Position numbers and translations under genes: made by a program. The notes under the pieces were generated by a model. The model worked only from the letters and a program-made list of their open reading frames with translations, ran no database searches and had not been told where the DNA came from. Shown here one piece after another: positions 1 through 64,000 of a DNA stretch of 64,000 bases (the stretch's first letter is position 1; each line of letters begins with the position of its first letter). Source of the stretch: Margaritispora aquatica (lineage: Eukaryota; Ascomycota; Leotiomycetes; Helotiales; Discinellaceae); NCBI GenBank assembly GCA_007644065.1, contig VJWN01000022.1:310001-374000 (forward strand), read 5' to 3'.

Positions 1-1001
1 ATGATTTTCAGAATTTGCTTGATGGGAAGTGAGGTTGGGGTCTGCGTATGGAAGTGTTAACAGTTCATAAGAGAGAAAGCGAGATTTGGCAAAATCGCTA
101 GGCGTTTCAAGGATCTTATGGACATCTTTATATGACCTGTTGCATTTCGGTAGCTCATCTGCCTCGGATATTATGCATGAATGATCTGATCATGATATTT
201 TCTATCGTGTACCAGCCTGAAGGTGAGAATTTTAGAATACCGCTCCACTCACTGCGAGGTAAGAAATCTTATATAAGTTGATATACTAAAGAATTTTGAA
301 TAAATAAAGCGTAAGCTGGACGAGAATTATTCACAGATGACCTCGACCAATTTGTTGATGTTCTCACATGGGTCAATTTGCTTTTAACATTATCTCAAGA
401 GCGTCCCACGAAACGAAATCGAAGTTATTTATTAGAACAGCTATTTTCCCAAGCTAAGAAAACCTTTCTTACACATCCTCCCGTTTTGGAATCATTATTC
501 GTCTATGTGAACTTTTTCAACTCACTAATTCTAAAGAGATCGTATATTTCAAGGCGCTTGAGACACATACCAAGACCTCGCTTAGCTCTTTGGCAAGATT
601 GTTACAACGACATTTCTTCGTCATTCTTGTAAGTAACGGTTGTTGAGATTGAAACTAAGAATATAAAAGGGGGTTTTCTGCTTTAATACATTGACTATCA
701 ATCTCAACAACATCGTATAGGGAACAACAAGCTTTTCAATGCAACAGCGTAGGAAATAAAATCCCATCCAATGTCACGACATCACTGATACATCGAAGTT
801 GTATCAATACTAAAGCTCTGTAATTCTTGTCAAGGCTATCGAGATGCGAAGTAAACTACAAGACAATTCCCTGCCACGAACAATCCTATAACCTGCATAT
901 ATCCCAGCGATCGCTCCAGAAAACCACCTCAGTATCAAAGCGCCTTTGTCCACGAACACCAAGCAATTCAGCGCCAACGTAAAGACCACCCTGCACCATT
1001 T
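1..1001. other. Intergenic, no gene recognised
   Basis: Only short, unconvincing open frames are present and nothing resembles a known family. The stretch is moderately AT-rich and would be the 3' flank of the minus-strand gene that ends at 1002. Confidence 0.5.
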
Positions 1002-2042
1002 TCAACCCTTGATCCACTCTGAAAGAAAGTATCTCCAAAGAGCAGTCTCAAAGCTCTTCCTAGCTTTTGCCATGAAGCCCCTGACACAACCTTTCTTCTC
1101 GCGTTCTAGCTCCTTGGCAACCATCACCGAGCCTTTCTTCTCCATGCAAGCGATTTCGTCCATCCATGTGTATTGACTGTCGAAAAAAGCGCGCAGAAGA
1201 AAACCCATAACCCTCTCGCTGCTGTTGTATTGAGCTTCAACGGGAATAACGAGGCTGATATGCCACTTCAACATCTCTTCGCGAGTACAGCCGCAAAACT
1301 CATCTGCCACTTTCTCCCAATTCTTTGCCCTTTGTGTGTCAACCTTCTTGAATGCCGTCTCCATCTTCAACATGGTGTCGTTAATCAACTCCTTGCAGTC
1401 CGGGTTGAGAGGACCTTTACTGAAGAAAGCGGAGCGAAGGACTGGGGGAATCTTCTTCGCAGTGTAAAGATCGTTTTGCCTTGCCTCCTCGGGTGAAACT
1501 GGAGCGAGCTGTGTGTGTTGCATGAAATGACCGCCATGCGCTTTGAAGTCAACAGGCAAGCACTGATCTGGGCCTTCCTCGACGATGAATTTGGTAACCT
1601 TCATAAGTTGCGGGTCGAGCAGCATAGGATCTACCAATTCGTCGCCATCGTACGGACCCAGATCCTCCGGTGGGTCATATTCTGTGGTGCGCTCTGAAAA
1701 TCTGACTTGCTTGATCACGATTTCGTTTTGTAGCTTTGTCGGGGTCTTGCGGATGCGATTATGTGCGCTCTTCTTTGGACGAACCGTACGATTTGTCTTG
1801 AGCAGTGCTCGACGCGCCGATGCTGCAAAACCTGATCCTGATCTGTGTGCAACCTTTTTGGGAACGAATTTTCTGGGAACTTGACGCCACGAAAGAGACG
1901 AGGCTCTTGGGGGCCGTGGGTCTGGAAGCGCTCCAAGATTTGATGTTGGAAATCGAGGGGTTCGTGAAGGCAGAGCTTCGAAAGTTCGTGATTGAGGTCG
2001 GGGACTTGGAGGAGTTGGTGGACTTGCGGAAGGGTCCTCCAT
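1002..2042 (-). CDS. Uncharacterised fungal protein (346 aa), paralogue of the next gene
   Basis: A single-exon frame of 346 aa from the first ATG (protein start MEDPSASPP); the open frame extends 24 codons further upstream without an ATG. I recognise no named family. The N-terminal third is rich in Pro, Ser and Arg and looks disordered and basic. The middle carries an acidic stretch (EYDPPEDLGPYDGDE). The C-terminal ~110 residues look folded, with an FCGCTREEML motif, a downstream LLRAFFDSQ motif and a final ALWRYFL segment. The same three motifs occur in the same order in the neighbour at 2544-3052, so this C-terminal block is a conserved domain. The arrangement suggests local duplication with both copies on the same strand. 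There is no signal peptide or membrane segment. Function unknown. Confidence 0.7.
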   Translation of the reverse strand: MEDPSASPPTPPSPRPQSRTFEALPSRTPRFPTSNLGALPDPRPPRASSLSWRQVPRKFVPKKVAHRSGSGFAASARRALLKTNRTVRPKKSAHNRIRKTPTKLQNEIVIKQVRFSERTTEYDPPEDLGPYDGDELVDPMLLDPQLMKVTKFIVEEGPDQCLPVDFKAHGGHFMQHTQLAPVSPEEARQNDLYTAKKIPPVLRSAFFSKGPLNPDCKELINDTMLKMETAFKKVDTQRAKNWEKVADEFCGCTREEMLKWHISLVIPVEAQYNSSERVMGFLLRAFFDSQYTWMDEIACMEKKGSVMVAKELEREKKGCVRGFMAKARKSFETALWRYFLSEWIKG

Positions 2043-2543
2043 TATTTGAGACTTTGTTGTGCTTTGAAATTCTGGTGACTGTTCTGTGAAGAGGCGGACA
2101 GAGCTTGTCTGCAAAGTCTACAGAATTAGCGAAAGAAAAACCTGCTTGTGGTAAAATATATCGCGTCCATGTAGATCAGGTTTGAAGTTGAACTCTTGGA
2201 CGTAGCCAAATTTCTTGGTTCAATTGACAAGAAAAATCAACAATATTTGGAGCAAACGTTGACTTGAGGACAAAGGTGAATTTCTGTTCGATGGACACTT
2301 CAAGCTGTCTCGCAGTCCTGAGGGTGCACATATTATTTAATAATTCACATGATGACAAATTTCGATCAATTCATTGTGATTGTCTATTTACGAATTTCTT
2401 CTTATTTAGTGATTGATACAAATGACCCAGCTGAGTTAAGGCTATACAGGTGGCATCGCACAGTCCTTTCTCCCGGACTTTCATGTGCTGATGCATGTCT
2501 TTCTTCAGGAGAAATATTCATGTAAACCACTATAGTCCCAACC

Positions 2544-3052
2544 TCAAAAAAAATTATCGCTGTTACTGTCAAGGTTCACAGATAGATACCCTCTGGAATC
2601 CCTCCATAAAGTGAACGTGAAATCACGTTTCGCCTCCTTAAAGAACAGACCCAAGCTCTCTAGCCTCGCCTTCTCAAAAGCCTGAACTGCACTCAATTGT
2701 TATGAGCACGAAATCTGTGGAGCTCCAGTAATCCATGGATTTGCTTATCGAAGAAGGTGCGAAGTAAACATGACCTGAATTTCGAATCATACCGCATGTG
2801 TGGCCGCCACTGTTTCCGGTTGATAAGATTCCAGGCGTGTAACTCCTCCAATGTGCCCCCACAAAAGGAGTCTATCGGATTGGGCTCGTCGCATTTCAAT
2901 GGTTGTTTGATTATTCCGTTAGAAAGAACGTCTACCTTCGGGTCTTGAAGTGGCTGCGTATGTGGAGAATAAATTGAGAGATCGGGGAAGGTTGGTAGAA
3001 TCGATTGTTGTGAAGATAGGATTGGCATTGCTGTATGTGTATTGTCATCCAT
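2544..3052 (-). pseudogene. Frameshifted paralogue of the 1002-2042 gene
   Basis: From the ATG at 3052 (MDDNTHTAM) a frame reads into FCGGTLEELHAW and LLRTFFDKQ, matching FCGCTREEMLKW and LLRAFFDSQ of the downstream gene. It stops at about 2693, just where the paralogue continues. In another frame, starting within a few bases, the homology resumes (FEKARLESLGLFFKEAK, then FTLWR, against the neighbour's FMAKARKSFETALWR) and runs to a stop at 2544. The two halves are therefore separated by a one-base frame change at about 2690-2700. The region is too short for an intron, so this is a young pseudogene or a local sequence error. The N-terminus is much shorter than in the neighbour. Confidence 0.65.
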
Positions 3053-3995
3053 GGTGAAGGTAGTGATGTTCGCTGGATCTTGTTGATCATTCGTGATTTT
3101 AGGAAGATCCGAGATACAGGTTAGCGCGTGAGGTTGGTAGCGCGACTTTTCTTCGCAGAATTGGTTGGGTAGCTGGAACTGCAGGCAGAAGGGGAGAATA
3201 CACGTTACCTCGCTTGTGAGGGTGACAATCCTTTGCGGGGAGAAAAAGGAAAGAGGCATAAGGACAGCCGTACTGTCGCATGTTATCAAGAATTACAGTT
3301 TTACACAGAGCTGCATCTATCGTATGATGGTAGTTGCATGGATGATCACACTCAACCGGAAGCAAAAGAAAGACCAAAACAATTTACAATGCCACGTAAC
3401 AATCAAATGTCTTTGGTTTCAGCAGATCTCCCTATCTTCTAGCAGCATGGAATTGATGTTAATAAGTTCAATATTCACTAACATTGTAGTATAGTACTTA
3501 ACCAGGATATATGGTGTCTCATGCGTTCTTGGGAAACTAGCTGGACTGCATCCTCCTTACCGCTTTTGTTTACTTTGGTACATATGCGAGACGTCAAATC
3601 CCTGTCTAAAACCGAAAAACATGCAACCAAAACAGTAACCCTTCCTACCCCTTTTCGTAACCAAGTTAAACTTGAACTTTGTTCATTGTAACTTCACACA
3701 GAAACCAATAGACTTTTTGCTCTATTGTTTGTTTATGACTAAAATATGATTTATTCTTACCAGTAGATAAGATAACGCTTGTCCCGAAAAGGTAAAGTAT
3801 ACTGTCTTTTGAGACGAGGATTACGGACGAGCTCAACTCTCCCACATTAAAGATACTGCTATTGAGGAAGTGTTATCGACTAACTTAGGTTTTCAGTAGA
3901 TCTTAGTCACATTTTCTCAATAGCAGATGAATTTATAGCTTCTTTATCTGTGCTTAGCTCCAAGGAGAGAAGTGGTGCAAGAAAATGTTTGCTTT
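3053..3995. other. Intergenic spacer
   Basis: No supported gene. This is the 5' flank of the frameshifted paralogue and the 3' flank of the NO VEIN-like relic. Overlapping short frames near 3100-3490 have no recognisable content. Confidence 0.5.
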
Positions 3996-6900
3996 CACCA
4001 TTGCACCGGCTTCACTGTCCATGTATATTCTTCAAATTCCAAAGTCCTCCCCCGGTGAGTTTCAGGGTCGACATATATCTGCATATTCATACTTTCTCTT
4101 CCAAGATTAAAAACTCTGAAAATGACATAGATCTTCTCAGAAACCTGCCCTTCTACCAGTGTCCAGCTTTGCATCTTTGTGAGTTACCAATGATCCGTAA
4201 GTGCAATCAATGGAAGCGTTAACTTACCAAACGGAAATGATTCCTACTGATGTAAAAACGATCATCGAAGTTGCCGCAGGTTGTCTTGACCTCGATCAGG
4301 TAATCTGGAGCGGCTCCAGCCCAGACATTCTCATCCAAATAGCCTGCATTGATAAGGTGTCTGGTGAACATGCTATGAGTATCCCCATATAGAAGGTCAG
4401 ATTCCTCGTAACGGCCCGGCCATGCTCCCATAGCTCTATATTCGGGATGGACCTGGACTTTACTCCGGATCGTGCTTGTCCAGTTATGCGGACCAAACGA
4501 TGAGAGCCCCAAACTTTTGAGTCATTCATATACCTGTGATACAGCACTGTAAGATTCTTGTGCAAATTTTTGGATTCAGGCTGCTTTCGAAGAGTTCCCC
4601 TGCCGCTCCAACCTTGAATTCATGATTCATTTGTCCCTGTGATCGGATGCCGAACGCGGCATTATGATCAAAGTCTGGAAAAAATTCGCCGTCAATTGGA
4701 CCTACTAGAGCATTCCGCTGTGGTATAGTGGCCCGGCGAGCGATGCGTATCACATTGTCTAGAAGCGCTAACCACGCATTAGGAGTAAGAACCTCATTCT
4801 CTTCGGGATGCGCTCGACTAGGGCTTCTTGGGCAACTACTTGATGATGCAATGTTCGCACATCGTCTTCTCCCAAAATGCCTGAAGATGCAGTAGCTGGG
4901 TTCTGAAGTAGCCTTGGCCCTCCTTGAGAAGGACTCACCCCTTCCCCGATATCAACTTCTTGTTCAATAATAACTTCAAGCCTTCGTGAGGGAGGCTCAA
5001 TACCTAGCACCATCCCAATTCCTCCCTGCTCTAAGAGTTCATTTATAACTACGATGCTGGAATTGAGGACGTGGCTAATACTCTCCCCAGCCAACTCTGT
5101 GATTTTGAACAATTTTGTCAAAGCGTGTGGGAGTTCCCTCATATAGCAGACTTCCCTGAGGTCTTTGTTCCGGGGAACGAATATCTGCCAGCTGCCTTCT
5201 TGTTCTTGGATATGCACGTGCCCAGTATTTTGACTTATTGGCCCTATGACATCCCCGTCTTCGTATTGAATTTGGTACTTTGTTGATATCTCGTCAGTTT
5301 TCAGGACTGTGGTCGCTAAAAGCCGGTTGTAGAGTAGTTGAGGGCTTCCATGAACAAGTGAACTTCGATTGGAAACGGCACAGCTGCAGTCTTTTGTTAG
5401 TATTCTGACCCTGTTATAATTTTCCAACTTACCGGAGGAGATAGTAAGCCCTGTCGTTAAGCTCCTGTGTCAATTCCACATTCAAGATCCCGTCGTCGCT
5501 ACTGGCAGTTTCTTCTGTACAAGCACACGGCAAAAACTTTTTGGTTAAGTCTAGAGCCTGCAAAAAGGGATCTAACTGCCTCACTTCTTCCAGAGAGAAG
5601 TCCAAGAACCCAACATGGTCTCTAAAGATATCTGCCAGCGTCGTTCGATCAACCACGTTGAAATCACTCCCACAGTTTTGAAGTGACAGCTCAACCGATC
5701 CATGTCTTACTTTTCTCACAGGAAGTATTCTGAAAGGCAACAGAGGGATTAGGTCACGTTTTTCCGGGTTCATTGCGCTTATTGCCCATATAATCTCCTT
5801 GACAGCGGTTATTGAGGGCTGTCCCAGCACTAGAGAGCAGAGTCCTTGCACCAGCGTCTCCAAGACAGCCGGAGATATTCGCAAACCATCTCGGAAGAAG
5901 TCTCTTAAGTCAACTGGATACAAAGGACCCAGGATGGTCTTGCCTGTAATTGACACAGGACTGGTCCAAAGACACTGAGAAGGTGGGAACCACGCAGGCC
6001 CAGACGGATCATAAATCAAACTCTCATTCTCGAAGGTATTTCTGAAATTTGTAGATTAGAATTTGCTTAGGAACTTGATATGGACAGACTTACAGAAGGA
6101 TGCCCCAATCTTGATCGTTTATCCTGCTCTTGCTTTCCCAGATCAGCGTATATAACCGTTTGATTTTTTCATATATGTCAGGCGGCGCCGTCTGGCTTCT
6201 CCTGAATTTCAAGAGCATATCTCGGTAATCACACCATTTCGCATTTTTAATGCCTAGAATGACCTGGAAAAGGCGCTTCACTTTGCGGTTACTTTGATAT
6301 GAAGGGACCACAGCCAATGGTGTCTTGTCTAGGATATTTTCAGGGCCTCTCCATATAGAACTTTGGGTATCAAGCCAACTAGCTACTGTGGATTCTGATT
6401 GAAGTGCCTGTGGATGTAGTATTAGGCTGTCTCGGTCGAACATTTTCCTGGGATTGGCATATTAGATGTCAATTTCTTTTGGCAAACGGAAATCACTTAC
6501 ACTATAAAGGCCCTGTTTATCTCGCTATAGTGGTCTGCAATCAATTCGTATGTTTTGAGGATGCCATTTCTAGTGTTGCGGTTCCAAGGCTGATTCATTT
6601 GGGTTTGTGTTGTTGTAAAACTCTTATGTAAAATCCAACATCGGCTTCAAATTTGTCACCAAATCCTGCAAGGAACCTCCAACTTTCGAATAGTCTATCA
6701 TCTTCAGAAAGACCAGGAACGGCAAGGAACGGAAAACTTGGAGAGATTCCGAGTTCCTCAGCTTCTTGAGTCAAGCTCTGCAAGGGAAAGTAAGTATTCG
6801 AGAGTACTACAAGCGAGCCATCCTGGCAGGTGACTTCTGCTTCGGATATCTCCTCCTCTATACGATCGCTAATCTCTCTCCTGTAATTTACCCAATGTAT

Positions 6901-8060
6901 CTCCAAGAGCTTGACAATATTTGCGGGCCGATATTGAAGGATATGCCGAAACTCAGGAGATAATGATTCCGTATCATGCTTTAGCCGGGGTATGCGACGT
7001 AGTCAGGCATTTTCGAGCCAAGTCAACCACGGTAAGTCGTGTCTTCGAACAGATTGAGGGAACAGATCCATGTATTCGCGATGAATATATGTCGCTGGGC
7101 ATTCAGGCTCAAGTCGTCCGGGATTTCTGAGGTCCGGCGCTGCTTTTAAGAGCCCCTGTGGACTATATTCATCGTTGGAAGGCATATACATAAGACTATG
7201 CTGACATATGACCTTTTCTAATCGAGTATCGAAGAGCCAGAGCCATTCGAATTTGCCAGCCTCGATATTCGGAGAATGCCAATAAAGGTACTTGAATTGT
7301 GCTTTCGACGCATCCAAATCGGGTTCTCCATCGAGTTGCATATAGAAATCCCATATTCGATCAACATCTCTCGCGGGGGAAAGGTTAGTCACCCCGAGGC
7401 GTCTAAACAAATCTTTCCGTGGGGTGGTCCTGGCCGCTTCGCGATGAATTGTCGTCACCAAGTCTGCAGGCATGGGAGGTCCACCCAGAGAGGGGAAATA
7501 TATATCTTCGGTTGATGCTCTCACCCAGCGTCCATCGCTAAGTGGGATGAGAGCTAACTGGTCTTTTATCGTTCTTCCGACTGCCGGGGATTGTTCCAAA
7601 ATGGATATGATGAGATCAGCTACAATAATATGCCAGGCGCTATCGGTTGCAGCATCCCTCATTATTGAGCTAGGGCTATACAAATCTTGTTTTATTCTGT
7701 GGAACATATGGATGTCTTCAATCTCTGGTATCAGGAAAGCCCGTTTGAGTACATCGAGATCATTTTTCTGATATTGAAGGGAGATGTATTTCCTGTTTTT
7801 TCCAGGTCGGTCTGGAAATAATGGCTCCCCGCTTAGGTCTAGGAAAATGGGGGGAAGTGTTCGCAAGTCTGCTGGCTTGCTGAGTCGTCCGTCTGGGTAG
7901 CGGCGACTAGGATCATGAGAATAAAGAACAGGTTGCTGTTTCAGCAGGTCGATTATCTTAGATGTGAGATTCTTCCACAATGTATTCATGTCAAACGCTC
8001 AGCGTCAGCATAGAGATCTGCAATCCACCACCCTATCATTCTTATCAAATCTGCCAGCTG
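3996..8060 (-). pseudogene. 5'-truncated, decayed NO VEIN/sacsin-like (DUF3883) gene
   Basis: The exons join into the C-terminal two thirds of the large fungal proteins with a histidine-kinase-like (GHKL) ATPase domain, related to plant NO VEIN and sacsin. The C-terminal DUF3883 nuclease-like domain is visible as FGPHNWTSTIRSKV, then YLIEVKTTCGNFDDRFYISR, then VIFRVFNLGRESMNM and a stop at 3996. Four introns keep canonical splice sites: 6448-6500, 6042-6093, 5384-5432 and 4175-4227. Lesions: a frame break at 7986-7989 (family-like text GWWIADLYADAERL lies upstream in another frame), an in-frame TGA at 7003-7005, frame breaks near 6600 and 4800, and a TGA at 4522-4524. The N-terminal ATPase domain is absent; nothing family-like is seen upstream of about 8060. 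A fifth intron, near 4525-4600, seems to have lost its donor. Family assignment rests on remembered conserved motifs. Confidence 0.75.
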
Positions 8061-8804
8061 CCTCTAGGCGCTGTGTTCTATGCAAGTAGGTGAGGGAATG
8101 TTCGGGATTTGAGAGTTTACAAGTTGTCAGCGGCTCTCTGTTGGTGTTTGGTGTCCCTGTAGAACCAAGGGGGATATCAAAACCGGTACATAATTGTCGG
8201 GTCCTAAAGCTTACAGTTAGGGATGTCAGAATAATTAAATTGGTGTTATTAAAATAATAATTATCAAGATTTACCCCCAAAAATCGTAATAATTGATAGC
8301 AATTACAATAGCCAATAGGAAGCCTTGGTTTGTAATTATTATGGGGTTAAGAGTACCGAGCCTACACTACACGACAGAAAAAAAGGGGCACCCAACCTTT
8401 GGCTTTGCACACGCGATAATTTTCAAACAATGATAACGAAGACCAAGCAAACCGCTGAAAAATAAAGATATTTACAACAGCTATACTTTTAATCGTCACA
8501 ATCTTTTCAAGTTTCCTGGTTATTGCCTAGCTCTGTCAGTTGGCTGAATTGCCCCTCTGTCAAGATTGGCCTGTTTTTTACAATGAAAGCGAATCTGAAG
8601 AAATGTCATCTGAGACTTCCGAGAAAGCTAATAATAATTTTCGCTTGCTGCAAATACCTAGCCGAGCAACCCGCGCAAAGAAATGACGTTGCCCGTGAGA
8701 AGTGTCTCGCCGCAATAAAATGCTCAGCGGCATTTCTTCCAGCTCCAAAATCAAAATCAAGTCCCTTGAACCTCTGCCTTGGACCCTGTTAGCCAGTCAC
8801 CATT
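8061..8804. other. AT-rich spacer, likely truncation edge of the relic
   Basis: The stretch 8220-8350 is strongly AT-rich (many TAATAATT-type runs). It may mark the insertion or deletion that removed the 5' end of the NO VEIN-like gene. No gene was recognised. Confidence 0.4.
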
Positions 8805-9857
8805 CTACCATGCGAGCAAGTTGGCGCAATCATGGTCATCAGTCCACTTTCCATCCTCTGACCGTTCCTTGAATCGAGCTGCTCCCCAACCTTTGATTCC
8901 CTCCTTCATCCAGGAGAACAGACCCTCCTTGTTGGACGGATGTTTGTTCCAGATAAATTGAATGAAAAGGCCAGCGATATCGACCCAGAGTCTGTCTGAG
9001 AATAGATTGAAGTATTTCTTGACATCTTCCGGTGCTCCTCTGTTTGGCTGCAAGACAACAATCTTCTCAAAGCATTGCAAACCCTTTATCTGGATTCGAG
9101 AATCAAGTTCGGTGTTTGCCAAACTTCTAAGGGCCTTCTTTCCAAAGAGTTCTGGATCCTTTGAGATGGTATCAGACTCGGTGCTGAGAGTTGGGTCTAG
9201 GATCAGGAGTGGCAGCTTTTGTTGAAATATCAACTCATTTCCAGTAGCAGGGAACCAGAAGTCGTAGTTACAGCACAGTGCCTTGACCTCCAAGCCTCCT
9301 CGCATCAAAATTGCATCGATATTAAGATTGATGTAGAACGCATCCTCGCAGTAGCCCTCGGGAATAAGCTCGTAAGCCCTCAAGCCAACTTCTCTAGCCT
9401 CTCGGCAAACATGCAACATAGCTGGTACCGGGTCCTTGACAACGAGGTTCTTGCTGGGATCAAATCTGCCAACGCCATAGATAGTTGTAACTTTCAGGTG
9501 CTGGATACGAATGACACGAGCGACTTTTGAGGCTTCCTTCCAGATCATGGTTTTGATTTCGAGTGGGAGCTTCGGGAAGACCGTAAAGATTCTTTCTCCG
9601 TGTTCAACGATCTCATAGAAGTATGCAGTAGCTGGACGAAGGCCAGACTTGGCTCCGGGCTTGTATTGAGGTCGAGCATTTCGTTGTGTTCGAGCAATGG
9701 ACATGGGTCTGAGAGTAGTGGTTGGCTGAGTTGTAGAAGCTTCTTGAGAGATGGAAAGATCTTGCAGTGCGAGATCGGTTGGAGGAGCTAGAGCTACCGA
9801 GTCGTCGTGAGCTTGAGATCGAAGGGTAAGCTTAAGCTTAATCTTTGAAATAGCCAT
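8805..9857 (-). CDS. 2EXR domain-containing protein (350 aa), intact
   Basis: A single-exon gene; the first ATG gives MAISKIKLKLTLRSQ. The 2EXR domain (a fungal domain of unknown function) begins at about residue 95 with FTVFPKLPLEIKTMIWKEA and includes the usual later element LHVCREAREVGLRAYE. The first ~90 residues are polar and low in complexity. The C-terminal half (DIAGLFIQFIWNKHPS, GWGAARFKERSED) is typical of full-length family members. There is no signal peptide or membrane segment. It is one of only two undamaged 2EXR genes among about eight loci in the window; the other is at 52710. Role unknown; such families often vary between strains. Confidence 0.85.
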   Translation of the reverse strand: MAISKIKLKLTLRSQAHDDSVALAPPTDLALQDLSISQEASTTQPTTTLRPMSIARTQRNARPQYKPGAKSGLRPATAYFYEIVEHGERIFTVFPKLPLEIKTMIWKEASKVARVIRIQHLKVTTIYGVGRFDPSKNLVVKDPVPAMLHVCREAREVGLRAYELIPEGYCEDAFYINLNIDAILMRGGLEVKALCCNYDFWFPATGNELIFQQKLPLLILDPTLSTESDTISKDPELFGKKALRSLANTELDSRIQIKGLQCFEKIVVLQPNRGAPEDVKKYFNLFSDRLWVDIAGLFIQFIWNKHPSNKEGLFSWMKEGIKGWGAARFKERSEDGKWTDDHDCANLLAW

Positions 9858-12188
9858 GATGGAGTCGATCTGTAGCAATCTAGTTGGAAGCTCAACGGTC
9901 AAACACCTTCAACTAATCAGTACTGCAATGAATCAAATTGAGACCTGGATAAAGAGAGAGCTTACCTTCCGAGAGAGGTTCTGAGTTAGATCCTTGATCT
10001 CTGATTTGAAGTGTGACGTTGATTGATACAGTGGCTCAGTTGAGAGCGACTGTAACAGCTATGTGATGTGCCTAGATGATGTGACTGCGCTGATATAGCT
10101 GTAGCAGGACTTCGAGATCGAGTTCCTCGATGTTGTTTGCGTTCCGAGGCTTTCTTGAAAGAAGTTTGAAGGTGAAGGTGCAAGCTGAAGTTGTTAGCTG
10201 AATGGAGATGAGTATCGTGCGACTTCTTGAGACTCTCGTAAGTATGATGCGGTTTCATTCCACAATTCGATGATGATTATTAACTCTGAACATATTTAAA
10301 GTATTTGGGGACGGGCAGGAGTAAAATAAGCGAGATTTCTATGTCAATAAACTACTCCACGACTCAGCGACTCGAAGCAATGACGTATGGTGTACATATG
10401 TACAAAATGTATTGCAAAGGATTGATCCCTAGAATTTTTCGTGCCTTAACCATGTGAATTATTTGCACTTGCTTTTGAAGGCTCGCTAATGCAATATATC
10501 ATATCTTGCTTTGAAAACGACCCCTGGATTCTTCACACGAATACTACAAATAGGTTCTATATTACTAATTTTATATGGCCTGCACAACATCAGGTATTGA
10601 ACAGAATGGTGCCTCAAATGGCTGGACGATTTGATATTACATCGAAGAAGCTCAAAATGCGTTGTTGTATGTTTTTCTGTTCTAAGGAGCTACTAGGGAA
10701 CCGTCTTCGCTTACACGCTCGCTTAATTTTGAATAGCTCCATCTGCTAGGAACTCCTTGGTCTATTGTGATCCACGCTTCTCATCTCAAGGCTACCTTCT
10801 TCATCCAGCTTGTTAACTCCCAATTCCTCTCTGTCAACGTTCCTCGTTACGCTCCTTGCGGAACAACACCGCACCATCCCAAAGCAGCATATTGACAAGT
10901 GCCACCACACGGTAGCTCGCATCCTGCTTAGATTCGTTGTAGTGGTCCAGTAATCAGGCCTTACCACTCCTTCCTTGATGAATATCTTACCAAACACGCC
11001 TGTTTGTGCAGCCCATAGTATTACTAACACCCAACCCCAAAGATAACACAGAACTCTCTTAACAGTGACAAAGCAATGCAGTATGCATGTTATAAGCGAA
11101 AGAGCTGCAGCGGCTTCTCCAAAAATCTAAGCGCTTTGTGCCTCTGTGGTTATGGATGAGGCGAATTCCATAGAGAATGGCGAAGATGAGAGAAAATAGG
11201 GCCTGGAGGGCTCCTAGAGTGATGCGAACGTGCACAATAGGAAATTTCAGACGCTTCCCAGTACTGGTTTTTCATTGCCCTTCGTGATTCTGTTGAAATT
11301 CTTCTGGTTACGAAGCACCAAGAAGTGTTAGCGGACATATCGAGCTTATGGGCAGAAACGGACGTAACGAAACCTAACTGCTTTCAATCGGGATTCCTTA
11401 AAGAGTGGTGAGTTTCTGAAATATTGTTAGCATTTGGGGGAAATTTTTCGAGAGGAAAAGGATATGCATGGCTCATAAGGAAATGTCACATAGTCTTTTC
11501 GCAAATCTTAGCCACGTCTAGCACTATCCCGCCTCCACAAATTCCGGACCCATAAAATCTGACAATGTATATCATCGCATCTCGTAGAAGAATTCCTCAT
11601 TTGGCTTTAGGTCCTCTAGCCAAGTTCAGCCAAGAATAATCGACACGATGCTGACAAGGACTTCTCGGCTATCAAATACCAGTTTCGGGATTAGGGCATT
11701 GGTTTGGAGGCTTCGATTAAACACAAGTAACCAAGTTAGGTGCAAAATTCTGTACTTTCAGAGAATTTTCGGGCTTTGGCGAACTACGTACAGGCTGTTA
11801 ATTTGATAAGTTTCGTTTAACACTTCAAGAGATTGCCTTAAGCTTATATATTTTGGACCTAGAATTTTGCAGACATCGACTCAAATGTTTGAACAATACT
11901 CTCATTATAGCCAAGCTCCTAAAATTCGATTTTACAGTAAACATAGCCTGAGTGCACAAACCTTTGCGCCTAGTTTCGTTAGGTAGCTCATTTATTTTGG
12001 TTTTGGAACTATATTCAACAGCTACTGGCGGTAGATTATTCCTTGTCGTCTAGAATCGTATGTTTGATATATCGTGTATCAAGTTTGAGTTAGCTTATCT
12101 AATACAAAGAGAAGTTGCAACACCTATTCCACTATGAATCAAGTCTCACTAGCTGAACAGATTGACTGATGTGAAGGCAATAATCCTG
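9858..12188. other. Long spacer, no intact gene
   Basis: A 2.3-kb stretch with no supported gene. The first ~400 bases are the promoter side of the 2EXR gene. The last ~200 bases, upstream of the glucosyltransferase relic at 12189, could hold more decayed exon sequence (a phrase FILVLEL near 11990 vaguely recalls its beta strand), but I cannot support that. Confidence 0.45.
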
Positions 12189-12710
12189 AAAGGTTGGAGT
12201 GAGCTCGGTACAGGCCAACCCCTAAATCGTAATATTCTGTACCGCCTACATGACCCCCCACTTGAATAGCCTTTTCAACAAGTGTCTGCTGTCATACAAC
12301 ATGGTGGTGCTTGAACAACGGCATGTGGTTTGTTGAGTGGTAAGTCTTCTAAGATCGTGCCATTCTTTGGAAAGTGGTTTGTAATGTTCATACCTGGGGT
12401 TGAGGTGTACACATAAGCTTACACTGCGAAGTCAACAATTTTGGAATGACATGATAGCAGCAGCGAATGCTGGGCCAAGTCCAATTCCATGCAAGAGTCA
12501 TAATGCTCGGAAATTAGCAGATGCAATGAGCTTTTGTCTTGCCCCAGAAACCACTACGGCAACACAGTATATTTCACGGCGCATGAGAAAGAAATTGGAG
12601 TGGAAGCAGCTGTGCGGTCATTTCACAGGCCTTTGCCAGTGAAGGACATGCAAAGTGATCAAATTTCCAATCAGCCTGCATCATGAAGCTACAGAACATA
12701 TGGGAAGAAC
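12189..12710 (+). pseudogene. Relic of a UDP-/sterol 3-beta-glucosyltransferase gene
   Basis: Three reading frames in sequence encode the C-terminal UDP-sugar-binding half of a fungal sterol glucosyltransferase. Frame one reads KGWSELGTGQP, then a TAG, then VSAVIQHGGA, a TGA where the family's HGGAGTT glycine belongs, then TTACGLLSGK and VPFFG. A different frame from about 12440 gives FWNDMIAAANAGPSPIP, and a third gives VEAAVRSFHRPLPVKDM. These are the conserved HGGAGTT, PFFGDQ-FW and SFHRHLP blocks in the right order. The ~75 bases between VPFFG and QQFW could be an old intron. At least two nonsense codons and one frame change make it non-functional, and the N-terminal half is not recognisable. 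Confidence 0.75.
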
Positions 12711-13428
12711 ATGAACTTGCCAACATTAGCAGCTACAACCTCGGCTAAAGCTGGACTCATCGATCGTAAAGAACTGCAGCTGTGCGTAAATATCTCTTTG
12801 GTTCGGATGCATACAAATCCAACATTGCCAGAAGACATGAGACTAAGCTAGTTTTTATTGGGGTTCGACCATGGGATTCTGTCAGCGCAGTAGCCTCTGC
12901 CTTACTTATGACAGTAACAAAGCACACGTGGGGACTGATATTGCTAGCGCAAACATAGAGTAGGCGAAGTGGTTGATTGAGAATGGCAGCTGAAAGAAAT
13001 ATGATATAGAACTTATCCTCGTTAGCTTTTTAGCATTGTGAACTTGAAAACTTAGCATAAAGTTCTAGTGATCTTGTTCCAAGCGGTGAAAATTTTGTAC
13101 CCTTGTTGGCTGTTAAGTATCGTCTCATCATGAATTGACTTATTCACAATCACAAGTGGTATTCATTCAGGTTTTTTCTTGTGAATCAGAAGACACGTAA
13201 TACTCTCTATTCAACTTGAATTCATTGAAGTTGTAAATCATTTTTAATTCTCCTGTTACTTACAATTGCCAACATCGCTATTATAAATAAAGCCACAAAT
13301 TTAACAAGCTTTTTTCCTACTCTCCATCAACGTCGTCAATCAAATAAACAACGAGCTCCGATATTCCAACCCTTCTTAAGGTCGACCATTATCCCCACAT
13401 CAACAAACATTCCCCCAAACAGGAAACA
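12711..13428. other. Spacer with promoter-like end
   Basis: No gene. The last 150 bases look like a fungal promoter: TATAAATA at about 13281, followed by a CT-rich stretch before the ATG of the decayed 2EXR gene. This suggests that the 2EXR copy was once expressed from here. Confidence 0.4.
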
Positions 13429-14122
13429 ATGACTAGCACTACCTCATCTTCTAATCCTCAACCTGTATCAGTCGCCGCATTGACTGAATTCAAGTTCTTT
13501 CCCAATTTGCCTGTCGACCTACGATCAAAGATCTGGAAGATTGCTCTCCTCTAACTAAGATTTCTCAGTCTTGGAATTCAAGGCCCTAAAGAGGATTGGC
13601 AAAGTAGAGAGCTCGAGAAGACGTCGTTGGATTCTGCTCTCATGAATGTCTATTTCGAATCCAGGGATATTGCACTTAAAGACTGTTCTTTGAAATATGT
13701 TCATTTTTTGCGCAGCTACACAAACTAGAGAGGACCAATACCAAGACAGTACTATGGTAGCCCCCCAAGCACAGTTAGCCGTCTCCTTTGATCATGCTCG
13801 GGACTACCGATAGTTTGCAGACGCTCCAGATTTCTTGAGCTTTATGGACCAATATAGTCTTCCCGCTGAAGAAGTACCAGTATCACTTCAGTACGAATTC
13901 TGTTTCGAGGACATTGAATACTTGGCAATTTGGGGCCTCTTATATGTGAAAAATTACAGCGACTATACTTCTGAGCCGATATTCATCTTTGACGAAGACA
14001 CTGAACGGTTGCAGGGCTATCTGCTACATACGCTGTGTTTGTTCACGAGTCTAAAGCAGCTGATATTTGTAAATCCGAGCATCGAAGATCTATCAAGAAC
14101 ATACCGTTATCGCATGAGTTAG
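13429..14122 (+). pseudogene. Decayed 2EXR gene
   Basis: The frame from the ATG at 13429 enters a good 2EXR start, FKFFPNLPVDLRSKIWKIAL, but hits TAA after 41 codons (13552-13554). The same frame continues as family-like sequence (DSALMNVYFESRDIALKD) to a TAG near 13720. After a further frame change, a later part lies in the frame 13835-14122 (FEDIEYLAIWGLLY, then FTSLKQLIFVNPSIEDL), matching the helix-strand layout of 2EXR C-termini, including the one at 17869. The several lesions indicate older decay than in the 17869 copy. Confidence 0.75.
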
Positions 14123-15687
14123 GGTTATCAGATTGAGCTCGTGAATGATAGCATTCACCAACCTCGGCCTGAAAGCTCCCGAATCGTTAATGGAGATGAG
14201 GTTCAAACACGTCTCTAAGTGGCTAAATTGCAGAGTCGCTTCGATAGTTGCCTGCTGGACGCGATGACACGCGCACGTCAATACAGACCAGCTAGTATCG
14301 ATAAGCTATCGGTGTTCGAATATGTTTCTTCGTGGTAGGAGAATCCACAAGTGACATGGCTCACAGAGGATCAATTCTGAGAGAGGTTTCTTGAGACAAA
14401 GTGAGTATTTTTACAGTAGAACTACAACAGTTTGATAATAAAAACTATTATAGATTCATGAAGGATCCATTCAGGTCTTGCTTAAGAGGTGTGTGAGACG
14501 CTCAATGGGGATGGTACACTGGTTACAGCACGCAACTGGTTTGGTCAAGATGTACATAAAACAATATCAATGCGAGATTCTACATTAAACTTTTGTGCCA
14601 GGATTGGTGCATTCATTTTCGTTCAATTCTGAAGTCAAATGTCAATTAGTTCTCTGTGAAGGTTTGGAAATTCGGTTAAAATTTATTATTAACTGGGAAG
14701 CCAACTAGAGCTCAACCGCCATACATATCAAAAAGGAAGGCAGAGAGAAAAAAAAACCCCCTCGACTGTTGGTGAAGTACACTAGGTCTCGCCCCTTAAT
14801 TATCATACATACATCAGGTTCATATTCCGTATACTAAAAGCTACTCAAGGAACATCTAACCCTCTCCTCCAATCATGGGTCGGCCTCATTCTCATGTCAG
14901 CTACTAGCACCATACCACAACTAGAGCATTGGTACATGAATCAGAGATCAAAGAAGCCTGACTCGGCTGCGAGTATCAAATTTATTTCATCAGAACTCGG
15001 GTCAGCACCGTACTCACACGCATACGTAGAAGATATGGATGAATATGAATATGGCGATTCTCCACCAGTGCCGTCTCAAGCACACTTTCGTTTTCCGTGA
15101 CTGCGAATCCTAGCATAAATGCAACACAGGAGCGGCATGGATGCGCCTGCCTCTCAACTCAAAGCTATGCTCTCATGGAGGCCGACTTCGAAGGCTCAAT
15201 TTCCACAGTGACCAGTAATGGCGTTACTAACAGCCATATAGTACTGATGAAATTACAGCTTGCACATTGGGAAGTTGTGCAGAACGGGTTGAAGAGGAGA
15301 TGAGATTAGATAGAAAACAGGTAAAGGTGCTACCTCTAGGTTAAGAGGAAGACTGGAGCATTTTGTTGGAAAAATTGAGTTCGTGAAGTTTCAAGACATT
15401 GTACAGAAGAATGGGACTTCTCAACTCGCTGAATAGAAGAGGAAATGAGAATAGAAGAGGAAATGAGAATAGAGGAGATCTGCAAAGGTACTTACTAACT
15501 TTGAGCTGAAAAAAAAAAATCGAAATCATTCTCGAAGAATTGAAAATTATGCTCGAAAGATCAAAAATTCCAAGCTGGTGGACATTTTAAAAGTAATTAA
15601 GATTTTTCATGCAAACAAATACATGCCTTTGTGGCTTTTGATGAACTATTATTACAGACTTTTAACCATTACCCATTATAATCCTGA
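14123..15687. other. Spacer; short unexplained frames
   Basis: Two frames of 68 codons (14894-15100 and 15097-15303) overlap slightly and have no recognisable content; I do not call them genes. At 15433-15475 a unit of about 20 bp (AATAGAAGAGGAAATGAG) is repeated twice and part of a third time. Nothing else was seen. Confidence 0.4.
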
Positions 15688-16929
15688 TCAATTACTCTCC
15701 TTCTTCGCCTGATCCGCTAACTTCTCGAGCTCCTTCGTCCGCTTCTCCAGTACCTGCTGGACATCCTTATATGCCTCCTTGAGGATCTTCTCCGCATCAC
15801 CACTCTTGGTCTTCGCAACCTCTTGCAGCTTCATCAGCTTCGGCAGGATCTCGCCACCACCTGGGATCATCTTGGCGTATGACTCGAGGCTCTTGCCAAC
15901 ACCACTGCTCTTCGCCTTCTCAGCGGCCTTGTTTGCGTACTCATTGAGATCGTCCATGTTTCCCGAGGACACCGCAGACTTGACTTTCTCGAATAGCTCG
16001 GCAACATTGCCTTGCTTGAGTGCGTCTGCGTTCTCCTCAACGAGCTTCTTGACTTCCGGGCTCTTCTCTAGTAATGGCTTTGCTTGCTCAAGGCCCTTCT
16101 TCCAAGCTTGATCACCTAACGCCTTGACCTTCTCGGTCTTCTCCTCAATGACCTTCTTGATCTTGTTGATAGTCTCGAATGAGACACCACCTTTCACGAC
16201 ATCCTTAATCTGTTTGTACGTCTCCTCCAGCTCCTTCTTGGCCTCAGGGCCATACGAATCCGCCATACCCTTGAGCTGGTCCAGACTGCCACCAACCTTC
16301 TCCTTCAATTGAGGATGGTTGTCCACAATATCACCAATAGAGTCACTCGCCAGCTCAGCGAGTTTACCCATAGCGGTCTCGAGGATCTCCCACGACTTAG
16401 CTGCCGTCTCCATGCTCATGCCAGATTTGCTAGCCTCTTGTAGCTGCTTATATGTGGTATTGACAATCTCATCCATCTCCTTTCCATGGTTCGCCTGAAC
16501 CTTCTCTAAATCCTTGAACGCAGTATCGACATATGACTTCCCTCCTGGAATGAAGGCGGCGTACGAAGTAGCTGTGGACTTGAGCCATTTCAGTGCCTCA
16601 TTTGGTTCGGGGGCTTTGTTGGCTAGGGAGTCTGTGAAGGATTTGAATTCGTTCTTCGCGGAGGAGGCGGCGTTGACGATGGATTTCGCCCCCGAGAAGT
16701 GGTAGTATGAGTATCCGCCCTGTGGATGTCAGCTTGCTGCGCGTTGATGCCAATTGAGGGGCAAACATACCAGGAAAACGAGTGCACCACCTGCAATGCC
16801 TCCTACTAGACCTGATGAGCCTCCTGCTGCAACTGCTTGCTGGTTTGTGGAGGCAAATCGGGCATTGAATCGTTTGGGAGCTCGTGCTGATCGCACTGCA
16901 GCTCTGGTTGCTACTCTTGAGGAAATCAT
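15688..16929 (-). CDS. Mitochondrial membrane-anchored coiled-coil protein (396 aa)
   Basis: Two exons, 16771-16929 and 15688-16719, joined across a 51-nt intron with GTATGT donor, CTGAC branch point and CACAG acceptor; 396 aa in total. The first ~27 residues (MISSRVATRAAVRSARAPKR...) are rich in Arg, Ala and Ser with no acids, as in a mitochondrial targeting sequence. They are followed by a Gly-rich hydrophobic segment (GLVGGIAGGALVFLGGYSYY) spanning the splice junction, a likely inner-membrane anchor. The remaining ~320 residues are Lys/Glu/Ala-rich amphipathic helices with repeated elements such as YKQLQEA, YKQIKDV and YKDVQQV, suggesting a long helical domain in the intermembrane space or matrix. 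I recall similar conserved, uncharacterised proteins in other ascomycetes but cannot name the function. Confidence 0.85.
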
Positions 16930-17293
16930 GTCTGTGATAGGGGCAATTGATGGGATTGTAGAGAGCAGAAGAGAGAGAGAAAGAGGAAAAGTTGTTGATG
17001 AAGAGGAAGAGGAGAAATCGAAGCTGAGAGTTTACCTTTAAATCACTAATTGCTAGTGTATTGTTGGTGGGCAAACAATGGAACTTGAGCTTGAATGTGC
17101 AAGTTTTGCTTGCATGTGTCATGGAACGTCAAGTGTCGTCATAGGCTTTTTGTCCCTGGCATAAGGTTGAGTCTAGTCTGGATTGCTACTAGCGTAATGT
17201 GGGGTCGCTTAATCAGGGGCATTTCGGAAGCAAGCGACAATGACACGTGATGCCGTCGAAAACCTCGTTGTAGTGCCTTACTATGCTTATAAG

Positions 17294-17412
17294 TTACCAT
17301 TCCCTCCGACTGAAGAAAAACCCATACTATTTTGGCTCTATTCATGCGTGGCTATATTAAATAAGGATACTAAAATTCTATCTCCACAATCCCACCCACA
17401 GTGGTTCAGCTG
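17294..17412 (+). repeat. Diverged direct repeat, copy A (5' end of a 2EXR gene)
   Basis: This ~119-bp stretch aligns with 17813-17930, the start region of the 2EXR gene at 17869. Shared runs include GGCTATATTA, CTATCTCCACAATC and TGGTTCAG. Overall identity by eye is about 75%. In copy A the ATG position reads GCGTGG and the frame is closed by stops, so it is a dead duplicate of the gene's 5' end. Confidence 0.65.
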
Positions 17413-17812
17413 AACGGGAAGTTCTTGCAAAATGGAACTGCTATCAACAACAAACTATATACTTCAACAAAACTTCTTCACATTTCTCTTTCGCGATCTT
17501 ACCACAATCTCTACATAAGCCCTTCTCTACTTTGCCAAAGCTCTATAAGACTTCCTTACAATATGTCTGAACTAGACAGCACCTCATTATGGGAGACCCA
17601 TGTTCTTCGCACCAAAACGAGGCAACGGTCCCATCCAATGCCACTGCCGCAAGTAATTGGGACTATGTTTTATCAGATGCTTTGAAGTCGAATACCATCG
17701 AGGCACTGTAAGTTTCCAATCCGAACTGCCACATCTCACCACTCAAGAAACTAACGAAATATGACAGTTACGAGACGAGATAGTTGAGAACTCCATTGTG
17801 TTATGTCATTAA
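17413..17812. other. Spacer between the direct repeats
   Basis: It holds a possible two-exon micro-gene: 17589-17707 plus 17768-17783, with donor GTAAGT and acceptor GACAG, coding for about 44 aa. Content such as NWDYVLSDALKSNTIEAL reads like protein, but the evidence is too thin to call a gene. It may be a gene-start remnant. Confidence 0.3.
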
Positions 17813-17930
17813 AATCACCACTCCCTGCTATTGAAGAAACATCCATATCATTTTAACTTTTTCTGTGAATGGCTATATTAGCTGAAAAGAATACTGAGAA
17901 TCTATCTCCACAATCACCAACACTGGTTCA
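17813..17930 (+). repeat. Diverged direct repeat, copy B
   Basis: The partner of 17294-17412. It covers the last ~56 bases upstream of the 2EXR start codon at 17869 and the first ~60 coding bases. Confidence 0.65.
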
Positions 17931-18687
17931 GTCCAGCGTACCAGAACTCAGAGGTCAGATTTTCAAGATCGCAACACACCTCCCACGCGTCGTAGAGGTC
18001 AAGCTCATGCCGGTATGCGAAATCGGCGAAGATAATATTCCCTTCCAATACCAGGACTACGTACACATCTCAGACTTTCCTGCTATTCCCCGTACCAACG
18101 TCCTCGCTCGCGAATATGCGACCGTTGCCTTTCTCAAGAGATAACCCTCCCGTGTCCGCGGACAGCAGATGGATCCAGCTGTAGATCCCTACCGAATCCA
18201 CTTCCTTCCAGGCGTCGACTGTCTTATGATGAGAAGCGAGGATATGATGAACAGCTACAATAGCCAGTTTCGGAAGCTCGATTTCGGCGCCATCGAATAT
18301 CTAGCTATCAAGAACTACGACTTGATCAAGACGGATGACTGGTGGTTCCACCAAGAAGCCCGATCCTTTGCCAGCCGCGTCACCAATTTCCGCAATCTGA
18401 AGGCACTCTTTTTCGTTGATCCCATTGCGAAGTGGTTTGTCACGGCTGTCGACAGTTTTACTGCACCTGGTTATCAGGCCGGCGACTGGATCCCCATTAG
18501 TGGCGAGTGGGGTGATTTTTTGAGGATGAGGAAATTGGGTGTCATTCGGGCTGAGTTGCGACGCGCCAGTGACCGTAAATTCGGTGAGAGGGGAGGTGCA
18601 AACGAGCAGCCACGGAGCGAGTGGTGGGATCGGGCCAAAATCACATGCTTGAGCGAAGCTGCGTTAAAGGCGAAGTTTGGGAACTGA
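17869..18687 (+). pseudogene. 2EXR gene with one in-frame nonsense codon
   Basis: From the ATG at 17869 (MAILAEKNTENLSPQ) the frame enters a 2EXR-like element (VPELRGQIFKIATHLPRVVE) and stops at TAA 18142-18144. The very same frame reopens immediately and runs to 18687 with typical 2EXR C-terminal text (FGAIEYLAIKNYDLIK, then FRNLKALFFVDPIAKWF). Without that one TAA the product would be about 272 aa. Its start region is duplicated upstream at 17294. A single lesion means recent inactivation, or readthrough or restart (MDPAVDP lies just downstream). The N-terminus is short for the family and lacks the FxxFP part of the motif. Confidence 0.75.
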
Positions 18688-19530
18688 CTCCACGGAGAAG
18701 AGCAATATTGGTGATAGATTTGAATTCTTGGCTTTGCAGTAGCTCTTTGGGAATCTTTCTGGGGTGGTCGTTGCCGGATGGGCGCTGCATTACATTTTTG
18801 AGATGACCTGCGAGCTTTTGGGCTAAACAGGGCTTTGAAATGGTCATTGCATTTTTGACATGACTGGTAGTCATTTGGTCGGGAGTAACCCTAGAACAAT
18901 AGCATGATCCTACGATACTTTGAATCCATTTTGGAGTAAGGTTTCTCGGAAGAGGACAAGTGCGTTAGTCAGCCGATGGGTAGCGTTTGTTTTGGCGCGA
19001 AAATGTCCTTCCAGCGTCGACCTAAAATTGGAGTTATGCGTTCCTTTTTTAGCAGGTGCGTTGGTTTTAGCTATGGTAGTAATAGAATCAAACACAAATA
19101 TTCTTCTTGGACAGTTTAACCATCCATCTGAGTGAAACAAATGGGCTTCATTTTTCCTATTTGAAGTAAACTCTAAAGGGCTAAAAGATCCGGATTCTAG
19201 AGCCATCTAGTGTTTGTGTGCACCTGCTTTTCAAGTTGTCAAATAATTCAGTCTAGTAGATTAGATAAAGTCAAACCCAAACTCACGCTTTGTGTAGATG
19301 AATCACTCTCATATCACGCCCTGAGTACAGACGATACGTGTGGCATTTTTAATCGATTTTGGCTATGTGAGACTTAGGCAGCATCCAGTCAAATGCGGAA
19401 CCCCACTACTAACAAAGATGCATGACGTATCCTATCAGGGCCATACTAGTGCAATACCATCCACACCACGCAATTATTCCCTAAATCTACCACTCCCCAG
19501 CATCCTCGCCCCAGAACTAAGATCAAGCAC
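18688..19530. other. Intergenic spacer
   Basis: Convergent 3' flanks of two broken 2EXR copies. No gene recognised. Confidence 0.5.
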
Positions 19531-20466
19531 CTAAAAGCGATCAAAAAACACCTCCTCAGTCACAAAAGCAACGTTCGGCGCCTTCCACTCTCGCCTTCTC
19601 GCTAACCACTCCGCCTGCCCCTCCGGCGTGTCCTCATAGAGATCTCGCACAAGATACCAGTAACTCAAGAAGTAGCTCTGGCGATCACCAGCACAGTGCG
19701 ACTTATGTTCCTTCGATATCTGCTCCAACTTGAACGGATTCTCGCGAGCAAGAGCCGCGTGTGCTGCTTCTGGACCGATGCGGGATCCTCGCGGCTGTTG
19801 TAGACCAAGGTGACTTCGGCGAGAGTGCCCAAGAAGAGCAGTTGGATGAGCCATTGGGATTCGCTCTCTTGCCGGCATTGGAGGCTGATGAACTCATCGA
19901 AACTAACGCCGATGGCGATGGTGGAGATCTCGGTGTTTTGAAGGAATACCGTGTGCTTGGGTCTGAGAAACATAGTGTAGAAACTGGAGCTTTCCATAAC
20001 AGTTGGATCCTTCCCGACGTACAATGTGGTCTTCTCGGAAATAAACATAAATTCCCTCGATGGCTCATTGGGACCGTCAATATCTCTATCATTGAACTGA
20101 TTCATATTAAACTGCTTCATCTGAGCATGTCTAAGCAAGACTCCCCGAGCTTGGCGGCAGGCATAATACATCGCTGGGTGCGAAGCCGTGCGGATGAGGC
20201 TTTTGTGTTCCTTGACTTGGGGGCGCTCTGAGCCCTGGGAGGAAAGTGATAAGGCAAGGTTGGATGGCTGCGAATTCCCACTAGATTTTGAAGTCAGCGG
20301 GTGTTAAATTAGTAGGCTGCGTGATTACATACGATCAAGAGCTGGAGTTCTGTGGCGAGGTGCGGAAAGCAGTGGATTTTGTTGCGGTGGTAACTTTGGC
20401 GTTGAGAGCCATAGCTGCGTTCTTATTGATGGTTTCTGGAGAGGGATTGCCGCGTCCCGGAACCAT
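19531..20466 (-). pseudogene. 2EXR gene with several frameshifts
   Basis: Read from 20466 leftwards. A start (MVPGRGNPSPETINKN) leads to ...TKSTAFRT, and one base out of frame comes the 2EXR start FPHLATELQLLI. A 51-nt GTATGT...CTAG intron follows, then WEFAAIQPCLITF. The text then changes frame to EHKSLIRTASHPAMYYACRQARGVLL and continues through SFDEFISLQCRQESE to LAEVTLVYNSREDP. It changes frame again to EAAHAALARENPFKLEQI and ends EEVFFDRF at 19531. Each block is good family sequence, so three one-base frame changes interrupt an otherwise complete ~290-aa gene. Splice sites are still present, which implies young decay. Confidence 0.7.
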
Positions 20467-21386
20467 GATGATGGTTTTGTGGGTGAATTGCGGAGTGAAA
20501 TCAACCATGTGGGTGATCCGCGCGGTGTCTTTGCTCTCGAGACGCCTTTGTAGAGCTCTTGTTGATGGCCTTTAGAGAAAGGTTGACTGTGTAGATGGTG
20601 CGCGCGATTGCTACACTCTTAAGAAAAAGTCATGATGAAAATAAAGAACTCTTATCGAAAGATTAGAAATGAGTTGATCTTCCAGATCGCTGCGAAATTC
20701 AATTTCCGCGCACCATCATCACTAAACCCCGATGTTCATTGAATCATAACGAGAATATTCATTGTCAGTCAGTTTATATACCCTACAGTCGGTTATTCAG
20801 GCCAACCAGCGGCTCGGGAGTCTAAGCGAATCCGGGTATCACATTCATTCCAGCCGTACCACACACCACCACATCTGCGCAAGTTGACATTAGAAAATCG
20901 GTATGTACGTGTATGAGAATTTTGTGGTTGGTTGGGTGGAGGGGCGTTTCGATCCACGGCTGGTGTTGCGGCTGCTATGCAGGTTAGAGTACGTACTCGG
21001 CATTCTGTGCTAAGTTTCTTTCGCGAGTTTCTTCGGTAGTTGAATACAACTTTTCTTCTTTTTATCCCAAGGTCGCTTAGTAGGCTCGCCGCTTCCACTC
21101 AGGCGCTAATCACTCTCCGCTCACCCTCTCCTCACCCAGCTCATCTGAGCAGCCTGAGCAACCTGAGTAGTCCCTGAACAGGCCTTGAGCAGTACCCACT
21201 ACTCCAAGCAGACTAGATATAGACTGGGGCCATTTTATCTCATTTTTATCAACTTTTGGCGATGATTCCTAGGGAGCCTGAACAGGCTCCCAAGGATCCT
21301 GAACTAGCCCCTTGTAAAAATAGATTTACGTAGTAAATTTGTCTATAGACATTTACTTTCTTTAGATTGTTCTGTTTATATCGTGA
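20467..21386. other. Spacer with CCTGA-rich repeats and a palindrome
   Basis: No gene. 21140-21200 is built of loose CCTGAGCA/CCTGAACAGG repeats, and 21272-21291 is a perfect inverted repeat with 9-base arms. This would be the 3' flank of the Rho-fusion gene. Confidence 0.45.
21272..21291. repeat. Perfect palindrome GGGAGCCTG-AA-CAGGCTCCC
   Basis: Nine-base arms around a two-base centre, 96 bases beyond the stop codon of the minus-strand Rho-fusion gene and next to related CCTGA repeats. In the transcript it could form a hairpin in the 3' UTR. It might equally be a remnant of a repeat element. Confidence 0.6.
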
Positions 21387-24300
21387 TCAAAGAATACCAG
21401 ACCTCGAAAAGAGTCGTCCAATCACTCCCGTATTCTCTCCCCTCTTCTTTCTTTTCTTTTCCCCTTTCACTTTCACACGAAGTGAAACCCGCGCGGCTTC
21501 TTCGAAAACCTCATCAACACCTTCATTAGTCAGGGCAGAGCATTCTAAATACTTGTACGCTTCTATTTTTTTTCGAACTTCTTCGCCCTGTCCAACAGTT
21601 ATTAGAGCTCTCAACGGCACGGTTTAAGACGCAAACCTGGTCACAAGTCACCAGTTTTTCACCAGTTATCCTGAGATCTTCAATAGTTTTGGGGTTGTTA
21701 CGAAGATCTTTCCTCAACCCGACAAGAATGATTGGCATGCCCGGACAGAAATGTTTCACCTCGTGGATCCACTGCGACGAGTCAGTTAATATTGAATATT
21801 ACATAATAATTGAAGATACCTTTTCTTGAGCATTGTAAAGAGAATCGGGGGAGTCTATGGCAAAACATATCAAAATGACATGTGTATCTGGATACGCGAA
21901 AGGTCGTAGTCTGTCGAAACCTTCCAGCCCACAAGTATCCCACAACCCAAGCTCGACACGCTCTCCATCTACTGTAACATCTGTGACGTAGGTGTCATAA
22001 TACACTGTTACTATTTGATGCTTACTAAGTCAGTGAGGAGGACAATAGAATGGGCTAAAGGTGCTTTTTAACTACCGGTGGGAAAATTCCTCTCGCAAAG
22101 ACACTATTCAACTCAGTTTAGAATAAACCAGCTTTACTTATTCGAAGCCACTCACTTTATTAGAGATGTTTTTCCCTGACAATCACCTACTATTACAACC
22201 TTTCTGCGGATTTCGGCGCCACCTGATGTGGAAGTCAACGGATGAGGTGATGAAACCGTCACTAAGTCTCTGCCATCGCGGTCGCCAGCCTCCTCTATAA
22301 CTTGTCCCTTTTTGACAATAGCCGTAACTTCGTGGTGAGAAAATGAAGAAGGGTCAAATTCTAACTGATCCTCCGTGGGTTCAATATGGTTATCTATACT
22401 CGATAGGTCGACTTCTAGTATAGCAGCCTCGATTGGTTGTACAGGAACGTTCACTCTTATTGGAATTTCGAGTGAATCCGGAATTGGCTGAACACTTTTT
22501 ATCGATAAAGCAGCCTCGGACAATAATAAAATGGTTGAATGAGTAGCTTTTGTCGATGTCGAACTGACAAAGTTGCGAAAAGGGTCGTATTCTTCGCTTT
22601 CCTTCCTACTTGCTACTAAGCCAACACTTTCTGACCTGGAATGGCCAAGGGATATGGCCGGAGAATCTGATGGCACAGTCGAAGACGTTGGCTGATTGGA
22701 CGACAAATCTAAAGCCGACGTTGATGATGAAAAAGCTAAGTCTAATGAGGGAGAAATGTTAGCACGGGAAAATTCCATGAATACTGAAATATACCTGACA
22801 TCAGACCCATTGAGGGCGGTTCATTAATAAACTTTCTATGAAGTTTCGGCACTATTGAATTTTCAGTAACGGATGCTGAGGTTGTTTCTGAGGTAATTTC
22901 TTTAGTGGAAGTGAGTTGAAGAGGGGACAAGTCAGCCAAGGGATCAGATACATGCTCAGAAGGCAGATATGTGCTATCATCATCGAGCAACTGGATTACG
23001 CCCTCCAGAATGCCAAACTTTTGAGCTGCTGTTATATCTTCCTGGATAGCTTTATTTAGAGGCTGTTCTACATCAGAGATATTCGTTTGTCGCTTCTTTG
23101 GGTCATGATTTATTTGTTGCGGACCAACTGGTGAGTTCAGTGCTTGAGTGGAAGAACTCAGGCGCTGTGCATTTGATTGGGTAGCATCCGGCGAGTTCAG
23201 CTCTGACGTATTCTGCAACAAAAACTCGGAGAGAATCGCTGCGTAGGCCTCTTCCTCGTCGTAGTCGCCGCCCATGTGGCAGACACGTGTCAGAGCCTTT
23301 AAAGAGCTCTCCACCCCTGACGCCCCGTTCAAACCCATCTTCCTATAGCCCTTGAGAGCTCGTCTCCCGTAAAGGAGTGCCTCGGCATAGGACTTCTTAT
23401 AGATAAGAACATCAACCAAGGTAAGCAAGTCCATGAGAACTCCGCCACTATCGCGAGAATTTTCTCGCAATTCGACAGAAATTTTCTCTAGTAGCAAAGA
23501 CTGTGCTTCGTCCCACTTTTCCTGAGCCAAATAGACACTCAGAAGCAATGTCATGATTTCATCCTCGGATATTGGAATTTGGTGTAGAGGTGTTGTTGAC
23601 ACATTTGACGAGATTCTGGCGAGACAGTTGTGGAAAAGGCGTTCTGCAGACCCAAAATCTTTTTCTCGAAATTTCTTTTTGCCTTGTTTCATCAGGGCTT
23701 GAAATTTTTCCATTTCCAAATCACTGTCAGAGTCAGATTGTTCATATCCTACTCTCTCTTCAACTGATTGAAGGCGAGCCGACACAAGGTTTCGCCGCTT
23801 GGACGAAGAACCTGCTACGTTTTCCTCTTCGAATTTATAGACGGTGTTTGATGATATCCACCTAAGCATTGTTTCTCCTGGCTCGGATGGAAAACAGTCG
23901 CCGAATTCAGACCCAAAGGTAACTGAGATGCCTTCCGCATGTTCCACTCCTAGGGTGGTCGATGCCGAAGAAACAATACTAGCGGCGGATTGAACACAAT
24001 TCCTTAAATTATTTAATGCAAAGAGCGGGGTGCCACTCGCGTTTGATTCGACGACCTTTTGCAAGCTGCTCATGCGGTTATTGATATCCAAAGCTATACG
24101 CCGGATGGCCTGATTCAGTTCCTCTAGATTAGGCAGGATCTTATCAGTTGACTCTTGAAAAGTAACCTGGTTCCAGCTGGTTACGTTAAAGTCTTATTTC
24201 GAGGAGTGGATACTGAAACGACTCACAGTATCACTGTTTGCAAAGAGAGTTGCAAGGTGTCTCGATACGATCGAACCTGTAGCTGGAAGATTCCAATCTC

Positions 24301-24672
24301 CTCCGATGCTCCCTTGAGTCTAAGATGCTTTCGCGTCCCATCAATTACACTGACGCTCTTATTTACTTTCTCGAGAGTTTCCTGCAGTCGGAGGAGCGTA
24401 TTCTGGCCATCATTGATTGATATTGAGAGGTTGTTCCAGTGATTACCAATATGGCCTGTAGCTTGGAAAGAGGCTTGAATCCGTTCTTGTCCGAAAGTAT
24501 CTTTCATTAGGCGCAAGACTTGCGTAAAGCTCTCAACATCAGTGAGTAATCCCTTGACCTTGGCGTCCGCAATATTAGCGCCATCGTAGAAGTCCTTAAG
24601 AGCCGAGCCGACTTTGACGCATGTACTTAACAATCCTAGAACACCAGCCGTTATAGACAAAGGATCAGCCAT
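21387..24672 (-). CDS. Fungal_N-TPR-Rho-like GTPase fusion protein (992 aa)
   Basis: Seven exons, all in phase: 24227-24672, 22795-24176, 22156-22741, 22076-22103 (28 nt), 21820-22020, 21637-21771, 21387-21587; introns are 48-55 nt. Residues 1 to about 290 form the fungal N-terminal domain found in front of STAND/NLR proteins ([15 protein letters not shown]...[13 protein letters not shown]). About 310-460 look like TPR repeats ([38 protein letters not shown]). A Ser/Thr/acidic linker follows to about 785, then a Rho-family domain ([59 protein letters not shown]). Oddities: the P-loop reads GDCQGKTS, one residue short of GxxxxGK[ST]; Leu replaces the catalytic Gln after DTxG (about residue 846); the NKxD motif is LRKD; a polybasic tail ([10 protein letters not shown]) is present, but the protein ends FSRSGIL with no CAAX cysteine. 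Likely a pseudo-GTPase or a constitutively bound module. Confidence 0.85.
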
Positions 24673-25380
24673 TCCGTTTGCCACCACCAACTGGACGTTC
24701 AAATGGCGCTCCTAATCTCTCACTACCGATGAGGCTGGTCCTCGGCAACAAAGCGTTATACTCGCACGGGGCTGAATTGACCGGTATTAGGGTGTTCTAA
24801 AGTACCAATTCCTAAAGAGCGATCATATGAGTCAATGCATCTGTAAGTAGCATCAAAATAATGATTGCAATTATCGAATACGTTGAAGTCTCAAACTTGC
24901 TATTTCAGTGACGTTCAATTATTCAGCCTCACAGGGCTTACCCGGCGGATATTTCTCCGACGGTAGCAAGCCAGAACACCCGTATTTTAGCCGGATATAA
25001 ATAGACTGCAATTTCAGCTCTTAGTGATAAACAACCTACTATTATATATCTTCTAAAATATATTACTACCTTAAACTCGAGCTTATTATTACCGTAAAAC
25101 TACTCCTCAATCAACTTAAAGGAGGGAATTCGAGACTCCTAAAAAAGGTTCTCTCTATTAGGAGCTAAAATGGCCTCTCGGTGTATGTTCAGGTTGACTT
25201 TACCGTATACTTAGGTTAAAGCGGTAGTAGCTCACCTCTAAACACTCAAGCCGAACCAGCGGGGAAAACAGTTGAGTCTGCCTTATGTGGTGGTTATCCT
25301 TGTTTCTTCACTGGCTTGGATTGGCTGGTTCGATAAGAATGGCCAAACAATTTAAGCTAAGGTCGTTTGGGTGATGTCGA

Positions 25381-25406
25381 TTTAGATTTAGATTTAGATT
25401 TAGATT
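25381..25406. repeat. (TTTAGA)4 microsatellite
   Basis: Four and a third tandem copies of a six-base unit. It differs by one base from the plant-type telomere repeat and is far too short to be telomeric. Confidence 0.8.
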
Positions 25407-25654
25407 AAATCATTGAGCTAATTGTTCAGTTTCTTAGTTGCGGAAACCAAAAAAAAAGAATAAAAAAACAATACTAACTCTTTCCCTCCCTCCCCTCAAC
25501 ACAGGAACCCATTCCAAAGCAAGGCCTTACCAGAGTAAGTAACTAACTAGACATAAGAAACCACCGCCTTACCTGATTTAAATAGCGACATGATGGTCGC
25601 GATTACGAAGTTAAAGAGTCGGTGCTGAGAGGTTGATGGATGGTGTGTACTTCA

Positions 25655-25770
25655 CTTCACCTTACTTAATCTTACTTCACTTTACTTTACTTAATCTTAC
25701 ATTACTTCACCTTACTTCACTTCATCTTACCTTCCCTTACCTTACCTTACCTTAGGTATCTCCTTAGGTT
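25655..25770. repeat. Imperfect CTTAC/CTTCAC tandem tract
   Basis: About 115 bp of variants of CTTACTTCAC, CTTACTTAAT and CCTTAC in the promoter side of two genes transcribed away from or toward it. A pyrimidine-rich strand bias is obvious. Confidence 0.7.
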
Positions 25771-25993
25771 TCGCCTAAGCTTAAGGTAGGTACCTACGAT
25801 ACAGTGCGACAAGCTAAAATAAAGGGGCTACGCTTCGCTACGCGAAACGAGACGATATGAGACAAGGTAGCTCGAGTCCCAGGTGCGTGTGCCTTGTTTT
25901 TGTTTTAGTTGATTGCGGGTATGGTACGTAGGTAGATTTGAACACACACCTATATATATCTATATATCTCTATATATCTATATATGTCTGTGT

Positions 25994-26014
25994 ATGTGTG
26001 TGTGTGTGTGTGTG
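25994..26014. repeat. (TG)n microsatellite
   Basis: About ten TG repeats following TATATC repeats; intergenic. Confidence 0.8.
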
Positions 26015-26513
26015 TCTATTTGTACACGCAAGCTTAACCTACCACCCTTTAATGATCAATCATCACCCTTTAATCATTAACCACTAATCACTAACCACTA
26101 ACCACTAATCAAATAGCTCTAGTAATATTAGTCAAACTCAAACTCAAACTCAGCAGAATAAATCCTAGTATCACGCACCCACTCCCACCCATACACATAC
26201 GCTACCTTACCACCTTACCACCTTCCTACCTTACCACCTTCCTACCTTACCACCTTACCACCTTATCACATTACTACATCGAACTCAAAATCAATACAAT
26301 ACGATACAATACAATACCATATTAATTTAGTATAGCATATCGAGATTAGAATATCTGAGTTGGTAGGCACCGGCGCGGCAATCTTTCGTTAGGTGGTGTA
26401 TACATACATATCGATGAAAAGGTAGAGTATGTTGGTGTTTGTATATTCTTACATTGTATTACAGTGCTGCAATGTCTAATGCGCACTAAAAAACCACCAA
26501 TCTACCCCCAAAT

Positions 26514-27978
26514 CTACTTATCTAAATCTCTACACCACGGTCTCCCTCTCCCCACATTCGCATCACACAACCTCCCCTCAATCACCATGCCTATCAAACT
26601 AGCCACGCAAATCCCCGCACTATCACTCACACTGGTCGCGCCCAAACTAAACTCCCTCTCATGCACAGGGACATTCTCCATGATTTCCGCAAACGTATTG
26701 ACATACACGGCTCCACCTAGCAAACCCTCCCAGAACACGACTGCAAACACAATCCACACGGATGGGATGAAGAAGTAGACTGAGTGTGCGGAAAGGAGGA
26801 GTAGATTGAGGCATTGGAGGAGGGAAGGGAGGTAGAGGTTGTGTAGCCGTATGAAGGGTGATGAGGAGCGTGAGATGAACACGCCGAGTTGGTAGAGGAA
26901 GGCGTAGAGGGGGTAGAAGGAGCGGTAGTGTGAGAATGGTGTGCTGGGGAGGGGAAAAAGCAATGTGGGTGAGACGCCTTGGTTGATGGTGTATTCGGCA
27001 ATGTAGACAAGGAGGAGGGGTGCCATGTAGGGGATGAAGAGGGCTTGGGTGCGGCGGAGATGGGAGGCGAGAGAGTTGTGGGATTCTTTTGTGGAAGATG
27101 TGGGGGAGGCGGGCCGGGAGTGTGAAGCATAGGCTTCGGATGCAATTCCGGGACCGGGTGCGAGGAGAGCATCGGCTGCGGTGTCGACGGGGAGGGATTG
27201 GATGTCAGCATCGTCGATGGAGATGCGGGGGATGGAGGCGTAGTTTTGTGCTCGGCGGAGAGGAGCTTGTGGTAGGATGAGGAAGAATGCGATGGGCATG
27301 ATGAAAGGTAGGAATGCACATGTCAAGAGACTGTTCTTGACTGTCATCCCAATAGTGTTGGTGAGGAGGACATAAAGTCCTGCTCCCACAAGACCTGCTC
27401 CTCCTGTTCCACTTCCCCATGCTGCAAGGGAGAATGGCCCGTAGTAATGTGTCAATCCTAGGAGACTCAATTCTCCGCCACCTGAGCTCAAACTAGCCAT
27501 GGCTACTCCCACCAACTTTATCGAGATTGACCCTCCGTCCTCCAGCACTGATGGTGTCAAGGCGATCAGGAACATGCCAGCTGCAGAGAGACCGCACATG
27601 ATGTTGATTCGGACGGAGTATGGAACTCGATGGATGAAGTATGGTGCGATCAATTTGGTTAAGAAGGAAGGGAGGACATCTGCCAGCAGCACGACTCCCT
27701 TTGGCACCGATGGCCCGACGAGATCCAAAGCCGCAGAGAGGATGATCACATAGGAGACATTGTTGATCAGTCCTAGGTGTGTTAGCAATGTCCAGTCCAG
27801 TCAGAGAGTAGGCTAGGGACTCACCAAACAGCCAAAATGCCACCAGAACCGACGTATCAGCACCTTGAAAGATAGCCTTGAATCTCGCTTTATACACTGC
27901 CCATGATGATCCAGGACTCCCAGGCATAGGCAGTAGTCCCGAGGAAGATGGCGAGCGATTCATGGTGGTGCCGTACAT
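26514..27978 (-). CDS. BTN1: CLN3/battenin family vacuolar membrane protein (Btn1), 470 aa
   Basis: Two exons, 27825-27978 and 26514-27772, with a 52-nt intron (GTGAGT...CCTAG); together 470 aa. The protein has about ten hydrophobic segments. It has the CLN3 hallmarks: ...FWLFG at the junction with [17 protein letters not shown], the loop [37 protein letters not shown], and [19 protein letters not shown] large hydrophilic loop (about 220-290) separates the halves. The C-terminal half keeps [20 protein letters not shown] and [12 protein letters not shown]. In yeast Btn1 acts at the vacuole/Golgi in pH balance and basic amino-acid transport; human CLN3 loss causes Batten disease. I chose the ATG at 27978 because the frame further up lacks an ATG; the ATG at 27963 is an alternative. 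No damage was seen. Confidence 0.93.
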
Positions 27979-28715
27979 TATTTGGTGATGTTCGGGGGGG
28001 AAGACGTTCGTAGGTTCCAAAGCGGCGCGGTGTCACGCGAACATGCCGATCGCAAGGAAGTTTAATGTTTTTGATTGGAAATAATAAGATGGCAGATATG
28101 ATGATCCGCCCTCGTGGGACCAGGTTCAAGATTGGAGAGTTTGGCCGTGGTTGATGGGTTATGACCTCGTCGTCGCTACCTCGCTGTCGCTGTCGCTATC
28201 GTTATCGATGGAGCTTCGTAATTGTGCCGAGATCTGCGAGTCGAGTCGAGTCGGAGTCGGAGTCGAGTGTGGAATTCTCGGCTCGGCATAACCAAAGGGT
28301 CAGCAGCAGCAGTAGCAGCAGGAGCAGCACTGACTGGGTTGGGGGTTGGGTGGGTTGTGCATTGGTGACGTTTCCTCCCTACCGTGCGTGCCTTCCTTCC
28401 TTACCCCGGATTGTTTTGTTTCCCATTCTTTCTTTCGAGGGTTTCTCCTGTGCGGTGGGTTTCTCCTGTGTGTGATCTGTAGTAGTGGTGGTGGTGGTGG
28501 TCTAGTCCCGATTAGTCCCATGGCTTGACCGCTGTTTTTAAATGGGACCAGGGGGAATGGAAGGACTATACATGTACATGTACATGATCGAGTGCCGCTT
28601 GAAGGATCAGAGACACTTGAGGCTTGAAGCTTGAAGCTTGAATTTGTTCACACTGTATATTTTGGACCGTATCGATATCTGATATTGGAGAATTGTCCCA
28701 TTTAGGATATTCAAG

Positions 28716-28739
28716 TATATATATATATATATATATATA
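28716..28739. repeat. (TA)12 microsatellite
   Basis: Twelve uninterrupted TA units in the BTN1-RXT3 spacer. Confidence 0.9.
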
Positions 28740-28861
28740 CATACATTTCAGATTTTCCAATTCTTTTCGTAAGCATCTGGATATTATTCTTTCCTTATTT
28801 CTCATTCTCTTCCTCTTCCATCCTTCTCTTCTCCTCGTATCTTACCTTCACCTACGGACCT

Positions 28862-28864
<3 letters not shown>

Positions 28865-28902
<38 letters not shown>
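28865..28902. repeat. (CT)n microsatellite
   Basis: About 19 CT units; intergenic. Confidence 0.9.
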
Positions 28903-28906
<4 letters not shown>

Positions 28907-30872
28907 CTTGATAGCTAAGGTCGCTAGGGAGTACCTATGGTCGTATGCAGAATCTGTACCTCGGTACCTCTGTACACCTCTGTACCTCTGCCACGATAAA
29001 TGGAAAATGCTGTGTGACACCGTATGATGATGCTGATGCAACGCAGTGGATGCATAAGGTATGATGCATATGCAGAGGCGGTTCCTTTCCTTTTCTTTCC
29101 TTTCCTTTCCTTTCCTTCCTTCAACTGACTTCTGGCCAACAAGACCAAGATCAAGACCAATAGCAAGAGTAGGGAGTAACAGCTGGCCAGACACGAAGCA
29201 GCGCGACCAAGTACACCAGACACATGCTACACCAGATGACACCAGAGTACAACCGACCACATCATCAGTTCACATGAGTTCACACAGCAGACAAGCGAAA
29301 AAGTTTGAAAAATCATATGAACAGGGATATGAATGACCAGGATGAGACACCGATCCAGATACGACAGGGGATAGCACAAGGATAATACAGGGATAATACA
29401 GGGATAGAGAGAGTCGGGCGTTGAGAGATGGCGGTCTGGGTGCAGGGAATCCCAGGAAATGCAGGGATACCTTGAAGAGTACTGTACAACCTTCCTCTAC
29501 CTTACCCTACCCTATGATGGTTTCCTTCTTTTCTCCCTTTGTCCCCCATTCTTTTTGGTCTTTTTGATGAAAGTTTAGCTGCCTCCTGCCCTACCTTACC
29601 TTATCCTGGTCAACACCTTTTCCCCATCCATCCTCCCTCCCCCAATCCCTCCCTCTCTCCCTCTCACGCTTCCCTTCGCTTTCGTAGGTTCCCACTCCAA
29701 ATGGGGGGGATCCAAATGGGATCCCAATGCACACGATCCTTACCAGTCAGTACCTTATCCTCACTTTCCATCCTTCCTTTACCCGCACTTTTGCCACTTT
29801 TGCCACTTTTTGTTCCTTCCCTTCTCCAATCTCACCCTCGGGCCTTGCATAGCCTTGCGTAGGTCGGTAGCCTTGCATATGCTAAAACTGGCTGGGGGAT
29901 CCCTTGGTCTCGCTTTACGTAGTGTAAAGTGCCACTCACTCACTGCAAGCAAGTGCAATTCTTCCCTCTCCATCCCTGAAAATCCCTGAGAAACCCTGCA
30001 GCAGTGATTGATGATGAATGTGAATGATTGACTCTTGATGCCCTTTCCGTCCGTGAGGGGCGTGCAATCCCGGTATATCCCAGCCCAGCCCAGCAGCCCC
30101 CCAGCCCAAACCCCAAAAGCCAAACCAAAAAAAAAAGCCCAAAAAGCCCAGCACAGAAGAAGTTTGTGAGGAACGGGAAACGGGGAACTAGTAACTCACC
30201 AACTAACTCTCCAAGGGCCAAGCCAAGAGCCAAGACCCAAGACCCAAGGGCAGCAAGCCAGCCCAAGCCCAGCCAGTCTCCAGTCTCAACTGACAGCTTA
30301 GCATGATCACGATTTTGATTTCGAACCCTTTGCAACATCAAACATCAACATCAACATCAACACCCATCACGACCCGATACACTCCAAAGAATCATCATAT
30401 TCAGCTCGCAGATCCAAATCATCTCCATCTTCATGGGTCCCATCGATTAAGATCAACCATGTTTCGATAGCTCCCCGTCAGTCAAACCAGACAGCGGATT
30501 GTTTGCTGATTCCGGTCATCTTTCCAAGCTCCATAGTTAGTTCGTTCGTTCGTTCGTGGCTTGCCCTGAGCTGAGCCCTGACTGCGCGTGAGAGAAACAC
30601 TCCTCCGTCATCGACCATCGCACTTCGACGTGCACCGCGACGACGAACCACCACAACCACAACCACCACCACCCCATCTCGAGATATTCTAGAGCGACGC
30701 GACAATACTCAGTCTCCAAACAGAGGGTGTTGCATATCCATCACCCGACCCCGACCCCGAACATTTCGCGGACTCTCCAACCACAAGAGCTCCCTCTCCT
30801 CCACATTACACCGCTGAACCTGGGAATCAAAGACATTGGAATCTCACCTCCCCCATTCATCACGCATGCACC

Positions 30873-33800
30873 ATGGATCCAAGACAACCGCCGCAGCATC
30901 CTTTCTCGCGGAATACCGCTTCACCATACGGGAGAACCCCTTTCCCACCCACCGCAAATCCAGGTCCAGGTGCATTTCCATCGTCGTCGCATCCTCAACA
31001 AGCTGCACCCGTCTACGCGGAGCATCAACGACGACCTTCCGATCCGCCATATTTTACCCAGCAGCGAAGTTATGCACCAGAAGGGCCACCGATGTCGGGA
31101 GGTCATGCGAGACATCAGAGTGCATCATCAATAGGGACATCAGGAAACCGAAATATGCCGCCGCCATCGTCACCGCAACAGCAGGCGCCGCCTCCTCAGC
31201 AGTATGGCGGCCATGGACCCAGAGCTCCACCCGTGTCAGTGGGACCGCCCAACGCGTTTCCCTCCGATCGAAGTTTACCAGGCCTCACAACTCTTGGTCG
31301 ACCTGCTAATAGTCAAAGTATGTCAATATCGGCACTACTAGGTGCATCCGCTCGAGAAGCTCCCGTGTCGCATTATTCTCCTGCAGTCACCAGTGCTCCA
31401 CCCTCCTCACTCTTTGGACCAGCACACGCATCACCACGAATCAACCCAACCGCCCCAGAATACCAGACCTATCGCAGACCACAAACCCCGGAACACCCAC
31501 GATACGAGCCAAGAGATCATCGAGCAAATTCGGCTGGGTCGCCACAGGGGATGGGACAATATGCCACGCCGGAAGGCCGAAGATATGGGACACCGCAACA
31601 AGGATATGGACCACGTGGTCCCGCGGTGGAGGAACGACGCGAGCCGATGCGTGTCCCCAATCCGAATGCCATGCCACCACGACCCAACAGTCAGCCAGCG
31701 TTCAATCCTCCGCAACCACGCGTCGCGGAGAATCCGCGACCCATACATAATGAGCCGTTACCGTTTGGCAGGAGAGATGGCGCGTCAAGAGCACCGGAGC
31801 CGATGGGACGACCGGAGCCGAACTATGGTCGACCGCCATTCGAGGAGAGGCATGATTATGCGTACGCAGAGAGGGAACGAATGGAAAGAGAGGCCGCGCA
31901 GAGGGAGGCAGAAGCCCAGACAGCAATTCGGTTGCAGAGAGAACGAGAAATGAGAGAACAGAGGGAACAAAGAGAGCAGAGAGAGCGACAGAGTCTGCGA
32001 GACCAAGAGATGTATGCTCAACAGCAAGCGCATAAGTTTGCCCAAAATGCATACAACCGAGCCCCTGAACCTCGCGAGCAGACCACGGCATGGGCGCGAC
32101 CAGGGTACGAACCAGAGAGACGATACGAACCGACACCAAGCGAGAGACCTTCACAACCCCCAGTGACTGCTGGGTATGAGTATCCAGCAGCCACGACGGC
32201 AGGACATTTCAATAGACTCAACGCGTACCATCCTCCACCAGGCGAGCATCGCTATGGGCAACCACCGCAAGCTCAAGCTCCGCCCCAACCACCAGTGCCT
32301 CCCCAGCAACAGAGCGTGCAACAATATGAGCGAGAAGCACTTGAGCGACAGAGAGCTCACGAAGAGCAGCAGCGATTACGGCAACAACAGCAGCAACAGC
32401 AACAACAACAGCAGCAGCAGCATGCTTTAGATCAACAACGACACCAACAAGCCTACCAAAACCAACAGTATCAACCGCATGAATCTCCACAGCGAAGAAC
32501 AACGATGGAAGAATCTCAGCCCATGCAACCTTCGCGAAGTTTTCTCGGTATACAAGAACTCAACCGCAAAGGACGCAATTCACCCCTACCACAGGCTGTT
32601 CAGGGTGCTCAAGGCCAATTGAACGGACCAGGCGGAGAACCTGGCATCAAGAATGAATTTGGAAGGATGTTTTCAGGAATTGGAATGGGGGTTGCAGGTC
32701 TGGGTGTGCCGAGCCCGGTGACTGCCAATGCGCCAGGCATGCCATTTTCGAATTCGAATCAGACCCGAAGGGACGACATGGACCACCTCCAGGATTCGCC
32801 TGTGGAAAGCCGAGCACCCCAATCGGCCCCTCGTGCGAGTGGAGGCAGGAGACGCAAAGTGAAAGAGGAGGATAATCGAGACGATGAAAGTAGTACTGGA
32901 CGACGGACACCAAGTGGACGTGGTGGAGCAAAGCGTGCCAAGACCAGCCATCATCATGGACCTCACCAGTAAGTCAGCTCCTCAAGATTCACGTTGCCAT
33001 GCTAACTTCATATTGATTGAGCCACCATCACCATCGCAACGATGCTACTGAAACGTCATCCCCTTCTCAATCGAATTTAACACCGTTCAAAAGTGCCAAG
33101 GGCGCTATCATTCCATCACCACCCAATGCCGAATCGAAAAGCACCCCGAGTCTGCATCATCATCACGTTCCGCGACATCACCCTCACCATCATCATCACC
33201 ACCATGTCACTGCATCAAAGCCAGCTCCTGTCAATGTGATCATTCCACTCGTGAAGCCAGTCATACGTAACCAAGAAGTGCTCGACGAAGTCAAGGATCT
33301 TCCTCGGTTAAATCTTGGCAGCACTTACTACAAATCGGATCTGAGACCGGGTGGAAAGGCATCTCACTCCAAACTTTCGAAAAAGAACAAGCAAGTAGAT
33401 GGGTTCGCCAGCACGCCACGACCATTGCCTCGGTTTGTGGGCAAGGAGAACTCCCTCTTTACCATCAAGATACCACAAGTGTATCTAGGACATGTGAGTC
33501 GACGAGAGATTACAACTCGTTGTGCAGTGTGGGGCACAGATATATACACGGATGATTCGGATGTGATTGCAGCATGTATTCACTCTGGGTGGTTCCGTGG
33601 AGCATGGAACGACAGTGTTGATGTTGATTTGCTTGACTTGGACATTGACGTTGGATCGGGAGAAGTTCAACAACCTTTCAACGTTAAGGATGTGATGACA
33701 TGTCCACCTCCAACCGGACCCATCGAGGTTCCGGAGAACCATGAGTGCCATGTGACCGTTCTCATCTTACCACTGTTACAGAATTACAGCAGTTTGATCA

Positions 33801-34136
33801 GATTTGGACTCAAAAGCAGGGAATGGGGTTTCAAGCGTAATGGCTACGCCAGTGTCCACGATGGACTTAGTTTTATGATTCATAGCATCAAGTGGGTTCC
33901 TGGTGTTGATGAGCAGGAAGGGAGGAACCGATCGTCGAGGACATCCATCTTCCAGCAGCAGCTTAATAATCGTGAGCTAGAAGAAGATGGTGCATGGGAG
34001 GAAATGCTGATGAATGGCAATGGATCCCATTCCAGGAACGGATACGTAAGAGAGAGCTTTGAGCGCGGTGCACCTTGGGTAGGTGATATTAAAGACACGA
34101 AGACATGGCTCACAGGCGTGAATAAATCGATGCCAA

Positions 34137-34169
<33 letters not shown>

Positions 34170-34651
34170 AACAAGAGGTCATTGCAACGCCAACACCGAC
34201 ACCAACTCCTCCTCCCCCTCCACCTAGGATCATGGCACCTCTCCCTCCACCGATCCCCTCACCACTCTCTTCGCCCATCATGGCGCCTGAGCCTATGGAT
34301 GAGGAAGAAGTCACGCCTAACATGGCCGCATTGCTCGCGTCGTCCTTGGAAGCAGTGCGAGCTCCTGAGCAGCTTGGACGTTTGTCGTCGATCCAGGAAA
34401 GCCAGATTGAGAGGATCACCGATAGGATGATTGAGAATGCCAATTCGATAACTCGACCGGCTGTGCATTCTCCTTCTCCTCAATTACCCGTATTGGTGCC
34501 GTTTGATCCTATTGCTGCGTTGGCTGATATTGCGGTCGCGTCAGGGCCAGCACCTGTATCTGTGGTGGGCGTACAAAATGAGATTAGTGAGCAGAGTAGA
34601 GCAGGTAGTGGTGGCGGTGCGGTTGGAGGGATACCTTCTATATTTGGTTGA
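30873..34651 (+). CDS. RXT3: Rxt3, subunit of the Rpd3L histone deacetylase complex (1241 aa)
   Basis: Two exons, 30873-32968 and 33022-34651, joined across a 53-nt intron (GTAAGT, GCTAAC branch point, GAG acceptor); 1241 aa. The start codon has a good context (CACCATGG). The N-terminal ~690 residues are disordered, rich in Pro, Gln, Arg and Ser, with a charged helical stretch of EREMREQREQ type and a poly-Gln run. His-rich runs flank the splice junction. The Rxt3 domain follows: NSLFTIKIPQVYLGHVSRRE, RCAVWGTDIYTDDSDVIAAC, IHSGWFRGAW and, later, HECHVTVLILPLLQNYSS with GFKRNGYASVHDGLSF. In yeast Rxt3 belongs to the large Rpd3 complex that represses transcription; in fungi it affects development and stress responses. 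The C-terminal region has poly-Thr and poly-Pro runs. Intact. Confidence 0.93.
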
Positions 34652-35074
34652 GTTGAGTCGTGAAAGTTGAAAGTTGGAAGTTGGAAGCTGGGTGTATATA
34701 CAACCCAATACTTTACCTACTAGAATACAAGCTTATAAATATTATACCTTTTCGTGGTAAATTTTCCAGCTATCTAAGGTACCTATCGTTTTTTACCCTT
34801 GAGCTGGAGTAAATAATAAAAAATGTTGGAATTAATAGATGTTTTATAGTTGAGAAGTATTACACCAGTATGTAGTGTATCCAATTCATCTAATCAAACT
34901 TGCATCATATTTAGTCTTGGTCTTGGTATTGTAAGCGATTATACACTCAGGTAGTTTTTGGTACGGGGGCTATGAAGGTTTAATTAACCATAAAGAGCTA
35001 CATGACAGCGATCATTCGGATTCATGCGCTTCCTCCATAGCGCCGGCATCTAAACCGCGTCTAGCACAGGACAC

Positions 35075-35104
35075 GACAAGACAAGACAAGACAAGACAAG
35101 ACAA
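35075..35104. repeat. (GACAA)6 microsatellite
   Basis: Six tandem five-base units, intergenic. Confidence 0.85.
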
Positions 35105-36185
35105 TCCCTATGAGGTCCGACGTCACTTCATAAGATACCTCATGCCCCTCACTCACTCAATCGGTCCAAGGGGGTGGGGGCAAACAAGAGAAATAGACTA
35201 TAGTTAGGTGTCTCTCCCGGTCTCGGCGCCCATCGCATCGCATCGCATCGACACCCCGTAACAACCTGGGTAGCCTTTAATATCAACGACACCTCCTCCC
35301 CCCCTCCCCCGCCTCCGACGATTCTTCGTGCGTGCGACCCCCTTCGACTTCGACTTCGGAGTGGAGTTAGTTCGGGCTGTTATCCATGCTTCCCTCCCTA
35401 AGAATCTGTGCATTAGGTAAAGTCCGGACTGGGCGGGACGGGACGTTGCAACAGCCTGTCGGAGCGGAAGTAGAAGCAGAAGCAGAAGCAGAAGTAGCTA
35501 CGATGAAATTCATTCATTGCCACGCACGCACAAGTCGATTCCGATTCCGGTTCCGAAAGTACCTATACTGCTGCGCCGTTGAGCGGAAGGAAAGGGAGGG
35601 CGACAAGTACATACTCATGGAGCGGGTGGGTGCAAGGACGTATCTTGAGGCATGACTTGACTGGTTGGGGCGAAGTCCGGAGTCTAAGCAAGGGAAGATC
35701 CTGGCTCAGCTTAAGGACATGGTGGTGGCCCGAGTATTGGGAGTATACGAGTGCGTGGCATGCCAATCCATACAATGAATTTTGGCGCGAGGAGGTCGAT
35801 TAGTTTCTGGAACCGAGGAGGGAGGAGTTGGAGATGGAGAGCTTGAGGAGGTGCGTGTTTGGGGAGTTTTGAACGGTCCTGGGAGGATTCTTGCGACGAG
35901 GTCGGGATGTGATGTGATTCGCTTGACCTCTGAGTCTGGATACCAGCACCGAGATTGAAAGTCATAGGGTTGCGTGAGCTTGATGGCACGAGTGGGAACT
36001 ATGGAGCGAAGTGGAGTGCACTAGAAAACTGCTCAGGTAACTCTTTCAGGTGAGCGTTCATATACAAACCTATAGGCCTATCCGCTTACCTCCTGCCGCT
36101 TCAAGGAGAAGAACAACAGGTGGCCAAAAAAGGTTAGGTTTCCTACCTCCTCCAAGGGTATCATTCACGTCATTCAGGAACTGAG

Positions 36186-36236
36186 TCATCCTCATCCTCA
36201 TCCTCATCCTCATCCTCATCCTCATCCTCATCCTCA
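36186..36236. repeat. (CCTCAT)8 microsatellite
   Basis: About eight perfect six-base units; intergenic. Confidence 0.9.
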
Positions 36237-36798
36237 CATAAGGTAGAGATCAATAACATAAACTCGATTATCATCCTGTCTCTACCGCCCCGATCCCGTG
36301 CGCACCAGCTCAATTTCAACTTCCAACGCACTGGTGATTATCAAAAATATCCAACTCCCGCCTTACTTCACGTGAATCACGAGGTTCGATCAGAGCGCAT
36401 CAATGAGCACCCAAGTGAAAATATTGCCTATACGGAGTCCTACATAAAGCATCCCACGGAAGCGCAACTAGACTCTACGGCCGCTCGTGGCGTTGTCACA
36501 TGCATAGAAGCCATGGAAATGCTCGCCAAAGACCGGGAACAAGGAGCCAAGGTGTCAATTAGAGGAAACGTGCTTTTATGCATGATATTCGGTTATTCTG
36601 ATCTCTTCTTAATCTTACTGCATTCCTTATGATATAAGATCATTCCTCAGAAAGCGCTGATTTATATGTATATATAGGGCTCTCTACTGCTTGGATGCTC
36701 TTCAGACTCTTTAATCCTATCTATTTCACCTACTGCTTCCTTACGTGATTCACCCCCCATCATCCCTCACAAGGTCATAATGCACAAATTAAACGCAC

Positions 36799-37194
36799 AT
36801 GCGCGATAGACCATATGTGGACTTGTTGGTCGACCTAATTTTTACGGTCAAACAACAAAGAATCCCCTCATCTATTTCTCGGCCGATAACAACTCTCTCT
36901 GGGTCCCGCGATTCCCCAACCATGGCAGAAAAGCTTTTAGGTGGCGCGATTGTCTATCAGAATACATATGTAAAAAATTTGAAGCATCTCATTGCGTACG
37001 ACGGGATGCGTAATTTCGATGAGGCTTTGTTTGCAAAAAAGGAGTTCCCAAGATTGAGAGAGATCTTGGTTTTGCTGGATGATTACCAAGTGCATCACGA
37101 TTCCATGTCGGGTGCCAAGTTGAGGGAGTATTATTCGATTGGATGCGAAATTATGAATATTCCAGGGGTTGCAGGGGCTCAAGCTCTGATCTGA
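36799..37194 (+). pseudogene. C-terminal remnant of a 2EXR gene
   Basis: The frame ends with VKNLKHLIAYDGMRNFDEAL and FPRLREILVLLDDYQVH. These align with the C-terminal part of the 2EXR gene at 38527 (IAIKHISVLYADLTCLNDV; FPALNSITCLINDYVL). Spacing and the final strand-helix pattern agree, but the 2EXR motif itself is missing: nothing upstream of about 36900 is family-like. It is therefore a truncated copy lying 1.3 kb from its relative and on the opposite strand. Confidence 0.6.
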
Positions 37195-38526
37195 GAGGAG
37201 AAAGAATTATCTGGTTTGAGATCAATTCGATCTTTCAAGTTCCCAAGTCTTGATTGCATGCTTCCATTTACGCAAAGAGGATACAAAGCAGAGTGAGATA
37301 CTACTGGGGGCATTTTGATCACAATGATAATCTTGATTGAAAAGCGGCAGTTAAGCTGCAGTTTTTGTACAAGCCATATAGACTCTTTTACCACATTCAA
37401 CTCGTATCTAGAGATTTCACAAGTTAGTTTCTACTAGCATTCAATGCGGGTAGTCAGATACTACAGTGTACAAAGGGACCGCGTGAGGTCTGCAGTTTGA
37501 TGTTTGCTGCTTATTATCTTCAGCCAGATTATCTTTGTGTCTTTTTTTTTCTAAAACGATAATATTTGAAGAAAGTTCTTGCGAAGATATAATAATAAGT
37601 GCCAGCTTCAAAGATGATTGCATACATGCACAGAAAAAGAGCAAGTCTCACTGCGATGGCAGATATTATGTCTTTCTATTTTAATGGTGTTGAATCGTTG
37701 ATCTGTCTCTTTTCTTGTTTTTATTAACGGCTTTAATTCCTTCTTTCCATTGCCATTCGAGTGTCACATTCTTCCAAAATATGCGTTTTACATCTTGTAC
37801 ATTTTTTTCGGTACAAGAGGTATAGAAGGACAGCCTACGTGAAGATTGCCCTAGCTTTACAAAGAAGCGTTTCCAAGAACTTCAATCTAAAGAGAAAAGA
37901 AGTTGGGTACTAAAGTTTTAAGGAAATACATTAGTAGAATTTAGCCTGGAGAAAACATTCAGTTTATCCTTTATTAATGTTACTTGCGTTCTGTTTTATG
38001 GAACTTGATAAAGATCCACAATGTAGCAGTCTGCATGTATCCTTGTGCCTAATACTGTGCGCCTTTGCCTTCCGACCATGTCATAAGCAACTCCTACATG
38101 CTCCTCAGCAAACTCCGGCAACGCTAGCAACAATTGAGAATCTTCCAAGATCTGCCCAAATGCGCGCCTTTATCTCCTCGAGAATATGCAGCACGCCTAT
38201 AGGTGAAATTTTCGTTTAGAGCTAGAACATTGCTCTGATGAATTGCACTTCGAAGCGAAACTTGATTGTGACGTCGTTGATCAGCTCTCGTTCCTCGTCT
38301 GTCACAGCAAGCTGATTTGATGGATGATAGGGGGTGAATCACGTGAGGAAGCAGTAGGTGAAATAGATAGGATTGAAGAGTCTGAAGAGCATCTACCGCA
38401 GTAGAGAGCTCTATATATACAGATAGATCAGCACTTCATAAGGAATGCTCTCATACCATAAGGAATGCAGTGAGATTAAGAAGAGAATCAAAATAACCGA
38501 ATATCATGCATAAAAGCACGTGACCT
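37195..38526. other. Intergenic spacer
   Basis: Convergent 3' flanks of two 2EXR loci; AT-rich in 37500-37990. No gene recognised. Confidence 0.5.
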
Positions 38527-39564
38527 CTAACTGACATGATTCGTATCTGAGGCACGAACAACCTTCGGCTTGCTTACTCTCTGCATCTTTACTTCAACTG
38601 CAAGCCTTTCGGCATCATCCAGACCCTCTGTCGTGAGCTGACCATTGACTTCCGGTTGCAAAATGTACCTACGCATATAATCGACTGGAAAACTTGGAGC
38701 ATCCCGAAGTACATAATCATTTATAAGACATGTGATGCTATTCAATGCGGGAAATGCTTTCTTGACTCGAACAACGTCGTTCAAGCAAGTGAGGTCTGCG
38801 TATAGAACAGAAATGTGTTTGATGGCAATTCGGGTGAACTCAGAAAGGCTGTCAAACGAGATATGCCCCAGATCCCAGCGCTGGAATCTGACTCCATGCA
38901 ATATGTCGTTGGGAAAGATGTAAATCTTGCGAGTAAGGTCAAGATTGCGTTGGTTGAATTTGAGGACGTTTTGAAAATCTTGGAGCCACCATCGGACGCG
39001 ATTGACCTTTGTCGGCTGATTTCCCTTTGAAGCCTCAGCGTTGGCTACAACTGCAGAACCAGAGCCGGTCATTGTCAAAGCTCTCAAGTGGAGTTCTGGA
39101 TTGCCCTGACTAGCAATTTTAACGAGCTCTTGAGATGGTATTGCAAGTCTGTTTTGGTTCTTTGTGGACTCAAGTGGGTCATCGATGATACAAAAACGAC
39201 GTGACTCGCGGCAGGTGTGCAAGATAATAGGAACATTTGATCCACTCCTGACAATGGAATAACCAAATTTGTGACGCACGGCTGGCTCTGAGCTCACCAG
39301 TGCAATCACAGCCAAATCTGCATTCGCTGCTTTGCCCCATATTTCCTGCCGAAGCTCCAAAGGAAGTTGGGTGAAGTGTGTGAAGGTTGAGAACAACTCG
39401 TGGAACTCGTTGGGTATGGGCAAGCGAGCCGTAGGTGGCGAGATCTTCATGAATTCTAGAGGAGCTGCATCAATGTATTGTTGACTGGTTTCTTGCTTCT
39501 CTGAGTCGCTGGTAGGTACTTGTGGGCTTGGCTGAGAAGAAGAGGGTGAGGGCTGATCGATATT

Positions 39565-40331
39565 CCCTACGGAAGCAGGTTTGTCATATATTATAACCCA
39601 AATCACTATAAGTAATAGCGATCTCGCTATAAAATATAGTAACTCGGTTTCGAGTATAACGGAGGTTTATAAGTGGATTTTTACTTCGTTATAATTAATA
39701 GTAAGAATTACTATACTATTAGTCTTATAATATATCTTACTATACTTTATAAGGGCCTCGTTATCTAGATCTATATATATAGATATATATATAGATATAT
39801 CGTATCCGGATCCTTTAGATAATATAAAATAGACTATACCCGGATATTTTACCACCGTAAATACCTTATTCCTCTTATTCCCCTTATTCCTCTTCTTTAT
39901 TCTCCTTCGAATTCGTTCTCTTATAGACTCTTATAGACAGTAGATCCAAAGGTAGGTAGTAGATCCAAAGGTAGGTAGTAGATCCAGTAGATCCAAAGGT
40001 AGGTCAGTAGCAGATCCAAAGGTAGGTTAGTAGCAGATCTAAAGGTAGGGAGTAGATCTAGTAGATCCAAGGGCAGTATATAGATTCGTAGATAGATTTG
40101 TAGATTCCTAGGGTTCTAAACTTATAGTAAAAGTCGTTATTTTTAATAGCGATACCGTTATAAAATATAACTAAGGGTTATAACGAAGTCTAAAAAATAG
40201 CTATAAAAAAAGTTGAATTTCGTTATAACTAATAGTAAGCGCCGTTATAAATCGTTAAAATTCCCGTTGTTTTTTATAACAATTATAATAGTAATATTTC
40301 TATATATTATAACGAACCTACTTCCGTAGGG
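39565..40331. mobile_element. Non-autonomous DNA transposon (MITE-like), 767 bp
   Basis: The ends are inverted copies: CCCTACGGAAGCAGGTTTGT on the left and, read inward from the right end, CCCTACGGAAGTAGGTTCGT; about 24 bases match with three C/T differences. Direct ATT copies flank it (39562-39564 and 40332-40334), giving a three-base target duplication. The interior is AT-rich and codes for no transposase. It contains direct repeats of TTCGTTATAAYTAATAGTAA near each end and a tandem array of AGATCCAAAGGTAGGTAGT units at 39944-40060. Superfamily unclear: three-base duplications occur in PIF/Harbinger and CACTA elements, but the target ATT is not the usual TWA of Harbinger. Confidence 0.85.
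39944..40060. repeat. Tandem AGATCCAAAGGTAGG units inside the transposon
   Basis: About six degenerate copies of a ~20-bp unit (GTAGATCCAAAGGTAGGTA) with length variation, inside the element at 39565-40331. Confidence 0.8.
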
Positions 40332-40394
40332 ATTGTTCTCTAGGCTCGTGAACGTCTCGTTCGCAATTCTTGCTGATGGTGGTGGTCCTGACAT

Positions 40395-42634
40395 GTTGCT
40401 ATCTAGGGTACATAAATCAGTAAGCTACAGAGATGGAGTTGAAACAGCATGAAGGAGTTCATTAGAAACCTACCAGTTGCTGCTCCGTCTACAAGATTCA
40501 GTCGGTCGATCGGGAGGAGCAAGGGGGTTTTTCGTTGAAACCGAAAGCCTGGGATTCAGCTGCAGAAATTTTAGCTAATTGTTCATTTAACGCGACACAG
40601 TATAAAGCATACACTGCTGACAAGCAGAGTAAAAATTGAGACGCGATAAGTCAAGAATATGTACGCGTGATGCCAGAATTTTCTTTGCAGATCGAAAGAT
40701 AACAGAGAGTAAAGTACAAATGCTAAGAAGCAATTGACAGTAGGCAAGAACGAAATCATCTTCCATGCCCTTTCTTTAAACAGTCTATACCCCTTCGGGC
40801 ATGGCGCCTTTTCTTCTCTTTACGAAGGAAGTCTTAGCGAGGTGGAGGGAAATTGCAATCTTTTGCTAATTTTCAGGTTCAGTTCAGTGGGATATATTGA
40901 CTTGTATAGCACATATCAGTATTTAATCTATCTTTTTAACTTAAATGAAGGCTGAACTTGAAGCCTAAAACGACTCGATTGTGTTGGTACTTGTGGTGTT
41001 GAAGCCTTGAAGAATCTTTCATGTAATATATATTGAAAATTTCTGTAGTTTGTCAAATCAAAGAGCTATGAATTCACTGACTTCAGCATAATAATTCAAT
41101 CGAGTGTTTAAGTCAAGCCTGTCATATTAACTGAGGTCACTCAGATAAAACTATAGATTTATTTCAGAACCGCCAAACAATATCTCCTGGCTGTATTGGC
41201 AAACTTCTTTTTCTCTATCTCAGTGACACTGCTTTTTCAACTTCAAGGTAACCGTCTATGGTGAGCATCCTCAATTAAAAATAAATTGAAATAAGATCTG
41301 GGGGCCGAAAAAAGATTATAATAGTTCCAAGACTGTCAAGGAAGTGGATGAAGGGTAAAAGAGTGATGTTTGTTGGAGGAAATTTCAAGTTGAAAATGTG
41401 CTTGCCAAGCTACTTTCACAGCCTAGTCTTAACATCGATCAAAACTCAAATACTGAGAAACCCGAGATTAGTAAGCAGTCTTGATAACAGCTAGCACGTT
41501 CACTTCAAATGATGCAAGTTGTAAGAGGATTTGATTTGGAAGATAAATACAACTGAAACTTAGGCAAAGATGCGTTCTCAATCACAAATGGAAACGTGTT
41601 TTATACCAATTACTGTGGGTCTCAAAGCACGCCAATCTTTGATATTGTACTCTGCTTAGCTCAACTAAGAATAAACCTTGAACATTCTCGGCAGCGCAGA
41701 AATTTATCGGCAATGATCGACACCACAGATATTGGCATCAGCTTTATCAGCACTGCTGACATACCTGATAGTTTACAAGTGCTATAATCCTTGTTTATTT
41801 CCAGGTGCAACCAAGAACAATGAATATGGAATGTTTCATGTGAACCGTGATTTCAACATAATTTTACTGAAGTTTTCTTTGGCATATAAGACAAAAGATT
41901 TGCGTTCTTTAGAGGCCCAAGGATAAGATATTTATAGAACGCTGCTTTTCAATTTTGTCTTGGTTCTACACAGACTGATCCGTCTAGGAAATGTCCGAGG
42001 GAACATAATTATGATCGCTGAATCCAAAAGAGTAAGTCATGAGTGACAATTGCTACAGTGTGTTGATGCATTTCTGGGCTGAGAAGCTATTGATTAGAAA
42101 AATAGCATTCTAGCACGAGCCTCAAGTTGAATTTCCTTGGATGTACAGTCACGTTATCACAATGGAGTGTGATGATCTAATCTGCAGGTTCGGGCATAAT
42201 TTTGAAAGTCTCGCTTAGCTGCCCAGGATTCAACAGCGAACAAACTTCAATCGGTGACTCTTAAACTGGATTTGAATGCCCTGGTAGCGAAAGAATAGCC
42301 TTCTTAACTCGGAATTTAATTTCTCCGTGATATCAAATTCTTCCTCGAGTCGATCATGACCCTTCAGCGCATGCCAGGGCGGGCTGTGCCTGGATTAGTC
42401 AACGGGGATGATTCAGCTGGATCTCCATAGTAAAAGTCTGAATCAAGGTTTTACCTCAGACAGACGATGAGCTCGAAGAAGCGAGTACGAGCCTCATTTT
42501 CTATTTGATGGCCATGTTTTATTGAATTGAAAGGCTATAAAGTCGATCTTCGCCCTCCCACAGTCTTTCTCTCCTCACCAGCCTCAATCTTTACTTGCAA
42601 AGACAACAAATCATATCAATCAGCACTCATCATC
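40395..42634. other. Long AT-rich spacer
   Basis: No gene in 2.2 kb apart from the 5' flank of the split 2EXR gene at its left and the promoter of the secreted-protein gene at its right. Short frames of 60-75 codons lack recognisable content. Confidence 0.5.
42536..42541 (+). promoter_or_regulatory. Probable TATA box of the secreted-protein gene
   Basis: TATAAA lies 99 bases upstream of the start codon at 42635, followed by a CT-rich stretch (CTTTCTCTCCTCACC), the usual layout of strongly expressed fungal genes. Confidence 0.5.
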
Positions 42635-43268
42635 ATGAAGTCTCTCTTCGCTACGATCTCTTCCATTGTTCTCCTTGCTGTGCTTGCAGCACCAGCCCAG
42701 AGTTCGCCAACTCCTCTCAACCCGCCCAAGAAGCGCGACTGGAGCAAATTCACCAAGGCTTCATTCCCACCCAACAACCTTGATCACACCGTTGACCATG
42801 CCCTTGATGCTTACAATTTCTACGGCAACCAATCTTGGGCTTTGACACAGCGCCCCTGGCTCTCTGAGGTTGTGTGGGTCCATGAGTCCCGTTGGTACAC
42901 CACCAAGAATAATCAAACCACCATCTCAGAGAGCGACGAAGCTGCCTCGCTTGAAGCTCGTGGCACCACAGATGGTATCACCTGGGACGCCAATGCTGAC
43001 AGTAACGACGGATGTCCCACACCAACACATTTCCAGCGTGGGTTCACGTGCACGCCAACATGGACCTGGAAACAATCATCCGGGCGGCTTCATTTACTTC
43101 GCGGCTGTGCCACGTATCACGGCGTCAAGCACAAAATATGTCGCAAAAGTGAACGCCTACTCAGATGATTGGTGTGATGAGTATTTGTACTCTGTAGTTG
43201 GGGATTATGGCTTTTGTCTGTCATCGTGGGATTTCTTGTCATTTCTGAGCTTCAGTCAGTCGGTGTGA
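42635..43268 (+). CDS. Small secreted protein of unknown function, frame uncertain
   Basis: From ATG 42635 the protein begins with a clear signal peptide (MKSLFATISSIVLLAVLAAP, cleavage near QSSP or a few residues on) and a KKR site that a Kex2-type protease could cut. The mature part has aromatic-rich text (WALTQRPWLSEVVWVHESRW) and two cysteines near residue 130. In that frame the end (stop 43168) looks atypical and very basic. One base over, the frame to 43268 carries convincing protein-like text (GGFIYFAAVPRITASS; YSDDWCDEYLYSVVGDYG) with two more cysteines. I infer a one-base frame change near 43060 or an intron I cannot place. I do not recognise the family; it may be an effector-like or cell-wall protein. 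Confidence 0.6.
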
Positions 43269-43609
43269 GAGAGTGATGGTCTGGGATTTTGGCATGGCAG
43301 GAGTCGACTCTGAGATGGAAAGAAGATAAGAAGGAGTCTGGAAGTTTGAAGCCAAATGTTCGTCATGGCGATTTACGGAGGTGCTTGCGAAATAAATACG
43401 TATTCCAAAGGCATGCTCTTCTTGTCCTTTGGACTGAGATGATATACATAAGTGTGGTGATGAGAGGAACAGTAAATAAAGCATGCGCATTAAGAGAAGA
43501 TCCCACATCTTTGCGACAGCTAAGTGACGTTAGCAAACCCTCCTGAGGAAGGACTACATGAAGATGCAAGTAAATACACGAAGATTTATAGTAACGCACA
43601 AGCAAGAAC
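43269..43609. other. Short convergent spacer
   Basis: The 3' flanks of the secreted-protein gene and the Zn2Cys6 gene. Nothing else seen. Confidence 0.5.
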
Positions 43610-45611
43610 TCAAGAAGGAATAAAAATCTTCTTCTCCTTAACCACAATTTCGCAATCTGTGACTTCTCCTTGCCTGTAGACTAAACTCAAAGTATGGTGC
43701 CGCTGATCGTACTCTACGCCAGCAGAGCGTACTCTCGCCCAAGTAGGGACCATTCCTATTGCATCTCTGTGTAAATCTTCTATTTGCTGTATGCAAGTGG
43801 CGACTGCAGCAGCCGTTTTGCTTCTCATCATCGCAGCTTGGTGTTGCATTGTATGTAGCAGATTGATTGCGCGCTTACGAATCGAGCTGTCTCGGCAGTT
43901 CAGCGCTATGAAGTAGATTGAAGTGAAGGGACCAAAATCCAGTGAGACTCTAACAGTTTTCACTCTGAGTCCTCTTTGTAACTTGTCGACGAAGTCCTCG
44001 GCTAGACTGACGATATCGTTCATATCTTTTCGAAAGGTATCAAAAATCACTGAAATATAATGTCAGCAAAGTTATGAGAGAAAGCAGACGCTAACGCACT
44101 TAGATCAGTACATAACGAAGTCCTCAGCATGAGCATGATAGCTTCCGAGTCAATCTTCAATATAGCGCATCCGGTGGTCTCTGCCAAATGACGATTGCGA
44201 TAAAGTAAAGCTTCGAAGGCTTTTATCCACAATCTGCAGTGATGTAGGTGCCTTTCCTGCTTTCTTTGAAGCTGATCGAAGTTTGAGACGTCTACCAGTC
44301 CGTCGCGGACACCGAGCTTGGAAGTAGGAATGACGAACCATTCCAGCAGTATTGGCGAATTAACAGCTTTAGAATCCTCGGTGAGCTCGCCGAATGTCAC
44401 AGCGATGGTCCGCACCCAACGCTTCACTCTTCTGAATATCAAATCGAGATGCAATCGAGCATCGTGGACAGTTCGAAACTCGTTCGGTATTTTATCGAGT
44501 ATATCTTCATCACTATTGTGGGGCAGTAAATCATCCTCCAGGCATTTCGATTCATTGAATCGAAGCCTCTGGACATCAAGCCTACCATATATCTGTTCCA
44601 AAATGTCGTCAACGTGGCTGGGTTCAGGAGAAGAAAAGCCGAATGGATGATGCTTTGAGTTGCTGTGGCCAATATGCCAAGTTCGAAGTAGCTCGATGCC
44701 ATTTTTGATTTGACTATCTGCGAGAGTAGAGTTTCCCTGAGATGTTTCGAAGATGCTGATCAGAAGGCAGGTGAGAAGCGTCGTCCTCAAGTCCTGTCGT
44801 CCTCCTGCAATATCTCTGTTCATAATAGTCACTGCTCTTGAATACTGTTGTACAGCTGATTTGTGATGCTCATTTGTGGTAGTGACATTCGAATCAAGAG
44901 GGAAACTTTGATAGCCATCCATGAACTGATCAAGTGCTGCCAAAGCAATGACTCCATGTCTGATCGAGTCCTTGTTGCATGACTTTAACAAAACTGATCG
45001 CAAGGCATCATTTTCGAAGAACAGGTCAAGTTTGAGTGACGTCGAGTCTCGGAACCGTTTAAAATATTGCTCTTCCTTCTCCGAGTTGTGTAATAACATC
45101 GATGGCAAGATATGGAATGGGGAAGGGACAACTGGGCGGACCTCGATTGGAATTGGTAAAGTTGGCTGGGTTGCTGGTGGTGGTGCTTGACGCTGATATC
45201 CATCGCAAGTAATTCCAAACTTCTGACATCTTATGCATATAGGCTTTCTTGTCGATATTAGTGTGAGAATTGAAAAGCTAATTGAACATCGCCCGGCTCA
45301 GATGAGCCGACTTCTTTGGATTGAACCTCTCAATTGACTAGTATCCCAAAAGAAACTTGCTTACGTCTCATCACATTTTACCCTCCTTATCCTTCACTGT
45401 ATGTTAGAAAGCATTCAATTTAGAGTTTGAACTCAAGACACGGAGCGTTCAGGTTGGAGACCTACTTGCAAGTCCCACAACCACCTCTAGAGTGTTTCCC
45501 AGAGACCCGAACCTTTCGAGCAGACCCTGCTTTGGACTTTGACATGCTGTCTGAGTCAACTTCACTATCCCTTGGTATTCCTGAGGAAGGGCCAGCTGCC
45601 TCAGCATTCAT
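43610..45611 (-). CDS. Zn2Cys6 fungal transcription factor (586 aa)
   Basis: Four exons in phase: 45466-45611, 45365-45391 (27 nt), 44100-45247 and 43610-44049. The start codon at 45611 gives MNAEAAGPSSGIPRDSE. The zinc cluster is assembled from three exons: CGTC ends exon 1, IRRVKCDE is the 27-nt exon 2, and PICIRCQKFGITC opens exon 3. The spacing is C-x2-C-x6-C-x6-C-x2-C-x6-C, exactly the GAL4-type binuclear cluster. A Pro-rich linker follows (RQAPPPATQPTLPIPIEVRP). The rest resembles the C-terminal regulatory part of many ascomycete regulators (LKSCNKDSIRHGVIALAALD, YSRAVTIMNRDI, TLLTCLLISIFETSQGN). Target genes are unknown; the nearest is the secreted-protein gene, transcribed convergently. 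Confidence 0.9.
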
Positions 45612-47733
45612 GGCGGATCTTTGAACTATGTTTGTTGGAGTTCGATATTGTTGAGTTTTAAGTTTGTTGGATGAAAGACGGGAGGCCCGGTATCAAAGGC
45701 GGAGAAAACTTGATACCCTAAAAACGCTGTACCGTGGACTGAAGTCCACAGCGGACCAATCAGAGGCAAACTTATTCAGGTTTTCTAAATTGCGTGCAAA
45801 GTGACAAGAAGTATTCCGATTGATTATAGTGTTTTTGGTCTTGAATAGTTGATCGTGTAGCGAGTAGCGGGAGAATCATCATGTAAGACCACAACTCTTG
45901 GAATAAGCAACATTTAGCAAGCTCATGAGGTAGATTTTGAGAGTAGGATTAGGCTTCGTAAAATGTTGCGCCAGTGTAATGTTCCCATCCGAAAGTTGGG
46001 CTGTACATATCCCTGTAGAAATAAGAATCTGACATCGGCCTAGAGCGCACCACAACGACTTCAGCCCTAAATTGTTTCGAATCATCTTTGACCAATAATA
46101 TTATTCCATCCCTGCCCCCAAACAAGTTACGACAGGAATTAAAAGGGCGTATAAGTGGCAGTAACCAGTCGGATGCCAAGAATCAAGAATACGAAAGCAG
46201 CCGCCTCGACTTTGACGTCAAAACATGACAACAGATTATGCAGGAGAGAGAAAGTCACCTAGCGGGTGGGAAAAGACTATGAAACCCCGTAGCTTTGAGT
46301 AGCCAGTCAGCTGAGCCAGCTCATGCCCATTTTCGAGAGGTTATAAAATTCCCTGTTGAGCTGAAGATGGAGCGCTTATGAGGGTATATGTCCGGAGAGT
46401 CCATTCGCATAGGCAAGGGTGAGCCTGCAAACAAAAAGATGCTTCGATACGTCAAAAACTGACCTCTCCAATAAGGAATTGGCTTTCTCGGGTGATATGA
46501 TGTTTGCGGTCTACTTGTCCACATCTCTACACCACACAAGAAATTTGCTCTGAACGACATTCACAAGGGTGTTTCCTCGCGGCACTCCTTTCATCGATTG
46601 TAGATAACCCAACCCATTGGTGGAGGATACATTGGCAGATGGTGCCCTTTTAACCACCAAAATCATCATTGGGGGCGAGAAAATAGCAGCTCCGGAGATA
46701 TGAGGAAAATGTCTCGGACATAACCATGGGAGCGAACCTCACCAGCAGAGACTCCTCGGCTGTGAATAAAGAACAGTAACACTTAGTCTAGGTCATACTA
46801 TATGCCATAGAATACGAAGTTGCAAGACATGTTGGAGAGCAACAGGGAGGAACCTATGACGTTCTGCACGCCATTCGACTTGACATACTGCGGATAATAC
46901 TTCAATTGGAGTTTCTTAAGATATAAAAAGACGTCTAAATTGATGGGTTAAGATGCTTGGTCCTCAAGTCAACGAATTGAGTGTTCCCAGTGTGACTTGC
47001 GACATGATGCGAGTACAGCAAGAGGGTCTCGGCAAATAAATTCCCCGAGTCCGAAGTCCAAAACTGATCGAAGGTAATTTCAACCTCACTCTTCGGAATA
47101 TACGAAGATTAACACCACGATCAAGGGCGTACCGTCCGGTTATCATAATTTCAAAATGCAAGAGCAGAAGAGTCTATCATGCTGTGAAATTGAAATAGTT
47201 TATCCTCTGATCAGCTCGAAAATCCCTCGACTCCCTCACTACTAGTTACTTGCAAAAGAGTCAACGTAGACATCCACAATCCACCAGTCTTGCCAGCAGT
47301 GCACCGCGGGGTGTTGAGATACACAAGGAGACATACTAGATCTGCGGGCAGGAATAGACAAGCTCAAGGAGTCTAAGACAGCAGTGTCATGAGCTCTGTT
47401 AATATGCCAAGCACAAGCCGTTACTTAGCTACATGAACATATGTGCCAAGAAAGATCCTAAAGACATTTTTATGGCTAGACTCATCAATACTCTTCGAGT
47501 TTTCAATTGAAACCACATCAAACTGCCGTTCTTGCTAAAATATCAGTCATAACTAAACTCAAAGTTCACTACTAAATATGAAGCGGGGTCGGTGAAGTGG
47601 CCGGCAAGCGGTCATTCTCCGCTCTCTTCGTTTTCGTCACACCAGCTAGTTATCCTTAAAGTATCGGCATACTCCATGAGTACAAGGCAGTTATCGATTC
47701 CACACATTCAAGCCACCAGAAATAACAGTCAAT
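45612..47733. other. Spacer between divergent genes
   Basis: 2.1 kb with no recognised gene between the minus-strand regulator and the plus-strand dehydrogenase. A 12-base palindrome TTTGACGTCAAA (CRE-like core TGACGTCA) is at 46211-46222. The last ~150 bases are the dehydrogenase 5' region. Confidence 0.5.
46211..46222. promoter_or_regulatory. Palindromic CRE-like site TTTGACGTCAAA
   Basis: A perfect 12-base palindrome with the TGACGTCA core bound by fungal bZIP factors of the Atf/CRE class. It lies in a divergent intergenic region, 600 bases upstream of the regulator's start. Binding is inferred only. Confidence 0.35.
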
Positions 47734-48847
47734 ATGGACGAGTCTTCAGGAGAGTCCAAATACATCAATATAAGTGCTGCAGCAGCTCGTTCGTGTGTTG
47801 AAGGAATACTGATAGGGAATGGAGTTTCCTCGGACAATGCAGCAATCATTGCAAAATGTCTTGTGCAAGCAGATCTTCGTGGTGTAGATACTCATGGGAT
47901 GAATCGTATTCCATCCTATATGGCACGTGTGAGGCAGGGCGTGCTGGATCCCAAAGCAACACCAACACTTACGAAGGTTACTCCAGTCGTCGGACAGGTA
48001 GGGATGGTGTCAAGCATATGATCAAAGCTGATGTGTCATCCAGGTTGATGGCAACAATGGCTTTGGATTCTTAGCAGGACATCAAGGCATGTCATGTGCA
48101 ATCGAGATGGCAAAAGAATTTGGTATTGGAATGGTTTCTATCAAGCGCTCCAATCACTTTGGGATGTCCGCTTGGCTTGTACAGCAAGCTCTGGATGCAG
48201 GCATGATGAGCCTTGTTTTCACAAATTCATCACCAGCACTTCCAGTCTGGGGAGGTAAATCGAAGCTCATGGGTGTCTCGCCGATTGCTTGCGGTGCTCC
48301 TGGTGGAAAAGAACCTCCCTTCATTCTAGACATGGCACCATCAATTGCAGCGCGAGGAAAGATCTACAAGGCAAAACGACGAGGAGAGAAGATTCCCATG
48401 GACTGGGCTTTAGACGGTGAGGGTAAACCAACAGATGACCCCTCAAAAGCTCTAGAAGGGGTCATGCTTCCTATGGGAGGACCAAAAGGATCAGCTCTGT
48501 CAGTGATGATGGATGTATTTTCAGGTGTTCTCTCTGGATCTGCCTTCGCAGGACACGTGACCAATCCTTACGACCCTTCTAAGCCAGCAGATGTTGGGCA
48601 TTTTCTCATTGCAATCAAACCTGACTTGTTTATGAGTTTAGAAGACTTCAAGGAGCGCATGGACTACCTTTACCAGAGGGTGGTCACTTCGGATAAGATG
48701 CATGGTGTTGATCGGATCTACTTTCCAGGAGAAATCGAGCAATTAAAGGAGAAGGAGAGAATACGTGATGGCATTCCTCTTGTAGATGCTGAGATCGAAG
48801 CTCTGAATGCCGAAGCGGCATTGGTTGGCGCAGCCCAGCTATCATGA
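47734..48847 (+). CDS. Malate/L-lactate dehydrogenase (Ldh2) family oxidoreductase (355 aa)
   Basis: Two exons, 47734-47997 and 48044-48847, with a 46-nt intron (GTAGGG...CCAG); 355 aa. It belongs to the NAD(P)-dependent Ldh2/YiaK family, unrelated in fold to classical lactate dehydrogenases. Visible hallmarks: ADLRGVDTHGMNRIPSYM, the proline- and glycine-rich VDGNNGFGFLAGHQG at the start of exon 2, IKRSNHFGMSAW with the catalytic His, FTNSSPALPVWGG, and FILDMAPSIAARGKI. Further on are DPSKALEGVMLPMGGPKGSA and VFSGVLSGSAFAG. Length fits the family (330-360). Members oxidise 2-hydroxy acids such as malate, lactate or ureidoglycolate, or reduce imino acids; I cannot tell the substrate. There is no targeting signal. 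Upstream CT-rich DNA is promoter-like. Confidence 0.92.
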
Positions 48848-50881
48848 ATATCTCGGTATAATTAGTATTAAGATTTACTCTTTTTCCAGTAGCTTCACAC
48901 TGGCAATAATGCCATGAACTTCACTTTCCTAAGGGTTATCTGCGGTTATACATTCCTAATGTTAGACCTTTTCTACGCGGTCGTTGCTATCCCATTGTCT
49001 GCCATTATTCTTTGGGCTAAGATTCAAATGATTAGCAACCACAACACTCCTTGAATCTGCTAATTAGCGAGAATGTTGACTAGGCCACTACCACTAATTG
49101 GCGTCTGCAACATGCATGTTACTTCCTAGCTTTAATAATGAAATCCTCAACTCAAGACCGGATGAAAAGCAATACCTCGTCTCAATCCAACGCCTCTCAC
49201 TCGGCTCCTCCTTTCCCCCATTTCAGCTTACTGCCAATTACCACGTCTCATCCGCTATCATCGTTGAATCAGTTTCGAGGTGCAAGCATCTTTACGAAAT
49301 CCCGGTCAATTCGATATTGCGAAATAATACGAGGTCGCATATGGCAAGCTATCCTGGCTCGCGTCCAAAACTGGCCAAACATACATTGGGGGCTAAATCC
49401 AACTACACACCAACATCCATCCACACACATTACGACGCTTGTTCCGAAAACCCATCTTGATTCCCGGACTCTCCGTTCTCCATGTCGCACTCGCTTCCAT
49501 TGTTCAACGCCAATGGCTATCGTTCCGTCGTATTTTAGCCAATGACGGACGGAGATTGGCGCTTCAAGACTCGCACACCCTGCCTGCTTTGAGGCTGAGG
49601 GTGTGTTCAAGACTGCAGAATTGCTCGGTTTATACCCCTTAGACAAAATGGATGTCTTTCTTTTGACGTCAAGACGTGCGTAGTCGATATTTGAAGAAGT
49701 GCCAGCGCACAGTTTGACGTCAAATGTTGAGTTACATGACAGCTGGGGAGCTGACTCAAACTCTTGTAAATTATGAAGGGAGTTTACATCGCTTATTTCC
49801 AAAGCTGAAGCTGGGGGCTACTACCCTGTTGTTTTCCTTACTTGAGAGACCGAAGAAAGGATATCTGGCACCTCCCTAGCAATTCACTCTGAAAGTCTTA
49901 TGATTTTGCCTTCCCTTTCATTCCTCTTTGCTCGCTAGTACTAAGATGATGAGAGCTTTGCATCGTAAGCATCCAAACGGTCTTGCATGTTCTCATTGTT
50001 GGAAACTGCCCAGCGAAATTTTCTAGAGAGGCAGAATTTCTACATTTTGCTGATAACCAAGATCGCCGTACTGGCCGAGTATTTTCTGTAATTGTAAGTG
50101 TGCATCATGAATTGGATTTATATCGTGAAAGCGATAGGAGATGGTTCATATTGTCAGCTTCTGAAGGGCTGGAACGCATACCAGGTAGTGACTGGGGTAC
50201 ATTCACGTGATGCCTAAGACAACTCGTGACATCCAATATTTCAATCTTCCTATATCTCTTTAAAATCCCGAGACTCATGAAAGCTTAATATATGAGCCTC
50301 ATGGTGCGTTTTTCAGTTGGCAATCATTTCTAGACTCTAATTTTGTCGTTCCGACGAACAGTGAGCCTCATTCTAAATGCATCTGGTTCCTGGAACTCGG
50401 CTTCGTCATCCGAGCCGAGCCGAGCCTATTCCCGAACATCACCTGTCATATGACGATTGAACAGGTCATGTCGAAACTCACTTGCACCAATGCACAGCAT
50501 TTCGAGTCGATCTTACCTAATTGTCGATGAATTCTCCCGTCTGTCTGGTTCGGATAGATTCCGAAGAGAATTATTTCTGGATCTATGGCTTATGGTGCAA
50601 TTATCACGATTTCGATGAGACAGCTGTTGCGCAGGTGAGGATGATATACTCCCTTCGAACCCCAGCACCTATTGAATTCAAGAACAACGCTCAAAATTCG
50701 AAGCAGAAGAAAATTACTATTGCAATCAAATCAAGCAGGAAAATCAAATACAAGCAGATACACGCCGAAGAAGTGAAGCATATTCCATCAAGCATCAGAC
50801 ATATCTGAACACACTGGAGACAAACAGCACAGTCTGAAAGAAGTTATATAAAAGCAAACCCACCACCAAAGGATCTTCTCC
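48848..50881. other. Spacer, overlapping frames not called
   Basis: Two plus-strand frames (49098-49460, 49138-49545) and a minus-strand frame (49269-49802) overlap the same 500 bases; none has family content or introns. Two more TTTGACGTCAA palindromes lie at 49662 and 49713. A TATATAAAA box at 50845 precedes the small ORF at 50882. Confidence 0.45.
50845..50853 (+). promoter_or_regulatory. TATA-like box before the small membrane ORF
   Basis: TATATAAAA lies 29-37 bases upstream of the ATG at 50882. That is close for a TATA element, so transcription might start at or beyond this ATG. Confidence 0.35.
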
Positions 50882-51148
50882 ATGACAAACGCACGACACA
50901 AATCCGAACGGCGAATCGTCACCTTACAAATTCTACTGGCAGTTGGGATCAGCGCCGTTATTGCTGGCATTGTGGGAGGCGTCACGGGGAGTGTTGGGAG
51001 TTGGGCGAATAAGAATGCGGGTACTACCTATGCGGAAGTTAATGGGACGGCGAATGGGACGACGGTGAGGAGGTGGAATGACGAGACGAGGTGGAATGGA
51101 GGCGCGGGCCATCGGAGGGAGGGGGAGATCGTGAGGTTGTGGAGGTGA
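50882..51148 (+). CDS. Possible small single-pass membrane protein (88 aa)
   Basis: The ATG gives a short basic head (MTNARHKSERR) followed by a convincing membrane segment (ILLAVGISAVIAGIVGGVTG, about residues 17-36) and a polar, Asn/Gly/Arg-rich tail. This looks like a small tail-in-lumen membrane protein, but no family was recognised and the tail is low in complexity. A TATA-like box lies just upstream. Chance open frame remains possible. Confidence 0.4.
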   Translation: MTNARHKSERRIVTLQILLAVGISAVIAGIVGGVTGSVGSWANKNAGTTYAEVNGTANGTTVRRWNDETRWNGGAGHRREGEIVRLWR

Positions 51149-52112
51149 GAGAAAGGAAGAGGGAAAGGAAAAGTAAGCCAGTAGAATACGGTTCTTGAGA
51201 TGGCTCTCTCAAGAAGAGATATGTCAGAAACAGGCAAAACAGCGAGTAGGCAGTATTCAGGACAGATCTGTTGTGTGCCAACGATTCTGAAGTTATCCTC
51301 CTAGATTGGCTGATCTGATAGATGGTGAAAACCTCGATGAGGAGAAAGATAAACTGGAGTAGAAACAAGATATATTGCGAGACACACGGTCTTGCGAGCT
51401 TTTGCGTTCGAATCATAGAGCATAATGCTTCTCTGTTGAAAATAACTATTCTTTTGATTGTGATGTATTTATGCATGCTGATCATTAGAGGTTGATCAAC
51501 TTACCTCCGTAGTCCTTTTGTTCCAAACCTATAGAGAAAGAGGAGTGAAAAGAAGGAAAGATACCATGTCAATAATCTTTCGGCTGGTTAAGTGCTATGA
51601 TCAACACTCGCTTCGGCAGTGATGTCTCACCAGATTCCCCTTGCCCTATACGAAGGAAGCGGAACAGCCACTATTTACGCGATCTCGAATTCATGGCCAT
51701 GGTTTCAGTCCACTGCATGTAAAGACAAGCCAAAACTTTGCTTTCTCAAGCAGTGGCTGTCCTGGACCTCGTTTCCCGTGATTTAAGTCGCCAATTGAGG
51801 CGGTTGACAATGTTATAATTGGATCGGCCGTACATGTTGTTGTCACTGCAGGAGAAGTACTCTCCCAGCTGACCGACTACATATCTCTACTCTATATGTT
51901 AGCAGATATAATTCAACAAGCGATAGTGGGCGAACGTAGTTAATGGAGATCCAGAGAGGTGGGTTGTGTATAAAAGTGAGGATCTCTTCTTGTCTTTTGT
52001 CTTTCCTTCATCCTATTCCACCTCATCATTCTCACTTCCTTTGCAATACAACTTTTCAATTCACATCACCTTCTAAGCTTCTAAACCATCCAACTTCACC
52101 CAATACTCCAAC
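51149..52112. other. Spacer and promoter of the cysteine-rich peptide gene
   Basis: No gene. The last 150 bases have a TATAAAA box at 51969-51975 followed by a long pyrimidine-rich leader (CTTTCCTTCATCC...), typical of highly expressed fungal secreted-protein genes. Confidence 0.5.
51969..51975 (+). promoter_or_regulatory. TATA box of cysteine-rich peptide gene A
   Basis: TATAAAA, 138 bases upstream of the ATG at 52113 and followed by a CT-rich leader. Confidence 0.5.
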
Positions 52113-52442
52113 ATGAAGCTCTCCTTCGTCCCACTTACCATTCTCTCCCTCTCCCTCTCCATATGCGGTACCACCATGGCTGCACCAGCCGCCGTCCCAG
52201 TGTCAAAGCCAAGGACCGAGAAAACCCTCAATGTCATAATTGCCATTGATGCCGCGGTCTGCTCTCCACCAGGTCGTACGTCTCTCCCTCTTTTGAGCTT
52301 TCCACTTTTTATTTCTCTCTCGCTCTGTCGGTATATCGAGTGTGGAACACTGCTAACGCAAATTCTCGGTTCAGACTTTTGCATGAGCCATGAGAGATGC
52401 TGCTCGGGAAATTGTAGCTACTCAACCGAAATGTGTTACTAG
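52113..52442 (+). CDS. Secreted cysteine-knot-like peptide A (76 aa precursor)
   Basis: Two exons, 52113-52275 and 52375-52442, with a 99-nt intron (GTACGT donor, GCTAAC branch, TTCAG acceptor). The precursor is 76 aa: a signal peptide (MKLSFVPLTILSLSLSICG, cleaved near TMAAP), a short pro-region with PRTEKTLNVIIAID, and a mature C-terminus with six cysteines spaced C-x6-C-x5-CC-x3-C-x6-C. That is the cystine-knot (knottin) spacing. The gene at 62239 has the same layout, intron position and exon-2 length (68 nt). A GTCGTA donor three bases earlier would give x5 in the first loop; GTACGT fits both the consensus and the paralogue. Function unknown: secreted inhibitor, effector or antimicrobial-like peptide are all possible. 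Confidence 0.8.
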   Translation: MKLSFVPLTILSLSLSICGTTMAAPAAVPVSKPRTEKTLNVIIAIDAAVCSPPGRTSLPLLSFPLFISLSLCRYIECGTLLTQILGSDFCMSHERCCSGNCSYSTEMCY

Positions 52443-52709
52443 GCGGTGGCACAAAGTGAGTGAGGGTATGCTTGCTCTGGCGGAGGTGGAAATAGAAGTA
52501 GTGCTGTGATGTCTACTTTGGTTTTGTTCGTCGAACTCGAGACTTAGATGTAGTGAGCTGTGAGGGAACAAATTGCGATTGACTTTGGTACACTTGCGCC
52601 TTTTTAGCTGCATTCCGCACGCAAGTTGGAAATATTGGTTGGAGATGGGAAAGTAAACTCATCACAGTGACGACTGTACTTAGTCAAACCGCAAGCCACC
52701 TCACAGAAA

Positions 52710-53699
52710 CTACGCAATGTGAATCTCAGCTTCTCCTCCCACATCATCAGAACCTCCTTCAAGCTCCTTCCAATCAATCTCCATAGCCCTGAGAACCTGA
52801 TCTACAAACGCGCAATCGACTGGAGGCCTCTTCCAGCGCTCCAAGACCTCCATTCCATCCACCCATGTATTTCTGTACCACCTGCTCACATTTTGAAGCT
52901 TCATGAAATGCCGCGACAAGATCGCTGCCGATATCGCCATTGTGAAAGCGCTCACTGTTGGCGGCGGGAGTGGGTCTCCATTCTCGGTTTTGGGTATTCG
53001 GATGCCCGCTTGGATATCGTGCTGAGTTTGGTCTTGGCTCCGTCTTACCCTCTGCTCGAATACTGGAGTATCGCTTGAACTGAATGGTATGGGCAAGAGA
53101 GGAGCGCGACGATCGCTTATGAGTAATTTTATATTGGCCAGCTTGCCGTATCTGGGAGCGAGCATTGTGACTGACACCAAGGCTTCTGCGCCTGGGAAGT
53201 GCCTCGGGTCCAATGGCCGTGTGATGAAGTTTGAAGGATCAAGAACGACGTATGGGAGATTTGAGACTTCATTGAGAGTGAGCCTCTCCAGGAAATACCG
53301 CAGTGCCCACGTGCCAGCTAGGAGGATCCGGTCCCTTCGGTCATCAAAATAGATTGGCAGGTGTAGCGCGGTGCTGAATTTTAGACTATAGAATTTCGAG
53401 GCCAGAGAACGAGTATAAGAGCATACATGCAAAAGTGGAGGAACTTTACTGCTCGCTACACATAGAGTGTATTTCTCAGTTGTGCTAGGTTGAAGAGAAT
53501 AATACAATGGTCGCTGTTCGTGGTCCTCTGCTTCGAGAATGTGGTTGACGAATACACGAGGACGGAACTCTATGAGTCGAGGTCCTGGAAGTGATAATAA
53601 CCATATTTTGTCCTGGAGCTCCTGGGGGAGAAGAGAGAAGGATTGGAACGAGTTTGAGATTGTAGAAGATCTTGAGATTGAGCCCTCTGATGGGGACAT
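52710..53699 (-). CDS. 2EXR domain-containing protein (329 aa), intact
   Basis: A single-exon gene; the first ATG at 53699 gives MSPSEGSISRSSTISNS. The 2EXR motif comes almost at once (FQSFSLLPQELQDKIWLLSL, about residues 18-37) and is followed by LIEFRPRVF and the usual second element PPLLHVCSYTRSLASKFY. The C-terminal half (HFMKLQNVSRWYRNTWVDG) is helical and charged. There are no lesions. It lies 267 bases from the cysteine-rich peptide gene, tail to tail. Function unknown. Confidence 0.85.
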   Translation of the reverse strand: MSPSEGSISRSSTISNSFQSFSLLPQELQDKIWLLSLPGPRLIEFRPRVFVNHILEAEDHEQRPLYYSLQPSTTEKYTLCVASSKVPPLLHVCSYTRSLASKFYSLKFSTALHLPIYFDDRRDRILLAGTWALRYFLERLTLNEVSNLPYVVLDPSNFITRPLDPRHFPGAEALVSVTMLAPRYGKLANIKLLISDRRAPLLPIPFSSSDTPVFEQRVRRSQDQTQHDIQAGIRIPKTENGDPLPPPTVSAFTMAISAAILSRHFMKLQNVSRWYRNTWVDGMEVLERWKRPPVDCAFVDQVLRAMEIDWKELEGGSDDVGGEAEIHIA

Positions 53700-54491
53700 C
53701 TTACGCTGTGGGATAATGCAGTCTTGCAAAGGGGAATCGGTAGATACAGGTCTGTCAACTATATTCTACAGACATGCCAGTTGTATATTAAAAAGGTTGA
53801 AGAGAAGATGTTCCCGCTGACGAGACACGAGGTTTCAATTTGAGACATTGCCTGTCTGACGCACAGATCACATGACTTACAGGTTGCATCTCTCTCGCTT
53901 GGTCGAGGGTAACAGAACATGCAGCTTGGCAGGGGCAACTTTCTGCCAATTTCGCACACGCCATGTATTAGTATCTACTTTGACACACTACCTACTCAGT
54001 TCGTGGTCGAGGGTACAATGTTCCAATGTTTTCCAATGTTTATTCTCAAGATATGTTGTTCTCTGGTGAGCCCACGGGTCAATTAATGGTGAGCTTTAAC
54101 TGGTTGAAGCAGACGAGATACCTTGTAGCCAAGGATTATTCTCAGCCTAATTGCTGACTGCCAACATTGCACGAAAACACTTGTTGTTGTGATGTTGTCT
54201 TTCCTTTAGAAGATTTCATGTTGACTTTCGTATCCTCTCGGCTGTCCCAACCAAGTTCCACTCAAGCACCTTGCCCAGATTGCAAACATAGCAATTCGTA
54301 AAATTGAGGAAGTGTGCATCTGAGAAAGAGGTAGTGGAACAAGTAAATTATATCCTCAATAATTCCCCTAATTACTCAGCCATTCACTAACTCGTTTCCA
54401 AGCGCCCATTGTAGGAATCTCAGTTTATCCAAGCTTGTTGTCTTTAGAAATTACAACATTAGTGTTCATTGAAAGCCACAAGCTCGTCACT
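53700..54491. other. Divergent promoter spacer
   Basis: The 0.8 kb between the starts of the 2EXR gene (minus) and the sulfotransferase-like gene (plus). No gene recognised. Confidence 0.5.
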
Positions 54492-55431
54492 ATGTCGGAC
54501 CCCTCAAAATGGACACACCCCATGGTGCCTAAACGACAACATGGTCCTCCCTCTGTAATCCACGCAGGACTCAGTATGTATCAATTCACCGGGCTTCCTC
54601 CCTCACTTTTACCCCACTACTCCCCACACCACCCACGCTAACCCTCCTGCAGTGCGAACCGGAACCCTCTCAATGGCCCGTGCCTACGACATCCTCGACC
54701 TCCGCTCCCACCACGGACTGGACATGCTCATGGGCCCCTCTCCCACCCTCGGCGCAGAGCAATGGTCGCTCCTCGAGCTCGCCGCCGAAGGAACTTGGCC
54801 TTCTGTCCCGGGTGCGCGCCTCCCCGCTCACCGCTTCACGCGCGACGATTGGGACGAACTCTACGGTGACTACGACGTTGCGACAGACGTAGCATCTTAT
54901 TTCGTGGACCAGCTGATTGAATGCTACCCCGACGCTAAGGTGGTGATCGTCGAGCGTGACTTCGAAAAGTGGTGGGCGAGCTTCGAGACGCAGGTTATGG
55001 ATGGTTTGTTTAATCCGTTCTTAGGGCCGTTGATGGGGTTCTTGGCGCGGATGACAGGCTTGAGGGCTGGATTGGCAATGCAGAAGATGTTGTTGGGGTT
55101 TTTTGGGGCGAAGGATGCGAAGGGTATAAAAATGAATGCGAGAGCGGTGCATAAGGCGTATTATAAGAAGATTAGGGAGTTGGTGCCGAAGGAGAGAAGG
55201 CTTGAGTATAAGCTTGGTGATGGATGGGAGCCGCTGTGTAAGTTTTTGGGGAAGGATGTTCCGATCGGTATGGAGTTTCCGAATATTAATGATAAGGTCG
55301 AGCATCGGGCAAGGCAGATGCAGGAGGGAAAATTGGTTATGGGAATGTTGTGGGATAGCATACGGTTGTGGGTTTTGGCCTTGGTGAGCATTCTGGTCAC
55401 TGTGATTGCAATTTGGATCGTCAAGACGTGA
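54492..55431 (+). CDS. P-loop sulfotransferase-like protein (286 aa), tail-anchored
   Basis: Two exons, 54492-54573 and 54653-55431, with a 79-nt intron (GTATGT...CTGCAG) that splits the first codon of MRTGTLSM; 286 aa. It resembles the fungal sulfotransferase family (Sulfotransfer_4). The 5'-phosphosulfate-binding loop is RTGTLSMARAYDILD after a PSVIHAGL strand, and a second conserved strand reads ECYPDAKVVIVERDFEKWWASF, the 3'-phosphate region. The C-terminus is a ~20-residue hydrophobic segment (WVLALVSILVTVIAIWIVKT), so the protein is probably anchored by its tail in the endoplasmic reticulum or another membrane with the enzyme in the cytosol. PAPS-dependent activity is assumed from the family; the substrate is unknown. 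Exon 2 is GC-rich compared with neighbours. Confidence 0.85.
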
Positions 55432-55663
55432 ATTGTGCAAAAGATTTAGAATGAATGAATGAATGAATGATACCTGGAATGTGGTGCATTTGGAAGGGGT
55501 TAAGTTCACGATTGAATCAAGACACGCTCAAGGACACGTTTATTTTTGGGCATTGCAAAAGCATGCAAGCGTCTCTTGATATTTTCTCGCACTATATATC
55601 TTGTTTTGTTGGAGCCAAAGACTAGGCATTGTGATGCGTCTAGAAGCATTTTAGATTTAGGAT

Positions 55664-58050
55664 CTAGAATCTAAGATCCCATCCAATCTTGGGTCCCAGC
55701 TTGGGCAATTCCTCAGCCACACTCTGCACATCTTTGTCACCTCTGCCACTGAGACAGATGACAATATCTTGGTCCTTATCCATGGTCTTGGCGAGCTCCA
55801 TGGCACCGTAGACAGCATGTGCAGTTTCCAAAGCTGGAATGATACCTTCTAGCTGGGAAATCAAACGGAACCCAATGAAGGCCTCGGCATCATTGCAAGC
55901 AATGAACTTAGCTCTTTCACTATCTTTCCAGGAAGCAAGTTCGGGACCAACACCAGGATAATCAAGACCAGCAGAGACGGAATGGGTATCGCTGATCTGA
56001 CCATGCTTATCTTGAAGGACATAGGTACGCACTCCGTGGAGAACTCCCTTGGTACCGCCAGTCAAAGTGGCACTGTGACGACTTGTCTCAATACCGTCAC
56101 CTCCAGCTTCTACGCCAAGCAACTTAACCGTTGGGTCCTTGGAGAATGGGTAGAACATGCCGACGGCGTTCGAGCCGCCACCAACACAGGCAACAACAGC
56201 GTCTGGAAGTTTCCCTCTCTTTTCAAGCATCTGAGCACGAGTCTCATTACCGATGACTGATTGGAAAGTTCTAACGATGGTTGGGAAAGGGTGAGGACCA
56301 ATAGCCGAGCCAATGATATAGTGAGTAGTGTCAAGTCTGACCACCCAGGCACGCATCGCTTCGTTTACAGCATCACGAAGAGTCTGAGTCCCAGCCTCAA
56401 CGGCAATGACTTGAGCACCAAGGAGCTTGATTCGGAATACGTTCAAAGCTTGACGTCTGACATCCTCAGCTCCCATGAAGATGGTACATTTCATGCCAAA
56501 CTTCGCGCAACATGTAGCAGTCGCAACACCATGCTGACCAGCTCCAGTCTCAGCGATGATCTCGGTCTTCCCCAATCTTCTTGCGAGCAGAATCTGACCA
56601 AGAGCATTGTTAATCTTGTGACTTCCAGTGTGGTTCAGATCCTCTCTTTTCAACCAGATGTTTGCTCCACCAGCATGCTCAGTCAAACGCTCAGCCAAAT
56701 GCATTTGGCCAGGACGTCCCATCCAAGGGTAGTAAGAACGATACTCTTCCCAGAACGAAGGATCGTCTTTGATTTTATCGAAACCAGCCTCAAGCTCGCG
56801 AAGGCAGTCCATCAAAGATTCAGGGACGTATTGGCCACCAAATTCTCCAAATCGTTGTGGCATAGTATCAGGGTCCATTGGTTCATCGGTATTCAACGCT
56901 TCAAGTTGATCAGCAAGACCTGCTCCGTCGCCGTTCTCACGAATGACACCATCGACTGTGGCCTTCCCAATTGGCTCGGCTGCTGCAGCCAAAGTTTCGA
57001 TAATTCCGACTTCTCTAGTAAGCCCTTCATTTGGCGCATTTCGACGACCACAAACTTCAGCGCAGTATTCCTCTACATTCTTGGCCCCCTCGCCAGGTGT
57101 TGATTGTGCAAGGGTAGTGATGATCTGACTCCCAATGACCACACCATCGGCAATTGAAGCAACACTCAAGAAGTGGTCTCTGGTGCTCACACCAAACCCA
57201 ACGGCAACGGCTTTGTCTCCAGATTCCTCCTTGACGCGCTTGAGAAGAGCTGGTAGGTCGGCGTTCAGGGTTCCAGTCGCACCAGTAACACCCATGCGGG
57301 ACACCACATAGATGAAGGAATCGGCAAGCTTGCAAAGAAGCTTCATTCGTTTTTCGGAAGTAGCGGGGGCAATAAGAGGAACGTATGAGAGTCTGCGAAG
57401 GTGTTAGTATGTGAGCTCCACAATCCAGTTTTGATAACATGCCCTCCTTTGGTGCAAAAGTTTCGGAAGGAGATGGCCTCCTCCGGTGGCAAATCAACAA
57501 TAATAAAGCCGTTGACACCGGCCTCCCTGCAGTCCTTCAAAAGTCTCTCCTCTCCGTAGCTCAGCATGGGATTGTAATAACCCATGAACAAGATTGGGGC
57601 TCGAAGTCCTCTCTTTCGGGCATCTCGAACCATGTCGAGCACGGAAGTGACAGTGACTCCATTCTTCAAGGCTTGCTAGAATTCTATGAGTAATGTGTCC
57701 GATTCTGATACCCAAGATGTGTACAAACAGTATTTGCTTTTTGAATTGTAGGTCCATCTGCAATGGGATCGGTGAAAGGAAGGCCAAGTTCAATAACATC
57801 TTGAAAATTATGAGCAAAACTTCGTAGTGAACCAATTGATTGGATTTCTCACCAGCTCCACCAGCTTCCATTCCAAGCATGATATCCGCTGTCTCTGTTG
57901 GAGTAGGGAATCCAGCAGTGACATAAGTCACCAACGCTGCCTTTCAACAAAAAGTCAGTAAAGTGGCGGTGTCTGTAAAACGCAATAGCATGGTAGACGT
58001 ACTCTTCCCTCCTTCTTGCATTGAGCAAAAGTCTGCTTGAGGTATTCCAT
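55664..58050 (-). CDS. TRP5: Bifunctional tryptophan synthase (alpha-beta fusion, 722 aa)
   Basis: Five exons in phase: 58003-58050, 57853-57940, 57729-57799, 57443-57675 and 55664-57392. It catalyses the last step of tryptophan synthesis, indole-3-glycerol phosphate plus serine to tryptophan, using pyridoxal phosphate. The alpha domain shows [20 protein letters not shown], the catalytic [17 protein letters not shown] and [16 protein letters not shown] linker leads to the beta domain, with [20 protein letters not shown], the PLP lysine in [15 protein letters not shown], the glutamate in [10 protein letters not shown] and the phosphate-binding [10 protein letters not shown]. Length matches fungal enzymes. 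Intron 4 (57393-57442) has a GC donor (GCATGT) instead of GT, with a perfect TACTAAC branch and GCAG acceptor. Start codon 58050; the gene is divergent from SDH8. Confidence 0.96.
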
Positions 58051-58370
58051 GATTGCGGTGGGAAAATGTGTAAAGTTGATACCAATTGGAAGGGAAAAGA
58101 GCAGGAAATGGCCTTGATATAGCAAATTCTGACCTGCTTGGTGAGTCAACAGATGGAACACATTCACTTTACTTTATCCTGCCCCTCGATCCAATTCGGA
58201 CACCGCCCACATCAAAAGTGGCAGAATATTATGTAATGCAAGACTGTTGACTTTCAAGACCCACTTCAACTTGCTACCGTCTTTCACACCACATTATCTC
58301 ATATCCTTTCAATGCCACTTCTCAATTCGATCCTCAATAATCAAGGAATAATACACAAGATACCAACACC
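58051..58370. promoter_or_regulatory. Shared divergent promoter, tryptophan synthase / SDH8
   Basis: Only 320 bases separate the two start codons, so both promoters and 5' UTRs lie here. No TATA box is obvious. CT-rich leaders are visible toward each gene. Coregulation is possible but not shown. Confidence 0.5.
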
Positions 58371-58856
58371 ATGTCTCGACTACTCGCACGCAAAAACTTT
58401 TTGCCATCCCGACGATACTTCTCCCAAACTACGCTTCGGCCAGCATTCGCGACTGGCCCAGCACCACCGCGTTTGCCTCCGAAAGAACAGGAAGAATTTG
58501 AAAGACTCCAAAAAGCCTCAACAGGAGCGTTCAGCACACCAAAGCCATCAGTCGTCACCAATCCAACAGCAGAAGCAGAAGTAGCACCAGCTCCGCGAGC
58601 ACGACCGCAAATCAACCAGTCTCCAGCATCGAAGGTGGAGGACATTGAGATTGCCGCAGTCAACGCTAGGGTAGCAGCGACAGGGAAGGGAGAAGAGTTG
58701 CACCCTGACATCAGAAGAGGAGCCAAGCCAGAATTTGAAGGAGATGTAAATCCCAAGACAGGAGAGGTTGGAGGCCCAAAGAACGAGCCTTTGAGATGGG
58801 GAAGCACTGGAGAAAGGGGTGACTGGAGCTACAATGGAAGAGTGACGGATTTTTAA
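58371..58856 (+). CDS. SDH8: Succinate dehydrogenase assembly factor 4 (SDHAF4/Sdh8), 161 aa
   Basis: A single-exon gene with start context ACACCATGTC. The N-terminus (MSRLLARKNFLPSRRYFSQT) is an Arg-rich mitochondrial presequence. A Pro/Ala-rich middle is poorly conserved. The C-terminal ~45 residues are the SDHAF4 (DUF1674) signature: FEGDVNPKTGEVGGPKNEPL followed by RWGSTGERGDWSYNGRVTDF at the very end. The factor binds flavinylated Sdh1 in the mitochondrial matrix, limits its oxidation and helps it join Sdh2. Length and layout fit fungal orthologues. Intact. Confidence 0.95.
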   Translation: MSRLLARKNFLPSRRYFSQTTLRPAFATGPAPPRLPPKEQEEFERLQKASTGAFSTPKPSVVTNPTAEAEVAPAPRARPQINQSPASKVEDIEIAAVNARVAATGKGEELHPDIRRGAKPEFEGDVNPKTGEVGGPKNEPLRWGSTGERGDWSYNGRVTDF

Positions 58857-59274
58857 GAGGAGGAAAGACAATTTCTAAGAGGAGATTGCGGCTTTGTGTT
58901 AGAAGTGGTCTCTCAGACGCACATCCCACCCGAACCTGTTTGCTAGCAACAACAAGTGACCCCAAATGGTCTATCCACAGCTTGTTTATTTGTTTTGCTT
59001 TTGTTGTTTGGTTATTTTCCCTATTGCTAACTTGATGTTGATTTTGTTTGATGCAGAAAGAAATGTGTAAAGGATCTTTGCCAGACGAAAAGCCTAGTGG
59101 CAATCGGATTGTACGAAGTATGGGCTTTGTTGCGATTTTGTTTGATGTCTCAGAACCTATTTCGATTTCCGGATGTTGGAAGTGCTATAAGTTGAGCCCT
59201 TCCCCTCTGCTCAAAATCTGTGAACAACTTGTTCTGTCGATACACTTACCCTACCACGCTTCGACGGTAATACT
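58857..59274. other. Spacer between SDH8 and the kinase-HAD gene
   Basis: The 3' flank of SDH8 and 5' flank of the next gene. No gene recognised. Confidence 0.5.
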
Positions 59275-61405
59275 ATGTTGTCTCCAAAATACTTCGCCTC
59301 ATTGAGTATCTCCACTAGCTCTAAAGAATTGCAGAATCAGCTATGGGCCGCTGGAGAAAAGCCAATTGTGATAGGTATTTACGGAGTCTCAGGTTGTGGT
59401 AAGACTCATCTCATGAAGGGTCTGAAATTTGATCTGGGAGAAATCTATTATTCATTTTACGATGATTCTGAAGCAATTGACAAGGTTGTCAAGGGTGGAA
59501 TCAATGCATACAAGAAGCTGGACGATAACAGCAAAACCCTCAGAAGAATGGAGGCTATTGTTGCCATCCGGAACGAATGTTCTAACACCGGTCGCATTGG
59601 GGTTTTTGCTGGGCATTATATGTTCTGGGATGAAAGTGAAGCCACAGGACGTTTGGTGTGGACCAATGAGGATAAACGCACTTACACACATATTATTTAT
59701 CTTCAAGTCTCTCCAAACATGATTTTATCACAACGTCAAGTTGATCTCAATAAAGGAAATCGAACACGACCACAGGAAACTTCAGACCACGTCAAAAAGT
59801 TGCAGCATGCTGAAATTGATGCACTGCGCTCCACTTGCATGAATAACGATATTCTGTTCACCGTCATCAACAGTCCATCACAATCCGCCTTTCTCCCCAA
59901 GAGTTTGGAACTTCTTGACGACTTTCGACGCCATAGCTCTAAAATCAATGAGATTCGAGCTCGTAACAGACTAGACCATATCATTTCTTCAGAACCTCCA
60001 CCAGAGAAGTTCATCGTTCTGGATGGTGACAAAACATTGACTGCACAGGACACTGGACCAATGTTCTTCCACAAGTCACCCAAATCATTAAACTTTTCGA
60101 ATCCATTGAAGACGGTTTTTGGTAGTCCGATGAAATACTCGTATCAAGCATTTCGTCAGGCCATGCTTCTTCATCATGAATTGGCTGGAGAAGTGTTATT
60201 TGAGGAGATTTGCACCAAAGTGGCAGCCGAGGTGATAGTGCGCCCAGAATTCGTTCGCCTTCTCGAAGCAGCCAGTATTCAAAAGCATACAAAAGCATAT
60301 CTGTGTAATTGTCATCACCTGTGGACTGCGAAGAGTTTGGGAGCTTGTTATTGGGATGGTAGCGAAGAAAGGGAGCTTTGTCAACAAAGTCCATGTCATC
60401 GGTGGTGGGCTTCTCTCAAACGGTTTCGTCGTGGCCCCTTCGGTGAAGGGCAATTTGGTCAAGCACATGCGAACCAAATTTGGGGCTCCTGTTTGGGCAT
60501 TTGGAGATAGTGTCCTGGATTTGGAAATGATGAAAGAGGCCTCCCACGCTATCGTTGTTGTTGGTGACGAGAAAACTAGGAGCAAGATCATGGAGGCGGC
60601 TCTGCACACAGCTTTGGAGAAAGGATTAGTGGCTCGACAGGTCCTGCTACCCAGCACCGTCTCACCGCGACTGAACACCAACATTCTCCCGATCTTTCGA
60701 CTTGACGACCCTCAATTTGTCAGCGAGCTATTCGCCCGCAGCGATCAAGTCGAAGTCGGAGACCAAGTCAATGTGACGCATCAAATCAAAGTCACCGTGG
60801 CGAAGATGCATGTTGCAAAACTCCTCCAGACACCAATGCGCGATGCTGCCTATTCTGGATCTCTTCTTCGAGAAGCGCATCGAAGAGTAGGCTGGTATCT
60901 TGCTACTGAGTTTCTCTCAACTATCATTGGAACAGAACAATATCCCATTGTGAACGTGCAACATGTGAATGGCACAGCAGATGGCTATCGCTTCAAAGAA
61001 GAAAATAGCATCACTGTCGTTGCTCTCATGCGTGGAGGTGAACCCATGGCTTTTGGTGTCAGCGATGCAATGCCACTCGCTATGTTCGTACATGCTCACC
61101 ACCCCCATGATCTCAAGCCCGCGCATCTCGAAGGCCAACATACTGTCATCCTTGTTGACTCGGTTATCAATAGTGGTACAACAATCATTGAGTTTCACAA
61201 GCGTGTACGGAGTTTAGAACCTGGAATCCGCGTCCTTGTAATTTGTGGAGTTATGCAGAACCAATCGTCACAAGCTCTTCGGGTTGGAATTGGTGCTGAC
61301 AAATCCCTCGAAGTGGTTGCATTGCGTATGTCGGATAATAAGTTCACTGGTTGGGGGACCACAGATACAGGGAATCGGTTGTACAACACGACGCATATTC
61401 CTTAA
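59275..61405 (+). pseudogene. P-loop kinase-HAD-phosphoribosyltransferase gene broken by a 10-bp duplication
   Basis: The frame from ATG 59275 encodes a P-loop kinase-like domain (VIGIYGVSGCGKTHLMKGL; later GHYMFWDES) and then a HAD hydrolase start (FIVLDGDKTLTAQDTGPMF). It runs to about residue 335 and then into nonsense. Homology resumes one base over (TCGLRRVWELVIGMVAKKGS, then HAD motif IV FGDSVLDLEMM). It continues through a uracil-phosphoribosyltransferase-like domain (ITVVALMRGGEPMAFGV; PRPP loop VILVDSVINSGTTIIEF) to 61405. The break coincides with a perfect tandem duplication, CAAAAGCATA twice at 60280-60299. One copy alone keeps the frame open, giving about 706 aa. So an originally intact three-domain protein, probably for nucleobase or nucleotide salvage, has a recent +10 mutation. 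Confidence 0.85.
60280..60299 (+). repeat. 10-bp tandem duplication that shifts the frame
   Basis: CAAAAGCATA occurs twice in tandem with no mismatch. The two copies have length +1 modulo 3, matching the frame change seen between the two halves of the gene. Confidence 0.9.
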
Positions 61406-62238
61406 TTTTGTCTTCAATCCAGGGTGATTTCGTCTCAGTGAGGAGTTCAGCACAGCTCCCGGGATCTGGAGATCTTAAATGTGATGGAATTTTCATACAT
61501 GTTCCCCAGATCTGAATCAATCGTGCATAATATGACAGGCATTCGAACCCTCTTTGCTAGTTCGGAAAGAATGTGCGTCAGCATCACATATTTTTCATCT
61601 TTTGGCTATGATTGAAGTTCAGCTCTTGTTTCCTGGCGTTCGTTACAGTCTTCCCTCATTTTGCAAGAGCGGAAACACCCGCTGCATGTCTTACATTGAT
61701 CGGGAGACTCGGCTGGTCCCGTGGGTTCGATCTCAGCTGCAAGTCAAGAACTTGTATTACCTCACCGTCGCTTTTCTTTGAGCATCTTTTATACTGCTGA
61801 ATGAGGTTGATGTGGTGGTGGAGGTGGACACGTGAAGCCACCTCACATTGGGTTTCTTTGTTTACACTCCTAAGTGCAGAAACTTGGTACCAATCGAATT
61901 ATATGTTACTCGCCTTTTCCAAAACCCTGCAAGCTGCCGGTCTCTTTAGCACAGGCATGTAGCCAATTGAAAACCTCAATCGATGTTAGAGAAGCCCTGG
62001 TAGGTTGAAGATAACCGAAAACGCGAGTGCATAGCGCCATAGCAATAGCAACGACAGAGGCATGATACAGAGTCTCCTTTCATTTTCAATTTTCTTTTCT
62101 TCACAACATAAGAACTATAAACATCTCATTAACCCCACTACTTTTTGAATTTCATTCCTCCAACACTATAAGTCACCAACACTCTGAATCACTCATAGTC
62201 TAAACTCCTTTACACATCTCACTATCTTCCCAGACAAT
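61406..62238. other. Spacer and promoter of cysteine-rich peptide gene B
   Basis: No supported gene. Overlapping short frames at 61554-61841 lack family content. From 62080 the DNA is CT-rich and leader-like, as in front of peptide gene A. Confidence 0.5.
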
Positions 62239-62566
62239 ATGAAGCTCTCCATCCTCTCCATTGCCACCCTCTCGCTCTTCAGCACTGTGCTTGCCCTGCC
62301 TGCTGCTCTTTCCAGCCCTAAGCAGCAGAGCCCCAACCACGAGAACCCACTCAAGGTCCTCATCAGCATTGATAACCAAGCGTGTCGGCCATCCGACTGT
62401 CTGTCTATCTTCCTTTACCTTCCTCAAACCACTTTCCACATAAGTTCTGAAAATGGACCGTATTTGAGTGCCTTTACTGACACCAATATTGTTTGTAGAT
62501 TACTGCTACGAGCATTACCAATGTTGTTCTAGTTTTTGCATAATCCAGTACGATGCATGCAAGTAA
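62239..62566 (+). CDS. Secreted cysteine-knot-like peptide B (75 aa precursor)
   Basis: Two exons, 62239-62398 and 62499-62566, with a 100-nt intron (GTCTGT donor, ACTGAC branch, GTAG acceptor). The 75-aa precursor has a signal peptide (MKLSILSIATLSLFSTVLA, cleaved near LPAAL), a pro-region ending LKVLISID, and six cysteines spaced C-x6-C-x5-CC-x3-C-x6-C, identical to gene A at 52113. Exon 2 is 68 nt in both, and the intron splits the loop between the first two cysteines in both, so they are paralogues. The donor is weaker than gene A's, which leaves some doubt about the exact junction. The mature peptide is about 27 aa. Function unknown. Confidence 0.75.
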
Positions 62567-62701
62567 GCTCTGTCGAGCTGTGTTACCAATGCGTTGAAAT
62601 GGGTCCTGGCTAGGGTTGTGGGTGGCAAATAAGCTGAGTGGTGGTGTTGACCTTTTGCTGTTGGGGTATATGGATCAGGAAGCGCTAGCTGAAAGACGGA
62701 T

Positions 62702-64000
62702 ATGAAGAAGGATCTGTACGTGTTTTTCTTCTCTGCGGCCTCTACGTCATTGCCGTTGTGGGAAAACAACAAGAAACAAGTTTTGGAGCTCCTAAGCAAC
62801 GATAACGAATGCAAAGTGGCTCTTGTGGACTTTGACATGGGCAAGAAGCCGTCCACGCTCAAGGTGGTAGCTCCTTGCATCCAACTTCGTCGCTCAGGCA
62901 AAGTCATTCTTGCCGATGTCATTGCGGATGCCTTGGAGCTCTCCGGCAAATGCCTGATTCGATGTAGCGCAGATTCATCTGGCCCATTACCCTTAGTCAA
63001 TCCTGTTCCCCTGGAGAAACACAGACCTGTTCTAATCGCTTATCCCAATGCTGGTTGTCCAGTGACAGAGCCAATTTGGCTATGTTCTAAATGTAAAGAG
63101 CAGGTCACATTTGGCTTCAAGGTGGATAAGAAAAAAGACGACAAGACACCAGACACACATGAGGATAATTTGTCTGCAACTGTGGTGCTTACGACTTGGG
63201 GCTCGCTGAGTTCAAGTGCAAGAACAAAGCTTACCATATCGGCTACGTGAAGCACCCAGGCGGCAGAAGCACATTCTGCGAACTCCTTTTGACGATGAAA
63301 CCGTTTGAACAGTACAATATTCTTCTCTTGGGCGAAACGGGCTGCGGCAAGTCAACATTTATCAATGCTATGGTCAACTACTTGTTGTATGACCACCTTC
63401 AAGATGCTATCGATGCTGAGAGTTTGACATTTGCAGTGCCGGGCTACTTTCAGTTTCAGGATCCCAATATCGCAGGTCGAACGGTTGATGTTTCTTTTGG
63501 TGAAGAAAATGCCACAGAGGAATTATCCAAGACAGGGCAGTCCGCCACCCAGTCAACCGTGTCATACGTTATCAATGTGAATGGAAGGCTTATTCGCTTG
63601 GTGGATACCCCTGGCTTGGGCGATACTCGAGGGATAGACCAAGGCTATAAAAATGTAGCCGACATCATGAAAAAGCTTGAGTCGGTTGACAATCTGAGCG
63701 CCATCATGTTCCTCGTGAAAAACAACTCAGGACGGCTTACGCCCAGCTTTGACTTTGTTTTGTCAGAGCTGATGAATCATCTACACAAAGACACCGCCAA
63801 GAATATTATATATGGCCTCACGTACGGGGCTGCATTTCATTTCACAATTGGGGAGGCTAAGGTACCACTAGAGAATTTGCTGAGTGACAGGAAGCTGCCT
63901 GTTCAAAAATTAGTCTCTGACCAAAATGCATTTGTCTTTGACGCAGAGGGTTTCCGTTTCGTAGCTGCATTGCAGCAGGCGCAGAAGGAGATGCCGAGCA
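62702..64000 (+). pseudogene. AIG1/septin-like GTPase, 5' part, with frame break; runs off the window
   Basis: The frame from 62702 encodes an N-terminal region with a CSKC pair (EPIWLCSKCKEQVTFGF). It then ends in a frame with a stop at 63250. In another frame, text resumes at FVCNCGAYDLGLAEFKCK, a second Cys pair that would complete a zinc-ribbon-like unit, and goes on to the P-loop LLLGETGCGKSTFINAMVN and the switch/G3 motif RLIRLVDTPGLGDTRGID. Later motifs are ATQSTVSYV upstream and NAFVFDAEGFRFVAAL downstream. The frame stays open to base 64000. The break lies near 63165-63172, where a TAA immediately precedes FVCNCG in the new frame, so one base seems lost. No intron fits. It belongs to the fungal AIG1-like G proteins; a single lesion suggests recent decay or an error. 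Confidence 0.65.

Follow-up and report, generated by a model that had tools for sequence, protein, structure and literature searches.

A RHO1-derived domain behind a PigL_N and TPR-like part in a predicted protein of Margaritispora aquatica, possibly a Rho-shaped scaffold without a switch cycle

Does the locus at positions 24672-21387 of the 64-kb window (the whole stretch of 64,000 nucleotides analysed) encode one protein with a Rho GTPase domain as its C-terminal part, and could that domain still act as a switch? The initial annotation had described an intact fusion of a fungal N-terminal domain, TPR-like repeats and an aberrant Rho domain, encoded on the minus strand (as are all features given below) by seven exons specifying 992 amino acids. 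On recheck, coordinates, strand, exon number and protein length matched exactly: the seven exons joined in phase in the spliced-frame check, and all six introns are of the GT-AG type with lengths of 48-55 nt. Exon 1 (24227..24672) encodes residues 1-148 plus two bases, contains the bulk of the PigL_N helical domain and is followed by the donor GTGAGT. Exon 2 (22795..24176; residues 149-609) covers the end of the helical domain, a conserved middle motif, the TPR-like domain and the start of the linker, and exon 3 (22156..22741; residues 610-804) the remaining linker and the start of the Rho domain including its P-loop. Exon 4 (22076..22103; residues 805-814) is as long as exon 2 of the RHO1 gene in the same genome, 28 nt. 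Switch I and switch II are encoded by exon 5 (21820..22020; residues 815-881), the G4 motif by exon 6 (21637..21771; residues 882-926), which with 135 nt has the size of RHO1 exon 4, and the G5 motif and a basic tail by exon 7 (21387..21587; residues 927-992 and stop).

A Pfam search with the spliced 992-aa protein returned seven families at E <= 1. The proposed order of N-terminal domain, TPR-like part and Rho domain held in this search, with the head identified as PigL_N (PF17111, Helo_like_N) at residues 2-193 (24044..24669, split by intron 1; 30.5 bits, cut-off 27.2). The TPR-like domain (residues 291-490; 23153..23752) was delineated from Pfam, a kinesin light chain match and the helices of orthologue P0002. 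Its label is right as a weak call: TPR_12 matched residues 362-428 with 24.0 bits, under its cut-off of 30.1, and the AlphaFold model of P0002 contains eight helices at residues 304-483, mostly of high confidence. DUF948, TPR_7 and LRR_4 gave three weak matches, each under its cut-off. When the head and TPR-like part were searched against PDB sequences, kinesin light chain was found with an E value of 0.003, the rest being calmodulin at chance level. No Pfam domain was found in the Ser/Thr/Pro-rich linker (residues 491-784; 22218..23152). The P0002 model comprises a helical head, the TPR-like domain, a low-confidence linker and a Rho fold nearest to 6jik. Heads in the orthologue models are helical bundles. 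For that of relative P0156, modelled as a long-helix bundle, all matches were to generic helical folds and no Foldseek match reached E <= 0.001, and the best 50 Foldseek and best 50 VIA-align matches for the head were generic helical bundles that included neither a HET-S nor an MLKL fold.

The Rho1-derived domain (residues 785-965; 21471..22217) was recognised by the Ras family PF00071 at residues 790-959 (132.3 bits, cut-off 21.6) and, over the same stretch, by the related Roc profile (62.3 bits). In the PDB it matches Rho1 and RhoA best, with 6jik (A. fumigatus Rho1) as the top solved relative. Calling it aberrant was apt: the P-loop GDCQGKT (22167..22187) lacks one residue relative to GxxxxGK[ST], switch I exceeds that of RHO1 by one residue, and in switch II (21922..21939) DTAGQE is replaced by DTCGLE, which changes the catalytic Gln to Leu. 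The G4 Asp and the G5 Ser-Ala were retained. The basic C-terminal tail (21387..21470) ends with SGIL, without a CAAX box. Short P-loop and long switch I should together disturb phosphate and effector binding, and nucleotide binding was probably weakened or lost in the lineage of the window protein.

Comparison with the genome's own RHO1 revealed where this domain came from. The two are 68% identical over 179 aa, and all four introns in the Rho part occupy the codons and phases of RHO1 introns: (22,2), (32,0), (98,0) and (143,0) in RHO1 correspond to (804,2), (814,0), (881,0) and (926,0) in the fusion once the one-residue gap in the P-loop and the one-residue insert in switch I are counted. The fused domain starts at residue 785 with AEIRRK, which are RHO1 codons 2-7, and the RHO1 start Met is absent. 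Given the four matching introns, the capture of a RHO1 gene took place at the level of DNA, starting at codon 2 and including all four coding introns. Between fused domain and RHO1, pN was 0.21 and pS 0.87 over 185 codons; this pattern of change is strongly purifying, and constraint persists. As the frame also stays open across the entire Rho part, a pseudogene was ruled out. The fused domain nevertheless deviates from RHO1 at 43 of the 142 sites that are invariant among four Rho1 sequences (own RHO1 and P0086, P0088 and P0094, the latter being Rho1 parts of larger predicted proteins).

Relatives were sought among 7991 scored candidates. At least 82 homologues match the head of the window protein and/or its middle and TPR-like part, and complete relatives with the same domain order, which the initial annotation had proposed to look for in Leotiomycetes, occur there and also in Dothideomycetes and Sordariomycetes. 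A one-off oddity is ruled out by this conserved order, and the homologues together with the four RHO1 introns place the fusion beyond chance. The database entries are unnamed or auto-named (e.g. 'GTP-binding protein rhoA'). The earlier statement that no described protein with this order was known stands for the literature searched, as the best-matching titles and abstracts of openly licensed PMC papers contained no description of such a protein; it does not stand in the sense of a unique protein, since relatives exist in databases.

The same set of homologues bears on whether two neighbouring genes were wrongly joined. The closest named relative by identity, Halenospora varia P0174 (88%, among the matches listed), could be taken to say so, as its annotation is a 379-aa middle piece without head and without Rho part; at least one copy is thus broken or poorly modelled. 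On the other side, 24 of the 82 listed homologues run from the middle or TPR-like part into a P-loop and end no more than 40 aa after it, about where the first intron of RHO1 sits, and 22 of these carry the source label jgi, lgn or ena and are taken as unspliced frames. Moreover, the window protein contains no Met between residues 608 and 893 from which the Rho part could start, and its six introns are clean. With these 24 homologues and the RHO1 intron match, mis-joining is nearly excluded, and the fusion can be regarded as intact.

Rho features were then compared in 23 TPR-bearing rows, the window protein and 22 others. This set contains close copies (five from Elasticomyces, three from Alternaria, and P0022/P0026/P0027); dropped beforehand were P0017 (a near copy of P0016), the first Rho copy in each of the Elasticomyces proteins and, as incomplete Rho domains, P0025, P0031, P0064, P0065 and P0077. 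The P-loop Lys, the P-loop Ser/Thr and the G5 Ser are present in 23/23, the G4 Asp in 22/23 and the switch-II Asp in 21/23. The catalytic Gln is found in only three (P0026, P0027 and P0035) and a CAAX box in none. The switch-I Thr is kept in 9/23 by column, with a Thr one column off in the five Elasticomyces rows P0005b, P0008b, P0011b, P0014b and P0019b, and the switch-I Asn is Thr in 8/16. The spacing GxxxxGK[ST] is kept in 22 other aligned rows; P0059 is also short. In all four PigL_N-Rho proteins without a TPR-like match (P0124, P0125, P0126 and P0132; e.g. Aspergillus lentulus 'rhoA', 637 aa) both the catalytic Gln and the P-loop spacing are kept.

Retention of Lys, Ser/Thr, G4 Asp and G5 Ser would suit a working switch, that is, a long-lived, scaffold-tied branch of Rho1 still capable of GTP binding and signalling and kept in the on state by the Gln-to-Leu change, and so would the canonical P-loop and switch II of the TPR-less relatives. 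We consider this unlikely, because the P-loop of the window protein is one residue short, its switch I is one residue too long, and the prenylation box is absent.

A basic [FLI]R-x-L-F-like tail was present in 19 of the 23 rows, with members from three classes. Because the pattern was defined after viewing the tails, its excess over 2000 shuffles (19/23 versus a mean of 1.7 and a maximum of 8; without near copies 11/14 versus a mean of 0.8 and a maximum of 4) has to be read with that in mind. P0075 ends inside its Rho domain, which makes its tail uninformative.

RHO1 may have been captured repeatedly and independently. Eight fused-domain rows (two from one protein) clustered in the Rho tree with modest support (82/86); branches were long, and other fused rows were unplaced. 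States that differ from RHO1 and are identical in the window protein and a relative were few (1 to 7 per relative). Against repeated capture, the window protein, P0001 and P0004 have in common an intron shared with RHO1 and a Lys-to-Leu change in G5, which indicates one origin at least for these three Leotiomycetes proteins.

Could the Rho part be a functionless passenger, captured once and now being lost, with the function residing in head and TPR-like part? It is hard to recognise in P0006, P0029 and P0075 and in both paralogues of the own genome, whose open frames break at the residue motif where exon 1 of the window gene ends. Some homologues show no Rho match, part of these being partial models or frames, and P0082, one of the 24 proteins that end shortly after the P-loop, has lost its P-loop Lys. 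The hard-to-recognise Rho parts and this lost Lys fit slow loss as well as scaffolding. The open frame of the window gene and a pN far below pS argue against decay, as do the tail pattern across three classes and the P-loop Lys in 23/23 complete domains, and we regard it as quite improbable.

The initial annotation had considered an NLR-like receptor with a Rho module as switch or output, or a Rho-mimicking decoy. The receptor reading was not borne out: NACHT, NB-ARC and other STAND NTPases were absent from the seven Pfam families matched by the whole protein, and a Rho domain whose P-loop is short and whose catalytic Gln is missing would make a poor switch. No such switch was found either in ten scanned of the 27 long frames of the window. 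The decoy reading is possible, at well below even probability. In this reading the PigL_N-TPR-like chassis would serve in defence or incompatibility, with the captured RHO1 as a bait for attackers' effectors acting on Rho1, and contact with the bait would free a membrane-acting head. Several observations are in line with it. In 10 of 68 relatives scanned with Pfam (67 of the 82 listed homologues and P0093) the TPR-like part is followed by SH3, UBA, EH, MSP or SOG2 over cut-off, and matches to PX, RING, UBA again and part of a P-type ATPase fell just short of it. In Elasticomyces P0121, a nucleotide-binding domain and ankyrin repeats are joined to a Rho domain that forms the C-terminus and has a CAAX box. 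The divergence at 43 Rho1-invariant sites would also suit a bait. PF17111 corresponds to the HeLo-like domain (Helo_like_N) of proteins acting with fungal NLRs according to PMC9815663, and in PMC12258605 a CHK-2 kinase at the C-terminus of fungal NLRs is proposed to be an integrated decoy. Against a decoy stand the lack of NACHT and NB-ARC in the protein, the good conservation of head (65-84%) and TPR-like part (58-66%) among the Leotiomycetes proteins P0001, P0002 and P0004, and the absence of a defence gene from the ten neighbouring frames scanned, which are part of the 64-kb window. Furthermore, the catalytic Gln, switch-I Thr and switch-I Asn, which are targets of Rho-modifying toxins, are often not kept in the fused domains (see the counts above).

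Known systems resemble the window protein in parts. It shares with RHO1 the sequence identity, the four introns and the N-terminal AEIRRK, and differs from it by its position behind 784 residues, the short P-loop, the altered switch I and the missing catalytic Gln and CAAX box. TPR-less PigL_N-Rho proteins agree with the window protein in the head domain and in ending with a Rho domain but lack a TPR-like match and are intact in catalytic Gln and P-loop spacing. In proteins of the RhoBTB, Miro and Roco types a Rho or Ras domain lies inside a large protein, in some without hydrolysis; here, in contrast, the partner is a fungal PigL_N-TPR-like chassis and the source is RHO1. In Ras proteins of the Rit/Rin type a basic, hydrophobic tail replaces the prenylation box; the likeness concerns the tail, and relatedness is limited to the G domain. 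The fungal Big Ras GTPases (BRG, TBRG-1) are several-fold larger than a small GTPase, with G4 poorly conserved or missing and G5 altered, and some are annotated as P-loop, AAA or IMAP (PMC8146680). Unlike these, compared by their description in that source only, the window protein has kept the G4 Asp and G5 Ser-Ala, and its domain is Rho1-like. Fungal NLRs with non-canonical C-terminal domains have HeLo-like heads and repeats, some with an added host domain, according to PMC12258605, in whose accessible main text words starting with 'GTPase' or 'Ras' occur zero times; the window protein differs from them in lacking a nucleotide-binding STAND domain.

The reading that we favour, and to which we give about an even chance, is a conserved multidomain protein in which a second copy of RHO1 was joined behind a PigL_N-TPR-like part, after which the Rho switch cycle was lost and the protein became a scaffold. 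As several switch features are lost, the Rho part probably acts as a static docking element, within a protein family of filamentous fungi that has received little study. It would form a Rho-shaped platform without cycling; helical head and basic tail would hold the protein at membranes or in oligomers, and the TPR-like part, in some relatives together with the domains added in the linker, would bind partners. Without hydrolysing GTP, the Rho part could then display a Rho-like surface that stays fixed and that a partner of Rho1 (GEF, GAP, GDI or effector) would recognise. Switch I is the effector-binding region of Rho1 and is poorly kept here, which makes a surface for effectors doubtful. A broader reading, to which we give a low probability, is that filamentous ascomycetes possess a chassis of PigL_N head, conserved middle motif and TPR-like repeats that acquires genes or domains of the host, most often RHO1, and uses them as fixed baits or for docking. 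The Rho shape would then be preserved and its cycle removed, and the chassis would be a fungal counterpart of integrated-domain immune receptors that lacks a nucleotide-binding switch.

Wall synthesis and polarity of fungal cells are under the control of Rho1. This family carries a non-canonical copy of it, and its TPR-bearing and TPR-less branches, which differ in retention of the catalytic Gln, provide natural steps between a switch and a fixed part. The domains added in some relatives make it possible to test for integrated baits that fungi assemble independently of NLRs. Database entries with the names 'GTP-binding protein rhoA' or 'Rho1' are in some cases not RHO1 but far larger proteins.

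The minus-strand fusion gene was re-assembled exon by exon. Seven exons of 446, 1382, 586, 28, 201, 135 and 201 nt (24672-21387) gave 2979 nt encoding 992 aa and a stop, with in-frame stops 5' of the ATG and introns of 48-55 nt (6/6 GT-AG); coordinates, exon number and length were exactly those of the initial annotation. The domain order proposed there was also borne out, as Pfam placed PigL_N, a weak TPR_12 and Ras along the protein in this order. The same scan found no Pfam domain in the linker. A conserved motif without Pfam match lies at residues 230-270 (about 23813-23935, minus strand), between the head and the TPR-like part. The next scanned long frame upstream is a CLN3 homologue (26517-27800, minus strand; 522 bits), and two minus-strand frames of the 2EXR family lie at 8808-9908 and 38530-39666.

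The genome (42.4 Mb, 49 contigs) contains a normal RHO1 gene on contig 1, whose introns served as an independent check on the splice model. They lie after codons 22 (phase 2), 32, 98 and 143 (phase 0) in RHO1 and after codons 804 (phase 2), 814, 881 and 926 (phase 0) in the fusion, and agree in place and phase in all four cases. The numbering offset is 783 at first; the P-loop residue lacking in the fusion lowers it to 782, and the extra residue in switch I restores 783. The fused Rho opens with AEIRRK at residue 785, corresponding to codon 2 of RHO1; the start Met is replaced, and residues 608-893 contain no Met. Given the intron agreement, the fused Rho is a RHO1 gene that was captured as DNA, from codon 2 onward.

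Over 179 aa the fused Rho is 68% identical to the RHO1 of the same genome, which in turn shares 91, 86 and 83% identity with the Rho1 parts of Chaetothyriales, Amoeboaphelidium and Puccinia proteins, respectively. Among 142 sites invariant in these four Rho1 sequences, the fused Rho is altered at 43. Comparison with RHO1 over 185 codons yielded a pN of 0.21 and a pS of 0.87 (saturated), with differences at 44 first, 36 second and 118 third codon positions. The fused Rho therefore evolves under constraint and not neutrally.

Motifs were scored in 23 TPR-bearing Rho domains (the window protein and 22 others, close copies included). The P-loop Lys and Ser/Thr and the G5 Ser were present in all 23, the G4 Asp in 22 and the switch-II Asp in 21; the switch-I Thr was found by column in nine. 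The catalytic Gln was retained in three of the 23, and in all four PigL_N-Rho proteins lacking the TPR-like part. A CAAX end was looked for in the 23 domains and found in none. The C-terminal tail of 19 is basic and matches an [FLI]R-x-L-F-like pattern, which was defined after inspection of the tails (2000 shuffles: mean 1.7, maximum 8); with near copies removed the count was 11/14 (mean 0.8, maximum 4).

At least 82 homologues were retrieved with the whole protein and at least 112 with a profile. The Rho part alone gave 69 matches, many of them canonical Rho domains inside unrelated large predicted proteins. Head, TPR-like part and Rho occur together in proteins from Mollisiaceae (P0001), Lachnellula arida (P0002), Hyaloscypha (P0004), Elasticomyces (P0005), Alternaria (P0016), Cladosporium (P0026), Fusarium (P0035) and Zasmidium (P0093). 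Class was looked up for six species: Halenospora, Lachnellula and Hyaloscypha belong to the Leotiomycetes, Zasmidium and Elasticomyces to the Dothideomycetes and Fusarium to the Sordariomycetes. Proteins of the same order, sought in other Leotiomycetes, were found, e.g. P0002 and P0004. Four Elasticomyces elasticus proteins (P0005, P0008, P0011, P0014) carry two tandem Rho stretches, the first with a switch II beginning LIETS and the second nearer RHO1; the Pfam columns of the homologue list give SH3 in three of the four. In 24 of the 82 homologues listed, the middle or TPR-like part is present and the protein ends within 40 aa past a P-loop, about where the first RHO1 intron sits; 22 of these bear a jgi, lgn or ena source label and are taken to be unspliced frames. 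Among these 24 P-loops, that of P0059 is short, like that of the window protein (by one residue), and that of P0082 has Met for Lys. The 379-aa middle piece annotated in Halenospora varia (P0174; 88%, the closest named relative by identity among the matches listed) counts against this pattern.

Identity of the window protein by region (head, middle, TPR-like part, linker, Rho) was 84, 80, 66, 40 and 60% to P0001, 65, 56, 58, 20 and 52% to P0002, 39, 38, 28, 23 and 60% to P0093, and 44, 45, 36, 22 and 35% to P0016. By these values, change in the Rho part is faster than in the head when near relatives are compared; far ones give a mixed picture.

A Pfam scan of 68 proteins (67 of the 82 homologues, and P0093) detected domains over the curated cut-off behind the TPR-like part in ten: SH3 (P0005, P0049, P0058, P0062), UBA (P0050, P0057), EH (P0006, P0028), MSP (P0047) and SOG2 (P0072). 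Just below cut-off were UBA (P0040, P0043, P0066, P0073), PX (P0093), RING (P0006) and a P-type ATPase piece (P0041). Behind the added domain, P0005, P0006, P0062, P0072 and P0093 carry a Rho domain or the P-loop of one; none was found in P0028, P0041, P0047, P0049, P0050, P0057 or P0058, some of whose frames may stop at an intron. For P0028, P0047, P0050, P0057 and P0062 the source label is jgi or lgn, which makes an origin from joined gene models less likely. By eye, P0041 of Coniochaeta ligniaria continues from head and TPR-like part into sequence resembling a degenerate P4-type ATPase (Cation_ATPase scored 21.2 bits against a cut-off of 21.7).

Two further head-TPR genes of the genome, on contigs 16 and 26, are 57-59% identical to the window protein over the head and 39-44% beyond it. 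Rho remnants (32.1 and 21.6 bits) lie downstream of the contig 16 paralogue, whose long frame ends by eye in VVGPRSCGKTHFLR. In the contig 26 paralogue a search for Rho gave no significant match, and only traces were seen by eye (VLVIGDHHYLGRG). In these heavily degraded Rho parts, GPRSCGKT (contig 16) and GDHHYLGRG (contig 26) occupy the P-loop place by eye. Contig 5 encodes a more distant relative, with matches to PigL_N, TPR and ankyrin.

The AlphaFold model of P0002 (46 rows, mean pLDDT 67) comprises a helical head, a TPR-like domain (304-483) of mostly high confidence and, after residues of low confidence (487-853), a Rho fold at 859-1035; its best PDB match was A. fumigatus Rho1 (TM 0.96 to target). 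PF17111 is termed HeLo-like in PMC9815663. For the head, a model (P0156) showed a bundle of long helices whose listed structural matches were all generic, which leaves the Pfam profile as the basis for HeLo kinship.

Elasticomyces elasticus P0121 (LTR17_024043) carries NPHP3_N as its nucleotide-binding domain (111 bits), together with ankyrin repeats and, at the C-terminus, a Rho; the NACHT profile reached only 17.9 bits, below cut-off. This Rho has the P-loop GDGQCGKT, the catalytic Gln, a CAAX-like end (CWVM) and an altered switch I; a single example of this architecture was seen. P0121 shows that Rho was also added to an NLR-type protein, which favours the main rival explanation, namely that the window protein is a defence protein with Rho as integrated bait, akin to the decoy envisaged in the initial annotation; PMC12258605 makes a case for a kinase acting as decoy in fungal NLRs. 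Two points speak against the bait: the window protein has no switch domain, and residues that Rho toxins use have been lost. The fusion and its domain order stood, and the interpretation given in the initial annotation is partly supported.

The titles and abstracts listed by searches of the openly accessible literature contained no description of such a protein. The window protein is a multidomain atypical Rho, a kind already known. While its anatomy was demonstrated directly, how it works is an inference: most likely it is a non-cycling, Rho-shaped scaffold, in which head and tail would anchor or assemble the protein, the TPR-like part would bind partners (joined in this by the added modules where relatives have them), and the Rho part would supply a fixed surface.
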